Source: Candidatus Zixiibacteriota bacterium (GTDB lineage Bacteria > Zixibacteria > MSB-5A5 > WJJR01). Taken from it: 64,000 nt of DNA. Shown piece by piece: positions 1 to 64,000 of the stretch. The notes under the pieces were generated by a model. The model was not told the DNA's origin. It did not search any database and saw only the letters and a program-made list of their open reading frames with translations. Position 1 is the stretch's first letter, and every line of letters starts with the position of its first letter. The stretch spans positions 1-64,000 of the forward strand of contig DASWIS010000020.1 of NCBI GenBank assembly GCA_036397555.1, given 5' to 3'. The position numbers were made by a program, and so were the translations under genes.

Positions 1-81
1 CCGGTGCGCCTGGCTCCATTCTCCGATCCCGACGGCAATGAACTGTACTTCTGCGAATACAAACCACAGGATGAATCATGA
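1..81 (+). CDS. C-terminal end of a VOC (glyoxalase/dioxygenase-fold) family protein, 5' truncated by window
   Basis: Frame 1 is open from the first base to TGA at 79-81 and gives the last 26 residues of a protein. The stretch reading FSDPDGNELYF is the typical last beta-strand motif of vicinal-oxygen-chelate proteins, where the Glu is commonly a metal ligand. The stop overlaps the start of the next gene (ATGA), so the two are probably co-transcribed. Only the tail is visible, so the reaction cannot be named. Confidence 0.55.
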   Translation, partial: PVRLAPFSDPDGNELYFCEYKPQDES

Positions 82-1850
82 CCACTCTGCGACGCATGAA
101 ATTGTGCGCGGCACTTCTGCTGGCGCCGCTTCTATCCGGCTGTGCAAAGACGGAGCCACCGATGGAGCAGCTTGACTTGCTCTACGCCGATTACTGGGAA
201 GACCGCATGGCCCGTAATCCGACGTGGGCGACCTACGAAGGCGATCATCGTTTCGACAGTCTGCTCGAAGATGTGTCGCCTGCGGCAGTCGAGGACGAAC
301 GTCTGGCGCTGCAGGAATTCCGCAAACGCCTCGATGGCATTCGCACCAAGGGCGGGGTCGCCTCCGGCGACCTGAATGTCGAACTCTTCGAGCGCGAGAT
401 CGATCTCGCATTGGAGGACATGCGCTGGAAACGGCACCTGATGCCCGTGTCGCAGCAAAACGGTGTGCACATTTCCTTTCCGGAGCTGATCACCTTCCAC
501 CCATTCGAAACACCGGCCGACTGCGAAAACTTCATCCGTCGGCTGCGCGCGTTTCCGGCCCTCGTCGATCAGACGATCGCCAACATGCGGTCCGGCATGG
601 CCGAAGGATTGGTGCCGGCGCGCGTGATCATGGAGAAAACCGTGCCGCAGATCGAAGCGCAGATCGTCGATGACCCCAACGACAGCCCGCTGGCCGGTGC
701 ACTCGCAGAGATCGATTCGTCGATTGTCGCCGATGACAGACAGGGTATCGCCGACGACATCCTGGCGGCCATCAACGATGACGTCGTCCCCGCGTATCGC
801 AAGCTCGGCGCATTCGTGCGCGATGAGTACCTGCCTGCCTGCCGCGATTCGGTCGGCTGCCATGCATTGCCGGACGGTCGCGAACGGTATGCGTACTTCG
901 CGCGCCGATACACAACGACGAATCTGACGCCCAATGAGATCTTCGAGATCGGACAGCGGGAAGTCGCCTCGATTCGTAGGCAGATGGAGGCGATCAAGGA
1001 CTCGACCGGATTCCGTGGATCGCTTCCGGAGTTCATTGCCCATCTGAAATCCGACCCGACGATGTTTTTCGAGGACAAGGACTCGCTGGTCTCCGGATTC
1101 AAGTCGATCCTCGCAGAGATGGACGGCAAACTCCCCGAACTCTTCGGCCGACTGCCGAAAGCCCCCTACGACTTTCGCGAGATCGAAGAGTTCCGCGCGG
1201 CATCCGCGCCGGCCGCCTACTACTACAGCGCGCCGGAGGATCGTTCGCGCCCGGGGTACTTCTACATCAACACGTATCAGCCGCGCACACGCCCGAAGTA
1301 CACGATGCAGGCGCTCGCCTTCCATGAGGCGGTGCCGGGCCACCATCTGCAAATCGCTATCCAACAGGAATTGGAAGACTTGCCGAAATTCCGCAAGCAG
1401 GGCGGATACACGGCGTTTGTCGAGGGATGGGGACTCTATTCGGAGCGATTGCCCAAGGAAGTCGGTTTCTATGGCGACTGGTACTCGGAGTTTGGACGTC
1501 TGACCTTCGAAGCATGGCGCGCGGTTCGTCTGGTGGTCGACGTCGGTATCCACGACAAGGGGTGGTCGCGCGAGCAGGCGATCGCGTTTTGTCGCGCCAA
1601 TACCGCGCTGACGGATCATGACATCGAGTCGGAAATCGAACGCTACATCGCCTGGCCGGGACAGGCGCTGGCGTACAAGATCGGCCAGTTAAAGATTCTC
1701 GAGCTACGACAGAGGGCCAGGGACACGCTCGGTGCGCGATTCGACATTCGCACGTTCCACGATGAGTTGCTCAGCGATGGCGCATTGCCGTTGGATCTGC
1801 TGGAGGCAAAGATGAGTCGCTGGCTGCAGCGCCAGGTTGAAAGCACGTAG
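78..1850 (+). CDS. DUF885-family lipoprotein, putative metallopeptidase-like
   Basis: 590 residues. The N-terminus is a lipoprotein signal with a basic start, a hydrophobic core and a lipobox ending LSGC at about residue 22, so the protein should be anchored in a membrane facing the periplasm. Around residues 416-423 there is HEAVPGHH, followed about 30 residues later by VEGWGLYSE; both are hallmarks of DUF885 proteins and resemble zinc-peptidase HExxH signatures. The substrate is unknown; peptidase activity is inferred from the motif only. The start overlaps the upstream VOC stop by 4 nt, and the TAG shares a base with the next gene's GTG start. Confidence 0.88.
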   Translation: MTTLRRMKLCAALLLAPLLSGCAKTEPPMEQLDLLYADYWEDRMARNPTWATYEGDHRFDSLLEDVSPAAVEDERLALQEFRKRLDGIRTKGGVASGDLNVELFEREIDLALEDMRWKRHLMPVSQQNGVHISFPELITFHPFETPADCENFIRRLRAFPALVDQTIANMRSGMAEGLVPARVIMEKTVPQIEAQIVDDPNDSPLAGALAEIDSSIVADDRQGIADDILAAINDDVVPAYRKLGAFVRDEYLPACRDSVGCHALPDGRERYAYFARRYTTTNLTPNEIFEIGQREVASIRRQMEAIKDSTGFRGSLPEFIAHLKSDPTMFFEDKDSLVSGFKSILAEMDGKLPELFGRLPKAPYDFREIEEFRAASAPAAYYYSAPEDRSRPGYFYINTYQPRTRPKYTMQALAFHEAVPGHHLQIAIQQELEDLPKFRKQGGYTAFVEGWGLYSERLPKEVGFYGDWYSEFGRLTFEAWRAVRLVVDVGIHDKGWSREQAIAFCRANTALTDHDIESEIERYIAWPGQALAYKIGQLKILELRQRARDTLGARFDIRTFHDELLSDGALPLDLLEAKMSRWLQRQVEST

Positions 1851-2845
1851 TGCCGCACCAGGCGTCCACGGAAGAGACGACCGGGGCGGCCGCGACGGCC
1901 GCCCTTTCTCATTCGCCCGCGCAGCCCGCCGGTGTCTCGACGCTGGTGGGCGTGATTTTTGTCCTGGCGGCGATCACATCCTGGGGCGCGAATTTCCCGT
2001 ACACGAAAATCGTCCTGGCCAAGCTCTCATCGCCGGTCTTTCTGGTTTTGCGCTTTGGCATAGGGGCGATCACGCTGACGCTGTTATCGTTTGCGACACG
2101 ACGCACCCAACGCCCTGCGCGCAAGGACTGGGGCATCATCCTCGGCGCGGCCCTTGTCGGAATCGTTCTGCATCAATGGACACAATTGACCGGGCTGCGC
2201 TTCACCTCGGCCACGAACACCGGTTGGATACTGACGCTCATTCCGCCCGTCACGGGTCTGATGGCATGGAGCTTTTTGCGCGAGCGCGTCACAAAGCGTC
2301 AACTGACCGGGCTGGCGATTGCGCTGATCGGCGTGACGCTCTTCATAGCGAGGGGACAATGGCAATCATTGTCGATGATCGGCAACCGGGGCGATCTGCT
2401 GGTGTTTCTCTCGGTGTTCACGTGGTCGGGATACACGGTCATGACGCGCGCGCGGCTGTCGCACTATGACCCGCTGCCGCTGACGGCGCTTCACATGACC
2501 CTGGGCTTTGTCGCGTTTTTGGCCGTGGGGGCCGGGAATCTGCCCGAACAAATCGGTCGGTTGACGATGCGCGAGTGGGTCATCGTCGCCGCCATTGGCC
2601 TCGTCCCCTCGGGGCTGGCGTATTACTGGTGGAATGCGGGATTGGCCCGATTGGGATCGTTGAACACGAGCATGTTCATCTTCATCGAAGCAGTGGTTGC
2701 CTCGGCGGCCGGATGGGTCCTCTTGGGCGAACAGTTCACGCGTTCGATGGCGATCTGGGCGATTGTGATTTTTGTCGGAGTGGCGATCGCGCAGACGCAA
2801 CGGACAGGATTATCCCCGTCTGCCCGGAATGACCGTGCCGCGTGA
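1850..2845 (+). CDS. EamA/DMT-family transporter
   Basis: 331 residues with about ten hydrophobic segments forming two EamA repeats, the usual size for the drug/metabolite transporter superfamily. The first repeat starts with a TSWGANFPYTKI-type motif common at helix 1 of these proteins; the second repeat carries GLVPSGLAYYWW. It is an inner-membrane carrier or exporter of small metabolites; the substrate cannot be predicted. The GTG start at 1850 overlaps the DUF885 stop by one base, so translation is probably coupled. Confidence 0.88.
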   Translation: MPHQASTEETTGAAATAALSHSPAQPAGVSTLVGVIFVLAAITSWGANFPYTKIVLAKLSSPVFLVLRFGIGAITLTLLSFATRRTQRPARKDWGIILGAALVGIVLHQWTQLTGLRFTSATNTGWILTLIPPVTGLMAWSFLRERVTKRQLTGLAIALIGVTLFIARGQWQSLSMIGNRGDLLVFLSVFTWSGYTVMTRARLSHYDPLPLTALHMTLGFVAFLAVGAGNLPEQIGRLTMREWVIVAAIGLVPSGLAYYWWNAGLARLGSLNTSMFIFIEAVVASAAGWVLLGEQFTRSMAIWAIVIFVGVAIAQTQRTGLSPSARNDRAA

Positions 2846-2856
2846 TGGGACGCGCG

Positions 2857-4872
2857 TCACTTCAGCAACAACACCTTTCGCACGACGTGATCGTCACCGA
2901 CACTGATGCGAACGAAGTAAACACCCGACGGCGCCGGGGCGCCGTGAGAGTCCGCGCCCTGCCACGTCAGGTGCTGCGTGCCCGAACCCTGGTAGCCGTC
3001 GACCAGCGTTGCCACAAACCGTCCGAGCACATCATAGACTTCGGCCGAAACGGACCCCGGGGCGCTCAATTCGTATGGGACTGTCATCGCCGCGTTGAAG
3101 GGATTGGGTCTTCCCTCGCCAACGCGGATGCGGGCGCGCTTGTCTCTTGTTTCCTCATGGGGAGCGGCAATCGCAGGAACTGGGCCGCTGAAGAGAATTA
3201 CGCAGTCGGAGCCCTCAACAGGCAGGCCCCCCTTGGTCGTTCCCGTCAACGGCAATGAGCGTTGCTCACCATCGTCAAAGTCGCCGATGGCCGCAAACAA
3301 CGCGCTGCGTTCGAATCCTAAGATCAGGTCGGTGTCGCCGTCAGAGAGTGTGTCGCCACAGGGGCAGCGCCCGGCTTCAGCGGGGACCGGACCACCACGA
3401 TCGTCGAGAACGACGGACTGCGCACCGACACCGGCCAGCAGCAGTGACGCAAAGTTCAGCTCTGTTACGTCGAAACCCGGCCTGCCCCACACCGCAGCGC
3501 GTACGAGGTCGGGCCCGTATGCAATCGACGTGGAACGCGGTGCTATGATCCCTGCATCGGGATGCTGATTGAGATGATTCGGACAGTCTCCAGGCAGCAG
3601 GTCCAAATCGGCCCGCGCAGGAACCGAGAACCCGAAGACATACAAAGCCCGTGCCAGACGCGCACTTTCCTTAAGGTCGGCGACGGATGCGATCCCGTCC
3701 GCCCCTTGGCCGACCAACACCGCATAGTCGATGCGCTGTTGATCTCCCGGCGCCATGTCGAATGGTCCGACCGTCACCATCATGCGCCGATCTGAGGGGT
3801 TGGTGTCGATCCAGCCGGTGCCCGCTACCGGATCGCCGCTGTAGATAAACGGCGTTTCCTCGCCGGCAAACGGATCGTACTGCGGCTCGCCGTTGCGGTT
3901 GTATCCCTGCATCAGGTCGACGGCGACAACATCGCTGTGCGGGTCCTGACCGTTGCGGTACGTGTTGAGAGCCGCCAACGGCGGACCATCGAGAATCTGG
4001 ATGCCGACAGCAGGCGGCGACGCCCCATAGACAGCATCGTCGCCGTCGTTGTAAGTGTATCCCATCGCCAGTTCACTGTCGCAGCCGAACAAGTCATCGG
4101 CGCCGTTGCCGATATCGGCATCCGCCCAGAGTGTCGCATGCGTCCGGATCAACGTGCTGTCTCCCTTGTTGATCAGAATCAGTCGTCCAAAAATCATGCG
4201 CCCGATGCGTCCGGCGCGGCCAAACCCCCAGACCGTCGACTGTACCTCCAGGCCCAGCATTCGTGTCGGGCCGCTGCCGGTACCGCTGCTGCGGCGCGAC
4301 GGATCGGTGTCATTGAACACCGACCAAAGAGTCTGATCGCCCAATATCAGCGGCGCTAGATGCCCGTCGCCGTCGAGCACCGGAAAACTGTCTGCGTCGA
4401 CGAGCATCGGCGCGCCATCGTGAGACGGCCACTCGGCATAGTCGGGATTGTTCCCGTGCGTGTCGCCGCGATTGATCTTGTAGACGCGAAAGCTGTCGTT
4501 GTCCGTCAGAAACGTACCATTCTGCATCGGTCCCGGCGCGTAGTCGAATCCGTAATCGGCGGCCGAGACGACCACGCTTTTCCCGACCAACGCCTCGAGC
4601 CACAATCCGCCGGCAAACATGACCGGCATCGCGGTTCCACGCGGGAAGAACATCCCATACCCCCCGGCGCCGAACACGCCGGTCGGGTCGAATCCAAACG
4701 ATCCGACATTCGAGACGGCCATCAGGAGTTCGTTCGCGTCGAAGGCGGTCGACAGATCGGCCGTCTTCGGATGCGGCGATCGTGTGTCCGAATCGGGCGC
4801 AGCGGCGCCGGCGATCACAGGCATTATGACCGCAGCCGCAAGGCCCAGACAGAACAATCGTGGAGGCGTCAT
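2857..4872 (-). CDS. Large secreted protein with C-terminal FlgD-like / type A sorting domain
   Basis: 671 residues with a cleavable signal peptide (hydrophobic core at about residues 8-23). The bulk contains no domain I can name. The last 85 residues show RPNPFNAAMTVPYEL, then YDVLGRFVATL, then PSGVYFVRI and end VRKVLLLK, the signature of FlgD-Ig-like C-terminal domains that act as sorting or anchoring signals in FCB-group bacteria. It is likely exported and cell-surface associated. It lies convergent to the EamA gene and 39 bp downstream of the lysyl-oxidase-like gene on the same strand, so the two may form one unit. Confidence 0.8.
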   Translation of the reverse strand: MTPPRLFCLGLAAAVIMPVIAGAAAPDSDTRSPHPKTADLSTAFDANELLMAVSNVGSFGFDPTGVFGAGGYGMFFPRGTAMPVMFAGGLWLEALVGKSVVVSAADYGFDYAPGPMQNGTFLTDNDSFRVYKINRGDTHGNNPDYAEWPSHDGAPMLVDADSFPVLDGDGHLAPLILGDQTLWSVFNDTDPSRRSSGTGSGPTRMLGLEVQSTVWGFGRAGRIGRMIFGRLILINKGDSTLIRTHATLWADADIGNGADDLFGCDSELAMGYTYNDGDDAVYGASPPAVGIQILDGPPLAALNTYRNGQDPHSDVVAVDLMQGYNRNGEPQYDPFAGEETPFIYSGDPVAGTGWIDTNPSDRRMMVTVGPFDMAPGDQQRIDYAVLVGQGADGIASVADLKESARLARALYVFGFSVPARADLDLLPGDCPNHLNQHPDAGIIAPRSTSIAYGPDLVRAAVWGRPGFDVTELNFASLLLAGVGAQSVVLDDRGGPVPAEAGRCPCGDTLSDGDTDLILGFERSALFAAIGDFDDGEQRSLPLTGTTKGGLPVEGSDCVILFSGPVPAIAAPHEETRDKRARIRVGEGRPNPFNAAMTVPYELSAPGSVSAEVYDVLGRFVATLVDGYQGSGTQHLTWQGADSHGAPAPSGVYFVRISVGDDHVVRKVLLLK

Positions 4873-4911
4873 GATTTCTCGCGTTCCCGCGCGAGGGAAA
4901 TCGGACCGCAG

Positions 4912-6699
4912 TTATTCGCACCCGGTCGGGTACGGATTACAGTCGCAAGGATTGCAGAACGCCGCCGTGCCGTTACGGAAGGCGACATCGACGAGTTGCG
5001 TGACATCATGCACCGTGACCACGCCGTCACAGTTGACATCGGCACGCCCGCCCGGATCGTGCGGACACTCAGGATCGAGGATTGTCGTGCCGTTGCGGAA
5101 GGCGACATCGACCGCCAACGCCACATCAAAAACATCGGTCACACCGTTCGGGTAAGGATCGCCGTGACGCACGCAGCCGATCTGATCGGGATCGTAGAAG
5201 TAGGGACAGACGTCCTGAAAGTCGAACACCCCGTCCCCATCGGAATCGGTCGCCGCCGTAAACGTCACCGTACCGTCGGACCAATCGCCGACCGTGGTGC
5301 CGCCGTCGGTGCACGCGCCGTAGACATAATATGTCCCGGCAGGAAACTCCGCGGAATTGACGACATGGAACCCCTGTGCACCGGGAACGAAGATTCCGTT
5401 TTCCAGCATCACTTCATTGCCGTCGAGCGTGGCGGCGGCGTTGACATACACCGTCACCCAGGTCGAATCCGCTTCGCTGTCGATGACGGTCCAGGTCGCG
5501 GTATACGTTTCGAAGCCGTGAATCCGTTCGACGTCCCCGGTGGGCGGATCGATCATCGTGATTACCGGCGGCGTATTGGACGGCGGATCGACGGTCAGCG
5601 AATACAACGGGTTGGTGGCGCCGTTGAATCCGTAGGCACGGATGATGTACCACCCCTCGGCGCGGCCGTTCATCGAGATCGTCTCGCTGTTGGTCACCCC
5701 GGTGGATTGCGACAGGACCTGGCCGGCGGCATTCAGCAACTGCATGTCCAAATCACCCATCGCGTGCTGGAAGTTGATGCGCACGAAGTCGGATCCGGTC
5801 CCGGTGTGATTGGAATAGAACTGAAAGTAATCGTCGTTGCCCGGCTCGTGGATCGACAAGTCATAAACCGTGATCTGCGGATCGCACGGTCCGAGGTTGG
5901 GGCTGTTCGGCTGTCCCGGCGGCCGGGCCGCCAGCGATCCGACATTGTCATTGGGTTCATAGGAGTCGGGCAAGAGCCCATTCGTTCCAATGACCACTTT
6001 GATGCGCGCGATGTTGTTGGTCTCGTCGGACTCAACGACGCTGTTGTCGGGGTCGACCTCCGATTCGAGCCAATACACGCCTTCGGGGATGTCAGTGATG
6101 TCGATGTTTTGATTGGCGAGTGTTTTGGTGTAGACGTCAATCCAGCCGACGGAGATTCCCTGCACGAGATTGTCGCAGGTGAAGAACTCGCCGGCGGGAT
6201 TGTAATTGGGCAGCGTGTTGTCGTAGACCGACAAATCCGCGAGGCAGAAGCTGGTCTTCTCGCTTTCGCCTAGCACGTCGCCGACACCATTGCCCGGAAG
6301 CACGACCCGCAGGCGATAGGCGCTCCATCCCTCGAAATGCGTGTGGCTGTGTCCCGGATGATAGACGAAGACTCCGGCCAGCGTGTCGTAGTAGCTGCCG
6401 TCGCTGCGGAAAATACGCTGATTGACCGTGATGCCCTCGACGGTCGGCGGCCAGACCCCGCGCAACATGAGCTTCCCCGCGCCGATGTTGGCGGTGCCGT
6501 TGTTGAGGCGCAGGTGCGTCCGACCAGGGATGATGTTGGTGGAGATGTCGTTGTTGTAGAGGTCCGATTCGCGCACGATGATATCGGGCAACAAATCGAC
6601 GACCTGAGCTTCAGAATCGGAAGGGGTCAGCCCCACGGCCAAGGCCAGCGTCATGACCCGACGAACAATCCTTATGGCGTGCGACCGTCTGCGATGCAT
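4912..6699 (-). CDS. Secreted lysyl-oxidase-like protein with pre-peptidase-like and dockerin-type repeats
   Basis: 595 residues from the ATG at 6699; a longer frame reaches 6870 but its extra 57 residues look non-coding and precede the signal peptide. After the signal, residues about 35-235 match the lysyl oxidase family: LLPDIIV near the start, the copper-site-like HSHTHFEGW, SFCLADL, CDNLVQGISVGW, and a CARDB-like end with YWLESEVDPDNSVVESDETNN. A region like bacterial pre-peptidase C-terminal domains follows, then an EF-hand-like DSDGDGVFDFQDV and two dockerin-like repeats of the DVFDVALAVDVAFRNGT type ending in a Cys-rich tail. It is probably extracellular. Amine oxidase activity is inferred from family only. 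Confidence 0.85.
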   Translation of the reverse strand: MHRRRSHAIRIVRRVMTLALAVGLTPSDSEAQVVDLLPDIIVRESDLYNNDISTNIIPGRTHLRLNNGTANIGAGKLMLRGVWPPTVEGITVNQRIFRSDGSYYDTLAGVFVYHPGHSHTHFEGWSAYRLRVVLPGNGVGDVLGESEKTSFCLADLSVYDNTLPNYNPAGEFFTCDNLVQGISVGWIDVYTKTLANQNIDITDIPEGVYWLESEVDPDNSVVESDETNNIARIKVVIGTNGLLPDSYEPNDNVGSLAARPPGQPNSPNLGPCDPQITVYDLSIHEPGNDDYFQFYSNHTGTGSDFVRINFQHAMGDLDMQLLNAAGQVLSQSTGVTNSETISMNGRAEGWYIIRAYGFNGATNPLYSLTVDPPSNTPPVITMIDPPTGDVERIHGFETYTATWTVIDSEADSTWVTVYVNAAATLDGNEVMLENGIFVPGAQGFHVVNSAEFPAGTYYVYGACTDGGTTVGDWSDGTVTFTAATDSDGDGVFDFQDVCPYFYDPDQIGCVRHGDPYPNGVTDVFDVALAVDVAFRNGTTILDPECPHDPGGRADVNCDGVVTVHDVTQLVDVAFRNGTAAFCNPCDCNPYPTGCE

Positions 6700-7018
6700 C
6701 TTAGGAACCCGACAATGCTGTCTCTGAATTGGAAAAGGAAACGTACGCCCCGATCTCTTCACACCATGCCAAGATAACAATTTTGCGTCCTTTGACAATG
6801 ATCGGCATCGCGATGGGGCAGACGCGCCGAACCAATCCGATTCTTCCGATCCCAAAGCTGATGCCCCCAAACGGGTTACTCTGGAGGCGTCAACGGCCTA
6901 CGGAGCGGATCGGGACTGTCAAAAGCTCACAGGCAACCACTGGCAGTGACCATCGCCATTGATCCGTTCGCGTATCTGTGATACTGTGCACGTGCCCGAC
7001 CGCATCGGATCCAGACAC
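6700..7018. other. Divergent intergenic region
   Basis: 319 bp between the starts of the lysyl-oxidase-like gene (minus) and the exporter gene (plus). It should hold promoters for both. A TTTGACA sits near 6789-6796 on the plus strand but no convincing -10 follows at 16-18 bp. I see no hairpin terminator, repeat or small gene. Confidence 0.5.
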
Positions 7019-9400
7019 ATGGTGCACCCCAAACACCGACTTGTCCGGCTCGCCGTCAATCACCCTCGCATGGTGATCGGCGTTGCGGTCGTCATCACGA
7101 TCCTGCTGGCCATCCCGATTCCCTTTGCCGTCATCGACACCGATCCGGAAAACATGCTGGCCGCCGATGAGCCGGTGCGCCTGGCACATCATCGGATCAA
7201 GGAGGAATTCGACCTCTCCGACTTTCTCGTGTTGGGCTTTGTCGACGACAAGGAGCTGCTGACACCGGTATTTAACGACAAACTGGCAGCTCTGGTGACG
7301 GTCATCGAGGAGATGGAGGGCGTCGTGGTCGGCGATGTCTGGGCGCCATCGACGCTGGACGACATTTACCGAACGCCCGACAGTATGCTGGTCGTCGGCC
7401 CTTTGATGCAGGATCGCCAGGGTTGGGGCTCCCACCAGCCGTCGCCGGCCGAGAAGATCCGGCAAAACCCGATCCTTCGGGGCAAAGTCGCCTCCGACGA
7501 CGGTCTGGCGGCCGCGGTCTATATCCCGCTGGAGTCGAAATCGTACGCGCACGATGTCGCCGAACACATCCATGAATGGATCACGGCAGACAGCGGATTT
7601 CCCGCATTCCATCTCGCCGGTCTGCCGGTCGCCGAGGAAACGTTCGGCAAACAGATGTTTCGCCAAATGGGCATCGCCGCTCCGGCCGCCGGTCTGCTGA
7701 TCTTCCTGCTGATGCTGGTTTTCTTCCGCCGCCTCTCGGTCGTGGCCGCCCCGATGATCGTCGCCATGATGACGGTCATCTGGACGATGGGGCTGTTGGT
7801 CGCCGCCGGATTCACCCTGCACATCATGAGTTCGATGATCCCGATTTTTCTGATGCCGATCGCGGTGCTCGATTCGATTCACCTCCTCTCGGAATTCCAC
7901 GACCGCTACCAAAGATCCACGGGCGCCGGCGATGCCATTACCGGGACGATGAATGAATTGTATTCACCGATGTTGCTGACCTCTTTGACCACCTTTGTGG
8001 GATTTGTCTCGCTGGTCAGCGCGCCGATCCCGCCGGTGCGCGTCTTCGGCGTTTTCGTCGCGCTGGGTGTGGCGATTGCGTTCGTACTGACAGTCACATT
8101 CAACACGGCCTATGCAATTCTGCTGCCGTCGCGCACGCTGACCAACTTCGGCCGCCAGGACGAAGGCGGATCCCTCCTGGGACGAGTGCTCCCGCGCGTG
8201 GGGCGGCTGGCGATGCGCGCGCGCCATGCGGTGCTGATCGGTTCGGCCGCACTGATCGCGCTCGCCTTCATAGGCATCACCCGCATTGAAATTAACGACA
8301 ACCCGACCAAGTGGTTTAAGCCGTCGCATCCGATCCGGATCGCCGACGATCAACTGGGCCGGCACCTGGCAGGACCGTATCTGGCGTACCTGGAATTCGA
8401 CGCGACCGACACCCCCGCAGGGACCGTCAAGGATGCGGCCGTGCTGCGGCAGATGGAGGGACTGCAGCGGCGACTGGACCAGATGCCGCAGGTCGGCAGC
8501 ACGACCGGGATCACCGATATCGTCAAGAAAGTCCGCTACGAATTGAAAAACGGCGATTCCGCTTATTACGCGATCCCCGACGGCTCCGATGAAATCGCGC
8601 AAGAGCTGTTTCTCTACGAAGCCGCCGGGGGCGATCCCGGCGATCTCTTCAAGTTCATCACCCCCGATGGCGCCAAGGCGGCGCTCTGGGTGCAGATGCG
8701 CGACGGCGACAATCGCTCGGTGCGGGCGGTGGTCGACGCGGCCGCTCAGTTCAACGCGCAATCCCCGCCTCCTGCCGGGCTCGATTTTGCCTGGGGCGGA
8801 CTCAGCTATGTCAACGTGATCTGGCAGGAGAAGATGGTCTCCGGCATGCGCAACGCGCTGCTGGGCTCGTTCGCCGTTGTGCTGATCATGATGATCCTGT
8901 TGTTGCGCTCCGTATCGCTCGGTCTGATCTCGATGGTGCCGTTGTCGCTGACCATTACGGTTGTCTACGGTGCGATCGGCTGGATCGGCAAGCCGTACGA
9001 CATGCCGATCGCGATCCTTTCGTCGCTGACATTGGGGCTCTCGATCGACTTTGCGATCCACTTTCTCAAACGCGGGCAGGATTTGTTTGCGCAAAACGGT
9101 TCTCTGCGCGCCACGCTCGAAGCCCTGTTCGAAGAACCGGCGCGCGCCATCGCGCGCAATATCTTCGTTATCGCTTTGGGATTTGTCCCGCTGCTGTTTT
9201 CCGACCTGGTGCCGTATGTCACTGTCGGTACGTTTTTTCTGCTGATCATGTTCCTGTCGGGTTTTGCCACGTTTCTGATTCTTCCGGCGTTGATGATGTT
9301 GCGCCGACGGCGCGGCTTCGCCTCCTGGGGACAATCCGTCGAATCGGCCGGCCGACCGGCAGCGGCCTCCGATCCGGTCATCGAGGAGGTCTCATCATGA
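7019..9400 (+). CDS. MMPL/RND-superfamily exporter
   Basis: 793 residues from ATG 7019; the frame is open from TTG 6959 but the first hydrophobic helix begins shortly after residue 10 of the shorter form. Two similar halves each have one N-terminal helix, a large periplasmic loop, then five or six helices. Charged and small-residue-rich helices resemble sterol-sensing or MMPL domains. Such proteins export or shuttle lipids and hydrophobic compounds using proton motive force. The stop overlaps the next start (ATGA), and the following LolA-like and outer-membrane genes suggest a trans-envelope lipid transport unit. Confidence 0.9.
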   Translation: MVHPKHRLVRLAVNHPRMVIGVAVVITILLAIPIPFAVIDTDPENMLAADEPVRLAHHRIKEEFDLSDFLVLGFVDDKELLTPVFNDKLAALVTVIEEMEGVVVGDVWAPSTLDDIYRTPDSMLVVGPLMQDRQGWGSHQPSPAEKIRQNPILRGKVASDDGLAAAVYIPLESKSYAHDVAEHIHEWITADSGFPAFHLAGLPVAEETFGKQMFRQMGIAAPAAGLLIFLLMLVFFRRLSVVAAPMIVAMMTVIWTMGLLVAAGFTLHIMSSMIPIFLMPIAVLDSIHLLSEFHDRYQRSTGAGDAITGTMNELYSPMLLTSLTTFVGFVSLVSAPIPPVRVFGVFVALGVAIAFVLTVTFNTAYAILLPSRTLTNFGRQDEGGSLLGRVLPRVGRLAMRARHAVLIGSAALIALAFIGITRIEINDNPTKWFKPSHPIRIADDQLGRHLAGPYLAYLEFDATDTPAGTVKDAAVLRQMEGLQRRLDQMPQVGSTTGITDIVKKVRYELKNGDSAYYAIPDGSDEIAQELFLYEAAGGDPGDLFKFITPDGAKAALWVQMRDGDNRSVRAVVDAAAQFNAQSPPPAGLDFAWGGLSYVNVIWQEKMVSGMRNALLGSFAVVLIMMILLLRSVSLGLISMVPLSLTITVVYGAIGWIGKPYDMPIAILSSLTLGLSIDFAIHFLKRGQDLFAQNGSLRATLEALFEEPARAIARNIFVIALGFVPLLFSDLVPYVTVGTFFLLIMFLSGFATFLILPALMMLRRRRGFASWGQSVESAGRPAAASDPVIEEVSS

Positions 9401-10188
9401 GATACCGGATTCTCACTTTACTCGCGCTGCTTCTGCTGAATGCACCGGCATACGCTGTCGATGCCGACTCGCTGATGGCGCAGTCGCACCAGGCATATTA
9501 TTACGCCGCCGATGGCGGTCAGGCGCGTGTCACCATGACGTTGACCGACAAGAAGGGGAACACGCGCATTCGCGAGTTTTGGATGCTGCGCCGCGATGTT
9601 GCCGATATGGGCGATCAGCGCTACTATACATACTTTCTCCAGCCCGCCGATGTCCGCCGCACCGCCTTTCTCGTGCACAAGAACGCCGCAGGCAATGACG
9701 ACCGGTGGCTGTATGTCCCGGCGCTCGACCTGGTCAAACGCATCGCCGCCGATGACCGGCGCACGTCGTTTGTCGGATCGGAATTCACTTATGAGGACGT
9801 CTCCGGGCGATTGCCGACATTGGACGCTCACACGTTGATCGGCGCCGACACACTGATGGGACATCACGCGCGAAAGATCAAGGCCGTGCCGAAGGATCCC
9901 GGCACGGCGGACTACGCCTATCGAATTGTCTGGGTCGATGACTCGACGATGCTGCCATTGCAGGAGGAATACTTCGACGGCAGGGACGCGCTGACACGGC
10001 GCTTCACGGTCGGCAAGATCGAGACGATCGACGGCTTCCCCACTGCGACCGAACGCACGATGGAGGATCTCAAAAACGGACGCAAGACGATGATCTCGTT
10101 TGACAATATCAGCTATACGACGATCCTGAAAGCCGACGACTTCAGTGAGCGGCTGTTGAAGAACCCACCAGCCGAGTATACGCGATAG
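9397..10188 (+). CDS. Outer-membrane lipoprotein-sorting (LolA-like) periplasmic protein
   Basis: 263 residues with a signal peptide ending near LNAPAYA. The sequence has the pattern of LolA-like proteins found beside MMPL exporters: an N-terminal MTLTDKKGNTRIREFW strand pair, then a WLYVPALDLVKRI stretch and EFTYEDVSGR. LolA/LolB-fold proteins carry acyl chains across the periplasm. Translation is coupled to the exporter by a 4-nt overlap, and the outer-membrane gene follows after 3 nt. It is probably the periplasmic shuttle of that unit; the cargo is unknown. Confidence 0.85.
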   Translation: MRYRILTLLALLLLNAPAYAVDADSLMAQSHQAYYYAADGGQARVTMTLTDKKGNTRIREFWMLRRDVADMGDQRYYTYFLQPADVRRTAFLVHKNAAGNDDRWLYVPALDLVKRIAADDRRTSFVGSEFTYEDVSGRLPTLDAHTLIGADTLMGHHARKIKAVPKDPGTADYAYRIVWVDDSTMLPLQEEYFDGRDALTRRFTVGKIETIDGFPTATERTMEDLKNGRKTMISFDNISYTTILKADDFSERLLKNPPAEYTR

Positions 10189-10191
10189 TAG

Positions 10192-11457
10192 ATGCGACCG
10201 ACCATCGGCATCATTGTATCCTCTGCTGTGATGTGCACAACAGCGCCGATTGTGATGGCGCAGCCTCAGTTGGGAGGATTCGTCGAGACGATTCAGGCGG
10301 TTCGAGTCGAATTCAATCGGGCACTGGACCCAAGCCGCGACTTTCTCGATTGGGATCATCCGCGCAGTGAAATTAGAAGCCAGCTTTCTATGCGCGATTC
10401 CCGCGAGCGCTCAGACATCTTCGTTCGCATTGACGTTATCGGCGACAATACCCAGAATTCTTCGTTTGTGACCAGCGTCGACTTGCGCGAAGCTTTCATT
10501 CTACTCCGTGCGGCTCGTTGGCTCGATATCAAAGCAGGGCAGCAGGTCGCGACTTGGGGTACCGGCGATCTCGTATTCGCCAACGACCTATTCCCCAAGG
10601 ACTGGGTTGCGTTCTTCGTCGGCCTGGATGACTCCTACCTTAAGCGACCGCAGAGTCTGCTGAGAATAAGCATCTACAGCGGCCGCACGACCTTCGAGTG
10701 GGCCGTATCGCCACGCTTCACGCAGGACAGAATCGAAGACCCGGACCGAATCTCACTGTATGACCCTCTTGCGCAGACGACTGTGGAGAGTGGCGTCAGC
10801 CGCTTTGTCACAGGACATGCGGAAACAGCAGCCCGGTTCGCGGGCCGTATTGGTGATTCCGAATGGGCACTGTACGGTTACTGGGGCCACTGGCCGGTGC
10901 CGGTCGGGGTCCAGTTTGATCAGGACAGCGCCTGGCTATACCATCCCGAACTCGCTGCATGGGGTGCCAGTATTCGTCTTCCACTGGGTTCGTTTCTCAG
11001 CCATGCCGAGTTTGCGTATTACCACTCGCTCGATGATCCACACGGGAACCATCCCTGGATCGCCAATTCCGAGCTTCGTGCCTTTGCCGGTACTGAGAAG
11101 AGTTTAGGGCGCGAATGGACTGCGGGCACCCAGTACTTCGTCATCTGGACGACGCCGGATAACCTGGCCGAGACAGATTCTCCCGGTGACGCGCCACGAT
11201 TCGACGAGTTGCGCTCGACCGCTACCGTGCGGATCACCAAGTGGGCGATGCACCAAACGTTGATGCTCTCCGTGTTCGCATTCTGGGGAATCACCGACCA
11301 GGATTATCATGCGCGCCCACTCGTGACCTATCTGTTCAGTGACGCGGTCAGCGTATCAGTCGGCGCATCGATTATCGGCGGTGACGAGATTTACACGACG
11401 TTCGGACAGTACCAGGGCAACTCGAATGCCTTTGCCCGATTGCGCTTCAGTTTTTAA
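10192..11457 (+). CDS. DUF1302-like outer-membrane beta-barrel protein
   Basis: 421 residues with a signal peptide ending at about residue 23 (VMAQP). Alternating hydrophobic/polar strands, aromatic-rich, and a terminal Phe (RLRFSF) mark an outer-membrane barrel. The segment GQQVATWGTGDLVFANDLFPKDW resembles DUF1302 proteins, which often sit beside RND exporters and LolA-like proteins. It is likely the outer-membrane part of the unit starting at 7019. Its GC content is visibly lower than that of its neighbours in places. A structure prediction would settle the strand count. Confidence 0.78.
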   Translation: MRPTIGIIVSSAVMCTTAPIVMAQPQLGGFVETIQAVRVEFNRALDPSRDFLDWDHPRSEIRSQLSMRDSRERSDIFVRIDVIGDNTQNSSFVTSVDLREAFILLRAARWLDIKAGQQVATWGTGDLVFANDLFPKDWVAFFVGLDDSYLKRPQSLLRISIYSGRTTFEWAVSPRFTQDRIEDPDRISLYDPLAQTTVESGVSRFVTGHAETAARFAGRIGDSEWALYGYWGHWPVPVGVQFDQDSAWLYHPELAAWGASIRLPLGSFLSHAEFAYYHSLDDPHGNHPWIANSELRAFAGTEKSLGREWTAGTQYFVIWTTPDNLAETDSPGDAPRFDELRSTATVRITKWAMHQTLMLSVFAFWGITDQDYHARPLVTYLFSDAVSVSVGASIIGGDEIYTTFGQYQGNSNAFARLRFSF

Positions 11458-11492
11458 GGCTTGCCCTATCGTGAGTCTGGGAGGAAACACAG

Positions 11493-11705
11493 ATGTCATT
11501 GGAACGGGTCATCCGCGCCATCGCCGGCACGTTCGTGCTGGCCAGTCTCGCCCTCGGCTGGTTTGTCAGCCCCTACTTTTTCCTGTTCACGGCCTTCGTC
11601 GGCGCCAACCTGCTGCAATCGGCATTTACCAAATGGTGCCTGATGGAGGACATCCTCAGGAAGACCGTCTTTACCGAACGACAAGGCGGCAACATCCCGG
11701 CCTGA
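11493..11705 (+). CDS. DUF2892 (YgaP-type) small membrane protein
   Basis: 70 residues with two transmembrane segments, about residues 10-27 and 30-47, and Cys in KWCLMEDIL, typical of DUF2892 proteins. A good ribosome site (GGGAGGA) precedes the ATG. In other bacteria this domain is found alone or fused to rhodanese domains. Function is unknown. It is downstream of the outer-membrane gene and convergent with the large histidine kinase. Confidence 0.85.
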   Translation: MSLERVIRAIAGTFVLASLALGWFVSPYFFLFTAFVGANLLQSAFTKWCLMEDILRKTVFTERQGGNIPA

Positions 11706-11756
11706 TGGGCGATACGACCGGATGTGATCGGCGTGCGGCAGACTGAGCCGCCGGGT

Positions 11757-14700
11757 TTAGCCGCGTGACGTGGTGACGGATGCGGGCCGACCGCCGTTGT
11801 CGGAGTGCAGGGCCGCGTGGATGGCGTTGGCCAGAGCGGGCAGCCGGACCGGTTTGGGCAAAAACTGACGCACGCCGAGATTGATCGCATCTTCGACGCG
11901 ATCCCCGGACGCGTAACCCGACAGAACAATCGCCTTTTGTTGCGGATGTGTCCGACAGATGCGTGCATAAGTCTCGGCCCCGTCGATCCCGTCCATGATC
12001 ATGTCCAAAATCAACAGATCGAATGACTGCCGGGCGGCCAGATCGACGGCTTCTTCGCCGCAGGTCGCCAGGGTGACGGTATAGCCGAGGCGCTCCAGCG
12101 CCGTGTGTGCGAGCCGGCGCTGCAAAGGATCGTCATCGGCGACGAGAATGTGTTCATTATGTCCATGCGGGATTTCGTCGGGGTCGTCGGCCGCCACATC
12201 GAGCGTGCGCTCCACGGGAAGATAGAGACGGAAGGTCGTGCCGACATGCGGCGTAGATTCGACATCGATGTATCCATCGTGATCATGGACGACCGAATGG
12301 ACGACTGCCAGTCCCAATCCGCTGCCCCGCCGCTTGTCGCTTGACTTGGTCGTAAAAAACGGATCGAAGATCTTGTTGGTGATCCCCGGATCGATTCCGC
12401 CGCCGGTGTCCCCGACCGACCAGAGGACATACTCACCGGCGGGAATCAACTCATACCGCTGGACATCAGTGTCGAGATAGACCAATTCGGTTTTGAGCGT
12501 GAGTGTGCCGTCGTTACCCATCGCTTCATGCGCGTTTTGAATCAGATTGGCGATGACACGGGCCAGTTGTGCACGCCCGCCGCGCGCCGGCAACAGATCG
12601 CTTCCGAGTCGACAGTCGACCGTGATCGATTCGGGTATCTCCAGTGTCCGCAACGTCCGCTCGGTCAGGGCGTTCATGTCAACCGCTTCGATGTTGTAAT
12701 GTCCGCGCCGCGAGAGGGTCAACAACTGCTGGTTGATCTCCGCCATTTGCGTGGCGGCGTCTTCGATGTCGCCCAACATGCGCGCGACGGGGCTGTCCGG
12801 CTCGATCTGCATGCGGATCAATTCCGGATAGGCCAGGACCGGCCCTAACAAATTGTTGAAATCGTGCGCGATTTGCCCGGCCAGTTGGCCCGCCGCCTCC
12901 AGACGACGCGCCCGGGACAGTTGCATCTCGGCCTCTTTGCGTTCGGTGACATCTTCGGAAATACCGGCCAGACGGTAGACACGACCCGACTCATCGTGAA
13001 TGGGAAATGCGCGATCGTGAATCCACCGCTCGGTGCCGTCGGGGAGCCGGAGTCGGTATTCGATGTCGTAGTTGCCCGATTCCGCATCACGGACAAACGC
13101 CCGATACGCGCGGTCACGGTCATCGGGGTGTATGCTGTCGGCCCAACTGCGCGAGTCATCGTAGAGACTTTGGCAGGTCCGCCCCCAGACACGCTCATAC
13201 GCCGGGCTGACATAGACGACGCGATTGTTCGACCAATCCGTGAGCCAGAAAACCTCGTCGATCGTCTCCGACATCTGGCGAAAGCGCTCTTCGCTGTCGC
13301 GCAGCGCACGCTGCGCGCGCATCGTGTCGGTGACGTCGGTGGCGCTGACCGTCAGCGCCACGACCCGTTCGCCCTGCCGGATCGGTCCGACCCGGCATGC
13401 GAAGTAGCGGACTCCCTCGCCGCCCGGTGTGTATGAACATTCATAAAAGTCGGGCTGGCCCGAATTCAGCACGCGCTGGTAACAGGCACGGGCGATCTCC
13501 GCATTGCGGTCATCGAGAAAGTCGGTAATCCTGCTCCCGATGACCTCCGACACCAACAGATCGGACACGGTACGATTGATGAAGACGATGCGAAACTCCG
13601 GATCAATGATGATCACGTAGTCTGCGGAGTTCTCGGCAATGCTGCGCCACTTCTGTTCGGAGTCGCTGAGCGCCTCGCGCGCGTGCTGGTGACGAATGGC
13701 GATCCCGGCCAGATGGCGGGCTGTCTCCAGCAGGCGTCGCTGAAACGCCGTTGGCTTTGCCGTGTGCGTGAACGTGATTCCGAACGTGGCGACGACCGAT
13801 TGCGACTCGGAGAGAATCGGAATCGACCAGCACGCACGGATACCCAGTGCCTCGGCCTCCGCGCGCAGATCGTGCCAACGATCGTCGGTGCGGATGTCCT
13901 CGACAAAGACAGCCGTGCCGGTGTAAGCGGCCGCGCCGCACGAGCCGGACGCGGGTCCGGGGGTCAATGAGGCGAGCGCTGCGGTCATGGGCGGCGGCAG
14001 ACTCGGACCGGCGTAGAGCTTAAGGTTTCGATCCTCCGGGTCCAACAACATGACCGAGCACAACGCACCCGGCATGACCCGCTCCACGTGGCGACACAGC
14101 GCGTTCAGGACATCAGCAAGCGATCCACTCATGGCAATGCGTTCAAGGATGCGCTGCTGCAGCTCGGAGAGCTGCTCGCTCTGTTTGCGCTCGGTGGCAT
14201 CGACGGCGATCCCGACGGTACCGGTGATGCGGCCCTGATCGTTGCGCAACGGCTCGACGTGGGACTGGAAGATTCGCTCGTGCCAACCGATTTCCGCCGA
14301 GACGGATTCGCCGGTGAGCGCACGTCGGTGTGTTTCCAGCGCCTGTGAGACGGCTTCCGGCGCGCTGAACATACCGGCCACGCTCTGTCCGACAATCGAC
14401 GTTGGGTCCAGCTTCAGTGTCCGCAGGGCCGCCCCGGTCACCGTCATCAGGTTTAACTGCCGATCGGTCGTCCAGAGGACGGCAGGAATTTGTTCGGTCG
14501 AAAGCCGAAGGCGGACCTCCCGTTCGCGCAACTCATCCTCGCTGCGCTTGCGTTCGAGCGCGTTGGCGATGATTTCGCCGACGATCCGTAGTAAGGCAAT
14601 GTCATCCTCACCCCAATGTTTCTCGGTGCGCACCGAGTCGAATCCGACGAAGCCCACCAGCGTGTGGCGGCAGACCATCGGCACGCAGATCAGCGATTGG

Positions 14701-15707
14701 ATGCCCCCCGATTCGAAAATAGCGCGCTCCGAGGAAGCGGCGGCGGGCAGATCGCGGACGCGCGGCACGTGCATCACGTCAAACGCGCGCATCCGTTCCA
14801 TGCCCCACGGCAGGCTGGTCGCCGGCAGCCGCTGCAGTTCGTGCATCTGCGGCGGAATGCCGGGCGCGCACCATTCGTGCGTGTTGGTCATCGTCGACGC
14901 ATCGCCCGAGAAGGAAAATACATAGGCGCGATCGACACCCGCGATCTCGCCGACCGCGCGCAGCGCATTGTTGATCCCCTCGTCCATCTGGCCAATCGGC
15001 ATGTTGATGAATCGCGCCGAAATCATGGCGATCAGATTCAGCAGGCCGCGGTGGTGCCGCGATGCGGCCTCGTGCAGTTGCCGCTCCAACTCAGCCGACG
15101 CACGTTCGGCGAACAGCGTCAGCAGGGATCGTGCGGCTTCGCCGTCGCGGATGGGACGATGATCCGCTGCCGCCAGCAGCCCGATCGTGCGTCCGTCGGT
15201 CCCGATCAGCGGCACTGCCAGTAAGCTGTCCGCCTCCAGTTCCTGCATGAGCCGGCCGGAAGCCTGGCGTGACTTCAGTGACTGTGGATAGAATGCGACG
15301 GTGCGCCGCAGGATCGGTTCCAGCAATGTCCCACGCAGTTCGAAATCGAAGTTGTCACGAGACTGACCGTCGTGATAGACCGCCAGTGTCTGGGCGTACG
15401 AGAGTGAATCGTCCCGCATCCGCGCGACGACGACCGATGACACGCCCAGTGCGGATGCCAGCGAACGGACCAGCAAGCTGAAAAACTCTTCGCTGCTGGC
15501 TGCATTCGACGTACCGGCGATGACCCCCAGAACCCGTTCGTTCTGGTGCAAGACATTCCCGCTGGTTGCCGAATTGCTATCAGGCAAATGCGAATGATCG
15601 CACGCGCCGGACGCAGCTCCCTCACCCGTCGTAGCGCGTCGATCGGTCTCCTGATTTTCGAACATTAACCGAGGCATGGACGCTGTTCCGCACGCAGAGA
15701 CGAACAC
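11757..15707 (-). CDS. Hybrid sensor histidine kinase, GAF-GAF-PAS-GAF-PAS-PAS-HisKA-HATPase-REC
   Basis: 1316 residues without clear transmembrane segments, so probably a cytosolic sensor. In order: GAF (about 60-215), GAF (225-395), PAS (400-525), GAF (530-690), PAS (700-815), PAS (825-935, ending DVTERKEAE), HisKA with the phospho-acceptor motif GQIAHDFNN, HATPase_c with NLIQNAHEAM, DTGGGI and GSGLGLAVVHS, then a receiver domain with LVADDD and the phospho-acceptor Asp in LLILDMIMDG. The GTG at 15707 opens the frame; ATGs at 15677 or 15665 are equally possible because no strong ribosome site is seen. No cognate regulator is adjacent. Confidence 0.93.
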   Translation of the reverse strand: MFVSACGTASMPRLMFENQETDRRATTGEGAASGACDHSHLPDSNSATSGNVLHQNERVLGVIAGTSNAASSEEFFSLLVRSLASALGVSSVVVARMRDDSLSYAQTLAVYHDGQSRDNFDFELRGTLLEPILRRTVAFYPQSLKSRQASGRLMQELEADSLLAVPLIGTDGRTIGLLAAADHRPIRDGEAARSLLTLFAERASAELERQLHEAASRHHRGLLNLIAMISARFINMPIGQMDEGINNALRAVGEIAGVDRAYVFSFSGDASTMTNTHEWCAPGIPPQMHELQRLPATSLPWGMERMRAFDVMHVPRVRDLPAAASSERAIFESGGIQSLICVPMVCRHTLVGFVGFDSVRTEKHWGEDDIALLRIVGEIIANALERKRSEDELREREVRLRLSTEQIPAVLWTTDRQLNLMTVTGAALRTLKLDPTSIVGQSVAGMFSAPEAVSQALETHRRALTGESVSAEIGWHERIFQSHVEPLRNDQGRITGTVGIAVDATERKQSEQLSELQQRILERIAMSGSLADVLNALCRHVERVMPGALCSVMLLDPEDRNLKLYAGPSLPPPMTAALASLTPGPASGSCGAAAYTGTAVFVEDIRTDDRWHDLRAEAEALGIRACWSIPILSESQSVVATFGITFTHTAKPTAFQRRLLETARHLAGIAIRHQHAREALSDSEQKWRSIAENSADYVIIIDPEFRIVFINRTVSDLLVSEVIGSRITDFLDDRNAEIARACYQRVLNSGQPDFYECSYTPGGEGVRYFACRVGPIRQGERVVALTVSATDVTDTMRAQRALRDSEERFRQMSETIDEVFWLTDWSNNRVVYVSPAYERVWGRTCQSLYDDSRSWADSIHPDDRDRAYRAFVRDAESGNYDIEYRLRLPDGTERWIHDRAFPIHDESGRVYRLAGISEDVTERKEAEMQLSRARRLEAAGQLAGQIAHDFNNLLGPVLAYPELIRMQIEPDSPVARMLGDIEDAATQMAEINQQLLTLSRRGHYNIEAVDMNALTERTLRTLEIPESITVDCRLGSDLLPARGGRAQLARVIANLIQNAHEAMGNDGTLTLKTELVYLDTDVQRYELIPAGEYVLWSVGDTGGGIDPGITNKIFDPFFTTKSSDKRRGSGLGLAVVHSVVHDHDGYIDVESTPHVGTTFRLYLPVERTLDVAADDPDEIPHGHNEHILVADDDPLQRRLAHTALERLGYTVTLATCGEEAVDLAARQSFDLLILDMIMDGIDGAETYARICRTHPQQKAIVLSGYASGDRVEDAINLGVRQFLPKPVRLPALANAIHAALHSDNGGRPASVTTSRG

Positions 15708-16125
15708 GCGACGGCGAATACCCCGCCGTCGTTGATGCTCCCTTCAAGGATCGAATGAGCCCCTTTGTCCGCCCACACACTGCGAGGCTCCTTCATAGTT
15801 TTCGGCACCAACTTGGTGTGGTATTAACGGTTGGCGTCCGGTTGGGCCGCGCCCGTAACGCGTGCGGACGAATGACCTCTCGCAACCTACTTCATCCCGC
15901 AGGAATCCCGATTCCGATGGTCCCCTGACGATTTGCGAGCGACCGCCGCCAAGGCCCAGGCACTTATCGCTCGATGTAACCCGTTGTGCGGCATTCAGGT
16001 CGACTGATTCTGCAAGCGCCCAAGTCGCGGACGGACAGATTGTGGGGAATAATCCCAAGCTTCGTATGTTATTGCATTGAAGGTCGACCCTCCCCGACCG
16101 GCGGCAAGCTACGTTCGATTCCAGC
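15708..16125. other. Divergent intergenic region, no gene seen
   Basis: 418 bp between the histidine kinase (minus) and the beta-propeller-like gene (plus). The minus frame that is open through it has no family features and no ribosome site. It presumably holds both promoters, but I find no consensus -35/-10 pair, no terminator and no repeat. Confidence 0.5.
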
Positions 16126-18483
16126 GTGCACAGAGTTGACGTGAGGTCCAAGAGGCATCCGACGAAATGCGGGTTAGCGCTCAGGCGACTGCCGGCGGCA
16201 GCGAGTGCTCTGTTGGCGCTGGTAGCCCTCTTCTTGTTCCAGACCTGCGGGGGTGATGGAGCAATCGGGCCGGGACAGGGGACTGAACCCGCAAGCAATC
16301 TCTATATCCTCGACATTGCGTCGGGGTTTTCCCTGGCGGACGTCAGCGACTCAACCTGCCTGATCACAAGAACTGCGGAAGCGTCGGTCTTGTCCGCCGG
16401 CGACATCATTGCCAGCGGATCGGGATTGGGATTTCTCCGACGGATCACCGCGATCTCCGATACCGGGGGCGCGTGGTTTTGCGCGACGGAGCCGGCGTCG
16501 CTGACCGATGCGATCCGCAACGGCTCGTATCACGCGGCGCTCGCACTTCCCGTGTTTTCGGGCACCGATGAACTGCCGACAGAAATCGTTTCCGCCCGGC
16601 TTCTTGATCTTCATCCGGACATTCTGATGACGTCAGCAGGGCTGGATTTGACCGGTCTGAGCCCGCTGGGCGACGACAAGAGCACGCAGAGTGACCTGCG
16701 TCTGGTCGCGGGCGGCATACGCTTCGACCCGTCGCTCGACATTGCGGCGACGATCGACGACGGAACACTCAATGAGCTTTTGGCGTTGGCCGGAGGCAAA
16801 ATCACCTTCTGGGCCGATGTCGTATGGGCGGCTGCAGGAGCGCACGAGCAAAGCGGAGAAATCCCATTAGCGGCGTTCGAGCATGTGTTGTCGCACCGTG
16901 TCGGGCCATTGCCCGTGGTATCGGTCGCAACGACGCGTCTGTTCCTGGAATACTCGGTGGCCGCCGTAAAACCCGACTCCGTGCGTTTTGGCCTGAGCAC
17001 CAGCGCGACGCCGCTGGTCGGTGCCCGCACACGAAACGACAACTGGATCGAGGTGTGGAACCCGGTCCGGACGGTCGACGCGCACCCATTTATCTGGTAC
17101 GAACGCGGCGGCCTCTCATGCCGTCTGGCGGTGCGGGCGGAGATGCAGGTCGCCTACTATGACCAGCCGCCCAGTCTGATCATGGACCTGACACCAACGA
17201 CGTCGTTCAGCGGCACGATCGATGAGGGCGTACGATGGCGCTGGCGCTACGAAGGCGGCGTGCACGGCGGTGTCAATCTGGACGCGACCGCGCTGTCGCC
17301 GTCGATACCGGCGTTTGCAGCGGACTTTCAAGATGCGGAGGCGCAGATCGCCGCAGATTCCGGGCGTGTGATCGATACATGGCAGCGCTCGTTCGGCGGA
17401 TCGGGACAGGATTGGGCCGAACAAGTCGTGCCGACTCCCGACGGCGGATACGTGATCGTCGGATCGACCGACTCGAAGGGTAACGGCAAGACCGATATCT
17501 ACCTGATGAAGCTGAGCGCCGACGGCCAGATGGAGTGGGATCGCACAATCGGGGGCGCCGACGACGATTACGGATACTCGGTGGCGTCGGCCTCCGACGG
17601 CGGCTACATGGTCACCGGCGAAACACAGTCGTACGGAGGCGCCACGCAACTGGTCTACGTCGAACGCGTCGATGCGTTCGGGCAGAGGGTGTGGTACGGC
17701 TGGTGGGGCTGGCATGGGTCAGGACGCCGCGTCATTGCCACGCAGGACGGCGGCTGGATGATCACCGGCCTGGGGCGTCTGAAACTTCCGCAGACGCTGG
17801 GCTTGTACCTGTTAAAGCTCGACGACACCGGCTATCGCCAATGGGACACGTCGTACACGGACGTAACGATGGGCCACTCGGTCGTGCAGCTGTCCAACGG
17901 CGATTATGCCGTCACCGGATACGTCGATGCGCCCTATACCTACTCCGACCTGATGTTGCAGCGATTCGACTCACGCGGCCATCGGCTCTGGAGCCGGCGC
18001 TTCGGGGGAAACCGTCTTGAGGTCGGGGAGGATATCGTGACCACAAACGACGGTGATCTCGTGTTCGCCGGACACAGTCAGGTGCTGTATCAAAACAATA
18101 CGATCGATTTTCTCTATCGCACGACCGGCGATGGCATCCTGCGTTGGTCGGGGTTTTCCGGAAACAGCGGAACATACTCCCACAAAACGGCACAGGCGGT
18201 TGCCATCGTTCCCGGCGAAGAATTTGTCATGGCGGGCTGGCAGAAGCTGGAAAGCAGTCTGGATCGCGATATTCACCTGGTGAAAGTCGACTACTTCGGC
18301 AAGCGGCTATGGGATGTTGCCCTCGGGGGACCCAACGACGACGAAGCCGCATCCGTGGCCGCGACGCTTGACGGCGGGTTGATAGTCGCCGGCAAGACCA
18401 AAACATCGTTGGGCGATCAGGACATTTATATCATCAAAGCCGACGACCGCGGCCAGGTCGGCGGCCCGATCACCGGTCCATAA
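16126..18483 (+). CDS. Secreted beta-propeller-like repeat protein
   Basis: 785 residues. A hydrophobic segment at about residues 22-40 followed by QTCGG is a signal peptide, perhaps a non-canonical lipobox. The GTG start at 16126 is tentative; a GTG at 16141 is also possible. The N-terminal 400 residues are unassigned. The C-terminal half has about seven repeats of roughly 50 residues built on a (Gly-rich, D/G) - VVPTPDGGYVIVGST - DIYLMKLSADGQ - W pattern, as in delta-60/SBBP-type repeats that form beta-propellers. Such proteins are exported; binding or catalytic function is unknown. Confidence 0.8.
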   Translation: MHRVDVRSKRHPTKCGLALRRLPAAASALLALVALFLFQTCGGDGAIGPGQGTEPASNLYILDIASGFSLADVSDSTCLITRTAEASVLSAGDIIASGSGLGFLRRITAISDTGGAWFCATEPASLTDAIRNGSYHAALALPVFSGTDELPTEIVSARLLDLHPDILMTSAGLDLTGLSPLGDDKSTQSDLRLVAGGIRFDPSLDIAATIDDGTLNELLALAGGKITFWADVVWAAAGAHEQSGEIPLAAFEHVLSHRVGPLPVVSVATTRLFLEYSVAAVKPDSVRFGLSTSATPLVGARTRNDNWIEVWNPVRTVDAHPFIWYERGGLSCRLAVRAEMQVAYYDQPPSLIMDLTPTTSFSGTIDEGVRWRWRYEGGVHGGVNLDATALSPSIPAFAADFQDAEAQIAADSGRVIDTWQRSFGGSGQDWAEQVVPTPDGGYVIVGSTDSKGNGKTDIYLMKLSADGQMEWDRTIGGADDDYGYSVASASDGGYMVTGETQSYGGATQLVYVERVDAFGQRVWYGWWGWHGSGRRVIATQDGGWMITGLGRLKLPQTLGLYLLKLDDTGYRQWDTSYTDVTMGHSVVQLSNGDYAVTGYVDAPYTYSDLMLQRFDSRGHRLWSRRFGGNRLEVGEDIVTTNDGDLVFAGHSQVLYQNNTIDFLYRTTGDGILRWSGFSGNSGTYSHKTAQAVAIVPGEEFVMAGWQKLESSLDRDIHLVKVDYFGKRLWDVALGGPNDDEAASVAATLDGGLIVAGKTKTSLGDQDIYIIKADDRGQVGGPITGP

Positions 18484-18563
18484 TCTCCCTGCCATCTCAA
18501 GCTCGCTCATCAACCAACGATCCTCAGACGCACGCGGTTGTTGCCGGAGGGAATGCCGCTTGT

Positions 18564-19595
18564 GTGCTTGCGCCCGAAAACGCATCGTGGCCGTGCGGGA
18601 TGCTGATGACCAAGGCGAAACTCGACCAACTGCTCGAATCGAGCGATTCGGTTTACGCCGCCGGTTATTCCTCGCGCGGTCCCGATGATGCGCGCCTGGG
18701 TGACGTGATCGTCCTCGATACGCCGGATGCGGCTGCGTTGCGCGCGGACGAAGTTGTCGTGATCGGCTTTCCGCAGGATGAAGGGGTACGTCGCAACTTC
18801 GGACGTCCCGGCGCCGCCGCCGGACCCGATGCGATCCGTTCGCACTTTGCGCGCTTGGTCGCACCCCACGAAATCGGCACGATACGGGACTGGGGGAATG
18901 TCCGTTGCAACGATGACCTCGAAGCAACGCAGGCGGCCCTTGGCGCGGTTGTATCAGCCGTGCTCCGGGCCGAGGCATTTCCGCTGATCATCGGCGGCGG
19001 GCACGAAACCGCCTTCGGGCATTTCTTAGGTTACGCGGAGCTCAAGCGGCGCTGCGGTGTCGTCAATCTCGATGCGCATCTCGATGTCCGTCCGTTGCGC
19101 AACGGCAAGGCACACAGCGGCTCACCATTTCGCCAGATGGCCGAGAGTAAAGATTTTGCCCTGACACCCGGCGGCTACTTGTGCATCGGGGTTCAAGAAC
19201 AGTCCAACAATGCGGCGGCGTTCGAGTTTATCAGGACCAGGCAGTTTCAATGGTTGAGTACAGGCGATGCGATGACCCGTGACATCGGCAGCGCCATTGA
19301 TGCCTTCGCAGGCGCTCTCAGGCGGGCCGGCGCTTCGTTGATGATGTCGGTCGATCTGGATTGTGTCCGTCAGTCCGATTCGCCCGGTGTCTCGGCGCCC
19401 TCTCCGGTTGGCTTCACATCAGAGCGAATCATCGAATTGGCGCATCGGGTCATGCAGCATCCGGTTGCCAGTGTCGATATCTCCGAATGCAACCCAGCAC
19501 TCGACCGCGACGGACAGACTGCGCGCCTGGCCGCACTGATCGCATACGAAATCATCCGATCCCGAAGTGAGAGCGGCAGGAGCAGACGTGGGTAG
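18564..19595 (+). CDS. Arginase/agmatinase-family ureohydrolase, formimidoylglutamase-like
   Basis: 343 residues. The binuclear manganese ligands are all visible: GGGHET, NLDAHLDVR and SVDLDCV. The N-terminal GFPQDEGVRRNFGRPGAAAGPDAIR and the later SDSPGVSAPSPVGF are closest to formimidoylglutamases (HutG), which hydrolyse N-formimino-glutamate in histidine breakdown, but no other hut gene is in the window, so agmatinase or another ureohydrolase remains possible. A GTG at 18564 with GGAGGG 12 nt upstream is used; ATGs at 18600 and 18606 are alternatives. It overlaps the Smr gene downstream. Confidence 0.85.
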   Translation: MLAPENASWPCGMLMTKAKLDQLLESSDSVYAAGYSSRGPDDARLGDVIVLDTPDAAALRADEVVVIGFPQDEGVRRNFGRPGAAAGPDAIRSHFARLVAPHEIGTIRDWGNVRCNDDLEATQAALGAVVSAVLRAEAFPLIIGGGHETAFGHFLGYAELKRRCGVVNLDAHLDVRPLRNGKAHSGSPFRQMAESKDFALTPGGYLCIGVQEQSNNAAAFEFIRTRQFQWLSTGDAMTRDIGSAIDAFAGALRRAGASLMMSVDLDCVRQSDSPGVSAPSPVGFTSERIIELAHRVMQHPVASVDISECNPALDRDGQTARLAALIAYEIIRSRSESGRSRRG

Positions 19596-19875
19596 GCCGA
19601 ACGATGCTCCGGTCGACTATCCGCTCGACGGCACGCTCGATCTGCACCAGTTTGCACGCGCAGAAATCGACTCAGTCGTACGCGAGTATATCGACGCGTG
19701 CCGTGCAAATGGTGTGTATCAACTGCGGATTGTTCACGGAAAAGGCAAGGGTGCCATTCGGAGTGTCGTACACGCGATCCTGGAGAAGCACCCGGCGGTC
19801 AGCAGATACCGTCATGAACACGCCAGCGGCGGCTCATGGGGCGCAACCATAGTCGACCTGAGACGTATGGAATGA
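19588..19875 (+). CDS. Smr-domain protein
   Basis: 95 residues from GTG 19588, chosen because AGGAG lies about 7 nt upstream; the frame also opens at GTG 19567. It is almost entirely one Smr (small MutS-related) domain: LDLHQF near the start and IVHGKGKGAIRSVV in the middle, with the conserved LDLH and HGxG motifs intact. Smr domains nick or bind DNA or RNA; stand-alone forms act in RNA quality control or DNA repair in various bacteria. It overlaps the end of the arginase-family gene by 8 nt and is followed after 1 nt by a small membrane protein. Confidence 0.9.
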   Translation: MGRPNDAPVDYPLDGTLDLHQFARAEIDSVVREYIDACRANGVYQLRIVHGKGKGAIRSVVHAILEKHPAVSRYRHEHASGGSWGATIVDLRRME

Positions 19876-19876
19876 T

Positions 19877-20080
19877 ATGCTGACCTTCATCATCTGGCTC
19901 TTCCTGCTGTTTCTGTGCTGGCCGATCGCGATTCTGGCCATCGTGCTGTACCCGATCGTCTGGCTGCTCATGCTGCCCTTTCGATTGATCGGCATCACGG
20001 TCGATGCGGTCTTTCAGTTGCTTCACACGCTGATCACCCTGCCGGCGCGGGTGCTGAGCCGTATCGGACACGGCCGGTAA
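19877..20080 (+). CDS. Small hydrophobic membrane protein
   Basis: 67 residues, almost all apolar, with two transmembrane stretches (about 2-22 and 24-50) and a short basic tail ending RIGHGR. The ATG is one base after the Smr stop, which supports real translation within the operon. I do not recognise a family. It could be a membrane anchor or regulatory peptide; nothing in the sequence assigns a function. Confidence 0.7.
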   Translation: MLTFIIWLFLLFLCWPIAILAIVLYPIVWLLMLPFRLIGITVDAVFQLLHTLITLPARVLSRIGHGR

Positions 20081-20112
20081 CGAACCATCATCGCTTTTGG
20101 GGAGAATCGTCA

Positions 20113-20505
20113 ATGCCGAAGGACAATTCGACATCCCTGGACAACTCCGAATTCACTCTGACCGAAGTCGTGTTCCCGTATCAGGTCAATCACCTCGGCA
20201 GTCTATTTGGCGGGCACGCGCTGCAGTGGATGGATCAGGCCGCGTGGATTTGCGCGACACGATTCTCGCGCAAGACGGTCGTGACCATCGCTTCCGACCG
20301 GGTCGAGTTCAAAAAGCCGGTCCGCGAAGGGACGATCGTGCAGTTGAAGTCGCGTGTTCTGAAGGTCGGCAACACCTCCGTGACGGTCGGTGTCGAGATG
20401 CACGCCGAACATCCCCTTTCCGGCGAACGCTTTCTGGCGACCAGGGGCCAGTTTATCATGGTCGCCGTCGACGCCGACGGCCGTCCCACTGCGATTCGAT
20501 CGTAA
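20113..20505 (+). CDS. Acyl-CoA thioesterase, hotdog fold (YciA/ACOT-like)
   Basis: 130 residues, a complete single hotdog domain. The catalytic-helix motif is present as NHLGSLFGGHALQWMDQAA, with the conserved Asp, and is followed by the strand VEFKKPVREGTIV seen in this family. It would hydrolyse acyl-CoA thioesters in the cytosol. The ATG at 20113 has GGGGAG about 9 nt upstream; frames extending further 5' overlap the small membrane protein and are not supported. It ends the plus-strand cluster that starts at 18564. Confidence 0.92.
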   Translation: MPKDNSTSLDNSEFTLTEVVFPYQVNHLGSLFGGHALQWMDQAAWICATRFSRKTVVTIASDRVEFKKPVREGTIVQLKSRVLKVGNTSVTVGVEMHAEHPLSGERFLATRGQFIMVAVDADGRPTAIRS

Positions 20506-20581
20506 GCGTCCGCTGTTCGTGAGGTGCGACGGGCCTTGAGGCCCATGCAGTATCCGAGATGCGCGCAACTGCGATCCACGC

Positions 20582-21700
20582 TCAGAATACGGCGACAGAC
20601 GGAGTCGTGAGGAATTCCAGGAACGCGCGCGACTCCGGCAGACTCGAGAGCATCCCCAGCGGGCTGTGCCCCGCGCCCTGATGAATGTGGAACACAAACT
20701 CCGGTGAGTTGCGTCCCAGCTTGACCATTGCCTGAATCAGCCGCTCCGTCTCGTCAACCGGGACGACGTCGTCGGCTGTGCCGTGATGCAGCATCAATCG
20801 CGGCAAGTCGGCCGCAAAGTGCAATGGCGAGCGTCTCAGCAGCCCCAGCCGTACATCCGCGACCGACAAGACCCCATCCGCCAATGGCGCAATCAACTGT
20901 TCGTTGAGCGACTGCACCCCCGGCAAGTCGCGCGGCTGCCCTTCCAGCGCCTCGATCACCAGGTCCTCGACGAATGGTCCCAGAAAATCGGTCGGACCGT
21001 AGTAGGAAACCACGGCGTCGATCTGCGGATTGCGAATCGCCATCAGCATGCCGACTGTGGCGCCACGGCTGAAACCCAGGACCCCGACACGCATTGGATC
21101 GGCCGCGTCGAACAACTCGGTCGCAGCGTGCACGAGCGCGAGTGCGTCGTCGACATCGCGATCCCACGGGCTGGCCTCGCCCTCCGATTGGTAATCGACA
21201 TCGTCATAGCGGAGTCGTTCGCCGCGAAACGACGGCACCACAAACACGAATTGCTCCTGCAGATCATCGAGTGTCAGCGGCAGGTACTGCAGCAGGAAAT
21301 CCAGATCGATCCCATTGTCGCCCTCGTGGGCATAGACGAGCATCGGCAGCGAATGCGGCGCGGCGCCCTCCGGCACGATCACCGCACCGTAGTGGAGAAC
21401 ATCGTCGACGCGGTGCGATACGATGTGAATCTGGAGCGTCCCTTGCCCGGCTGCCAGCGTGTTCCCCGCCACGATGGCGGCATCGACAGCCGACACATCG
21501 CGTTTGGCCCACTCCGCTTTGACCGCCTTCTTCTCGGACACGGTCGGGGCCGCGAAGAGCTCATCCAGATCGACGCCGGCAATGATGCGACCCGGACCAC
21601 TGGGGGCATCCGACCCGCCGCACCCCAGCAGCATGGACATAAGCCATGCCGCCGCCGTGATGCGGATTCCCGAAAATCGCCTGTCACCCAATCCAGCCAT
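20582..21700 (-). CDS. Lipoprotein alpha/beta-hydrolase (prolyl-oligopeptidase-like)
   Basis: 372 residues. Lipobox LLGC at about residue 27 after a hydrophobic stretch, so membrane-anchored on the outside of the inner membrane or on the outer membrane. The nucleophile elbow is GFSRG, the acid motif HHGTADDVVPVDE and the histidine GAGHSP, giving a complete Ser-Asp-His triad in the order of family S9 / dienelactone-hydrolase-like enzymes. Substrate could be a peptide or an ester. It converges with the thioesterase gene and is divergent from the barrel gene at 21925. Confidence 0.88.
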   Translation of the reverse strand: MAGLGDRRFSGIRITAAAWLMSMLLGCGGSDAPSGPGRIIAGVDLDELFAAPTVSEKKAVKAEWAKRDVSAVDAAIVAGNTLAAGQGTLQIHIVSHRVDDVLHYGAVIVPEGAAPHSLPMLVYAHEGDNGIDLDFLLQYLPLTLDDLQEQFVFVVPSFRGERLRYDDVDYQSEGEASPWDRDVDDALALVHAATELFDAADPMRVGVLGFSRGATVGMLMAIRNPQIDAVVSYYGPTDFLGPFVEDLVIEALEGQPRDLPGVQSLNEQLIAPLADGVLSVADVRLGLLRRSPLHFAADLPRLMLHHGTADDVVPVDETERLIQAMVKLGRNSPEFVFHIHQGAGHSPLGMLSSLPESRAFLEFLTTPSVAVF

Positions 21701-21924
21701 GCTGTCCTGATAGATAAGATACGCGGTTTGCCCCCTCCTGTCACAAAGGACTGATTGATGTCAATAGTTTGAGCATGCGGCTCCTGAGCGGGGTGCGACT
21801 CCATCCCGACCGCCTGTCAAAATCTCGCGGACGGCATGATGTTTCCGTTGCGTTTCAACCGACGAGAGGTCATGGTATCGACGCTGATCAGCCAGCCACC
21901 GATGATAACTGCCCGAGGTTTCGC

Positions 21925-23229
21925 ATGAACCCCAGCGCCCATTCAGACCGCCGACGAACCACAGCGTTAGCCGTCGTGCTGGTCGGCGTGCTGTGCGCCG
22001 CCACCGCGCAGGCGACCATCTTCTCCGGTCGGGTCGGGATCTCCAGCTACCTGTGGGAACGCAGCGAGACGGACACGACCGACACACGCCACCTCCAAAA
22101 CACCGGCACACTCAGTCTCCAGTTGGCCCGTATCGGCGGGCGCGATCTGATGGTGACCACGTCGGTGCGCGGCCGCTATGACGCGCGCAATCGCGGCGAC
22201 AATGTCGATGATTACCGGCTGTACAATCTGAACTTCCGCTGGCGTGACATCGGGGACGCCGTCGATCTGTCCGGTGGCCGCCACCGCATCAACTGGCCGA
22301 CCGGAACAGTTCTCTTAGATGGCGGTTCAGCCGCAATCCATCCGTTCCGGCAGTTGACGCTCGAGGGATTCGTGGGAACCCACGCCCCCGAAGACGGGGT
22401 CGTCGACCAGACGGCCTGGGACGAGGGCCGCACGTACGGCGGGCAACTTCGGTATACGACAGGGGCGCTCGGCATCATCGCGGTGGCGTTTTCCGAATTG
22501 CACCGCGCCCGAGTTTACGAAGACATCGAGGTCGACGATCTGGCGGCGCGGCGGGTCGGGATCGATTGGCGGCGCACGATCCAACGATTTGGATCGCTGT
22601 ATGGAAATCTCGTCTACGACGAACCGACGCGTCGCATCGGACGCGGCCATCTGTCGCTGCGTTGGCGCACCTCGCCGACGGTGTCGGTCCACGGACAGTT
22701 CCGGTATCGCCGCCCCAACATCGCCTATAACTCGATTATGTGGGTATTCAGCGATGCGGACTACTACGAGGGACGCATCCGATTCAATGTCCGTCTCAAT
22801 AGCCACTGGACAGCCAACGCCGGTGGGGCGCTGGTCGATCTGGGGGACGATGACGCCCGCCGGTTCGATCTGGGTTTATCCCATCGTTACGGTTCGGCGA
22901 TGCTGCATATTAAGGCCGGCGCATCGGGAAACACCCTCGGTCTCAGCGGGGAAACTCTGATTCCGCTCTCACCGAAATGGCTGTTGCGGGCGGGGACGAA
23001 TTACGCAAGCTACGAACTCTACGAGGACCAGAATGAATCCAACTGGGCGGTGGCAACATGGGCCGGGGTCCGCTGGAGTGTCGCGCCCACGGCCAATGTC
23101 GATCTGGAAGCCCAACTCCTGTCCGAAAATATTACGACGCAGTCGGACTTTGCCGGTGATGAGTCGGATTTCCGCGTGATCGCGCGAGTGAGTTGGTGGT
23201 TCTTCAATCGTCTGGGGAATGGATCATAA
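21925..23229 (+). CDS. Outer-membrane beta-barrel of a putative porin-cytochrome conduit
   Basis: 434 residues from ATG 21925 (CCGAGG 8 nt upstream); the longer frame before it lacks a signal. Signal peptide ends at about residue 29 (ATAQA). The rest is alternating strands rich in Arg, Gly, Tyr and Trp, including GGRHRINWPTGTVLLDGG and repeated RVGIDWRRT-like strands, typical of a 16-to-20-strand barrel. The gene overlaps the following 13-haem cytochrome gene by 11 nt, and a haem lipoprotein follows. This order mirrors known porin-cytochrome sets such as MtrCAB-type and Geobacter conduits; the role is inferred from context, as the barrel sequence itself is not diagnostic. Confidence 0.75.
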   Translation: MNPSAHSDRRRTTALAVVLVGVLCAATAQATIFSGRVGISSYLWERSETDTTDTRHLQNTGTLSLQLARIGGRDLMVTTSVRGRYDARNRGDNVDDYRLYNLNFRWRDIGDAVDLSGGRHRINWPTGTVLLDGGSAAIHPFRQLTLEGFVGTHAPEDGVVDQTAWDEGRTYGGQLRYTTGALGIIAVAFSELHRARVYEDIEVDDLAARRVGIDWRRTIQRFGSLYGNLVYDEPTRRIGRGHLSLRWRTSPTVSVHGQFRYRRPNIAYNSIMWVFSDADYYEGRIRFNVRLNSHWTANAGGALVDLGDDDARRFDLGLSHRYGSAMLHIKAGASGNTLGLSGETLIPLSPKWLLRAGTNYASYELYEDQNESNWAVATWAGVRWSVAPTANVDLEAQLLSENITTQSDFAGDESDFRVIARVSWWFFNRLGNGS

Positions 23230-24355
23230 GATGCCTGCGACACGCCACGAAAGCCGTCTGCGCCGTCTCGTCGTGACCGTCTCGCTGATCGTGTTTGTCG
23301 GCGCGGTTGCCCATGTGCTGATCGGTTCGCGGCCCAGCGAGGCGGCGATCCCCTTCCCTCATCGCGTTCATGTGGTCGACGCGGAGATCGCCTGCGCCGA
23401 TTGCCATGAAGCCGCCACTGGCTCGACAACCTCGGCGGACAACCTGCTGCCATCGCGTGAACTCTGTCTGGGCTGCCACGAGGAACCCGACATCGACCGC
23501 TATGGCTACACCGAACGGGCGATCGAGCGTGAACTGATCTTCTCCCATGCGCTCCACAGCTCAACTGTCGGCCTGGACTGCAGTCACTGTCACGAGGGCA
23601 TCGACGAGGCGACGACATCGCCGTTCCGGCTGCCGGCGATGGACGGCTGTGTCGCGTGCCACGCGGAACGGCAGATGAACGATGACTGCAGTGTCTGCCA
23701 CTCACAAGTCGAATGGCGTCGTCCCGAGGACCACGTCGCCGACTGGGTATTGGATCATGTCGATGTGGCGCGGTCCGACGCCCGGTCGTGCGAACAATGC
23801 CACACCCAGACCTATTGCCAGGAGTGCCATGACGGCGCCGCACTGGGTTTCGCAGTCGTCGGTGATGAAGATGCCCCCAGAGACCGCATCGGGCCATTGG
23901 CCGGTGCGGCGGGAGGTCTCGATCCCCTGATTCTCCAGCGCGCACACGGGTTGAATTACCGCTTTACTCACGGCAGCGATGTCCGCGCGAAGACCTCCGA
24001 CTGTGCCATCTGCCATGAGACCGAATCGTTTTGTGTCGCCTGCCATGATCCCGCCCATGACGGCGGACGGTTCCGTCCGGTCTGGCACGAAGTCGCCGAC
24101 TTCCGCTTTGCGGCGCATGCCGATATCGCCCGCAACGACATCGAGTTGTGTGCGGGATGCCATGACCAAAGCGGCGCCGAATCAACCTGCCTGACCTGCC
24201 ATCGCAATGCTGTTTCCCCGCACCCTGACGGCTTCATGCAGGACGTCAAGGGTTCGTGGCATGACGATGACAACGCGGTCTGTTTTGTCTGCCACGACCC
24301 GTCCAGCCGTGAGACCGGAATCGGCTTTTGTACGCGCTGCCATGGCCCACGTTAG
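23219..24355 (+). CDS. 13-haem c-type cytochrome (periplasmic, conduit partner)
   Basis: 378 residues with an N-terminal signal or anchor helix at about residues 19-36 (VTVSLIVFVGAVAHVLI) and 13 CxxCH haem-binding motifs spaced unevenly, the last (CTRCH) six residues from the end. His residues outside the motifs (HRVH, FSHALHSS, DHVDVA, FTHGSDV) can serve as distal ligands. The start is inside the barrel gene, so the two are translated together. It is a likely MtrA-like electron wire inside or under the barrel. Alternative: a periplasmic carrier for another reductase. Confidence 0.88.
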   Translation: MDHKMPATRHESRLRRLVVTVSLIVFVGAVAHVLIGSRPSEAAIPFPHRVHVVDAEIACADCHEAATGSTTSADNLLPSRELCLGCHEEPDIDRYGYTERAIERELIFSHALHSSTVGLDCSHCHEGIDEATTSPFRLPAMDGCVACHAERQMNDDCSVCHSQVEWRRPEDHVADWVLDHVDVARSDARSCEQCHTQTYCQECHDGAALGFAVVGDEDAPRDRIGPLAGAAGGLDPLILQRAHGLNYRFTHGSDVRAKTSDCAICHETESFCVACHDPAHDGGRFRPVWHEVADFRFAAHADIARNDIELCAGCHDQSGAESTCLTCHRNAVSPHPDGFMQDVKGSWHDDDNAVCFVCHDPSSRETGIGFCTRCHGPR

Positions 24356-24570
24356 TTCAGCACAGTTGAAGTAGTCACAACTGTATTAAGACTGTTCCGG
24401 TCATATTAAGCTTGCCGGCGGCAACTCTCACATCCGCGGCATATGTGTCGTCTCATTGTGACAAAACGTGTTCTAATTCCCTTGACCATGTCGCATCGCC
24501 GTCGATACATAAGCGGCACACTTCGCGAAGAGAAAGCTTCGCCAAGTCGACCATATCGGAGGCGCTTGCT

Positions 24571-25608
24571 ATGAAGAGACTGCTGAACTGGACACTGCCC
24601 TTGGCGTTTATGGCGACAATTGCTGTGCTCGTCGGATGCGAAGGCGATGAGGGACCGGCCGGTCCACCGGGAACCGCCTCGTGCATGAACTGTCACACCG
24701 ATGACTACAACATGGCCAATTACATATTGGCGGTCCAAACCGAATACTCGGCATCGCAGCACAGAAACGCGGCATCCTTCGTCCGTCGCGGCTCCGAATC
24801 AAGCCCCACGTGCGGACATTGCCACACGACCGAGGGATATCAACATTTCGTCGCCACCGGCGAGGAGATCGATGTCGAGACATCCTCGCCCATCGGCTGT
24901 TTCGCCTGCCACGCGCCGCACACCAACGAAGACTTCAGTCTGCGTAAACAGGGCCCGACCGATATGTGGGTCGGTGGCCAGTACGACAAGCAGGAGAGCA
25001 ACACCTGCGCGATGTGCCACCAGGCGCGGCCCGCCGTGCCGGCGATCACGGATGTGGCCACGGCGATCACATCGTCGCGCTGGGGACCACACCACGGTCC
25101 GCAATCGAACATCTTGGCCGGCATCGGGGCGTATGAATTCGACGGTCCGTATTCGAAAAACCACGGCCATAACAACATTGCCAATGGCTGTGTCAACTGC
25201 CACATGGCCGAGGTCGCCCAGGATGCGCTGGCCGGAGGACACACCTTCGCGATCAACTACGAAGCCAGCGGCGGTATTCGGGTCAATGGCAAAGGATGCG
25301 TGGCCTGCCACGGCGACCAGACCGATGCGTCGCTGACCGGGTTTGTCGATGACGCCCAGGAAGAGTTTGAAGAAGGACTGCACGCATTGCGCGATGCGCT
25401 GATCGCCCTGGGATGGGTTCAGGCCAATGGCGAACTGGTCAATCCCGGAAACATTCCGGCGACAGAGGAGGCGCGGGGCGCGGTCTGGAATTTCCTGCTG
25501 TTGGACCACGACTTGAGCGTGAGCGTCCACAATCCCGCCTTTGCCAATGCGGTATTGGAAGCCACGATGGATTGGGTGGATACCCAGCGACGGATCGCCG
25601 GGCTGTAG
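24571..25608 (+). CDS. Hexahaem c-type cytochrome lipoprotein
   Basis: 345 residues from ATG 24571, which has a good GGAGG site; the frame upstream is not supported. Lipobox LVGC at about residue 23, then a short collagen-like GDEGPAGPPGT spacer, then six CxxCH motifs (CMNCH, CGHCH, CFACH, CAMCH, CVNCH, CVACH). The C-terminal 100 residues are haem-free and helical. Being a lipoprotein next to the barrel and 13-haem genes, it could be the cell-surface terminal cytochrome; side of the membrane cannot be read from sequence. It is separated from the 13-haem gene by 215 bp containing a 7-bp inverted repeat at 24362-24384. Confidence 0.88.
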   Translation: MKRLLNWTLPLAFMATIAVLVGCEGDEGPAGPPGTASCMNCHTDDYNMANYILAVQTEYSASQHRNAASFVRRGSESSPTCGHCHTTEGYQHFVATGEEIDVETSSPIGCFACHAPHTNEDFSLRKQGPTDMWVGGQYDKQESNTCAMCHQARPAVPAITDVATAITSSRWGPHHGPQSNILAGIGAYEFDGPYSKNHGHNNIANGCVNCHMAEVAQDALAGGHTFAINYEASGGIRVNGKGCVACHGDQTDASLTGFVDDAQEEFEEGLHALRDALIALGWVQANGELVNPGNIPATEEARGAVWNFLLLDHDLSVSVHNPAFANAVLEATMDWVDTQRRIAGL

Positions 25609-25631
25609 TTTCCGGCTTGAGTGAGTCGTCC

Positions 25632-25669
25632 AACGGGCCGTCCCGCGTCGTGCAGGACGGCCCGTTTCG
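25632..25669. terminator. Bidirectional hairpin terminator
   Basis: A perfect 12-bp inverted repeat (25632-25643 and 25655-25666) with an 11-nt loop lies between the hexahaem cytochrome gene and the convergent, broken permease gene. It begins AACGGG and ends CCCGTT, with short T runs on both strands, so it can terminate both transcripts. Confidence 0.75.
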
Positions 25670-25704
25670 CTGTGAGAACGTTGACAGAGCGCTTGAGATG
25701 GCGG

Positions 25705-26423
25705 CTAAGGAAACAGGGCGAGTTTGGTGCCAACAAGCAGCAGGAACACGGCCACGACATACCGAAATGCCCACGGAGATACGTGCTCGACGAACGCCTT
25801 GGCCAATCGCGCTCCGACCAGTGAGGTTGGAACCATCATGATGAGAGCCGCGACCAGATCTGAGGGCAGCGACGCGCCACCTTGCAGATATCCCGTCAAT
25901 CGAATGGTATCGATGGCCAGCGCGATCACCGCGCGGTGGCCAGGTAGACGGCCCCAGGCAGTTCAAAGGCCAGCAGAAACGCGCCGCGAACCGCACCGCC
26001 GACGCCAAAGAGTCCGGCGGTGAAACCGGAGAGGGCCCCGCCAACGAGCGCCGCTGCGTTGCCCGCATGAATCCGCAGCGCCCCCCGTCACAGCAAGAAG
26101 GCCGCGTAGAGAGCCAGCGCGATGCCCAGGATACGAAGCACATTTCCCGAAGGAATGCTCAATGCGGCGCGAGCGCCTATATAGCTGGTGACGATCCCGG
26201 GGATGCCGAAGAGAACGATCAACCGCCATTGCAGACCGGCGCGAAAGAGAACGACCCGCCAGATGTCGCCGAACCAGTGGACGACCCCGACCATCAGCAG
26301 GGTCTCCGGCAACGGCAGGAAGAGCACCATTGCCGGAACCATGATGGTGGAAGTGCCGAAACCGGTCAGCGTGCCAACGACCGATGCGATCAGAGTCAGC
26401 ACAGCGAGTGCGGCGATTTCCAT
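25705..26423 (-). pseudogene. TauE/SafE-family sulfite exporter-like permease, disrupted
   Basis: Three stretches make up one TauE/SafE protein (about 240 residues). The first runs from ATG 26423 (TTGGAGAG upstream) and includes VGTLTGFGTSTIMVPA, then reaches an in-frame TGA at 26088-26090 after LYAAFLL. The same frame then continues with NAAALVGGALSGFTAGLFG, the second TauE half, to a TGA at 25926-25928. The family continuation (VIALAIDTIRLTGYL to the end at 25705) is one frame off, as if one G was lost in a GCGGCG-like run near 25930. So there is one nonsense and one frameshift change. It may be a true pseudogene or consensus errors in the assembly. Flanked by cytochrome genes. Confidence 0.8.
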
Positions 26424-26564
26424 GTTCTCTCCAAAATCAATGCGGCTTGCAACGCCGTCAAGATGTACGAATCGAAATGGTGAACGGGCATCCGGGCATC
26501 GACCCCCAAACCGGAGCATCACTCGAAGCAAGTGCCCTTGACCATAAGACAATCGGTCGGCTGA

Positions 26565-28028
26565 TTGTCGGACAGCGCGAGCCACAGCAGCCGGAGGAGC
26601 ATCATCAAGCCGAAATCCCTCATCAGCAATCCGATCAGCTTTGCCGGGGTGTTGGTTGCGGCATGCTGCCTTCTCATCATCGCATTCATCCTCGTCGCCG
26701 ACTGGATGGGCTTCGAGTGGAATCCCTATGTCGGCGTGGTGGCTCTGCTGGTGCTCCCCGCCATCGCCACGTTCGGATTTCTGCTCATTCCGGCCGGCAA
26801 GGCGTGGGAACGGCGCCGCCGCGCGAAGTCCGGCGCCGCCGCATCGAATCTGATTCGGGTGGAAATCGATTTAGACTCGGTACGCACCCGACGCCGACTG
26901 CTGGTCTATGCCGCGACTGCGACTCTGGTAATCAGCTTCATGATGGCTACCGCCTACAAGAGTCTGGTGTTCATGGACACGACGACCTTCTGCGGTGAAG
27001 TCTGTCACACGGTAATGCAGCCGGAGTTGACGTCGTATCGCCACGGCCCCCACGCGCGCGTGGCCTGCGTCGAGTGCCACATCGGCGAGGGCGCCGACTG
27101 GTTCGTCAAATCCAAGCTCTCCGGCGTGCGCCAGGTCTTTGCCGTGGCGCTCAAGACCTACAGCACGCCGATCCCCGTGCCCGTCCACAACCTGCGTCCG
27201 GCGCGTGAAACCTGCGAACATTGCCACTGGCCGGAGAAGTTCCACGGTTCCAAACTGGTGGTCAAAACGCGCTATCAGGAGGATGAGGCCAACACGTCGG
27301 TGAAAAACGTTCTTCTGATGAAAATCGGCGGCGGCAACATCGCCACCGGCGAAGTCGAGGGAATCCACTGGCACACCAGCTTCCAGCATTCGATCGAGTA
27401 TGTCGCGCTCGATGAGCAACGCGATACGATTCCCTATGTGCGGATGATCGGCCCGGATGGAACAGCCACCGAGTATGTCTCGGACGATTCCCGCCTGACC
27501 GCCGACGAATTGCGCGCCATGCCCCGTCGCGTTATGGACTGCATGGACTGCCACAACCGTCCGTCGCATGTGTTCGACGATCCGGCCTTCGCGGTCGATG
27601 AGGCGATGGTGTCTTTGGAGATCGACCCCGCCTTGCCATACATCAAGAGGCAGGCGGTTGAACTGCTGACAACGGAATACGCGACGCGCGACGAGGCCGC
27701 GCGGCAAATACCGTCGCGCCTGCAAACGTTTTACCGTGAACAGTACCCCGACATTGAGCAGGAAAAGAGCGAGGCCGTCAACCGCGCCGGAACGGCGATC
27801 GCCGACATTTACCTGCGCAATGTCTTCCCGGCCATGAAGGTCACGTGGGGCACTTATACGACCCACATCGGACACACCCGCTCGGACGGCTGTTTCCGTT
27901 GTCACGATGAAGCACACAGCGCCCCGGATGGACGGACTATTTCGGGCGATTGCTCAACATGTCACGATTTGCTCGCCTACGAAGAAGAGAATCCGATACC
28001 GACTCTGGAGGAACTGCCGCGCCGTTAG
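26565..28028 (+). CDS. NapC/NirT-type membrane multihaem cytochrome c (quinol dehydrogenase)
   Basis: 487 residues. Three hydrophobic helices lie at about residues 25-47, 55-75 and 108-130; the third precedes the haem domain, as in NapC/NrfH/CymA quinol oxidases. Five CxxCH motifs (CVECH, CEHCH, CMDCH, CFRCH, CSTCH) follow a first, atypical CGEVCH in FCGEVCHTVMQPE. The stretch VACVECHIGEGADWFVKSKLSG is highly typical of the family. It should take electrons from menaquinol at the periplasmic face. The start is a TTG at 26565 without a clear ribosome site, so the exact N-terminus is uncertain. The 11-haem/b fusion starts 9 nt downstream. Confidence 0.92.
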   Translation: MSDSASHSSRRSIIKPKSLISNPISFAGVLVAACCLLIIAFILVADWMGFEWNPYVGVVALLVLPAIATFGFLLIPAGKAWERRRRAKSGAAASNLIRVEIDLDSVRTRRRLLVYAATATLVISFMMATAYKSLVFMDTTTFCGEVCHTVMQPELTSYRHGPHARVACVECHIGEGADWFVKSKLSGVRQVFAVALKTYSTPIPVPVHNLRPARETCEHCHWPEKFHGSKLVVKTRYQEDEANTSVKNVLLMKIGGGNIATGEVEGIHWHTSFQHSIEYVALDEQRDTIPYVRMIGPDGTATEYVSDDSRLTADELRAMPRRVMDCMDCHNRPSHVFDDPAFAVDEAMVSLEIDPALPYIKRQAVELLTTEYATRDEAARQIPSRLQTFYREQYPDIEQEKSEAVNRAGTAIADIYLRNVFPAMKVTWGTYTTHIGHTRSDGCFRCHDEAHSAPDGRTISGDCSTCHDLLAYEEENPIPTLEELPRR

Positions 28029-28037
28029 GAGTCTCGC

Positions 28038-30080
28038 ATGCCGGATGATCTCGCCACCAGGTATCGGCTGACGAACGGAACCGGGCATCGCGGTTGCAGT
28101 GCCGCAGCGCGCATCCTCCTGTCGCTGTTTTGCCTCGTGGTTTTCGCGGCGCGACATGTCAGTGCCGACAACAGCAGTTGCTTGGAGTGCCATTCCGTAC
28201 AAGACATGTTCGAAGATTTTGGGACCCGTGCCGAGTCGCTCGTTGTCACCGAAGAAACCCTCAGTCAATCGACCCATCGCGGATTCGATTGTGTGTCCTG
28301 CCACAGCGATCTTGAGGGGGTCGACGATTTCCCCCATGCCGACCAGCTAAAGCCGGTCGACTGCGGCCAGTGCCATTCGACGGAGTCCGAGCTGTACAAG
28401 TGGCACGGTCGGCTCGCGGTCGGCATCGGCGAGGATATTCCGATGTGCGCCGACTGCCACGGCACGCATGACATCCGTCATTCCTCGGAACGCGAGTCCG
28501 GAGTCAATCCCCTCAATCTTCCGGCGACCTGCGGGCGCTGTCACGAAGATATCGACCTGGTGCGCAAGCACGAGATCCTGCTGGCGCATCCGGTGGAATT
28601 GTTCGAAAACAGCGTCCACGGCCGCGCGTCGCTGGGCGGGGTCCATCTCGCCGCCACCTGCAACGACTGCCATTCGACCAACGGCACCGCGCACATCATC
28701 CTGTCGCCGGGAAATCCGCAATCGTCCGTCAACCACTTCAATATCCCGGGCACCTGCGGCCGTTGCCACAGCAACATCGCGCAGGACTACCTGGAAGGAA
28801 TTCACGGGCAACTGGCGATGCGCGGGCAAACCGCCTCGCCGGTGTGCACCAACTGCCACGGCGAACACGGTATCCTGCGCGCCACCGACCCGCGCTCACC
28901 GGTCAGCCCGACCCGTGTCGCCGAAGCCACCTGTTCACCCTGCCACGAGTCGGCGCGGCTCAATGAAAAATACGGCATCCCGACCGGACGGCTGAAGACC
29001 TGGGTCGACAGCTATCACGGTCTCAAAAGCCGCGCGGGCGATCTGACGGTCGCCAACTGCGCCTCCTGCCATGGGGCGCACCGCATCCTGCCGTCGTCGG
29101 ACTCGACCTCGTCGGTCCACGCCGCCAACCTGCAACATACGTGCGGCACGTGCCATCCCGGGATTACGACGGCGGTGGCGCAGCGGCCGATCCACGGCCC
29201 TCCCGGGGTCAGCGGCACGCCGGCCGCGCTCATCGTGCGGCAGATCTACATCTACGCCATCGTGATCATCATCGGCGCCATGGTGACACACTGGCTGATC
29301 GATCTGCGCAAACAGATCGTGCTCACGATGCGCCGCCGTCCGCGCGTCCGGCGCATGACTCTGGGCGAGGTCTGGCAGCACACCTTCCTCATGGTGACAT
29401 TCATCGTGCTGGTGATCTCCGGTTTCGCCTTGCGGTTCTCCGAATCGTGGTGGGTCAAATTCCTGTTCGGCTGGGAAGGCGGTTTTCCGCTGCGCGGCAT
29501 CATTCACCGCGTGTCGGCGGTGTTGTTCATTATCTCGGCCATCTGGCATATCTTCTACCTGGGAACACACCGCGGCCGCCGGTTCCTGGCCGACATCTTC
29601 CCGCGCCGCCACGATTTGAATCAGTTCGGCGGGATGATCGCTTACAACCTCGACTTGCGCCCCGAGCGCCCGCGCTTCGGCCGCTTCAGCTACGTCGAAA
29701 AGGCCGAGTACTGGGCGCTGGTGTGGGGGACTGTCGTGATGATCATCAGCGGCTTCTTTATGTGGGCCGAAAACCTGGCCGTCCGCTGGTTTCCCAAGGG
29801 ATTTCTCGATGTCATGCTCGTGGTCCACTACTACGAAGCGTGGCTGGCGACGCTGGCGGTGTTCATCTGGCACTTGTACTCCACCGTCTTCAGCCCCGGC
29901 GTCTATCCGATGAACCCCTCCTGGCTGACCGGTCACATCCCGCTGGAGATGTACCGGCACGAACATCCCGATGACCCGGCGCTGCACACCGTGACCGGGA
30001 CACCCATTACGGACTCGGATTCGGGGGACCCGGCACACCCTGATCAGCCAAAAGAAGGCGGACCGCCGGGCACGGCTTGA
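28038..30080 (+). CDS. 11-haem cytochrome c fused to a membrane b-type cytochrome domain
   Basis: 680 residues. Signal or anchor at about 25-42, then 11 CxxCH motifs to about residue 375 in a DmsE/NrfB-like multihaem arrangement, then an integral-membrane part with five or so helices from about 395 to 630. That part resembles cytochrome b561/formate dehydrogenase gamma proteins, with His residues in QHTFLMVTF, HRVSAVLFIISAIWHIFYLG and HYYEAWLATLAVFIWHLY that could bind haem b. The design is like the CbcL-type quinol oxidases of Geobacter. The C-terminal 35 residues are Pro/Asp-rich and cytosolic or periplasmic. It is directly downstream of the NapC/NirT-like gene. Confidence 0.9.
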   Translation: MPDDLATRYRLTNGTGHRGCSAAARILLSLFCLVVFAARHVSADNSSCLECHSVQDMFEDFGTRAESLVVTEETLSQSTHRGFDCVSCHSDLEGVDDFPHADQLKPVDCGQCHSTESELYKWHGRLAVGIGEDIPMCADCHGTHDIRHSSERESGVNPLNLPATCGRCHEDIDLVRKHEILLAHPVELFENSVHGRASLGGVHLAATCNDCHSTNGTAHIILSPGNPQSSVNHFNIPGTCGRCHSNIAQDYLEGIHGQLAMRGQTASPVCTNCHGEHGILRATDPRSPVSPTRVAEATCSPCHESARLNEKYGIPTGRLKTWVDSYHGLKSRAGDLTVANCASCHGAHRILPSSDSTSSVHAANLQHTCGTCHPGITTAVAQRPIHGPPGVSGTPAALIVRQIYIYAIVIIIGAMVTHWLIDLRKQIVLTMRRRPRVRRMTLGEVWQHTFLMVTFIVLVISGFALRFSESWWVKFLFGWEGGFPLRGIIHRVSAVLFIISAIWHIFYLGTHRGRRFLADIFPRRHDLNQFGGMIAYNLDLRPERPRFGRFSYVEKAEYWALVWGTVVMIISGFFMWAENLAVRWFPKGFLDVMLVVHYYEAWLATLAVFIWHLYSTVFSPGVYPMNPSWLTGHIPLEMYRHEHPDDPALHTVTGTPITDSDSGDPAHPDQPKEGGPPGTA

Positions 30081-30147
30081 ACGGCGGCACGGCCAGACAA
30101 CTCCGCCGCACTCCTGTCGATTCACGGGAATCTGTTGATTGGTCGGT

Positions 30148-31284
30148 TCACTGAAGTCCGGGGATCCGTTCCCCCGGCGGGACATCGTACGCGTTGCGCT
30201 CGTCGTCGTGGCAACTGCTGCAGGTCGGCACTACATCGAATCGTCGTTCCGAGTGGCAGCCCTCGCAGTCGAATTCGCCGTGGAGCTCATCGAGCCGCAG
30301 GCCGGTGACTGCGTGCGCAAACGACTCCTGCGTCCAGTCACCGTGACAGCCGGTACACGCGCGATCCAACTGTGTGATGCGCTGCCCGGATGCGTGACAA
30401 GAGCTGCACTCCAGTGATGCATGGAAACGGTTCAGCGGCCAGCCGGTGGACGCGTGCGTAAACGGCGGGCGCTGCGCGTTGTCATGGCACTTGGCGCAGG
30501 CATCCTGACGGTGGCAATCGTTGCAGACCGCGTGAACCTGTTCGGGCGTCTTTGCGACCACCTGAGCCGGTTTGAGAACATCGTGACAATTGCTGCAGCT
30601 TTCTTTCTGATGGCAGTCGACGCAGCGCAGCCCGAACAAGTCGATGTGTTCCTGATGGAAAAACGTAACGACCGGTGCGGGCTGGTACGGAGTCTCGTAA
30701 ACTTTGATGTCGGGTGCTGCGATACGCGGATGCGCGGATCCCAGCATCCCGGATAGACCGTTGTCTGTCGGCGCGATCGCACCCGAGCGCGGTGCATGGC
30801 AGGCCGTGCACTTGGTATCGTGCGTCCACTCACGGTGGCAGGCGATGCACTGGCGGTGGTACGCGCCCTTCAATGACGGCATCCGCAAATTGTCTTCGGT
30901 ACGCGACGCCTCGTGGCATTCGCTGCACGGCGGAATCCGTCCCGGGGGGCTGTAGTGATGGCAGGTGGCGCAATCGCCGCCCATCCCCGACATGTTCGCA
31001 TGGGCTAGGTGGTTGAATTGCACCGGTTCGTACAGATCGACCAACTTATCGAGCAGAATCGATGCCGGCCCTTCGGCGGCATCGTGCGGGGCGGTGCTCT
31101 GCACCGCCTCTATGCGCGGGCAAGAGATCAGACACGGCGAATCGGACGTCGGGTAGTCGCACGTGTGACACTGGCGGCAATCCAATTTGGAGAGCGGCTG
31201 ACGGTGCGCGACGCTGGTCTGTGCCGCAGACCATGCCGCCATCAATAACACGGCAAACACAACAATCGGAACAAATCGCCTCAT
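30148..31284 (-). CDS. 13-haem c-type cytochrome associated with HybAB-like membrane module
   Basis: 378 residues from ATG 31284 (a GTG three bases upstream is less likely). Signal peptide ends at about residue 22 (WSAAQ). Thirteen CxxCH motifs are present, plus a non-haem Cys cluster CDYPTSDSPCLISC just after the first motif. The ATG overlaps the TGA of the HybB-like gene (TGATG), so it is the third gene of the minus-strand operon and probably the periplasmic electron acceptor of that complex. Confidence 0.9.
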   Translation of the reverse strand: MRRFVPIVVFAVLLMAAWSAAQTSVAHRQPLSKLDCRQCHTCDYPTSDSPCLISCPRIEAVQSTAPHDAAEGPASILLDKLVDLYEPVQFNHLAHANMSGMGGDCATCHHYSPPGRIPPCSECHEASRTEDNLRMPSLKGAYHRQCIACHREWTHDTKCTACHAPRSGAIAPTDNGLSGMLGSAHPRIAAPDIKVYETPYQPAPVVTFFHQEHIDLFGLRCVDCHQKESCSNCHDVLKPAQVVAKTPEQVHAVCNDCHRQDACAKCHDNAQRPPFTHASTGWPLNRFHASLECSSCHASGQRITQLDRACTGCHGDWTQESFAHAVTGLRLDELHGEFDCEGCHSERRFDVVPTCSSCHDDERNAYDVPPGERIPGLQ

Positions 31285-32564
31285 CACCCATCCTGCGAAA
31301 TGGCCGCTTCAGAGACGGTCTCAACCGGCTGCTTCGCCTCCACTGGTTCCGCCACGCCGGCAGGATACGCGGCGATCACCGGGAACGTCATCACGAACCA
31401 GCGATACACCAGGATCAGGCCGCTGGCCAGCCCAATCGTGACACCGATCTCCATCCAGGATGGGAAGTACGTGCGCGTCGGATACAACGGCTCGTACGCC
31501 ACCAGAAACACATTGATGCGGTTGATGACCACGCCCCCCACGACCATGAGCGCCGCGGAAAACAACGCCGGCAGTGATTGTCGCCAACGCTCCTGCACAA
31601 GGATGGCCATCGGGAAGAGCACGCCCACGGTCATTTCGATGAGGAAGGCGACGCTGTGAGTGGAGAGATCGGTCACGTATCCCCAGACGCCACGGATGGT
31701 CAGGTCGACAATTCGCACCACAAGATAAACACCCAGCAGCACCGGGACATATCCCGCAATCGACGACAGGATTCTGCGCTCGGGTTTCAGGCGGAATGAT
31801 CGAGCCGCCGCGATCGATTCGACGATGACCATCGGAAACCCGACCGCGATCGCCGACAGCAGAAAAAGCAGTGGCGAGATCGGCGTGTGCCAGATCGGGT
31901 GCATCTTGGTCTCGGCGATGACCATTAAGGTGCCCAGTGACGACTGATGCAGGCACGACAGGACGACGCCAGCAATGATGAAAACCGAGATGAAGCGCCG
32001 CAGATTGGCCCCGGCCACCTCCATCACCGCTTCGAAGAATCGGTTTAGAAACTGCAATGGACGGGGCAGACGGACACGGCCGCTGAAGCGCTCCACCACG
32101 GTGGGCAAAAACTCGATGTAGAGCACGGCGAGATAAATCATCACACAAATGCCGACTTCAAAGAGCACGGAATTGCCCTGCCACATGCCCGGGAGCATCG
32201 GATGCCAGACGTTATAGTAACGCCCCAAGTCGGCCAGCAGGCCGACGACGACGAATGTGTAGCCGAGCATCGCCGTCAGCAGCGCGGGGCGAACGATGTC
32301 GTGATACTCCTCTTTGTGAAAAATGTCGGCCAATGCGGCGGTCGTAAAGCCGCCAGCGGCCAGTGCCACTCCGGAGGCGACATCGACGGCAATCCAGATT
32401 CCCCAAGGGTACTGATTGTCGAGATTTGTTGCCGCTCCTAATCCAAAGAGAAGGCGGTAGAGGTACAGCAATGCGCCGACCCCTGTCAGGATGCCGAGAA
32501 TCGTCGTGCCCCATGTCCAGAATCGGACGGTGACGCGGCGCGCATGATTATTCGGGGCCAACAT
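31284..32564 (-). CDS. NrfD/HybB-type integral membrane quinone-interacting subunit
   Basis: 426 residues from ATG 32564, chosen because it overlaps the upstream iron-sulfur gene by 17 nt; a longer frame reaches 32654. About ten transmembrane helices; NLDNQYPWGIWIAVDVASGVALAAGGFTTAAL near the N-terminus is the hallmark of HybB-like NrfD family proteins. Such subunits exchange electrons with (mena)quinone and pass them to the adjacent iron-sulfur subunit. No hydrogenase large or small subunit is present, so the partner is most likely the 13-haem cytochrome downstream. Confidence 0.9.
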   Translation of the reverse strand: MLAPNNHARRVTVRFWTWGTTILGILTGVGALLYLYRLLFGLGAATNLDNQYPWGIWIAVDVASGVALAAGGFTTAALADIFHKEEYHDIVRPALLTAMLGYTFVVVGLLADLGRYYNVWHPMLPGMWQGNSVLFEVGICVMIYLAVLYIEFLPTVVERFSGRVRLPRPLQFLNRFFEAVMEVAGANLRRFISVFIIAGVVLSCLHQSSLGTLMVIAETKMHPIWHTPISPLLFLLSAIAVGFPMVIVESIAAARSFRLKPERRILSSIAGYVPVLLGVYLVVRIVDLTIRGVWGYVTDLSTHSVAFLIEMTVGVLFPMAILVQERWRQSLPALFSAALMVVGGVVINRINVFLVAYEPLYPTRTYFPSWMEIGVTIGLASGLILVYRWFVMTFPVIAAYPAGVAEPVEAKQPVETVSEAAISQDG

Positions 32565-33459
32565 CGTCCTCTGCGGTGGGCTCAGACTTTCCGTTGCGAC
32601 GCGTCGAGTACATGACCAGCCCCAGCAACGCGTACAGCGCCAACGGCGGTACAAACGACCGGAAGATTCCGTGCTGGATCGATTCGGTCAGCGGCGGAAT
32701 CGGTTTGCTTCCCAGTTCGGGAAGCCCGGTCGAGGCGACGTCCGACGCGAGCAGGTAGAGCCAAGCGGTACCGCCGACCTCGTGCTCACCATAGATGTGA
32801 TCGATGTACTTTCCGGGATTGTGACGAATCCGTGCCCTTGCAACTTCGATCAAATCCTCGCGACGACCGAAGGTCAGCGCTTCATTGGGGCAGATGGCCA
32901 CGCACGCCGGCTGTTCGCCGCGCGCCAGGCGTTCGTGACAGAAGGTGCACTTGCGCACCTCCGGCGTCAGCGCGTTGTGGTATTCGTAGGCCGGAATCTG
33001 AAACGGGCACGCCACCATGCAGTAGCGGCAACCGATGCACTTCCAGGCGTCGTACACGACCGGCCCCTGCGGGTCTTTGGTCAGCGCGCCGACGATGCAC
33101 GAGGAGACACAGGCCGGCTGGTTGCAGTGCATACACTGCATCTTGATCGTGTGCGGGCGCTGATCGGAGCCACGGTATTCATTGACGACCGTGTAGCGTT
33201 TGTCGTCGGGGCGTCGATCCTCAGCGAATACGCTCTTGTCGTCGTAGTTGGCGAGGAGGTCATTGAGCAGCTTGTGTTCCTGTTCGCAGGCCCACTCGCA
33301 CTTGCGGCACCCGATGCAGACCACGGTATCGACCAGCACGCCCCAAGCGACGTCGCAATCGGCAGCGGCATGTCGTTCGGCATTGGCGTCGCGACCGACC
33401 GCAACAGCCGCGGCCGTGGCACCCAGCGTGGTCAGAAATCGGCGTCTGTCAAGTCCCAT
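32548..33459 (-). CDS. HybA-like Tat-exported iron-sulfur protein
   Basis: 303 residues. N-terminal twin-arginine signal (DRRRFLTTLGATAAA). Four ferredoxin-type cysteine clusters: CIGCRKCEWAC, CMHCNQPACVSSC, CIGCRYCMVACPF and CTFCHERL...CVAICP, enough for four [4Fe-4S] centres as in HybA/DmsB/NrfC proteins. A C-terminal hydrophobic helix (about 268-285) would anchor it on the periplasmic side, as in HybA. First gene of the three-gene minus-strand operon; ribosome site GGAGAG is seen. It links the NrfD-type subunit to the 13-haem cytochrome. Confidence 0.92.
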   Translation of the reverse strand: MGLDRRRFLTTLGATAAAVAVGRDANAERHAAADCDVAWGVLVDTVVCIGCRKCEWACEQEHKLLNDLLANYDDKSVFAEDRRPDDKRYTVVNEYRGSDQRPHTIKMQCMHCNQPACVSSCIVGALTKDPQGPVVYDAWKCIGCRYCMVACPFQIPAYEYHNALTPEVRKCTFCHERLARGEQPACVAICPNEALTFGRREDLIEVARARIRHNPGKYIDHIYGEHEVGGTAWLYLLASDVASTGLPELGSKPIPPLTESIQHGIFRSFVPPLALYALLGLVMYSTRRNGKSEPTAEDDVGPE

Positions 33460-33773
33460 GGCAACTCTCCGTCGGCATCTGTACCCCGGTTGCCTGCGTC
33501 TGATCTCAATGTCGGCAACCCGGCATCCATACTACGACGGCGGCGATTGGGCGGATGTCAAAACAGACGCTTTTTGTCCGAGACCTTATGAGCATGCGCG
33601 GCGTTTGATAGCGGAATCGCTGCAATGAAGTGGGGTTGCGCAGTGATCCCCAATCCCTTATAGGACCAAAACAGGGGCAATTTAGCAATCCTGGCTTTCT
33701 CGCGGAGTTCTCTACGTGTATTATTGGTAGACAACGCTCGCCGCGGGCGATCGTTGCACTCTGGGAGGAGTTA
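33460..33773. other. Divergent intergenic region
   Basis: 314 bp between the HybA-like operon (minus) and the tetrahaem cytochrome (plus). A strong GGGAGGAG ribosome site for the plus gene is at the right edge. A TATTAT at 33719-33724 could be a -10 for the plus gene, but no good -35 is visible. No small gene or hairpin terminator seen. Confidence 0.5.
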
Positions 33774-34361
33774 ATGAAACGTACAACGGAAGGGCTGCGC
33801 TCGGGACGGGGAATGGTCGTGCTGTCGGTGGTGGCGTTTTTGGCGGCGGCGGCATTCACAGCCGATTGGGGCAGCGGTCTCAATGCGCAGGAAGGCGAAA
33901 AGAAACCCGCCGCTGAAATGAAGGTTCCGGGAAAGTCCGACACACTGTTGTGGGCCGAGAAAAATTTCCATTACGTCGGCGACAAAAGTTGCAAGCTGTG
34001 CCACAAGGCGGAGTACGATTCCTGGGGGCTGACAGTTCACGCCAAGGCGTGGGACGTCCTCAAACCGGAAGAACAGAAGAATGCTGAATGTGTCGAATGC
34101 CACTCGATCGGCAAATCGAAATCCGATTCGCTCCTCGTGGGAGTAGGATGTGAATCGTGCCACGGCCCGGGATCGGAATATAAAGCAATGAAAGTCATGA
34201 AGGACCCAAAACTCGCGGCCGCCGCCGGACTCTTGCCGATCACGGAGGCCACCTGCGTGCGCTGTCACAATCAGCGCAGCCCCTTCTACAAGAAATTCGT
34301 CTTTGCGGAAGCGTTGAAGACCGGCGTGCACGAGCATCCCAAGAAGCCCGAAACGAAGTAG
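33774..34361 (+). CDS. Tetrahaem cytochrome c (cytochrome c554-like)
   Basis: 195 residues from ATG 33774 with a near-perfect ribosome site. Signal or membrane helix at about residues 14-31, then four CxxCH motifs: CKLCH (in DKSCKLCHKAEYDSW), CVECH, CESCH (in GCESCHGPGSEY) and CVRCH. The KLCHKAEYDSW...HAKAW and CESCHGPGSEY patterns are common in the c554 family of small tetrahaem proteins. Likely a periplasmic electron carrier for the Rieske/cytochrome b module 236 bp downstream. Confidence 0.9.
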   Translation: MKRTTEGLRSGRGMVVLSVVAFLAAAAFTADWGSGLNAQEGEKKPAAEMKVPGKSDTLLWAEKNFHYVGDKSCKLCHKAEYDSWGLTVHAKAWDVLKPEEQKNAECVECHSIGKSKSDSLLVGVGCESCHGPGSEYKAMKVMKDPKLAAAAGLLPITEATCVRCHNQRSPFYKKFVFAEALKTGVHEHPKKPETK

Positions 34362-34596
34362 GGTTCCGACTTGTATGGAAACGGAATCCGGGTCGGTATC
34401 GAAAGACGCCGACCTCGTTTCGTTAAGCACATCGCAGACGGATCCGATGATTGTGCGCTGCAGCTGCCTGATGCGCAGCCGTGCCGCGTATTCTGCTTGA
34501 CGCCGGGTGCATCGTGATTGAATGCTCCATGGTCAGGCGCGCCGAAGCCGGCTTCCGGATTCACGCGGCGCGATCGGGTCGCAAGGCGGGCCGGGG

Positions 34597-35058
34597 ATGA
34601 GCATCGGGGACCAGTTGCACGAGACCAGACAATCGTTTTCCCGTCGCGGGTTTCTCAACACGCTCCTGGGATCGAGCATCGCGGGATTGCTGGGCGCCGT
34701 CGTGTATCCGCTGGCACGGTTCATCGTACCGCCGCAGCAGCCGGAGGCCGCCACATCCCAGGTCGTGGCCGCCCGTGTCGGTGATTTGCTGCCCAACAGC
34801 GGCAAGATCTTCCTCTTCGGCAAGGACCCGGCGCTCCTGGTCTTGACGAACGCCGGAGAGTACCGCGCGTTTTCGGCAACCTGTACCCATCTGGACTGCA
34901 CGGTGCAGTATCGTGACGACCTCAAGCATATCTGGTGTGCGTGTCACAACGGGCACTATGACCTGAACGGAAACAACATTGCCGGCCCGCCGCCGCGACC
35001 GTTGGCCCTCTACGATGTCGCCGTCCGCGACGATCACATCATCGTGACCCGGACATGA
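34597..35058 (+). CDS. Rieske [2Fe-2S] iron-sulfur protein
   Basis: 153 residues from ATG 34597. The N-terminus has a Tat-like [11 protein letters not shown] followed by a hydrophobic anchor. The cluster-binding boxes are CTHLDC and CACHNGHYD, giving two Cys and two His ligands and the disulfide pair. As in cytochrome bc1/b6f complexes, it would take electrons from quinol at the periplasmic side. Its stop overlaps the start of the cytochrome b gene by 4 nt. Frames upstream of 34597 (to 34522) are non-homologous. Confidence 0.93.
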
Positions 35059-36131
35059 ACGCGAACGTTTCCAAACAGGGAGTTTGGAATTGGCTGGACG
35101 AGCGGCTGGGGTTGCACGTCGTTTCTGATCTTCTCGCACATAAGCGTGTCCCGGTTCACAGACACACCGTCTGGTATTACCTCGGCGGGATGACGCTGTT
35201 TTGCTTTTTAATTCAGGTCGGCACCGGAATCCTCCTGTTGCTCTACTACCGACCGACTGCAGAGGCCGCCTTCGAGTCGGTGGAATTCATTATGACCGAG
35301 GTCCCCTTCGGGTGGCTGGTGCGTTCGATCCATTCCTGGGCCGCCAACCTGATGATCTTCTTCGCATTTGTGCATCTGTTCTCGGTCTTTTTGTTGCGCG
35401 CCTATCGCCGTCCACGCGAACTGACATGGATCAGCGGAGCCCTGCTGTTGTTCCTTTCCCTGGCCTTCGGATTCTCCGGATATCTGCTCCCCTGGAATCA
35501 ACTCGCGTACTTTGCCACCAAGGTCGGCACGGACATTCTCGGCGAGATCCCGTTAGTGGGAGACTGGTTGCTCCAGATTGCCCGTGGCGGAGACGATGTC
35601 ACCGGGGCGACGTTGACGCGGTTCTTTGGGGTCCATGTCGCAGTGTTGCCCATGCTGGCCACGTTTTTTCTGATCGTGCATCTCGTACTGGTGCAGAAGC
35701 ACGGCATGAGTGTTCCGATCTCCCAGAAACGAAAAGACTGCCCACAAATGCCGTTTGTGCCCAGCTTTGCCTTACGCGATCTGGTCGGTTGGACGCTGGC
35801 GTTGGGATTACTGGTGACGCTGGCATCGGTGTTCCCTTGGGAACTGGGAGTCAAGGCTGACCCGCTCGCTCCGGCACCGGCGGGAATCCGCCCCGAGTGG
35901 TTCTTCATGTTCATGTTTCAAACGCTCAAGTACATTCCGGGAAAGGTGTTCTTCATCGACGGAGAGCTGCTGGGCATCCTGATCTTTGCGGTGGGCGGCG
36001 CGGCGATGGTTTTGGTGCCGTTCCTCGACCGCAAGGCGCGCCACGAGCAACGCAACCTATTGTTCACCGTGATCGGCTGGGGTGTCATCGTGTATATCGT
36101 TGCTTTCACGATTCTTGGGTATCTTTCATGA
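35055..36131 (+). CDS. Cytochrome b of a bc/b6f-type complex (single-chain)
   Basis: 358 residues and about eight transmembrane helices, so PetB- and PetD-like parts are fused in one chain. Haem ligands: His in [17 protein letters not shown] and in [17 protein letters not shown]. The quinol-site signature is [10 protein letters not shown] (PEWF instead of the canonical PEWY) followed by a LKYIPG stretch. It should oxidise menaquinol and pass electrons to the Rieske protein. The stop overlaps the ATG of the nine-haem cytochrome, so the haem protein is expected to replace cytochrome c1/f. Confidence 0.95.
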
Positions 36132-37411
36132 ACATTATGCAGGGGTTTGGCAGCCGGGTTTATTTCATCGCGCTGATCGGCGTGATGGTGGTCCTGTGGG
36201 GTCGGACAGTGACGGCGCAAACGGGAAACTCCTGCGTTGATTGCCATGCGGGCCTGACGATCGAACGGCTGCGCACGCCGGCTGCATCGTTTACAGAGGA
36301 CATCCATTACCAGAAGGAGTTCTCGTGCCAGGATTGTCACGGCGGCGACCCGTCCACCGGACACGATGCCGAACGCGCCCACGATCGTGCGAAGGGATTT
36401 CGCGGCGCGCCACGGCCAAGCGAGATTCCGGCTTTGTGCGCGGGCTGTCATTCCGACGTCGAGCTGATGAAACGATTCAACCCAAAGCTGCGCGTCGATC
36501 AAATGCTGGAATATCGCTCGAGCCACCATGGAAAGGCGCTGGCCGAGGGGGACGACCACGTGGCGACCTGCACGTCGTGCCACGGCATCCATGGCATCCG
36601 GCCCATCGGCGATTCCCGCTCACCGGTCTACAGAACAAACGTGTCCACAACGTGCGGTGAATGCCACGGAAACGATGCCCACATGCGTCCGTATGGAATC
36701 CCGACCGATCAGGCGCAGCAGTATCGCTCCTCCGTTCACGGTGTGAAGCTTCTGGACGAGGGCGACCTGGCGGCGCCGACCTGCAACAACTGTCATGGGA
36801 ATCATGGCGCAACGCCCCCGGGATTGTCTTCGATCTCTCAGGTCTGCGGCGAGTGCCATGCCAACAACCGTGACTTCTTCAACGCGAGTCCGCATAAGGC
36901 GGCATTCGCCGAATTGGGACTCGCCGACTGCATCATCTGTCATGGACATCATGACATTCAGTTTTCCACCGATGCAATGCTGGGGGTCGGCGAGGATGCC
37001 CTGTGCATCACCTGCCATGCCGAGGGTGATAACGGGTATATAGCGGCGGCCACGATGGCTTCGGCACTGGACACGCTGAAACTCACTCTGGCCGAAGCGC
37101 ACACCAAAATTCAGCGGGCCCAACGAGGCGGCGTGAAAGTCGCAGGCGGAAGGTTCGACCTCCACGATGCCGATGCCGCCCTCATCAAGGCGCGCACCGC
37201 TGTGCATCACTTCAACGTCGAAAAGTTTCGCGCCATCATCGACGAGGGGCTTGCTTCGGCCCGGATCGTCATCGACCAGGGCGATCGTGCATTAAACGAC
37301 CTGCGCATGCGGCGCGTCGGTCTCGCATTCACGATCCCTCTGATCTTGCTGGTCGCGGTACTCCTCACGCTGAAGATCCGTCAAATCGAGCGCTCCCGGA
37401 TTCACCGGTAA
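36128..37411 (+). CDS. Nine-haem cytochrome c with C-terminal anchor, third subunit of the bc-type complex
   Basis: 427 residues from ATG 36128 (4-nt overlap with cytochrome b). Signal helix at residues 10-29, then nine CxxCH motifs between about residues 36 and 298. The last 120 residues form a helical region ([19 protein letters not shown]) and a C-terminal transmembrane helix ([18 protein letters not shown]) with a basic cytoplasmic end. Pattern and position suggest a membrane-anchored electron acceptor in place of cytochrome c1. It resembles NrfB/DmsE-like cytochromes by its regular CxxCH...H spacing. Confidence 0.92.
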
Positions 37412-37464
37412 CATCCGCACGGATCAAGTACAGCAAACCCCACTTCGCAGTCCGGTCCCCGATG

Positions 37465-37941
37465 TCACAGATGGTGATGCAACAGATGTTGATCGCCACG
37501 CCCGGCCGTCAGCGCGATGGTCAGAATCAGTACCAGCACCAAAACCGTCACGATGACCGGGAGAACCCAGTCACGCGATGATGTGCTGACCACGGTACCC
37601 GGTGTCTCGGGTTGGGCGTTGTCCTCCTCCACGACGGGATTGGGAGCAACGACCGGCGGCGTACGGATCGTCACCAGGGGCAGATAGATCCACCCGTCCC
37701 CGTACGTCGGGTGGTGAATCTTGACCCAATTCCGGGTCTTGGCGATGACCGGAAACTCCTGACCCTGGACGGCCTGGCCCAACAAATCCGAGTCGGTCCT
37801 CGGTCCCAGACGGACGTTGACCGTCGGCCGTTCGACGACTGCGGTTTCCCGGGCCACGGTGACCTGCGCGATGGCGGATGTCCCGCCGATGATTGCGCCG
37901 GATATGACGATCAGGGCAACGATGAGCGCGTAACGCTTCAT
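37465..37941 (-). CDS. Bacterial SH3-domain protein with C-terminal membrane helix
   Basis: 158 residues. Signal peptide about residues 1-25 (SAIAQ), then a bacterial SH3 domain (about 35-92: NVRLGPRTDSDLLGQAVQG, then WVKIHHPTYGDGWIYLPLV), a Pro/Glu-rich linker, one transmembrane helix (about 125-147) and a His-rich end. SH3b domains bind peptidoglycan or peptides in the envelope. A near-perfect ribosome site (AAGGAGGTGATG) precedes the start. Converges with the nine-haem cytochrome; function is otherwise unknown. Confidence 0.85.
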   Translation of the reverse strand: MKRYALIVALIVISGAIIGGTSAIAQVTVARETAVVERPTVNVRLGPRTDSDLLGQAVQGQEFPVIAKTRNWVKIHHPTYGDGWIYLPLVTIRTPPVVAPNPVVEEDNAQPETPGTVVSTSSRDWVLPVIVTVLVLVLILTIALTAGRGDQHLLHHHL

Positions 37942-38288
37942 AGCTCATCACCTCCTTATGGATGCTGATGTCTGACGAAGCAACGCGAGTGCCCCGCGTG
38001 TCTCGGCGCTGTCAAAACAACTCGGTGCCGCACAAGCACATCAAACCGCTCAAAGACGCATGGCGGCAAAATCACGAGCTCCGGCGTGTCCGTTGGCCAG
38101 ATTTAGACAGCCGGCTGTGTGATTTTAGACATCAGCGGCCAATCACATCTGATTACTGAACGAATGGAGAAAACACCGCCTGCGTATCGCGTTCCCCGGC
38201 AATGTCATAATTGACCCATTCCGAAATCGTTTCGATCGGCAACGTCTTTGCTCTGAACCCGCGCGTGCGAGCAAACACGGAGGCTGCC
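37942..38288. other. Divergent intergenic region
   Basis: 347 bp between the SH3b gene (minus) and the small zinc-ribbon gene (plus). One plus-strand frame stays open at 37962-38159 but has no ribosome site and no family resemblance, so I do not call it a gene. No terminator-like hairpin or clear promoter identified. Confidence 0.45.
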
Positions 38289-38504
38289 ATGATCGAATGT
38301 CCCACTTGCCGATATCGACTGACTGATACCGAACGGCTGCTGTGCTCCATTCCCGGCGGCCACTACTGTCCGCGCTGCTGGACCAAAATCTCAGACGCAG
38401 TCCACGGCGAACATCACGTGACCGCGGGCAAAGATCCGCCGCAAACGACGGAAGATAGACCCGATGAGGATTCAAATCCGATGAGGGGATTCCCGTGGAT
38501 ATAG
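38289..38504 (+). CDS. Small protein with Cys-x2-Cys pairs (zinc-ribbon-like)
   Basis: 71 residues from ATG 38289, which has CGGAGG 6 nt upstream. Two CxxC pairs, CPTC (residues 4-7) and CPRC (about 27-30), with an aromatic/His-rich stretch between them suggest a zinc ribbon or rubredoxin-like knuckle. The C-terminal half is acidic and probably disordered. No family recognised. It lies 34 nt before a small HTH protein and upstream of the 2-oxoacid oxidoreductase genes, so it may be regulatory. Confidence 0.6.
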   Translation: MIECPTCRYRLTDTERLLCSIPGGHYCPRCWTKISDAVHGEHHVTAGKDPPQTTEDRPDEDSNPMRGFPWI

Positions 38505-38538
38505 ATCGAGAACCGAAAACTGACGCAAGGAGATATCA

Positions 38539-38715
38539 ATGAAACGCAAAGATCGCATTCGCATCGTCCGCGACCTCTGGCAAACCAGGCGCGACATGAG
38601 ACTTGAAGAAATCGCCCGCGTCTGCCAGGTCTCATTGCGGACGACGTACCGCGATGTCCATACGCTGATCGAACAAGGCGGCCAACATCATCACACAACC
38701 GCCATCGCTCAGTGA
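38539..38715 (+). CDS. Mini helix-turn-helix protein
   Basis: 58 residues with a good AAGGAG site 8 nt upstream of ATG 38539. Residues 4-48 ([11 protein letters not shown], then [26 protein letters not shown]) look like a single winged or tri-helical HTH of the type that starts DeoR/WYL regulators, but the whole protein is only the HTH. It is 22 nt ahead of the ferredoxin-subunit gene and may regulate that operon. A His-rich tail (QHHHTT) could bind metal. Function is inferred from fold only. Confidence 0.65.
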
Positions 38716-38737
38716 CGTCGCGTCCGGGGAGACGACC

Positions 38738-38986
38738 GTGAACCAAAACACCAACAGTATCCCGCGCGTCGAGATCGAATCGGAACTGTGCAAGGGGTGC
38801 GATTTCTGCGTCACTTCATGCCCCGAAGAATGCCTGTTCATGTCGGAGTTGATTAATGCGCGCGGGTACCGTTTCGCCGGGTACACCGGACGCGACTGCA
38901 CGGGCTGCGGGATCTGTTTTTACAATTGCCCGGAACCGGGGGCCATCACGGTCTACAAGAAACACGCGTCTGCGGCGGCATCATAA
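38738..38986 (+). CDS. korD: 2-oxoacid:ferredoxin oxidoreductase delta subunit (2x[4Fe-4S] ferredoxin)
   Basis: 82 residues from GTG 38738 with GGGGAGA upstream. Two complete [4Fe-4S] motifs: [12 protein letters not shown] and [14 protein letters not shown]. The first binding loop preceded by [11 protein letters not shown] and the short length match KorD/VorD/PorD-type ferredoxin subunits. It transfers electrons from the TPP/haem-free core to soluble ferredoxin. It starts a D-A-B-C ordered gene set (delta, alpha, then beta-gamma), the order used by 2-oxoglutarate:ferredoxin oxidoreductases; the 2-oxoacid preference is not proven by sequence. Confidence 0.88.
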
Positions 38987-39006
38987 ACCGTGGCTCGGAG
39001 GTCCGT

Positions 39007-40076
39007 GTGGGGAGAGTACTCGTTAAAGGAAACGAAGCGGTGATGAAGGGCGCCATCCTGGCCGGTTGCCGTTCGTTCTTCGGATATCCGATCACGCCCG
39101 CCTCCGAGATCGCCGAGACCGCGGCGCTCTTCATGCCGCAGGTCGGCGGCACATTCCTTCAGGCCGAAAGCGAGATCGCGGCGATCAACATGTGCTACGG
39201 GGCATCCGGCGCGGGCGAACGCACGATGACGGCTTCCTCTTCGCCGGGGATCAGTCTCAAGCAGGAGGGGATCAGCTACGCGGCCGGCGCCGAGCTGCCG
39301 ATCGTGATCATCGACGTCATGCGCGGCGGGCCGGGGCTGGGCAACATCGCCCCCGAGCAGGGCGATTACAATCAGATGGTCAAAGGTGGCGGCCACGGCA
39401 ATTATCGCCTGATCGTGCTCGCCCCCAATTGCGCTCAGGAGATGTGTGATCTGACCATGCTCGCCTTCGAGCTGGCCGACCGTTATCGCGATCCCGCGTG
39501 CATCCTCGTCGACGGATTCGTCGGTCAAATGATGGAGCCCGTCGAGTTTCCACCTCCGGTGACGGAGATTCCGGAGCGCGCATGGGCGGTCGACGGCACG
39601 GCAGCGACGCAGAACAACCTGATCAATTCGATCTATCTCAGCCCCGACGAACTGGAAGCGCATGTGCGCAAACTCGAGGGGAAGTACGAACGCCTCCGTC
39701 GCGACGAAGTCCGATACGAGGAATACCGTGTCGCCGACGCCGAGTATGTCGCGGTCGCCTATGGAATCGTATCACGCCTGCTGGAATCCGCCGTCGACCT
39801 CGCCCGTGCGGAAGGGATCAAAGTCGGCCTGCTGCGCCCAATCACGCTGTATCCGTTTCCGACCGATCGCCTCAATGCCCTGGCCGATCAGGTCGAGGGC
39901 ATGCTGGTCGCGGAATTGTCGACGGGGCAGATGATCGACGACGTCCGGCTGGCGGTCAACGGCAAAGTCCCGGTCGCCTTCCATGGCCGTTGTGGCGGCA
40001 ATGTTCCCGCCGCCGAGGAACTGCTGGCAGCGATCAGGAAGATGGCGCGCGCGCGCTGCACCGTAGAGGTGGAAAG

Positions 40077-40080
<4 letters not shown>
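39007..40080 (+). CDS. korA: 2-oxoacid:ferredoxin oxidoreductase alpha subunit
   Basis: 357 residues from GTG 39007 (GGAGG 5 nt upstream); the frame opens at 38926 but that overlaps the delta subunit. The start motif [28 protein letters not shown] is the signature of the alpha subunit pyrimidine domain, and [30 protein letters not shown] is its core. The C-terminal part is the transketolase-C-like domain II ([11 protein letters not shown]). With the beta-gamma protein it forms the catalytic enzyme that converts a 2-oxoacid plus CoA to acyl-CoA, CO2 and reduced ferredoxin. Its TGA overlaps the beta-gamma start. Confidence 0.93.
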
Positions 40081-41501
<1,421 letters not shown>

Positions 41502-41509
41502 AGTTGCCG

Positions 41510-42874
41510 ATGGAGACAACGGTGATCAGCGAGCAACCAGCACGATCCGCGCACGAGCCCGGAAATGCACCGGCGCATCAGCCGGCATGGCGCGCCGTCT
41601 ACAACCGCAAGTGTGTGTCGGCCGATCACGCCCTGACGTTGCTGGAGTCGGGGATGCGCGTCTACATCCATCCCGGCTGCGCTGAACCCGAACCATTGGT
41701 CGAAGCAATGATGCGCCGCGGCGCGCACGTGCGCGACATTGAAGTCGTCCATCTGCTGACGCTCGGCACCGCACCCTACATGGAGCCGGAATGGGCCGCC
41801 CATTTCCGCCATCGCTCGCTGTTTACCGGCAAGAATGCCCGCGCGGCCGTCAATGAAGGCCGCGCCGATTATGTCCCGGTATTCCTTTCGGAGATTCCCG
41901 CGCTGATTCGCAGCGGCGATCTGCCGATCGATATCGCGCTCATCCAGGTCTCACCGCCCGACGAGCACGGATACTGCAGTCTGGGAGTGGGTGTGGAATG
42001 CACGCTGTCCGCCGCGCAGAGCGCCCGGTATGTGATCGCGCAGATCAACGACTGCATGCCGCGCGTGCACGGCGACAATTTCATCCATGTCAGCCGCCTG
42101 ACGTATTGCGTCGAGGAATCACGGCCGTTGATCGAGCTGCCGCGCGTCCGAATGAGCGATCTGCACGATCGCATCGGCGGCCACGTGGCCGCGCTAATCC
42201 GGGACGGCGATACGTTGCAATTGGGCATCGGCGGCATTCCCGACGCGGTGCTCCAACATCTGGGCGACCGTCGTGATCTGGGTGTCCACACGGAAATGTT
42301 TTCCGACGGCATCGTCGAATTGGTCGAGGCAGGCGTGATCACCGGCACCCGCAAGTCGCTGCATCCCGGAAAGATGGTCGCCAGCTTCGTGCTCGGGTCG
42401 CAACAGCTCTTCGAATTCATCGACGACAACCCCGTCGTCGAGTTCCATCCCTCCGATTACGTCAACGACCCGTTTATCATCGCGCAACACGAAAACATGG
42501 TGTCGATTAACTCGGCCATTCAGGTCGATTTGACCGGGCAGGTCTGCTCCGACAGCATGGGATACAATATCTACTCCGGCATCGGCGGGCAGGTCGACTT
42601 CATTCGCGGCGCCGCGCGCTCGCAAGGGGGGCGTCCGGTGCTGGCCCTGCCGTCGACGGCGCGCAGGGACACGATCTCGCGCATCGTGCCGGTGTTGGAT
42701 GAAGGAGCGGGAGTCGTCACTTCGCGCGGCGACGTACATTGGGTCGTCACCGAATTCGGCGCGGCGCAGTTGCACGGTCAGTCGATCCGTGAACGGGCGC
42801 AGGCGCTCATCGGGATTGCGCATCCGAAGTTCCGTGACCAACTCAGCCGGCAGGCGCGCCAACGCCATCTATAA
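41510..42874 (+). CDS. Acetyl-CoA hydrolase/4-hydroxybutyrate CoA-transferase family protein
   Basis: 454 residues from ATG 41510, 8 nt after the beta-gamma stop. The family shape is clear: GMRVYIHPGCAEPEPLV near the start, VSPPDEHGYCSLGVGVE, QLGIGGIPDAV, and the catalytic glutamate in HTEMFSDGIVELVE, then SSINSAIQ-like VSINSAIQVDLTGQV. These enzymes move CoA between acyl-CoA and carboxylates (for example acetate, succinate or 4-hydroxybutyrate). Beside a KorABCD set it could make or use succinyl-CoA or acetyl-CoA; the exact pair is unknown. Confidence 0.92.
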   Translation: METTVISEQPARSAHEPGNAPAHQPAWRAVYNRKCVSADHALTLLESGMRVYIHPGCAEPEPLVEAMMRRGAHVRDIEVVHLLTLGTAPYMEPEWAAHFRHRSLFTGKNARAAVNEGRADYVPVFLSEIPALIRSGDLPIDIALIQVSPPDEHGYCSLGVGVECTLSAAQSARYVIAQINDCMPRVHGDNFIHVSRLTYCVEESRPLIELPRVRMSDLHDRIGGHVAALIRDGDTLQLGIGGIPDAVLQHLGDRRDLGVHTEMFSDGIVELVEAGVITGTRKSLHPGKMVASFVLGSQQLFEFIDDNPVVEFHPSDYVNDPFIIAQHENMVSINSAIQVDLTGQVCSDSMGYNIYSGIGGQVDFIRGAARSQGGRPVLALPSTARRDTISRIVPVLDEGAGVVTSRGDVHWVVTEFGAAQLHGQSIRERAQALIGIAHPKFRDQLSRQARQRHL

Positions 42875-42932
42875 AGTCGCCCGGCGCCGTGACGACGTCC
42901 TCTCCGTCACGCGGGCGCAGACTCGGGACGCC

Positions 42933-45900
42933 ATGATGCGACATTTCAAAACGATCGATGGAAACGAGGCCGCCGCGCACGTCGCCTACCGCCTCAACGA
43001 AGTCGTCTGCATCTACCCGATCACCCCCTCGTCACCCATGGGTGAATTGTCGGATGCCTGGTCGGCCGCCGATACGCCCAACCTCTGGGGACTGCCGCCC
43101 ACGATCATGGAGATGCAAAGCGAGGCAGGCGCGGCCGGGGCGGTCCACGGCGCGCTGCAAACCGGGGCGCTGACGACGACGTTCACCTCGTCGCAGGGTC
43201 TGCTGCTGATGATTCCCAACATGTTCAAAATCGCCGGCGAACTGACGGCGGCGGTCTTTCATGTTGCGGCGCGCTCGGTGGCGACGCACGCCCTGTCGAT
43301 CTTCGGCGATCACTCTGATGTGATGGCCGCGCGCACCACCGGGTTTGCCTTTATGCCCTCGGCGTCGGTGCAGGAGGCGCACGACTTCGCGCTCATCGCG
43401 CAGGCCGCAACATTGGCCACACGCGTCCCGTTTGTGCACTTCTTCGACGGTTTCCGCACCTCGCACGAAATCCAGAAGATCGAGGTTCTGGACGATGAGA
43501 CGCTGCGTACAATGATCGACGAAGAGCTCGTGCTGGCCCATCGTGCCCGCGGGCTCTCCCCCGATCATCCGGTCGTGCGGGGCACGGCACAGAACCCCGA
43601 TGTCTTCTTCCAGGCCCGCGAGTCGGTCAATCGCTTCTACGACGCCTGTCCACAGATCGTGCAACGCACGATGGATCGGTTTGCGACGCTGACCGGGCGC
43701 TGCTACAAGTTGTTCGACTACTTTGGCGATCCCGACGCCGAACGGGTGATCGTGATCATGGGATCGGGGGCGGAAACCGTGCGTGAGACCGTCGCCTGGC
43801 TGACGGCCAATGGCGAATCGGTCGGACTGCTCGTGCCGCGACTGTATCGTCCCTTTGACGCCAAAGCGTTTATTGAAGCGCTGCCAACGACCGTGCAGGC
43901 GATCGCGGTCCTGGACCGCACCAAGGAACCCGGCGCGCTCGGCGAACCACTCTACCTCGATGCCGTCACCGCGTTGCGCGAACAGGAAACCCGCAACGGC
44001 TCGCGCTTCATCGAACCGCCTGTCGTCATCGGTGGACGCTACGGTCTCTCGTCGAAAGAATTCACACCGGCGATGGTCAAGGGCGTTTACGACGAACTGG
44101 CCAAAGACGAGCCGAAGAACCATTTCACTGTCGGGATCACCGATGATGTCACGCATCTGAGTCTGGAATACGATCCGGCATTCGCGACCGAACCCGCTGA
44201 CCGGTTCCGGAGTGTCTTTTTCGGGCTGGGTTCCGACGGCACCGTCGGCGCGAACAAGAACTCGATCAAGATCATCGGCGAGGGAACTGACTATTACGCC
44301 CAGGGATATTTTGTCTACGATTCCAAGAAAGCCGGCTCGGTCACGGTTTCGCACTTGCGCTTCGGCACCGAACCGATTCGTTCGGCCTATCTCGTCGAGC
44401 AGGCGCAATTCGTCGGCTGCCATCAGTTCGGCCTGCTAAACAAGTTCGATGTTGTGCGCTATGCCGCACCCAATGGTACGCTTCTGCTGAATAGCCCGTA
44501 TGGGCCCGATGAAATCTGGCACTGTCTGTCACGGCCGACGCAGGAGGCGATTATAGACAGGACGTTGCGACTGTTCACGATCGATGCCTACGCGGTTGCG
44601 CGTGATGCCGGGATGGGCGGGCGCATCAATGCGGTCATGCAGACTTGTTTCTTCGCGATTTCCGGCATCTTCCCGCGCGATGAGGCGATTGCCCGCATCA
44701 AGGATGCCATCGCCGACACCTACGGAGGCAAGGGCGATGAAATCGTCCGGATGAACTACGCTGCCGTCGACGCAACACTGGATCGTCTGCACGAAGTGAA
44801 GGTTCCCAGCGAGGCCACCAGTACCGGGGAGCCCGCGGCGGTTGTCCCCGACCACGCGCCCGATTTCATCCGTAACATCACGGCGCCGATGATCGCCGGA
44901 CGCGGTGATTCGCTGCCGGTCAGCGCGCTCCCATGCGACGGGACCTTTCCCATGGGCACGACGCAATGGGAAAAGCGCAATATCGCGCAGGAGATTCCGG
45001 TTTGGGAGCCCGACATCTGCATCGCCTGTGGCAAATGCGCCATGGTTTGCCCCCACGCGGTGATCCGCATCAAAGTTTATGAGCCATCGCACCTCGATCT
45101 TGCGCCGCCGACGTTCAAGTCGTTCGACGCCAAGGATCGAGAATGGCAGGGGTTCAAGTACACGATCCAGGTTGCGCCCGAAGATTGCACCGGCTGCGCG
45201 CTCTGCGTCGATGTTTGTCCCGCCAAGGACAAAACCCAGACACGCCGTAGGGCGCTCAACATGGAGCCGGTGGCGCTGCTGCGCGATGCCGAAAAAGCCA
45301 ATTGGGATTTCTTCCTGACACTGCCGGAGTTGGACCGCTCACGGGTCAAGCACGGAAACATACGGCAGTCGCAGGTGTTAGAGCCGCTCTTTGAGTTCTC
45401 TGGCGCGTGTGCCGGGTGCGGCGAGACTCCGTACATCAAGCTGGTCACGCAGTTGTTCGGCGACCGCGCCCTGATCGCCAACGCCACGGGATGCTCGTCG
45501 ATCTACGGCGGCAATCTGCCCACGACACCGTACACGACCAACACCGACGGTCGCGGCCCGGCATGGTCGAACTCGCTGTTTGAAGACAATGCCGAATTCG
45601 GGCTGGGGTTCCGTCTGACGATCGACCGCCAACGCCAATGGGCGCGTCTGCTGCTGAAGCAACTCGCCGCCGATGTCGGTACGCAGCTTGCCGACGAAAT
45701 CCTCAACGCCGTGCAGACCGACGAAGCGGGGATCTTCGAGCAGCGCGCGCGTGTCGAAACGCTCAAGAACATATTGGCCCAACGCGATACCGATTCTGCG
45801 CGCCGCCTGACGAGCGTCGCCGACATGCTCGTGAAGAAATCGGTCTGGATTATCGGCGGCGACGGCTGGGCATACGACATCGGATTCGGCGGGCTCGATC

Positions 45901-46529
45901 ATGTGCTCGCCGGCGGCCGCGACGTCAATATCCTCGTGCTGGATACCGAGGTGTACTCCAACACCGGCGGCCAGATGTCGAAGGCGACACCGCGTGCTGC
46001 GGTCGCCAAATTCGCGGCCGCGGGCAAACCGGCCCGCAAGAAAGACCTCGCGCTGATGGCCGCCGGCTACGGCAGTGTCTATGTCGCGCGCGTGGCGATG
46101 GGCGCCAAAGACGAGCACACGCTGCGCGCCTTCCTCGAAGCCGAATCGTACCCGGGCCCGTCGCTGATCATCGCCTACAGCCATTGCATCGCGCACGGCA
46201 TCAATATGACCAGGGGATTGCACAGCCAGAAGGCGGCGGTCGATTGCGGGCTCTGGCCGCTGTTCCGTTACGATCCCCGACGCGCGGAATCCGGAGAAAA
46301 TCCATTCCAACTGGATTCACGTGCGCCGAGCATTCGCGTCAAAGATTACATGCTGATGGAAAACCGCTTCAAAATGCTGACCAAGAGCCATCCCGCATTG
46401 TCGGCCGAGCTGTGGAAAGCCGCGCAGCACGACGCCGACACGCTGCGACAGACATACGAGCGCCTGGCGGCCAATGGAGCGGGGGATACGGTGACCAAAA
46501 AAACCGATCCGGCCGTCGCAACAACGTAA
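42933..46529 (+). CDS. nifJ: Pyruvate:ferredoxin (flavodoxin) oxidoreductase
   Basis: 1198 residues, the usual length of the single-chain enzyme; ATG at 42933 or 42936. In order: domain I with YRLNEVVCIYPITPSSPMGE (residues about 15-35), domain II, the gamma-like domain III with FFGLGSDGTVGANKNSIK, then two [4Fe-4S] sites at about 695 (CIACGKCAMVCP) and 751 (CTGCALCVDVCP), the CAGCGETPYIKL proximal cluster region, and the TPP motif GDGWAYDIGFGG near 976. It oxidises pyruvate with CoA to acetyl-CoA, CO2 and reduced ferredoxin, or runs in reverse. It supplies low-potential electrons beside the Kor enzyme. Confidence 0.97.
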   Translation: MMRHFKTIDGNEAAAHVAYRLNEVVCIYPITPSSPMGELSDAWSAADTPNLWGLPPTIMEMQSEAGAAGAVHGALQTGALTTTFTSSQGLLLMIPNMFKIAGELTAAVFHVAARSVATHALSIFGDHSDVMAARTTGFAFMPSASVQEAHDFALIAQAATLATRVPFVHFFDGFRTSHEIQKIEVLDDETLRTMIDEELVLAHRARGLSPDHPVVRGTAQNPDVFFQARESVNRFYDACPQIVQRTMDRFATLTGRCYKLFDYFGDPDAERVIVIMGSGAETVRETVAWLTANGESVGLLVPRLYRPFDAKAFIEALPTTVQAIAVLDRTKEPGALGEPLYLDAVTALREQETRNGSRFIEPPVVIGGRYGLSSKEFTPAMVKGVYDELAKDEPKNHFTVGITDDVTHLSLEYDPAFATEPADRFRSVFFGLGSDGTVGANKNSIKIIGEGTDYYAQGYFVYDSKKAGSVTVSHLRFGTEPIRSAYLVEQAQFVGCHQFGLLNKFDVVRYAAPNGTLLLNSPYGPDEIWHCLSRPTQEAIIDRTLRLFTIDAYAVARDAGMGGRINAVMQTCFFAISGIFPRDEAIARIKDAIADTYGGKGDEIVRMNYAAVDATLDRLHEVKVPSEATSTGEPAAVVPDHAPDFIRNITAPMIAGRGDSLPVSALPCDGTFPMGTTQWEKRNIAQEIPVWEPDICIACGKCAMVCPHAVIRIKVYEPSHLDLAPPTFKSFDAKDREWQGFKYTIQVAPEDCTGCALCVDVCPAKDKTQTRRRALNMEPVALLRDAEKANWDFFLTLPELDRSRVKHGNIRQSQVLEPLFEFSGACAGCGETPYIKLVTQLFGDRALIANATGCSSIYGGNLPTTPYTTNTDGRGPAWSNSLFEDNAEFGLGFRLTIDRQRQWARLLLKQLAADVGTQLADEILNAVQTDEAGIFEQRARVETLKNILAQRDTDSARRLTSVADMLVKKSVWIIGGDGWAYDIGFGGLDHVLAGGRDVNILVLDTEVYSNTGGQMSKATPRAAVAKFAAAGKPARKKDLALMAAGYGSVYVARVAMGAKDEHTLRAFLEAESYPGPSLIIAYSHCIAHGINMTRGLHSQKAAVDCGLWPLFRYDPRRAESGENPFQLDSRAPSIRVKDYMLMENRFKMLTKSHPALSAELWKAAQHDADTLRQTYERLAANGAGDTVTKKTDPAVATT

Positions 46530-46545
46530 CCCCGGGGAGCGCCCG

Positions 46546-47544
46546 ATGGACCTGTCGACCACCTACATGGGATTGAAGCTGTCCAGTCCACTGGTTGTCT
46601 CTGCTTCGCCGCTGTCGGAATCGGTCGACAACATCCGCCACATGGAAGATGCGGGCGCGGCGGCCGTCGTGTTGTTTTCGCTGTTCGAAGAGCAGCTCTC
46701 GCATGAGCGGCTCGAACTGTTCCATCATCTGACATTCGGGTCGGAGAGCTACGCCGAGGCGACAAGCTATTTTCCGGAAGTGCCCGAGTACACGCTCGGC
46801 CCGGAGGAATACTTAAAGCACATCACCCGCGCCAAGCGGGCGGTCGACATTCCGATCATCGCCAGTCTGAATGGTTTCTCGTTGGGCGGCTGGACCGACT
46901 TCGCGCGCCGCATGCAGGAGGCGGGCGCCGATGCGGTCGAGCTGAACATCTATCACATCCCGACCGATCCCACGGTGGCCGCCGAACTGGTCGAAAGCGG
47001 CGTGATCGAGATCCTCGAAGCGGTCAAATCGCAGGTCGCCATTCCGGTGGCAGTCAAGCTCAGCCCCTACTATACCGCAATGGCGCATCTGGCGGCACGA
47101 CTCGATCGCGCCGGAGCCAACGGCTTGGTGCTGTTTAATCGCTTCTACCAGCCGGACATCGATCTGGACCGGCTCGAAGTGACCCCCAATGTCCTGTTGT
47201 CTCAGCCCCAGGCGCTGCGTCTGCCGTTGCGCTGGATCGCCATACTCTACGGTCGCATATCGGCGTCGCTGGCGGCAACCAGCGGCATCCATGATGCACC
47301 CGATGTCTTGAAAATGCTCATGGCGGGCGCCGATGTGACAATGATGTGCGCGACCTTGATCCGCAATGGCATCGGGCACCTCACGACGGTCAGAAACGAC
47401 CTCCTTCGCTGGATGGAAGACAACGAGTACGCCTCCGTCGAACAGATGAAGGGCAGCATGAGTCAGCAGCACGTGCACGATCCGGCCACCTTCGAACGAG
47501 CCCAGTACATGCGCGCCCTGCAGACCATCCCGGTGTGGCAATAG
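46546..47544 (+). CDS. Dihydroorotate dehydrogenase-like FMN protein
   Basis: 332 residues; ATG 46546 has CGGGGAGCG upstream, 16 nt after nifJ. Begins MDLSTTYMGLKLSSPLVVSA, then an FMN TIM barrel with VELNIYHIPT, VAVKLSPYYTAMAHLA and LFNRFYQPDIDLD, as in the dihydroorotate dehydrogenase-like proteins often found next to pyruvate:ferredoxin oxidoreductase genes. It probably reduces or oxidises a small substrate using FMN; whether it makes orotate or acts on another pyrimidine is unclear because no other pyrimidine gene is in the window. Confidence 0.85.
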   Translation: MDLSTTYMGLKLSSPLVVSASPLSESVDNIRHMEDAGAAAVVLFSLFEEQLSHERLELFHHLTFGSESYAEATSYFPEVPEYTLGPEEYLKHITRAKRAVDIPIIASLNGFSLGGWTDFARRMQEAGADAVELNIYHIPTDPTVAAELVESGVIEILEAVKSQVAIPVAVKLSPYYTAMAHLAARLDRAGANGLVLFNRFYQPDIDLDRLEVTPNVLLSQPQALRLPLRWIAILYGRISASLAATSGIHDAPDVLKMLMAGADVTMMCATLIRNGIGHLTTVRNDLLRWMEDNEYASVEQMKGSMSQQHVHDPATFERAQYMRALQTIPVWQ

Positions 47545-47651
47545 GATTCTCCACATGTGAGTCTGTCGCCATCGTCCGACACTCCTATATTATCCCGGTT
47601 CAGCGCGATCCCGAATCCAGGAAAAATGACGGGATCGATCGCTTCCCTGCG

Positions 47652-49022
47652 ATGAATGTCCTGCGCCTACTGTGGAGTCGTTTCGTCCTCTTTGAACGGG
47701 GCCTGACACCCCTTCAGATCTGCATCGTTTATGTCGTACTCGGAAGTGCCTGGATACTGTTCTCCGATCGGGCACTGTTGGCCCTGGTCCCCGAGCCGTC
47801 TCTCTGGGCGCGCCTCTCCACTTACAAAGGATTCTTTTTCATCCTGATTTCTGCGGGCTTGCTTTATGGGCTGATCGGCCGCCTGACCTATCAGCTCAGG
47901 CAATCAGAAGTCTCACTGGCGGAACGAGTACGTCAACTCAGCTGCCTCTATGAAATCTCCAATGCCGCGCAGGTGCCAAACCGGTCGCTCGACGAGACTC
48001 TCACGCAAATCGCCGACCACCTGCCCACGGCGTTTCCCAAACCGAAGCAGGTGTGCGCGCGCATTACCGTCGATGGTCGTGAATATGGCAATACCGCCTC
48101 AGCGGACTGTCACTGGAGACAGTCGGCGGGTGTCACGGTGAGAACGCAGGCGCGCGGCACGGTCGAAATCGGCGGCGCCGATGAGCCCACGTCTCTTCAC
48201 CCGCAGGCGCGCCAGCATGTGGATCGCGGATTGATCGAAGCCGTGGCGCGGGAGATTGCCTCGGTGGTCGAACGCCACGATGTGCGTCTGTCCGAACGGC
48301 GATTGCACGAGCAACTGGCACACGCCGACCGTTTAGCGTCCATCGGAATGATGGCGGCGTCGATCGCCCATGAGGTCAACAACCCATTGACGACGATGAA
48401 AGCGCTGATTCACGCACTGCGCGACGAACGCCCCACGGATGATCCGCGACGCAATGACTACACGATCGTATTGGATGAAATCGACAAGCTCAAGACGCTG
48501 ATCCTGCGCTTCATGCAGTTTGCGCGTCCCGGCCAACTCCGGCTGGCACCAATGAACTTGGCCGACACCCTCGGACGCATCGCCGATCTGATCGGTCCCC
48601 AGGCGCAAACGAAGAATCTGACCATCGAACGCCACTTTGATCCGGGCTGCGGACAAGTGCGGGCCGATGGCACTCAGATCGGGCAGGTGATACTCAATAT
48701 CCTGCTGAACGCCATCGACGAAACCCCCGACGATGGAACGATCCGATTGACCGCCGACGCACCGGGCCGCGACACCGTGCGCGTCTCCATCTGGAACTCG
48801 GGAGTCGCATTGCCGGCGGATTTGCGCGAGCAGATATTCGAGCCGTTCTTTACGACAAAGGCCGCGGGTACGGGCTTGGGGCTCTCCATTGCCCGTATTA
48901 TCGTGGAGAAGCACGGCGGCAGTATTCGGGCCGAGGGGCACACGAGCGGGGGTACGAGTTTTTATATCACGTTGCCGAAGTCTCCCGGGGAATCGATCGA
49001 TGCCGACAATTCTGGTCGTTGA
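47652..49022 (+). CDS. Membrane sensor histidine kinase
   Basis: 456 residues from ATG 47652; an open frame reaches 47346 but lies inside the previous gene. Two transmembrane helices (about 21-45 and 58-80) are followed by a GAF-like sensor region, a HisKA domain with the phospho-accepting His at about 240 (SIAHEVNNPL), then HATPase_c with NILLNAIDE, VSIWNSG and GTGLGLSIARII. It should autophosphorylate and pass phosphate to the sigma54 regulator whose gene overlaps its end by 23 nt. Confidence 0.93.
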   Translation: MNVLRLLWSRFVLFERGLTPLQICIVYVVLGSAWILFSDRALLALVPEPSLWARLSTYKGFFFILISAGLLYGLIGRLTYQLRQSEVSLAERVRQLSCLYEISNAAQVPNRSLDETLTQIADHLPTAFPKPKQVCARITVDGREYGNTASADCHWRQSAGVTVRTQARGTVEIGGADEPTSLHPQARQHVDRGLIEAVAREIASVVERHDVRLSERRLHEQLAHADRLASIGMMAASIAHEVNNPLTTMKALIHALRDERPTDDPRRNDYTIVLDEIDKLKTLILRFMQFARPGQLRLAPMNLADTLGRIADLIGPQAQTKNLTIERHFDPGCGQVRADGTQIGQVILNILLNAIDETPDDGTIRLTADAPGRDTVRVSIWNSGVALPADLREQIFEPFFTTKAAGTGLGLSIARIIVEKHGGSIRAEGHTSGGTSFYITLPKSPGESIDADNSGR

Positions 49023-50439
49023 CGACGACGCCAATCTGCGCTTCGCATTCGGTCGGATACTCGACCCCAGGAAGTATCGTATTGACGAAGCCGAATCCGG
49101 CGAAGAGGCGCTCAGAAAACTCAAGGAGCGCTCGTACTCGGCGGTCTTTCTTGATCTGCGGATGCCGGGACGCTCCGGGCTCGATGTCCTCCCCGCCATT
49201 CGCACGCTCAATCCCAAAGTGCCGGTCATCATGATGACCGCCTACGGCGGCACCGAGGACGCCATCGAGGCGGTCAAACGCGGTGCGTACGATTTCATCC
49301 TCAAACCCTTCGATGTTGAGGAGATTCGCCGTTTGGCCGAGCAGGCCGACACCGCCTATCGGCTGATGACCCGCGCAGTTCGGATGGAAGTCCAGGATGC
49401 TGAACTGCCCGAGGAAGCCGACACGCTGGTCGGCCGCTCGCGACCGATGCAGGAAGTCTACAAGCAGATCGGTCGCGTCGCGTCATCCGACGCGAGCGTC
49501 CTGATTATCGGCGCGTCCGGCACGGGTAAGGAACTTGTGGCGCGGGCGATCTACCACCATTCCAAACGCGCCGACAAACTCTTCCTGGCGGTCAACTGCG
49601 CCGCCATCCCGGAGGGGCTGTTGGAAAGCGAGCTGTTCGGCCATGAACGGGGCGCGTTCACGTCGGCCGAACAACGACGCCTCGGCAAGTTCGAACGAGC
49701 GCACGGCGGCACTTTGTTTCTCGATGAGATCGGCGACATGAGCCCGGTGACACAATCGAAGATTCTGCGCGTGCTGCAGGATGGTGTCATCGAGCGCGTC
49801 GGCGGCAGCGAACCGATCACCGTCGATGTGCGGATTGTCGCGGCCACACACCGCGACCTGCCCGACATGGTCGCCAAGGGGACGTTCCGCGCAGACCTCT
49901 ACTTCCGACTCAATGTCTTTACGATCAATCTGCCGTCGCTCAACGACCGGCGCGATGACATTCCGCAGTTGGTGCGCTATTGCGTGCGCCGCAGCAGCGC
50001 CCGGCAGAACAAGTCGATCGAACATGTCCCGCAGGAAACGGTCGCCCGGTTGATGGCGCACGATTGGCGCGGCAATGTGCGTGAGCTGGAAAACGTCATC
50101 GATCGCGCGGTCATCGTCACAGCCGGCACGACATTACTGCCCGAATCGATCTCGTTTCAGGAGACAGCACCCCACCCGGTCGATAGCGCCGCAAACGAAT
50201 TGACAAACGAACATCTGTTGGATCTCGTCTTTGAACGTCTGGTGGCGGCGTACGACGACGGCCATGGCCCGTCCATTCTGACGACTGTGGAGCATGAAAT
50301 GCTGATCCGCGCACTAAAGTACCTTGATGGAAATCAGGCGCAGGCCGCATCTGTGCTGGGCATGTCGCGTCAGACTCTCCGTAACCGTCTCTCATCGCGC
50401 GACGCAGGCAGCGGTAGGAACAATGCGGATACGGAGTGA
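49000..50439 (+). CDS. Sigma54-dependent response regulator (REC-AAA-HTH)
   Basis: 479 residues from ATG 49000. Receiver domain (1-115) with LVVDDD and phospho-acceptor Asp52; AAA+ domain with Walker A GASGTGKE (about 171) and the sigma54-contact loop reading GAFTSA near 217, instead of the common GAFTGA; then a C-terminal Fis-type HTH (AASVLGMSRQTLRNRL). It activates sigma54 promoters after phosphorylation by the neighbouring kinase. Target genes are unknown; placed between the oxidoreductase set and aconitase. Confidence 0.95.
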   Translation: MPTILVVDDDANLRFAFGRILDPRKYRIDEAESGEEALRKLKERSYSAVFLDLRMPGRSGLDVLPAIRTLNPKVPVIMMTAYGGTEDAIEAVKRGAYDFILKPFDVEEIRRLAEQADTAYRLMTRAVRMEVQDAELPEEADTLVGRSRPMQEVYKQIGRVASSDASVLIIGASGTGKELVARAIYHHSKRADKLFLAVNCAAIPEGLLESELFGHERGAFTSAEQRRLGKFERAHGGTLFLDEIGDMSPVTQSKILRVLQDGVIERVGGSEPITVDVRIVAATHRDLPDMVAKGTFRADLYFRLNVFTINLPSLNDRRDDIPQLVRYCVRRSSARQNKSIEHVPQETVARLMAHDWRGNVRELENVIDRAVIVTAGTTLLPESISFQETAPHPVDSAANELTNEHLLDLVFERLVAAYDDGHGPSILTTVEHEMLIRALKYLDGNQAQAASVLGMSRQTLRNRLSSRDAGSGRNNADTE

Positions 50440-50475
50440 CGACTCCGATTCGACGCAAAGAGACAGAGGGTGACC

Positions 50476-52425
50476 ATGAGTAAGAATGTCGTTCAGAAGA
50501 TCATCAGTTCGCACCTGGTCGACGGTACGATCGCCGCCGGTGCGCCGATCGCCATCCGTATCGATCAGACCCTGACACAGGACGCGACCGGCACGATGGC
50601 CTACCTGCAGTTTGAGGCGCTGGGGTTGGAGCGCGTTCGAACCAAAAAGTCGGTGTCGTATGTCGATCACAACATGCTGCAGACCGGTTTTGAAAACGCC
50701 GACGACCATCGGTATCTGCAGTCGGTTGCCGCAAAGTTCGGGATCGACTTCTCGCGACCCGGCAACGGCATCTGCCACCAGGTGCATCTGGAGCGCTACG
50801 GCGTTCCCGGCATGACGCTATTGGGGTCCGACTCGCACACGCCGACCAACGGCGGGCTGGGGATGCTCGCCATCGGCGCTGGCGGGCTCGATGTCGCGGT
50901 CGCCATGGCGGGCGGCGCATTCCATTTCACGATGCCGCAGGTGGTGCGCGTCAACCTGCTCGGAAAACTCAATCCGTGGGTGGCCGCCAAGGACATCATT
51001 TTGGAGATCCTGCGGCAGCGGACGGTCAAGGGCGGTATCGGGAAAATTTTCGAATACACCGGCGAGGGCGTGGCGACGCTCTCTGTGCCGGAACGCGCCA
51101 CCATCACCAACATGGGGGCGGAGCTGGGGGCAACGACGTCGATCTTTCCATCGGACGAACAGACAAAACGATACCTCGCGTTTCAAGAGCGGCCGTCCGA
51201 CTGGTTTGCGCTGGCGGCCGATCCCGACGCGGAATATGACGAGGTGCTGACCATCGACCTGTCGGCGCTGGCACCGATGATCGCCCAGCCGCACTCGCCC
51301 GACAAGGTCGTCGCCGTGCGCGATGTCGCCGGACTGAAGGTCGATCAGGTCTGCGTCGGTTCCTGTACCAATTCATCGCTGTACGATTTGTTGGTCACGG
51401 CATCCATACTGAAGGGCCGTCATGTGCACCCGAACGTCAGCATGACCGTAACCCCGGGATCGCGACAGGTGTTCACCGCCATCGCTCAGACCGGCGGATT
51501 AACCGATATGATCGCCGCCGGGGCGCGCATCCTCGAATCGGCCTGCGGACCTTGTATCGGCATGGGCCAGGCGCCGCCGTCGGGAGGCGTCTCGATCCGC
51601 AGTTTCAATCGCAACTTTGAGGGACGCGCCGGGACCAAAGACGCCAATGTCTATCTCGCTTCGCCGCAAGTCTGCGCCGTCTGTGCGCTGACCGGCGAGA
51701 TCACCGATCCGCGCGAGTGGGGAGTGGAGCCGACCGTCGCCCTTCCCGGATCGATTCCCATCGATGATGCGCTGATCGAGAAACCGCCGGCCAACGGCGA
51801 TCATGTGCAAATCGTCCGCGGGCCGAACATCAAGCCGTTGCCGCAGATGAAACCGCTGCCGGAGTCGATTGCGGCCGAGGTCTTGCTGAAAGTCGGCGAC
51901 AACATCACGACCGATCACATCATGCCGGCGGGCGCAAAAGTGCTGCCGCTGCGATCCAACATTCCCGCGATATCCGAATTTGTATTCGTGCGTATCGATC
52001 CGGAGTTTCCGAAACGGGCCCAGGAAAAAGGCGGCGGAATTATCATCGGCGGCGACAATTACGGGCAGGGTTCCTCGCGCGAACACGCCGCATTGGCGCC
52101 GGCCTATCTCGGAGTGCGGGCGGTCATCGCCCGTTCGTTCGCACGAATCCATCACGCCAATCTGATCAATTTCGGTATCCCGCCGCTGGTGTTCGCCGAT
52201 CCGGCCGACTACGACGGAATGCAGCAGGGCGACATGCTCGAGCTGCGCGACCTGCGCAAATCGCTCCGCACAGGACAGCCGGTCGATGCCGTCAATCGGA
52301 CACGCGCCGGACAGTTTAAGCTCCGGTACCAACTGACAGGATTCAATATCGAAGTCTTGATGGCCGGTGGATTGTTGAATTACACACGGCAAGGTGCGTC
52401 GCGCACTGCAACGACTACGACGTGA
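50476..52425 (+). CDS. Aconitate hydratase
   Basis: 649 residues from ATG 50476 (GAGGG 5 nt upstream). All three [4Fe-4S] cysteines are visible: VGSCTNSS and ACGPCIGMG. The swivel domain contains NYGQGSSREHAALAP. The length is that of the mitochondrial-type/mAcnA-like aconitases of about 650 residues found in anaerobes, which interconvert citrate and isocitrate. Together with the ferredoxin-dependent 2-oxoacid enzymes nearby it points to an oxidative or reductive tricarboxylic acid cycle. Confidence 0.96.
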   Translation: MSKNVVQKIISSHLVDGTIAAGAPIAIRIDQTLTQDATGTMAYLQFEALGLERVRTKKSVSYVDHNMLQTGFENADDHRYLQSVAAKFGIDFSRPGNGICHQVHLERYGVPGMTLLGSDSHTPTNGGLGMLAIGAGGLDVAVAMAGGAFHFTMPQVVRVNLLGKLNPWVAAKDIILEILRQRTVKGGIGKIFEYTGEGVATLSVPERATITNMGAELGATTSIFPSDEQTKRYLAFQERPSDWFALAADPDAEYDEVLTIDLSALAPMIAQPHSPDKVVAVRDVAGLKVDQVCVGSCTNSSLYDLLVTASILKGRHVHPNVSMTVTPGSRQVFTAIAQTGGLTDMIAAGARILESACGPCIGMGQAPPSGGVSIRSFNRNFEGRAGTKDANVYLASPQVCAVCALTGEITDPREWGVEPTVALPGSIPIDDALIEKPPANGDHVQIVRGPNIKPLPQMKPLPESIAAEVLLKVGDNITTDHIMPAGAKVLPLRSNIPAISEFVFVRIDPEFPKRAQEKGGGIIIGGDNYGQGSSREHAALAPAYLGVRAVIARSFARIHHANLINFGIPPLVFADPADYDGMQQGDMLELRDLRKSLRTGQPVDAVNRTRAGQFKLRYQLTGFNIEVLMAGGLLNYTRQGASRTATTTT

Positions 52426-52438
52426 CGCCGTTTGCAAG

Positions 52439-53116
52439 TCAATCCACGGCCGGAAACGATGGCGAATTTCGATCCGCCGACGCTACCGTCTCGGGCAACG
52501 TTGTCGTACGGAACTCAATGCGAGGGATAAAATAGGTGCTGTCGACGCTCGAAGACGCACTACGATTGATGAAGGAACGAATCAGCGTGTCGTGTTCGCG
52601 CCCGGGGCCGGGATCGCTCTCGTAGACCCAGACGGTGACCGCCGTGTCGGGTGTCTCATCCCAGTCCCAGATTCCGAAATTCAGATACGCCATGCACTGG
52701 TCGTCTGTCCATTCGAAGCGCGGCAATGTGCGCGCCGGTCCGGGAAGGTTTCTCAGATGACGCAACTCTCTGCCGTCATCGCCGCATATGCGAACGTGCA
52801 GATTGCCAACCGGCCCATACTTCCACGGGATCGGTCCCATCCAGCCCCAGTTCGATCCGGAACCATCGGGGTTCTTTCCCTCGCCGTTGTCGTATACGTG
52901 CACGAAGTCGATCACGAGAATGTTGTCGCCCTCAGTGATGACATTGTGAAAGCGACGCGTGCCCGCATCGCACATGCCGGCCGCCTCCGCATGCGGCGGT
53001 CGATTGTCCGGAGGAACCATGCAGTCGCATCCGTGGCCATACCACGGTGCTGATCTCCCGGCGCACCCTGCGAGCGCAAGCAGGAGTGAATTTACAAGCA
53101 GCCGGGAAGGTCTCAT
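52439..53116 (-). CDS. Hypothetical lipoprotein
   Basis: 225 residues. Lipobox LAGC at about residue 18 after a typical signal. The mature part is rich in Asp, Trp and Gly (for example NWGWMGPIPWKYG and YLNFGIWDWDETPD) with six or so Cys, suggesting a folded, disulfide-linked beta protein. I recognise no family. It converges with aconitase, ending 13 bp from it. Confidence 0.7.
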   Translation of the reverse strand: MRPSRLLVNSLLLALAGCAGRSAPWYGHGCDCMVPPDNRPPHAEAAGMCDAGTRRFHNVITEGDNILVIDFVHVYDNGEGKNPDGSGSNWGWMGPIPWKYGPVGNLHVRICGDDGRELRHLRNLPGPARTLPRFEWTDDQCMAYLNFGIWDWDETPDTAVTVWVYESDPGPGREHDTLIRSFINRSASSSVDSTYFIPRIEFRTTTLPETVASADRNSPSFPAVD

Positions 53117-53205
53117 ACCGATACGGCCTTATACCATCCGCACCGCAAATTGGATCACCCGGTCGATCCGTGCAACCGAAGCTATGCGGGATTATCAGCG
53201 ACGAT

Positions 53206-53280
53206 TGGTAGCGCTACGGGGATTCGAACCCCGGTTTGATGGCTGAGAACCACCCGTCCTAACCCCTAGACGATAGCGCC
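53206..53280 (-). tRNA. tRNA-Glu (anticodon CTC)
   Basis: On the minus strand a full cloverleaf is readable: acceptor 5' GGCGCTA pairing with TAGCGCT, D-arm with GTCTAGGGGTTAGGAC, anticodon stem GGTGG/CCATC enclosing loop TTCTCAG (anticodon CTC, reading GAG), T-arm CCGGGGTTCGAATCCCCG, then A and an encoded CCA. Only G1-U72 is a wobble pair in the acceptor. The T-arm and anticodon features match tRNA-Glu. Confidence 0.96.
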
Positions 53281-53311
53281 ACCGCAGCAAGACTCAGCCG
53301 CTTCGACGCCC

Positions 53312-53340
53312 AGAATGGCAAATCGAGGTTGGACGGTCAA
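53312..53340 (-). promoter_or_regulatory. Possible tRNA-Glu promoter
   Basis: On the minus strand TTGACC (53335-53340) is followed after exactly 17 bp by CATTCT (53312-53317), about 30 bp upstream of the tRNA 5' end. The -35 is good, the -10 weak (3 of 6). Confidence 0.3.
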
Positions 53341-53356
53341 GCGGTTTGCCCGGACC

Positions 53357-53387
53357 ACCCGCTCCGTTGAAAAGCGGGTTTCTTGTT
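53357..53387 (+). terminator. Plus-strand hairpin with T-rich tail
   Basis: ACCCGCT (53357-53363) pairs with AGCGGGT (53373-53379) across a 9-nt loop, and TTCTTGTT follows. This would terminate plus-strand transcription, yet no plus-strand gene precedes it between 52426 and here; it may block readthrough into the DinB-family gene, or be chance. Confidence 0.35.
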
Positions 53388-53401
53388 ATAAAATCGGATT
53401 G

Positions 53402-53860
53402 TCAGAACGCCTTGCGCAGAATCGCGATCTGACCGGCATGGTAGAGATTGTGCTGGATCGCCCCGTGCAATTGCACATAGATCGTCGACTTGCTGCCTGC
53501 GGGAATCTGGTCAAGCTGCATGTCAGTCATACTCATGACATGATCCAGCAGCGCGCGGTGCGCTATGCTCAGTTCCTCCTGTGCGCGTGTCCAGGACGAG
53601 GCGTTTACCGCCGACACCGCCGGCCAGTCTCGATCGTCGGGGACATCGACCGTGGCGCCGGCGATCCGCTCATGGACGACATCAATCCAGGTCCGCATGT
53701 GCAAGACAATCTCCCAGACAGAGTGTCCGTTCGTGATCGGCGCAGCCGCCGCTTGCTTGGGAGCGATCCCCTCCAGTACCTGTGTCACCGACGGCCCGTG
53801 CCAGGCACCGCCCTCGAATGCGCGTCTCATCTGATCGGCGATTCGTTCGATCTCAGTCAT
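53402..53860 (-). CDS. DinB-family protein
   Basis: 152 residues from ATG 53860, with GGAGGAG ribosome site; the longer frame to 53938 is not supported. Four-helix DinB/DUF664 pattern: an N-terminal helix with MRRAFEGGAWHG, NGHSVWEIVLHMRTWIDVV in the second helix, and YVQLHGAIQHNLYHAGQIAILR at the end. The three metal-binding His positions typical of DinB-like proteins (H in VLHM, H in QHN, H in YHAGQ) are present. Often a metal-dependent thiol transferase; the substrate is unknown. Confidence 0.9.
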   Translation of the reverse strand: MTEIERIADQMRRAFEGGAWHGPSVTQVLEGIAPKQAAAAPITNGHSVWEIVLHMRTWIDVVHERIAGATVDVPDDRDWPAVSAVNASSWTRAQEELSIAHRALLDHVMSMTDMQLDQIPAGSKSTIYVQLHGAIQHNLYHAGQIAILRKAF

Positions 53861-53966
53861 GGCACTCTCCTCCGGGCATGCGCACGTCACTACGCCCACG
53901 GTCGGGACAGGGGACAGGACATTCGGTGCAGGCAGCACGACGTGCCCACCCGCGCGGCATGTTGGT

Positions 53967-54887
53967 TTAATGATCGGTTTTCATGTCCAATCCGCCACTG
54001 GAAATGGCCGCGTGTGTGCAGATGCGCAATGTTGCCCATGCCGCGGCCACGGCGCCGACCGTCCCATACACCAGCATGAGCATCACATCCGTATCCGACA
54101 GACCCTGCAGCGAGGCGATAAACGGCCGATCGACGATGATCCGGCGAATCCCTTCCAACCAATAGGTCCAGGGCAGCACGCGGCTGATCGAGTTGACCCA
54201 GCCCGGCAGGATATCGAACGAGAACACCGCACCACTCACAAGAAACAGCACGCCGCCCACACCGTCGGGAATGGAGAGACCATGAAACGCGGTCGTCAAG
54301 GTAATCGACGCCAACAGCACACCCAGCGCCAATGTCGCGATGCCGCCCAGAAACAAAAGCAGCAGCAGATGAGGTACTTCGGCGGGAGTGATCGACAAGG
54401 GCATGCCCATGATCAGAATGCCGAACGTGAGCGTTACGACGACCGCGGTCATTAATGCGATCACCTGGGATAATCCACGCGCTGCCATGTACCAACCGAA
54501 ACCGATCGGCGCCAGATAGACATAGCGTATCATTTGAAACCGTTCGCGGTCGAAGAACACGATCGTGCCCGTATTCTCCAACGACAGCAGCACCATGAAG
54601 AAAAACGCCTGCCCGATGAACAGTTGCGCCATCGACGGGTCATTGGCGGGCTTTCCGGTGACGACCGTGAACATCACGATCAATATCCCCGCGCCGAACA
54701 ACGGGCGCACCACCTGATAGATCATGAAGACAAACGGGTCGGTCCAGTTTGCCTCAATGGCCCAGCCCAGTTTGACCGCCGCCCAGATCGCCGCCCGGCG
54801 CGCCCGCAGTCTGGTCATGCGCTCGGGCAGCGCGACAGCGGTCGTTTGGCTTGACGCGATCATCTCGCTACGCTCCTTCCCTTCCAC
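53967..54887 (-). CDS. ABC-2 transporter permease
   Basis: 306 residues, six transmembrane helices in the ABC-2 arrangement, with the N-terminal DRERFQMIRYVYLAPIGFGWYM stretch typical of DrrB-like permeases. It is the third gene of the minus-strand operon (ATPase 55733-56779, permease 54918-55736, this one). With two different permeases and one ATPase the complex should export a lipophilic or peptide substrate. Spacing to the previous gene is 30 bp. Confidence 0.88.
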   Translation of the reverse strand: MEGKERSEMIASSQTTAVALPERMTRLRARRAAIWAAVKLGWAIEANWTDPFVFMIYQVVRPLFGAGILIVMFTVVTGKPANDPSMAQLFIGQAFFFMVLLSLENTGTIVFFDRERFQMIRYVYLAPIGFGWYMAARGLSQVIALMTAVVVTLTFGILIMGMPLSITPAEVPHLLLLLFLGGIATLALGVLLASITLTTAFHGLSIPDGVGGVLFLVSGAVFSFDILPGWVNSISRVLPWTYWLEGIRRIIVDRPFIASLQGLSDTDVMLMLVYGTVGAVAAAWATLRICTHAAISSGGLDMKTDH

Positions 54888-54917
54888 ACGCGACCAATCA
54901 CATGAATCCCGATGTCG

Positions 54918-55736
54918 TTACTGCCCCTTCAACGTCAGCCGCCCGGTGCGCTTGCCCAACTCCTCCATGTATCGCAGACCCCTGAGCGCGGCCCAGTTCA
55001 GCGCAAACGCCAAGACCACCAACAGCGCCAGTTCCGCGTTTACTGAGAGCAGCGGATTGACCGGCGACCCCGAGAAGATCAACTGACGGATCGCGTCGAG
55101 ACCCAGCGTCAATGGAATGACCGACGCCGCCGTTGCCACGGCGCCGCCCAGCGACCGCACCGGAAAGTAGAATCCGGTGACAAAGTAGATCGGCTCCTGA
55201 AACAGATTCACCGTGTGCCAGACTTGCCGTCCGAAGAGCATAAACAACGACGACGCCAGCATTCCCAAACCGTAGACGGCCGCCATGGTGACCATGAATA
55301 CGGCAATCAGGAGAAACCAATTGCTCACGGAAAACTGCACGCCAAACACCAGCGTTCCGATGGTCAGCACGGCAGCGGCGCGGGTAGCGGTCAACAGCAG
55401 CCCGCCGATGGCCATACCCAACAGGATGGACATGCGCGCCACCGGTGCGATCAGGTACAACTCGAGGTTGCCCATCTCCTTTTCCCAGTGAAACTGCGCC
55501 GCCATCGCCCACAAAATGTTCTGCCAGAAGGCCAGCATCGCACCGGAGACAACCACGAATCCGATGTAGGTTTCCGGTGCGCCCATTCCGCGATAGACCA
55601 GAGCAAAGCCGAACGCAGCCAACAGCGGAAACAGCACGTCGAATATCAGCCACGACGGTTCGCGGTTGGCGCCGACCACTCGCACGTAGGCGCGTCCCCA
55701 GATCGCGCGCAAATTGGTTTGAAGTCGTCCGCTCAT
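54918..55736 (-). CDS. ABC-2 transporter permease
   Basis: 272 residues from ATG 55736, which overlaps the ATPase stop (ATGA); the longer frame to 56027 lies inside the ATPase gene. Six transmembrane helices, with VFPLLAAFGFALVYRGM-like first helix and an EKEMGNLELYLIAPV stretch characteristic of ABC-2 permeases. Pairs with the permease at 53967-54887. Confidence 0.9.
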   Translation of the reverse strand: MSGRLQTNLRAIWGRAYVRVVGANREPSWLIFDVLFPLLAAFGFALVYRGMGAPETYIGFVVVSGAMLAFWQNILWAMAAQFHWEKEMGNLELYLIAPVARMSILLGMAIGGLLLTATRAAAVLTIGTLVFGVQFSVSNWFLLIAVFMVTMAAVYGLGMLASSLFMLFGRQVWHTVNLFQEPIYFVTGFYFPVRSLGGAVATAASVIPLTLGLDAIRQLIFSGSPVNPLLSVNAELALLVVLAFALNWAALRGLRYMEELGKRTGRLTLKGQ

Positions 55737-56779
55737 GAGGGCAGACCCTCCGACTCCTCGCTGCCGTTGGACAGTCCATGTCCGACGAGATTCAGGAACG
55801 CGTCCTCCAGCGTCGGCTCCAGTCGTGACACCACCAGCGATTGCACGCCGCGTTCGCGCAGGCGGTCCGTGACCGTCGTGATGCCGTGCTCGTCCTGCAG
55901 AATCACACGGATATGGGTGCGCCCGCGGTCGCCCCGATGTTCCAGCGCCACCGATCTGATCACCGGCAACCCGTCGAGCGGATTGTGGCCGTCGGAAAGC
56001 AGCGGTGTCTCGATGCGATACAGGCAATCGGGTGCGAAATCGCGCTTGAGATTGTCCGGTGTGTCGCAGGCCAGCACCCGGCCATGATCGATGATGGCGA
56101 TACGGTCGCAGAGCGCATCGGCTTCCGCCATGTAGTGCGTCGTCAGGATGATCGTGCGTTCGGCGTGATCGGCCATCCAGCCCTTCACGAATGTGCGCAC
56201 CTCGCGCGCCACGCCGACATCCAGCCCCAGCGTCGGTTCATCCAAAAACAGGATCTTGGGGTCGGTCACAAACCCCCGGATGATGTTCATCTTTTGGCGC
56301 ATCCCGGTCGACAGTTTGGAGATCTTCGTGTTGGCGTCGTCGCGCAAACCCAATGTGTCCATCATTCGGTCGGCGCGTTCGCGGACGACGCGTCCCGGGA
56401 CACCGTAGAATTGCGCGAACATCCAGATTGTCTCGCGCACGGTGAGGATCCCGAATCCGGAATGCTCGCCGCCGGAGACCATGTTAATCACGCGGCGCAC
56501 CCGTTCCGGGTCCTGACCGACGTCGACGCCGTCGACACAGGCGCGCCCCGAACTCGGCAAAAGCAGCGTGGAGAGAATCTTCAACAGCGTCGTCTTCCCC
56601 GCGCCGTTGGGGCCCAGAAGGCCGAACAGCTCGCCCCGATTGACGGTCAGGCTGACCCCATCGAGCGCGACCTTGTCGGCGGCGCCATTGCGTTCCGTGT
56701 TGCGGCGACGCCACAGTCGCTTGACGCGCGACCCCTTGAAAACGCGCCGCAAGTCCTCAGTCTCGATGGCCCAGCTCAT
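55733..56779 (-). CDS. ABC transporter ATP-binding protein (ABC-2 exporter type)
   Basis: 348 residues. Walker A GPNGAGKTT, signature KLSTGMRQKM, Walker B ILFLDEPTLGLD, H-loop TTHYM. The extended C-terminal domain (beyond residue 240) is typical of DrrA/CcmA-type export ATPases. First gene of a three-gene operon with two permeases. A 33-codon ORF and a hairpin terminator lie just upstream on the same strand (see 56807-56978). Confidence 0.95.
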   Translation of the reverse strand: MSWAIETEDLRRVFKGSRVKRLWRRRNTERNGAADKVALDGVSLTVNRGELFGLLGPNGAGKTTLLKILSTLLLPSSGRACVDGVDVGQDPERVRRVINMVSGGEHSGFGILTVRETIWMFAQFYGVPGRVVRERADRMMDTLGLRDDANTKISKLSTGMRQKMNIIRGFVTDPKILFLDEPTLGLDVGVAREVRTFVKGWMADHAERTIILTTHYMAEADALCDRIAIIDHGRVLACDTPDNLKRDFAPDCLYRIETPLLSDGHNPLDGLPVIRSVALEHRGDRGRTHIRVILQDEHGITTVTDRLRERGVQSLVVSRLEPTLEDAFLNLVGHGLSNGSEESEGLPS

Positions 56780-56806
56780 CTCGATTCCTCAATTCGGATA
56801 GAAGTC

Positions 56807-56844
56807 CAAAAGAAAACCGCCGCCCGTCTGTTGATGGGCGGCGG
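56807..56844 (-). terminator. Strong intrinsic terminator in the leader of the ABC operon
   Basis: CCGCCGCCC (56836-56844 on the minus strand) pairs perfectly with GGGCGGCGG (56817-56825) across a 10-nt loop, followed by TTTTCTTTT (56808-56816). It lies between the 33-codon ORF and the ATPase gene (start 56779), so it either ends the small transcript or lets only part of it read through into the transporter genes. Confidence 0.85.
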
Positions 56845-56876
56845 TGGAAGTTTCCACGAATATGGAAATACCTACA

Positions 56877-56978
56877 CTACGGCCCAACCTTCCCGACAGC
56901 GCCCGCGCCGGCGGTCGCTTGTCCGCCCGCATTCAAGGACGCGAGCGTCGGGAGCATGTTTTCGCGGTTATTGATCAT
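56877..56978 (-). CDS. 33-residue Gly/Ala-rich small peptide ORF
   Basis: ATG 56978 begins MINNRENMLPTLASLNAGG, continues with a Gly/Ala/Val-rich tail (QATAGAGAVGKVGP) and stops at 56877-56879. A GGGAGG lies 12 nt upstream, and a consensus promoter (TTGACA-17-TATACA) lies at 57022-57050. The terminator at 56807-56844 follows. So it has every element of a small translated gene placed just ahead of an exporter. The polar leader plus small-residue core resembles a RiPP or bacteriocin precursor, but no modification enzyme of a known class is adjacent. A leader peptide is an equally fair reading. Confidence 0.4.
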   Translation of the reverse strand: MINNRENMLPTLASLNAGGQATAGAGAVGKVGP

Positions 56979-57021
56979 TCGACTGTTGGGCCTCCCATCG
57001 GACTCATGGGACGATTGGCCA

Positions 57022-57050
57022 TGTATAAATCGTGGCGCCCGCGCTGTCAA
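57022..57050 (-). promoter_or_regulatory. Near-consensus sigma70 promoter
   Basis: Minus-strand TTGACA (57045-57050), 17-bp spacer, TATACA (57022-57027). Six of six and five of six matches to the consensus boxes. The predicted transcript starts about 57014, some 36 nt before ATG 56978 of the small peptide ORF, and may feed the ABC operon through the terminator. Confidence 0.75.
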
Positions 57051-57288
57051 GCCGGAAAATCGCCCCGGACGGGACGATCCGGCAACAGCCCCATCGCGGC
57101 GAAACCCGGACCGAAGCGGTCGCTGTGCAATCCCTTGCAGTCTCAGAATTGAACATCTGGCGGCAATCGTCCGCAACCCGCTAAAGCCGTTTGCTCACCC
57201 GGACGATAAACCTGGTGGGCGCAGGCCCGCAACGTCACTTCACCGACGACGTTTCGATCGCTCTCGGCGATGAGAACACTCCGGCACT

Positions 57289-57954
57289 ATGCACATTCGC
57301 CGCATTCAGTACGCTCGCGTGCCCAAGATACGCATGCTCAACCACAACTTCCGCGACGACCGCAATCATCTGGTCGTGACGATGGACGTGGAGGGGTACG
57401 ATCCGCCGCAGACCAACGGCTTTCTCACGATCTATCGGGCGCTGGCGCGCCTGTTTCCGACGCTGTCGGATCACTCCTGTTGCGAAGAATGGGAGAACAC
57501 GCCGTTGTATCTGCAGGAAACCCAGGGCGTCTCGATGAAATGGGTCGGCGAAGTGGCCGATGTCGCCCATCTGGTGGAGCATGTGATCGTCGATCTGCAG
57601 TGCGCGGTCACGTCGATGTCGCGCTGCTCGGGCGTCACCTGCGGACACCGCGATCCCGAGAATCGCTTCGACCTGTTCGTCGAGTGCGACGACCCGTACG
57701 TGGGAGCGTTTTCAGCGCACTTCGCGACGTTTCTGGTCGCGTCGATGTTCGCCAAGCCGCGCCTGTCGCCGCATTACCGCGACATCGTGCAGGCGGCGCA
57801 CTGGGCGCACACGCAGCCCGGCCGGATCGACCGCGCGGAGTTGGCCGCGGCGCTCGCGATGTGTCCGATCCGCGCGCAGTGGGCGATCAGTGCGCTGGAA
57901 CGGTTCGAATTCTTCAACGGCAACAGCAGAGGTCACGATGAACTCCGTCGCTAA
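57289..57954 (+). CDS. Stand-alone protein resembling the N-terminal domain of cyanophycin synthetase
   Basis: 221 residues from ATG 57289. The start MHIRRIQYARVPKIR matches the start of cyanophycin synthetases (a MKILKIQxLRGPN-like pattern), then TLSDHSCC at 58-65 and HLVEH at 94-98 followed by VIVDLQ align with their EEHxC and HIVEH-xALELQ motifs, and the segment FDLFVECDDPYVG continues the alignment. HxxEH is a zinc-peptidase-like signature, and the N domain of some synthetases is reported to cleave the polymer. Here there is no ATP-grasp or Mur-ligase part. The last 60 residues are helical and unassigned. It overlaps the next small gene by 17 nt. Confidence 0.68.
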   Translation: MHIRRIQYARVPKIRMLNHNFRDDRNHLVVTMDVEGYDPPQTNGFLTIYRALARLFPTLSDHSCCEEWENTPLYLQETQGVSMKWVGEVADVAHLVEHVIVDLQCAVTSMSRCSGVTCGHRDPENRFDLFVECDDPYVGAFSAHFATFLVASMFAKPRLSPHYRDIVQAAHWAHTQPGRIDRAELAAALAMCPIRAQWAISALERFEFFNGNSRGHDELRR

Positions 57955-58129
57955 GAACACCGAGACATCACAGACGGTCGCCGAGCGGAAAGACCGTCAC
58001 GTCGTCGCGCGCATTCCGGCGGCCGACACGATGCCCGTGCCGATCATCCTCGGCGAACCGGACTACCGGCTCTTCCTGTGCTGCCGGGGACCGGAGACCG
58101 GCAAGAATGAGCAGAACGAGCAAAACTGA
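57938..58129 (+). CDS. Small hypothetical protein downstream of the cyanophycin-synthetase-N-like gene
   Basis: 63 residues from ATG 57938, overlapping the previous gene by 17 nt (GAGGTCACG upstream). The N-terminal half is polar; the middle reads VPIILGEPDYRLFLCCRG and contains two adjacent Cys; the tail is KNEQNEQN. No family recognised. Overlap with the preceding gene suggests translational coupling. It could be a small partner or a precursor peptide. Confidence 0.6.
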   Translation: MNSVAKNTETSQTVAERKDRHVVARIPAADTMPVPIILGEPDYRLFLCCRGPETGKNEQNEQN

Positions 58130-58202
58130 AAACCAGGCAGTCAGGTCATAACGGCTGTACCGTCGTACAAACACACAATCACCCAGAGGAGGAGGTGACA
58201 AC

Positions 58203-58433
58203 ATGGGCAAATTCACGTACAACGATTTCCGTTGGCTCGAGAAGACGCCGACCTCGCCGAAGCAGTTGCACGAGGGCGTCTGCAACCTGGTGTTCTCATC
58301 GGTGAACACGAAGTGCAAGGTCGAGGGCTGTAACGTGGAGACGGGCGAGTATCGCATCGTGCTGCAAGGCACGCTGGATATGGACAATAACCAGGCCATC
58401 TCGTTTGGTCACGGTTTCGGTCCCGGCTTCTAA
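58203..58433 (+). CDS. Small paralogous protein A (PTSP-CKVE-TGEYRIVLQGTLD family)
   Basis: 76 residues with an excellent ribosome site (GGAGGAGGTGAC) ahead of ATG 58203. Shares with the next protein EKxPTSP, CKVE and the strictly identical TGEYRIVLQGTLD core, including near-identical DNA in that stretch. Three Cys (residues 27, 38, 43), and a Gly/Phe-rich end (FGHGFGPGF). Predicted beta-rich. Not a known family to me. Confidence 0.72.
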   Translation: MGKFTYNDFRWLEKTPTSPKQLHEGVCNLVFSSVNTKCKVEGCNVETGEYRIVLQGTLDMDNNQAISFGHGFGPGF

Positions 58434-58516
58434 GAGTATCAGCACCGTCAGTGTCAACCAACACCACCACCGGTCTGTCGCGGTGACGGAGCAGGCCGGT
58501 CAAGGGAGGATTCACA

Positions 58517-58732
58517 ATGCCGTACAACTGGACAATCAAGGACGTCTACACGGTCGAGAAGAGCCCGACGTCCCCTTCGCGTCTGCAGTGGAAGATTTCC
58601 GAGATCATGTTCAACTCTTCGGCCTGCCGTTGCAAGGTCGAGTCGGTCAACCCGACGACGGGTGAGTATCGCATCGTGCTGCAGGGCACCCTGGACACCG
58701 TTGAAGGCAACATTCCCAATTTCAACGGCTAA
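58517..58732 (+). CDS. Small paralogous protein B (PTSP-CKVE-TGEYRIVLQGTLD family)
   Basis: 71 residues with GGGAGG 8 nt ahead of ATG 58517. Paralogue of the previous protein: same EKSPTSP, CKVE and TGEYRIVLQGTLD blocks at the same spacing, but a different N-terminus (MPYNWTIKDVYTV) and Asn/Phe-rich end (IPNFNG). Two Cys (about residues 37 and 39). The duplication followed by divergence at the ends suggests a two-component small-protein set. Confidence 0.72.
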   Translation: MPYNWTIKDVYTVEKSPTSPSRLQWKISEIMFNSSACRCKVESVNPTTGEYRIVLQGTLDTVEGNIPNFNG

Positions 58733-58757
58733 ACAAGCTCTGGATTTCCGATGTCAA

Positions 58758-58789
58758 CGGGGAGACGTCACGCAGGTGGGGTCTCCCCG
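58758..58789. promoter_or_regulatory. Perfect 9-bp inverted repeat between protein B and the basic protein
   Basis: CGGGGAGAC (58758-58766) and GTCTCCCCG (58781-58789) with a 14-nt loop. No T-run follows, so it is not a standard terminator; it could limit or stabilise the transcript reaching the basic-protein gene. Confidence 0.5.
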
Positions 58790-58828
58790 AATTTCACAAC
58801 AGCGAACGCCATGGACAGTGAGGATGTA

Positions 58829-59074
58829 ATGGCCACCAGACGCAAGAGTTCACGTACCGCCAAGTCCCGGACTCGTCGGACCGGACACAGTGCCGATTCG
58901 GCCAGTCACGCCTTTGGCGGCAACGGCACGACGCGCCGCGCGGTCCGTCGCGGCAGCAAGGGCAAGACGGCCCGTCGCCGCACACGCACCGTCGTGCGGC
59001 AAAACAAGCCGTTTGCCGTGAAGGTCAACGGCAAGAAGACGGCGGTCGCTTCGGCTTGGTTTTTCGGCGGCTGA
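58829..59074 (+). CDS. Small, highly basic protein
   Basis: 81 residues from ATG 58829 (an ATG at 58811 is also possible, adding six residues). Arg/Lys/Ser/Thr-rich from the start (ATRRKSSRTAKSRTRR, then RRAVRRGSKGKTARRRTRTVVRQ), ending NKPFAVKVNGKKTAVASAWFFGG. The basic part would bind nucleic acid or a polyanion, as histone-like or DNA-protecting tails do; the C-terminal hydrophobic end is unlike histones. No family recognised. Last gene before a terminator. Confidence 0.65.
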   Translation: MATRRKSSRTAKSRTRRTGHSADSASHAFGGNGTTRRAVRRGSKGKTARRRTRTVVRQNKPFAVKVNGKKTAVASAWFFGG

Positions 59075-59105
59075 ACAAACCCCGTCTCGTCGATTGCACG
59101 TCTTT

Positions 59106-59132
59106 CGCCACCCACAGGACGTGGGCGGTTTT
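59106..59132 (+). terminator. Terminator of the small-protein cluster
   Basis: CGCCACCCAC (59106-59115) and GTGGGCGG (59121-59128) form a GC-rich stem around a 5-nt loop, followed by TTTT (59129-59132). It separates the basic-protein gene from the molybdenum-hydroxylase accessory genes. Confidence 0.65.
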
Positions 59133-59278
59133 AACGTCCGAATGCCGATTCGGTCGTGTCGTGTCAGGTCTGCCCGCTCTCCGTATCGATTGCCTCTCTG
59201 CTCGCGGTTGTCACATACTGTTCTTTGCCGAGCATGTCGGGTTGCCGTACCGGCCCGGCCGGCATGGTGTGCTGAGTG

Positions 59279-60400
59279 ATGACAGTCGACCATCCGACAC
59301 AACACTGGCTGCCGCGCGCGTTGGCATCATTGCGTCGGGATGAGACGCTGCTGACGGCGCTCGTCATCGGCCCCGACGAACATCCGCGCCTGGGTGAACG
59401 GCTGATTGTCGAGGTTTGTCCGTCGCGCATCCCATACGGGCCGCTGTCTGATGCCGCCGCGGCGCTCGATGATTCGTTCGACAGGGTTATCGGCGAGGTC
59501 TCCGCGATGATTGTTGAAGCCCGATTGCCGGGTGATCACGCGCATGCGGCGCGTCTGCTGGTCAGCCGCATCGGGCCACACGACACCGCATGGATTTTCG
59601 GCGCCGGGCACATCGCGCAGGCATTGGCGCCGCTCCTGACGGGGCTGGGATTTCGCATCCATGTCTGCGACGATCGTGCCGAATTCGCGACCGCCGAGCG
59701 CTTTCCCGACGCGTCGCAACGGTTGGTCGATTCATTTCCCCGGATGGCTCGCGCCTGTGCGTCATCGCAGCGACCGTGGGTCGTTTTGGTCACGCGCGGG
59801 CATTTGCACGACGAGCAAATCTTGCGCGCACTGCGACACTCCGATTGCGCCTACCTGGGCATGATCGGCTCGAAACGGCGTGTGCGTTCGGTCATGGACC
59901 GCTTGAAGGGTGAAGGCGCGGCCGCGGAGTTCATGAATCGTATTCATGCTCCCATCGGTGTGCCGATCGGCGCCGATTCGCCGCAGGAAATCGCGGTCTC
60001 CATCGCCGCCGAGATGATCGCAGTCCGGCGCGGCGTTGACGCGGGGCAGCGGCTGTCTCCCGGCGCGACCGCCGACACCTCGGGAATCTCAGAGTTGTGG
60101 TCCCGTGTCGCCGAAGTGATCACAACGGGTCGGCCCGCCGTGTTGGCGACGATCGTCGAGCGCAAGGGCTCGACCCCACGCGGGCTGGGCGCGCAGATGG
60201 CGGTATTCGCGGACGGCGCCATCGCCGGCACGATCGGCGGCGGTTGCGGAGAGGAAGAGGTGCGGACAGCCGCCCGTCGGTTGCTCGTTGCCGATCAACC
60301 TGCGTCACTCCTGACCATCGATTTGACCGGCGATCCCCGTGCCGAAAGCGCCGACATCTGCGGCGGACGCTACGCGGTGGTGCTGGAACGACTTCCATAG
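59279..60400 (+). CDS. XdhC/CoxI-family molybdenum hydroxylase maturation protein
   Basis: 373 residues from ATG 59279 (GTG 59276 also possible). An XdhC_C-type Rossmann part comes first (IFGAGHIAQALAPLL, CDDRAEFA, then LGMIGSKRRVRSV and IGADSPQEIAVSIAAE), and a CoxI-type part comes second (residues about 240-373: VLATIVERKGSTPRGLGAQM, GTIGGGCGE, DICGGRYAVVLE). That order is opposite to the usual XdhC. Such proteins insert sulfurated molybdenum cofactor into xanthine-dehydrogenase-like enzymes. It starts a three-gene set. Confidence 0.92.
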   Translation: MTVDHPTQHWLPRALASLRRDETLLTALVIGPDEHPRLGERLIVEVCPSRIPYGPLSDAAAALDDSFDRVIGEVSAMIVEARLPGDHAHAARLLVSRIGPHDTAWIFGAGHIAQALAPLLTGLGFRIHVCDDRAEFATAERFPDASQRLVDSFPRMARACASSQRPWVVLVTRGHLHDEQILRALRHSDCAYLGMIGSKRRVRSVMDRLKGEGAAAEFMNRIHAPIGVPIGADSPQEIAVSIAAEMIAVRRGVDAGQRLSPGATADTSGISELWSRVAEVITTGRPAVLATIVERKGSTPRGLGAQMAVFADGAIAGTIGGGCGEEEVRTAARRLLVADQPASLLTIDLTGDPRAESADICGGRYAVVLERLP

Positions 60401-60534
60401 AAACTTCGTTGATTTATTGTCATCTCCCACAGGGCGGGCCTGCCGTTTTCGATTGCGTCCGCCGCGCCCAGCGGACACATTCCAGCTAACAGAAGGCTTT
60501 GTCCCTTGGTCCTCACCACCGGGGGAGAGGGTTG

Positions 60535-61164
60535 ATGATTTCCGGTCTGATTTGCGCGGCCGGGCTCGGCAAACGGCTCGGCGCACCCAAACCATTACTG
60601 CCGCACGAACACGCGACGATGCTCCAGATCGTCTTGGATCGCTATCGTCCAGCCGATCTGAAGGAGATTATCGTTGTGTTGGGTCATGATGCACGCCGTA
60701 TCGTCGGTGAAATTCGCCTCGATGGGCTGAAAGTGGTTATTAACAGCCGTCCGAGCCAGGGATTGTCCAGTTCGATTCAGCGGGGACTCGCCTATCTCTC
60801 GCCGGGCGTTCGCGGCGTGATGATCGGAATGGGCGATATGCCGCTGGTGGCGACCGCGACCATCAATACGCTGATCGACGAGTTTCGAACGGCGCAAAAG
60901 GGAATCGTCGCGCCGAAGTACAAGAAACAACGCGGTCACCCGGTGATCATCGATTTGAAGTATCTGGATGAACTGTTGGCGCTGCGCGGCGATGTCGGCG
61001 CCAAATCGATCCTGGCGGCGCACGACGATGATGTGCATGATGTCCCCATCGACTCCGATGAAGTCGTCACCGACGTCGATACATCAGAGCAATGGGAGCA
61101 CGTGCGCATCCGTCTGCCGCTGCCGCCCCCGGTCGAAGCCGACGAGATCTCATCGGATGAGTAG
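60535..61164 (+). CDS. Molybdenum cofactor cytidylyltransferase-like NTP transferase (MocA/MobA-like)
   Basis: 209 residues from ATG 60535 (GGGGGAGAGGG ribosome site); the longer frame to 60499 is not needed. Nucleotidyltransferase start GLICAAGLGKRLGAPKPLL, then the metal-binding GMGDMPLV and KYKKQRGHPVIID typical of MocA. It would attach CMP to molybdopterin for xanthine-dehydrogenase-family enzymes, as part of the same maturation set as XdhC and the YqeB-like protein. Confidence 0.92.
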   Translation: MISGLICAAGLGKRLGAPKPLLPHEHATMLQIVLDRYRPADLKEIIVVLGHDARRIVGEIRLDGLKVVINSRPSQGLSSSIQRGLAYLSPGVRGVMIGMGDMPLVATATINTLIDEFRTAQKGIVAPKYKKQRGHPVIIDLKYLDELLALRGDVGAKSILAAHDDDVHDVPIDSDEVVTDVDTSEQWEHVRIRLPLPPPVEADEISSDE

Positions 61165-61215
61165 AGGCCGATCGAACGACGCCCCCTCGACACACTCCAT
61201 CCCCCGTTCCGAATT

Positions 61216-62043
61216 ATGAACACGTTTCGCCAAAGGTCCTCTATTGAGGATCGCGCCCTCATCCGTGGCGGCGGCGAGATGGGATCGGGCGTCGCGTGGC
61301 GCCTGCACCGTTGCGGTTTCGATGTCTTAATCACCGAAATCGAGCACCCCACCGCGATACGCCGCTGGGTCTGCTTCGCCGAGGCGGTGTATGACGGCCA
61401 TCAGAAGATCGAAGGCGTCACCGCCGTCCGAGTTCGCACGATGTCGGAGTGTCAGGCAGCTTGGGAGCGCAACGAAATCGCGGTGATGGTCTCGCCGGAC
61501 CCGTCACGTCTGCGGGAATTCAAAGCCGACGTTCTCATCGACGCGGTCCTGGCCAAGCGCAACACCGGCGTCGAAATCGGCATGGCCCGGCGCGTGATCG
61601 GCTTGGGGCCGGGATTCGTCGCCGGAGACGATGTCGATTGCGTGATCGAGACCAACCGCGGCCCAAACCTGGGGCGGGTCATCTGGCAGGGGCAGGCCGA
61701 ACGCAACACCGGCGTTCCCGGTGAACTGGCCGGCGAGACGATCAAACGGGTCCTGCGCGCCCCCGGAACGGGCGTGATGGAAACGATCCTGTCAATTGGT
61801 GATGAAGTCAACGTCGGCGATCTGGTCGCCCGCATCGGCGACGTTGAGGTCTGCGCCAAACTCGACGGTATCGTGCGCGGACTGATGCGTTCCGGGCTGC
61901 CGGTCACTCCCGGCGTCAAGATCGGCGACATCGACCCGCGCAACAATCTGTCCCTCTGCGGCCGCATCTCCGATAAGGCGCTCGCCATCGGCGGTGGCGT
62001 GCTGGAGGCGATCTTTTCCAAACCTCCGTCAACTGATTCATAG
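61216..62043 (+). CDS. YqeB-like selenium-dependent molybdenum hydroxylase system protein
   Basis: 275 residues; start ATG 61216. Glycine-rich nucleotide-binding start (LIRGGGEMGSGVAWRLHRCGF), then VIGLGPGFVAGDDVDCVIETNRGPNLGRVIW and AERNTGVPGELAGE, all typical of the YqeB/EF2563 family associated with selenium-dependent molybdenum hydroxylases. Its precise role is unknown; it is usually found with SelD, XdhC and MocA. Here no selD or hydroxylase gene lies in the window. Confidence 0.88.
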   Translation: MNTFRQRSSIEDRALIRGGGEMGSGVAWRLHRCGFDVLITEIEHPTAIRRWVCFAEAVYDGHQKIEGVTAVRVRTMSECQAAWERNEIAVMVSPDPSRLREFKADVLIDAVLAKRNTGVEIGMARRVIGLGPGFVAGDDVDCVIETNRGPNLGRVIWQGQAERNTGVPGELAGETIKRVLRAPGTGVMETILSIGDEVNVGDLVARIGDVEVCAKLDGIVRGLMRSGLPVTPGVKIGDIDPRNNLSLCGRISDKALAIGGGVLEAIFSKPPSTDS

Positions 62044-62070
62044 GCAGTGTCCACCGGCTCAGTGGCGGCG

Positions 62071-62265
62071 GCGGTGTGGTCCTGACGGTGCCTCATCCGT
62101 CGGGGTCACATAAGCCACCTTGATGGGGCCACGTCAACTCCAGCGAGATCGCGTACCTTCGTATTGATGCACTTCAGAGTATCGATCGTTCCTTAAGCAA
62201 GCCCTGCCGTCGATCCCGTTTGGGGGACCAAAGGCTTGTCCGCCTCCGGCGGACGGTCATGGCAA
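62071..62265 (+). repeat. Structured intergenic element, copy 1
   Basis: About 195 bp nearly identical (about 88%, counted by hand) to 63521-63716. Three hairpins: I at 62080-62105, II at 62122-62144, III at 62238-62254; the 40-odd bases just 5' of and through hairpin III are identical in both copies. Differences in the stems mostly keep pairing (G-U wobbles, and one compensatory swap in hairpin II), which fits an RNA transcribed rightward. Lies between the YqeB-like gene and a lipoprotein gene. Function is unknown. Confidence 0.8.
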
Positions 62266-62340
62266 CTCGGCCGGGGGGGAATTCTTTCCACTCCCGCGGG
62301 TATTAGACGTATCTGTGACGCATGCGTGTGGGGGGAAGCC

Positions 62341-63384
62341 ATGCGCTGGAGGCCACGATTGACGCATTCGCACGAAGCCGCATTGGCCGTTCTGATCCTC
62401 GTGCTGGCGGTTGCTTGTTCGGAGGAGCGCGCCGCTGATTCCGATGCCGACATCATTCCCCCGGCTGCCATCGTAGATCTGCGTGTGGCAATGGCAACAG
62501 ACGAATCGATCGAGCTGATCTGGTCACCCTCGGGAGATGACTCATTGACTGGATTCTGCCCATATTATGAAATAGGTTACTCTGTTGATCCTATCAATGA
62601 GTCCTCATGGCCGACCACTGATAAAGTGCATGTCCAGATACTGGCATCGGCAGTGACTGACACCGTCACTGAGATCGTATCGGGATTGGCCCCAGCGAGG
62701 AGCTACTACTTCGGAATTAAGGGAATCGATGACGCGGGAAACCATTCTGCACTTTCCAACATCGTGAGTGCCAAGACGCAAACTCTTGATATTTCTGCTG
62801 ACGAGTTCCAATTTGCACCTGGAACGGAGTGGTGTTACGAGGTCTCAGTTATTGTTCCCGACGCACCCGACCTCAATTGTATCGATACCATGACGATTTC
62901 AGTTCTCTCAGTGTCAACGAGTGCACTGAAAGAGCAGGTCGCCAGATGGAAGGTATCCTACAGCAGGTGTCCGCCACGTCCATACGGAAATGAAGATATT
63001 TCGACGGTATCGCACTTTGCCGACTCCTGCACGTTCGTTTCCGATCGTTTCGGTGATTGGTGGAATCCCCCAATTGTTCGCCGCTTGCTTTTTCCCCTGA
63101 AATCCGGACTGAGTTGGCGTGTCCCGTATGGCCCTCAAGGCATGTTTCGCGACACCAACGTAGTGTCTGAAGGCGGAGTTGTCTATTTGCATGGCGTTGG
63201 GCTTGATTCTGTGTTCAGCCTGAAAGTGTACTATCGTGCGGATATATTCAATGAGGTAGTATCTCGAGACTATTGGTTTACCCCTGATGTCGGACTTGTG
63301 AGAATGAATGCGATGCATTCGGTGTTTGGGGGCTATTCAATGACCGAGTGGAGGCTGATAAGATTCCATTCCCCTGGCATATAG
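62341..63384 (+). CDS. Lipoprotein with fibronectin-type-III-like domain
   Basis: 347 residues from ATG 62341 (GGGGGAAG site). A signal with a lipobox-like ending LAVAC, then a fibronectin-III-like part (about 40-135: PAAIVDLRVAMATDESIELIW...GLAPARSYYFGIKGIDDAGNHSALSN) and an unassigned C-terminal 200 residues rich in aromatic and polar residues. Base composition is clearly more AT-rich than the flanking genes, so it may be acquired. It is flanked by the two copies of the structured element. Confidence 0.78.
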   Translation: MRWRPRLTHSHEAALAVLILVLAVACSEERAADSDADIIPPAAIVDLRVAMATDESIELIWSPSGDDSLTGFCPYYEIGYSVDPINESSWPTTDKVHVQILASAVTDTVTEIVSGLAPARSYYFGIKGIDDAGNHSALSNIVSAKTQTLDISADEFQFAPGTEWCYEVSVIVPDAPDLNCIDTMTISVLSVSTSALKEQVARWKVSYSRCPPRPYGNEDISTVSHFADSCTFVSDRFGDWWNPPIVRRLLFPLKSGLSWRVPYGPQGMFRDTNVVSEGGVVYLHGVGLDSVFSLKVYYRADIFNEVVSRDYWFTPDVGLVRMNAMHSVFGGYSMTEWRLIRFHSPGI

Positions 63385-63513
63385 ATGCGGCGGCACTTGT
63401 CAGTCACCCCGCGCCTGTTGGCATTGCTGTCCTGTATCAGCCCAACTTGGGCGGATTCGTGTGATACGGACAGCACGGATTCGGATCGTCCGGCTCTGGG
63501 TAGCTCTGGTTGA
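63385..63513 (+). CDS. Short secreted ORF, probable gene remnant
   Basis: 42 residues, starting on the base after the preceding TAG. MRRHLSVTPRLLALLSCISPTWA is a convincing signal peptide, but the mature part is only about 18 residues (ending ALGSSG) and the stop lies 8 nt before the second copy of the structured element. It looks like the 5' end of a secreted-protein gene cut off by the repeat; a short secreted peptide is the alternative. Confidence 0.4.
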   Translation: MRRHLSVTPRLLALLSCISPTWADSCDTDSTDSDRPALGSSG

Positions 63514-63520
63514 CGACCTG

Positions 63521-63716
63521 GCGGTGTGGCCCTGACGGGGCTTTATCCGTCAGGGTTCACATAAGCCACCTTGATGGGCCCGCGTTAAGCCCATCGAGTT
63601 CGCGTACATTCGAATTGATGCACTTCAGAGTAGCGAGCGTTCCTCAGGCAAGCCCTGATGTCGATCCCGTTTGGGGGACCAAAGGCTTGTCCGCCTCCGG
63701 CGGATGGTCAGGGCCA
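63521..63716 (+). repeat. Structured intergenic element, copy 2
   Basis: Second copy of the element at 62071-62265, same orientation. Hairpin I 63530-63555 is a perfect 9-bp stem, hairpin II 63573-63595 a perfect 7-bp stem, hairpin III 63689-63705 has one G-U. It ends 11 bp before the stop codon of the convergent gene at the window edge. Confidence 0.8.
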
Positions 63717-63726
63717 CGCACCCGAT

Positions 63727-63999
63727 TCAGGGGATTGGGCCTATTTCCACGTAATACGGAAAGTGTTCATAATCGTCTAATATCAGGTTTACTACTTCGC
63801 GTTTCCGCACATCAATTACGAGGACCGGGCCGGTAGAGTACTGCGTGTTACCCGCGGCGACGTACGCCTTCTCCCCGTCAGGGGTGAACACCATTTCCTG
63901 TGCGGACAGCGGTGCGCCATGATCCAGATATCCATAGAGCGATATGCTATCCCAGACAGCGCCCGTCAGCGGGTCGTGGACATAAACGTATCCGGTAAT
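63727..63999 (-). CDS. YncE-like beta-propeller protein, 3' part only
   Basis: Minus-strand frame open from the right window edge to TGA at 63727-63729, giving the last 90 residues. It contains the 40-residue YVTN-type repeat pattern (FTPDGEKAYVAAGNT then VLVIDVRKREVV) of surface beta-propeller proteins. The 5' end lies outside the window. Confidence 0.75.
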   Translation of the reverse strand: MTGYVYVHDPLTGAVWDSISLYGYLDHGAPLSAQEMVFTPDGEKAYVAAGNTQYSTGPVLVIDVRKREVVNLILDDYEHFPYYVEIGPIP

Positions 64000-64000
64000 C

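Follow-up and report, generated by a model that had tools for sequence, protein, structure and literature searches.

The window, by which we mean the whole stretch of 64,000 nucleotides that was analysed, carries five open reading frames between positions 57289 and 59074, all on the forward strand, as are all the features of these genes given below. All five are present in the ORF list where the initial annotation had placed them. P1 (57289-57954) encodes a 221 aa protein that resembles a stand-alone N-terminal domain of cyanophycin synthetase, with a C-terminal helix-turn-helix-like extension, and is a predicted zinc peptidase. P2 (57938-58129; 63 aa) overlaps the end of P1 by 17 nt and is followed by P3 (58203-58433; 76 aa), by P4, a paralogue of P3 (58517-58732; 71 aa), and by P5 (58829-59074), a very basic protein of 81 aa counted from its best start. 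For the window's P2 to P5, no family in Pfam, NCBIfam, PADLOC or PHROGs was matched above threshold. The ribosome sites, which had been described as good, are strong at P3 and weak at P1. The Shine-Dalgarno sequence of P3 (AGAGGAGGAGGTGAC, 58185-58199) has a 9-base match to TAAGGAGGTGATC, compared with at most 6 matched bases in the 34 window genes of at least 200 aa and 3 at P1, and the match at P3 averages 8.0 bases over 15 loci. This very strong site suggests that P3 is highly expressed. The final terminator that had been proposed turned out to be only a weak bulged hairpin with TTTT (59108-59132), read directly from the sequence and absent from the output of a terminator scan, which found no more terminators in the region than in shuffled sequence. 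No sigma-70 promoter-like sites were found in the region by a scan, and no structured RNA was matched in Rfam.

P1 matches the Pfam family PF18921 (Cyanophycin synthase-like N-terminal domain) at 7.7e-8 and 32.8 bits (curated cut-off 27), and this family is matched by all 15 P1 relatives too. P1 covers only positions 12-138 of the 862 positions of the cyanophycin synthetase model TIGR02068 (31.9 against a cut-off of 850) and lacks the ATP-grasp and ligase portions, which bears out its earlier description as a stand-alone protein. A search with the P1 profile against solved structures found CphA1 at 7.3e-6, and comparison of the P1 model with CphA1 N domains gave VIA Z values of 13.0-13.9, against at most 7.1 for unrelated rows. 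The best Foldseek match of the P1 model was 8.9e-4. The structure models were built from alignments of window, L024 and L025 proteins only, and the P1 and P3 models are weak (mean pLDDT 57-58; 57 for P1) because the alignments behind them are shallow.

The CphA1 N domain is a cryptic primer-generating metallopeptidase (PMC9262961; PDB 7TXU/7TXV, 7LG5), and this hidden peptidase with its unusual Cys-His-His zinc site was shown only recently (PMC9262961). Its metal is ligated by C59, H79 and H83, and E82 serves as the general base; when H57, C59, H79 or E82 is mutated, primer-independent activity is lowered or abolished (PMC9262961). The corresponding residues of P1 (H62, C64, H94, E97 and H98) are invariant across 15 diverse aligned P1 proteins. 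H62 and C64 (H62-x-C64, 57472-57480) align with SuCphA1 H57 and C59, while H94, E97 and H98, which form the HxxEH motif (H94-L-V-E97-H98, 57568-57582), align with H79, E82 and H83 (Synechocystis CphA1 alignment). P1 and the CphA1 N domain have in common the fold, the HxC...HxxEH site, an acidic residue four positions past the last His (aspartate 102 in P1, in the place of CphA1 E87) and equivalents of Thr101 and Pro107, but they differ in spacing, which is C-x19-HxxEH in CphA1 and C-x29-HxxEH in P1. Judged by alignment, P1 retains the published zinc site of the CphA1 N domain exactly, with Cys64 and the two His of HxxEH as predicted metal ligands, His62 in the second shell and Glu97 as the predicted general base. 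The assignment rests on alignment rather than on model geometry because the confidence of the model is low, too low for it to show the site. The initial annotation had named a zinc site formed by two His and one acid as support for its reading. A zinc site with invariant residues is found by alignment, but its predicted triad is Cys-His-His, as in the CphA1 N domain. Downstream of HxxEH there is a near-invariant E132, and the CphA1 alignment points to Cys64 as the third ligand. The M16 inverzincins (pitrilysin and insulin-degrading enzyme) share HxxEH with P1; however, P1 is far smaller, and the third ligand indicated for it by alignment is a Cys that precedes the motif, whereas that of M16 is a downstream acid.

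Where CphA1 has its ATP-grasp and Mur-ligase domains, P1 has a helix-turn-helix-like part in its last ~60 residues. The model places three helices here at low confidence (residues 161-172, 182-190 and 194-205; 57769-57903 for residues 161-205). One relative matches HTH_24 (1.3e-5), and there were weak SarA/MJ223 matches (0.08-0.19).

P2 adjoins the 3' end of P1 in nearly every locus, and its sequence is not conserved beyond one motif. This motif is YRLFLCC in the window (58064-58084) and Y-[RKA]-x-x-x-x-C in relatives. Y-x(5)-C is always there, typically as YRxxLNC (for example YRIVLNC), and positional P2 equivalents with the same motif were found at 20 loci. P2 had been described as a 63-residue Cys-pair protein; the length stands, but the pair is not general, as only the second Cys is conserved. 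P3 and P4 share TGEYRIVLQGTLD and are 44% identical, consistent with their earlier description as paralogues. Across an alignment (A1) of 32 P3/P4 family sequences, S-P, N, T-G-E-Y-R, L and G are invariant, and within the motif GEYRIVLQG (58344-58370 in P3 and 58661-58687 in P4) the residues G, E, Y, R, L and the final G are invariant. The P3 model consists of two helices and a beta-hairpin, the second strand of which is the EYRIVL stretch (pLDDT 77 in the best block, low confidence elsewhere). The ~60 conserved residues of P3/P4 are followed by a short variable tail, which is aromatic and Gly-rich in P3 and in several relatives. Loci contain two to four P3-type copies, and P4-type sequence is conserved among f1 relatives. 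The P2 motif resembles the Y-R-x-x-L-x-G of P3/P4 (within TGEYRIVLQG), with Gly replacing Cys. We consider this resemblance to be the main mechanistic clue, as it suggests that P2 and P3/P4 may share a binding site on P1.

In a sequence search for P3/P4 relatives of solved structure, the only matches were one to a designed repeat protein and a second, marginal one, and both were judged spurious. Likewise, a likeness to the NCBIfam lipoprotein family LIC_10463 (best 0.002, 12 of 32 members) covers the C-terminal half only, lies far below the cut-off and was put down to chance or generic similarity. Outside the module, isolated P3/P4-type genes were seen at L078 (5365-5937), L079 (4992-5330) and L080 (5166-5438). 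Within ~1-2 kb of such genes lies what by eye is an HtrA/DegP-like gene for a serine protease, not only in G003/G005 but also in G023, a genome of another family.

P5 is very basic, as had been claimed, with 23 K+R against 1 D+E in the window. It ends in the motif SAWFFGG (59051-59071), which has the form [ST]-x-[WF]-x-F-[GE] in relatives. The front of P5 is variable: it is Lys/Arg-rich in most members, HC2-like in G007 and G008, and of the HHH_5 type in G267 (8.4e-10). The G007 and G008 relatives match PF07382 (HC2) at 8.4e-6, short of the curated cut-off, and at 2.7e-28, a likeness to the HC2/histone H1-like bacterial nucleoproteins, although these HC2-like members lack the SxWxFG end. The P5 of the window has no Pfam match. 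On the strength of these Lys/Arg-rich, HC2-like or HHH_5 fronts, P5 probably binds DNA. The P5 relatives of family f6 (L032 and L033) are not basic, and P5 was not found in families f4, f5 and f14. G008 has lost P1-P3 and keeps a diverged P4 together with a 339-aa HC2-like P5 with TTRKP repeats (L081, 5696-7064); by eye, this remnant adjoins a MurQ-like gene, as in G007.

The P2 pattern Y...[LFP].C was present in 14 of the 14 P2 sequences tested (0.07 on average in shuffles) and the P5 pattern in 14 of the 14 P5 sequences tested (0.03 on average). Both patterns were written after the data had been inspected, and they served to locate some of the P2 and P5 members (among them the P5 of L027, L082-L085 and L094), most others having been located by position first. 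The excess over shuffled sequence is so large that motif-guided finding does not affect the existence of the motifs; it does affect their exact pattern.

P1 relatives were found in 23 of 58 close genomes and in 26 of 132 genomes from the Zixibacteria-like phylum, three of the 26 being truncated. P3/P4-type proteins were found in 21 of the 132 (E down to 1e-36), well above what chance would give, so the small ORFs are conserved in relatives, contrary to the outcome that the initial annotation had named as fatal to its reading. P1 and P3/P4 occur together in 19 of the 132 genomes (Fisher 3e-15, a p-value that ignores shared ancestry) and are adjacent in 18 of them. The exception is G023, a complete genome on a single contig, where P1 has no P2 or P3 beside it. 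In family f14, P1 and P2 are kept and P3/P4 are absent, making P1 with P2 the smallest set seen. Among ~250 genomes searched from other phyla, one genome (G267, from a phylum represented by four genomes) has all five parts. Their order there is P5, P2, P3, P4, P1, so that the expected conservation in distant genomes holds for the unit but not for the gene order. The tails of the P3/P4 proteins of G267 (L094, 6430-6905) finish with KWEE and KWDW and so differ from the aromatic-Gly tails seen in the family of the window. Values of dN/dS for P1, P3 and P4 against four relatives are roughly 0.1-0.4, indicating purifying selection. No flanking gene is common to most families, and distant lineages share the module genes only. 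Neighbours are shared locally (f5 and f6 alone have a similar gene upstream, and f1 alone has XdhC-MocA-YqeB) and are therefore not part of the module. Because linkage is conserved, flanks are unshared and dN/dS is purifying, the five genes are, by these comparative criteria, a real, selected and self-contained module.

Three f5 genomes (G011, G037 and G026; L022, L023 and L045) have truncated P1 relatives and no P3/P4 match, and the P1 relative of G026 lacks the N-terminal part bearing the Cys ligand. In these genomes the enzyme has decayed and its partners have been lost. By eye, a RarA/MgsA-like AAA ATPase gene lies near P1 on the opposite strand in f5 and f6 (L031-L034 and L045). A phage or plasmid origin was also considered and rejected: one scan of viral contigs found no P3/P4 relative, and plasmid searches found no P1 match and one weak partial P3 match.

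We propose that all five genes work together as a single functional module with the small zinc peptidase P1 at its core, with P2 as its inhibitor, P3 and P4 as substrates or scaffold, and P5 as a DNA tether, a reading to which we assign a probability of about 0.35. P1 would be an endopeptidase for which cyanophycin is no longer the target. P2 would be a dedicated regulator of P1, probably an inhibitor, which inserts its YRxxLxC strand into the cleft of P1 so that the Cys sits on the zinc, akin to a trans-acting cysteine-switch propeptide; this role is suggested by motif resemblance only. P3 and P4, made in excess, would present the same strand with Gly for Cys and act as substrates or as a displacing scaffold. 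The basic, H1-like or HhH part of P5 would anchor the complex to DNA, with SxWxFG as the docking element, and the output may be regulated proteolysis at or close to DNA, or P1-licensed assembly of a P3/P4 structure. In its most specific form, which we put forward tentatively and hold to be a little less probable, a free CphA1-N-type zinc peptidase is kept inactive by a small Cys-bearing mimic of its partner strand and acts on DNA-anchored partner assemblies. We count in favour of the P1-centred mechanism the linkage, the invariant zinc site, the CphA1 fold, the minimal set of P1 and P2, the motif statistics, the HHH_5 and HC2 matches of P5 relatives, the P3 ribosome site and the lack of cyanophycin genes in carriers (see below). 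Against it we count the low-confidence models, the lone P1 of G023, the non-basic P5 of f6, the missing P5 of f4, f5 and f14, and the definition of the motifs after the data had been seen. The initial annotation had seen in the locus the shape of a peptide-processing, secretion or protective-protein system. An enzyme-like part with small partners is indeed conserved as a unit and peptide processing is possible, but neither a protective role nor secretion is supported: no exporter is conserved beside the module, and by eye the small proteins have no evident secretion signal. Absent from that annotation were the motif common to P2 and P3/P4, the SxWxFG end and probable nucleic-acid-binding character of P5, the helix-turn-helix-like part of P1 and the standing of the P3 ribosome site as by far the strongest.

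Small zinc peptidases with a helix-turn-helix-like part, encoded beside small proteins, are known from IrrE/ImmA-type metallopeptidase-regulator pairs, which have an HExxH motif. By analogy with this layout, P1 could be a zinc-dependent, DNA-binding peptidase that senses stress by cleaving its small partners and thereby switches expression, with P5 as a nucleoid-type effector. The helix-turn-helix-like C-terminal part of P1 and the DNA-binding type of P5 fit such a regulator, which we nevertheless consider unlikely. P1 has HxxEH with a Cys and no HExxH, its Pfam scan matched no IrrE/ImmA-type family, its helix-turn-helix-like part is not recognisable in the relatives of family f4, P3/P4 have no recognisable repressor domain, and no conserved operator is visible upstream of P1 in five relatives compared. 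It is also rather improbable that P3/P4, with P2 and P5, use the shared EYRIVLQG strand to build a particle or filament in the cytoplasm, with P1 as maturation protease, as in self-assembling shells that have a protease of their own. The multiple P3-type copies (two to four at a locus), the very strong P3 ribosome site and the aromatic and Gly-rich tails would suit a structural protein, but P3/P4 have no sequence similarity to a shell or filament protein and f14 retains P1 without them.

The division of P3/P4 into a conserved stretch and a short variable tail would also be expected of RiPP-like precursors with a conserved leader and a variable core, for which P1 would be the leader peptidase. 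This division fits a folded domain equally well, the neighbourhood of the module has no conserved modifying enzyme, RRE protein or exporter, no NCBIfam RiPP leader family is matched, the tails have no conserved core chemistry, and P2 and P5 would be left unexplained, so we regard a RiPP-like pathway as quite improbable. The homology of the P1 domain would, on its own, allow P1 to be a free primer-making domain that trims cyanophycin, with the small proteins as primers or granule proteins. However, cyanophycin synthetase (TIGR02068) was found above cut-off in none of the 23 carrier genomes, in which the matches to this model are only 489-526 aa frames over profile positions 462-850, interpreted as Mur ligases, and cyanophycinase (TIGR02069) was found in none of the 23. 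In addition, the cyanophycin-contacting residues Arg70 and Glu90 of CphA1 are replaced in P1 by W85 and C105, positions that vary among relatives. These results contradict the earlier suggestion of cyanophycin as a substrate, and a cyanophycin system was rejected as strongly disfavoured and very improbable.

The module thus differs from CphA1 in its partner genes, in the loss of the two contacts and in genomes without cyanophycin genes, and from IrrE/ImmA pairs in its HxxEH motif and in partners without an HTH repressor. PADLOC anti-phage defence models matched none of P1-P5, and a known defence system was set aside. The earlier statement that no described system matches is upheld, none having been found in PADLOC, PHROGs, Pfam (PF18921 and the HC2 and HhH domains aside) or the open-licence papers searched. 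What is known of P1, by homology, is the CphA1 N domain, and what is new is its stand-alone form; the five-part set appears to be an undescribed protease-centred system, with no described kind found. Here, the catalytic site of the CphA1 N domain is encoded by a gene of its own, accompanied by four small partner genes, and the genomes concerned lack cyanophycin. If the proposed reading is correct, Cys-His-His zinc chemistry belongs to a wider peptidase family, and the module supplies candidates for the substrate, inhibitor and anchor of a P1-type peptidase. P2 and P3/P4 are protein families with no Pfam or NCBIfam model passing cut-off and no PHROGs or PADLOC match.

On the upstream side of the module in the window, a divergent ABC-2 type exporter operon lies on the reverse strand (53967-56779), with a DrrA-like ATPase and two DrrB-like permeases; elsewhere it is not conserved beside the module. 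Directly downstream, on the forward strand (59276-62043), lies a molybdenum-hydroxylase maturation trio comprising an XdhC-family protein (2.4e-82), a MocA-like cytidylyltransferase (2.3e-46) and YqeB (5.7e-102, above cut-off). By eye, the module is also succeeded by this trio in G005 (L085) and by an XdhC-like gene in G006 (L027).
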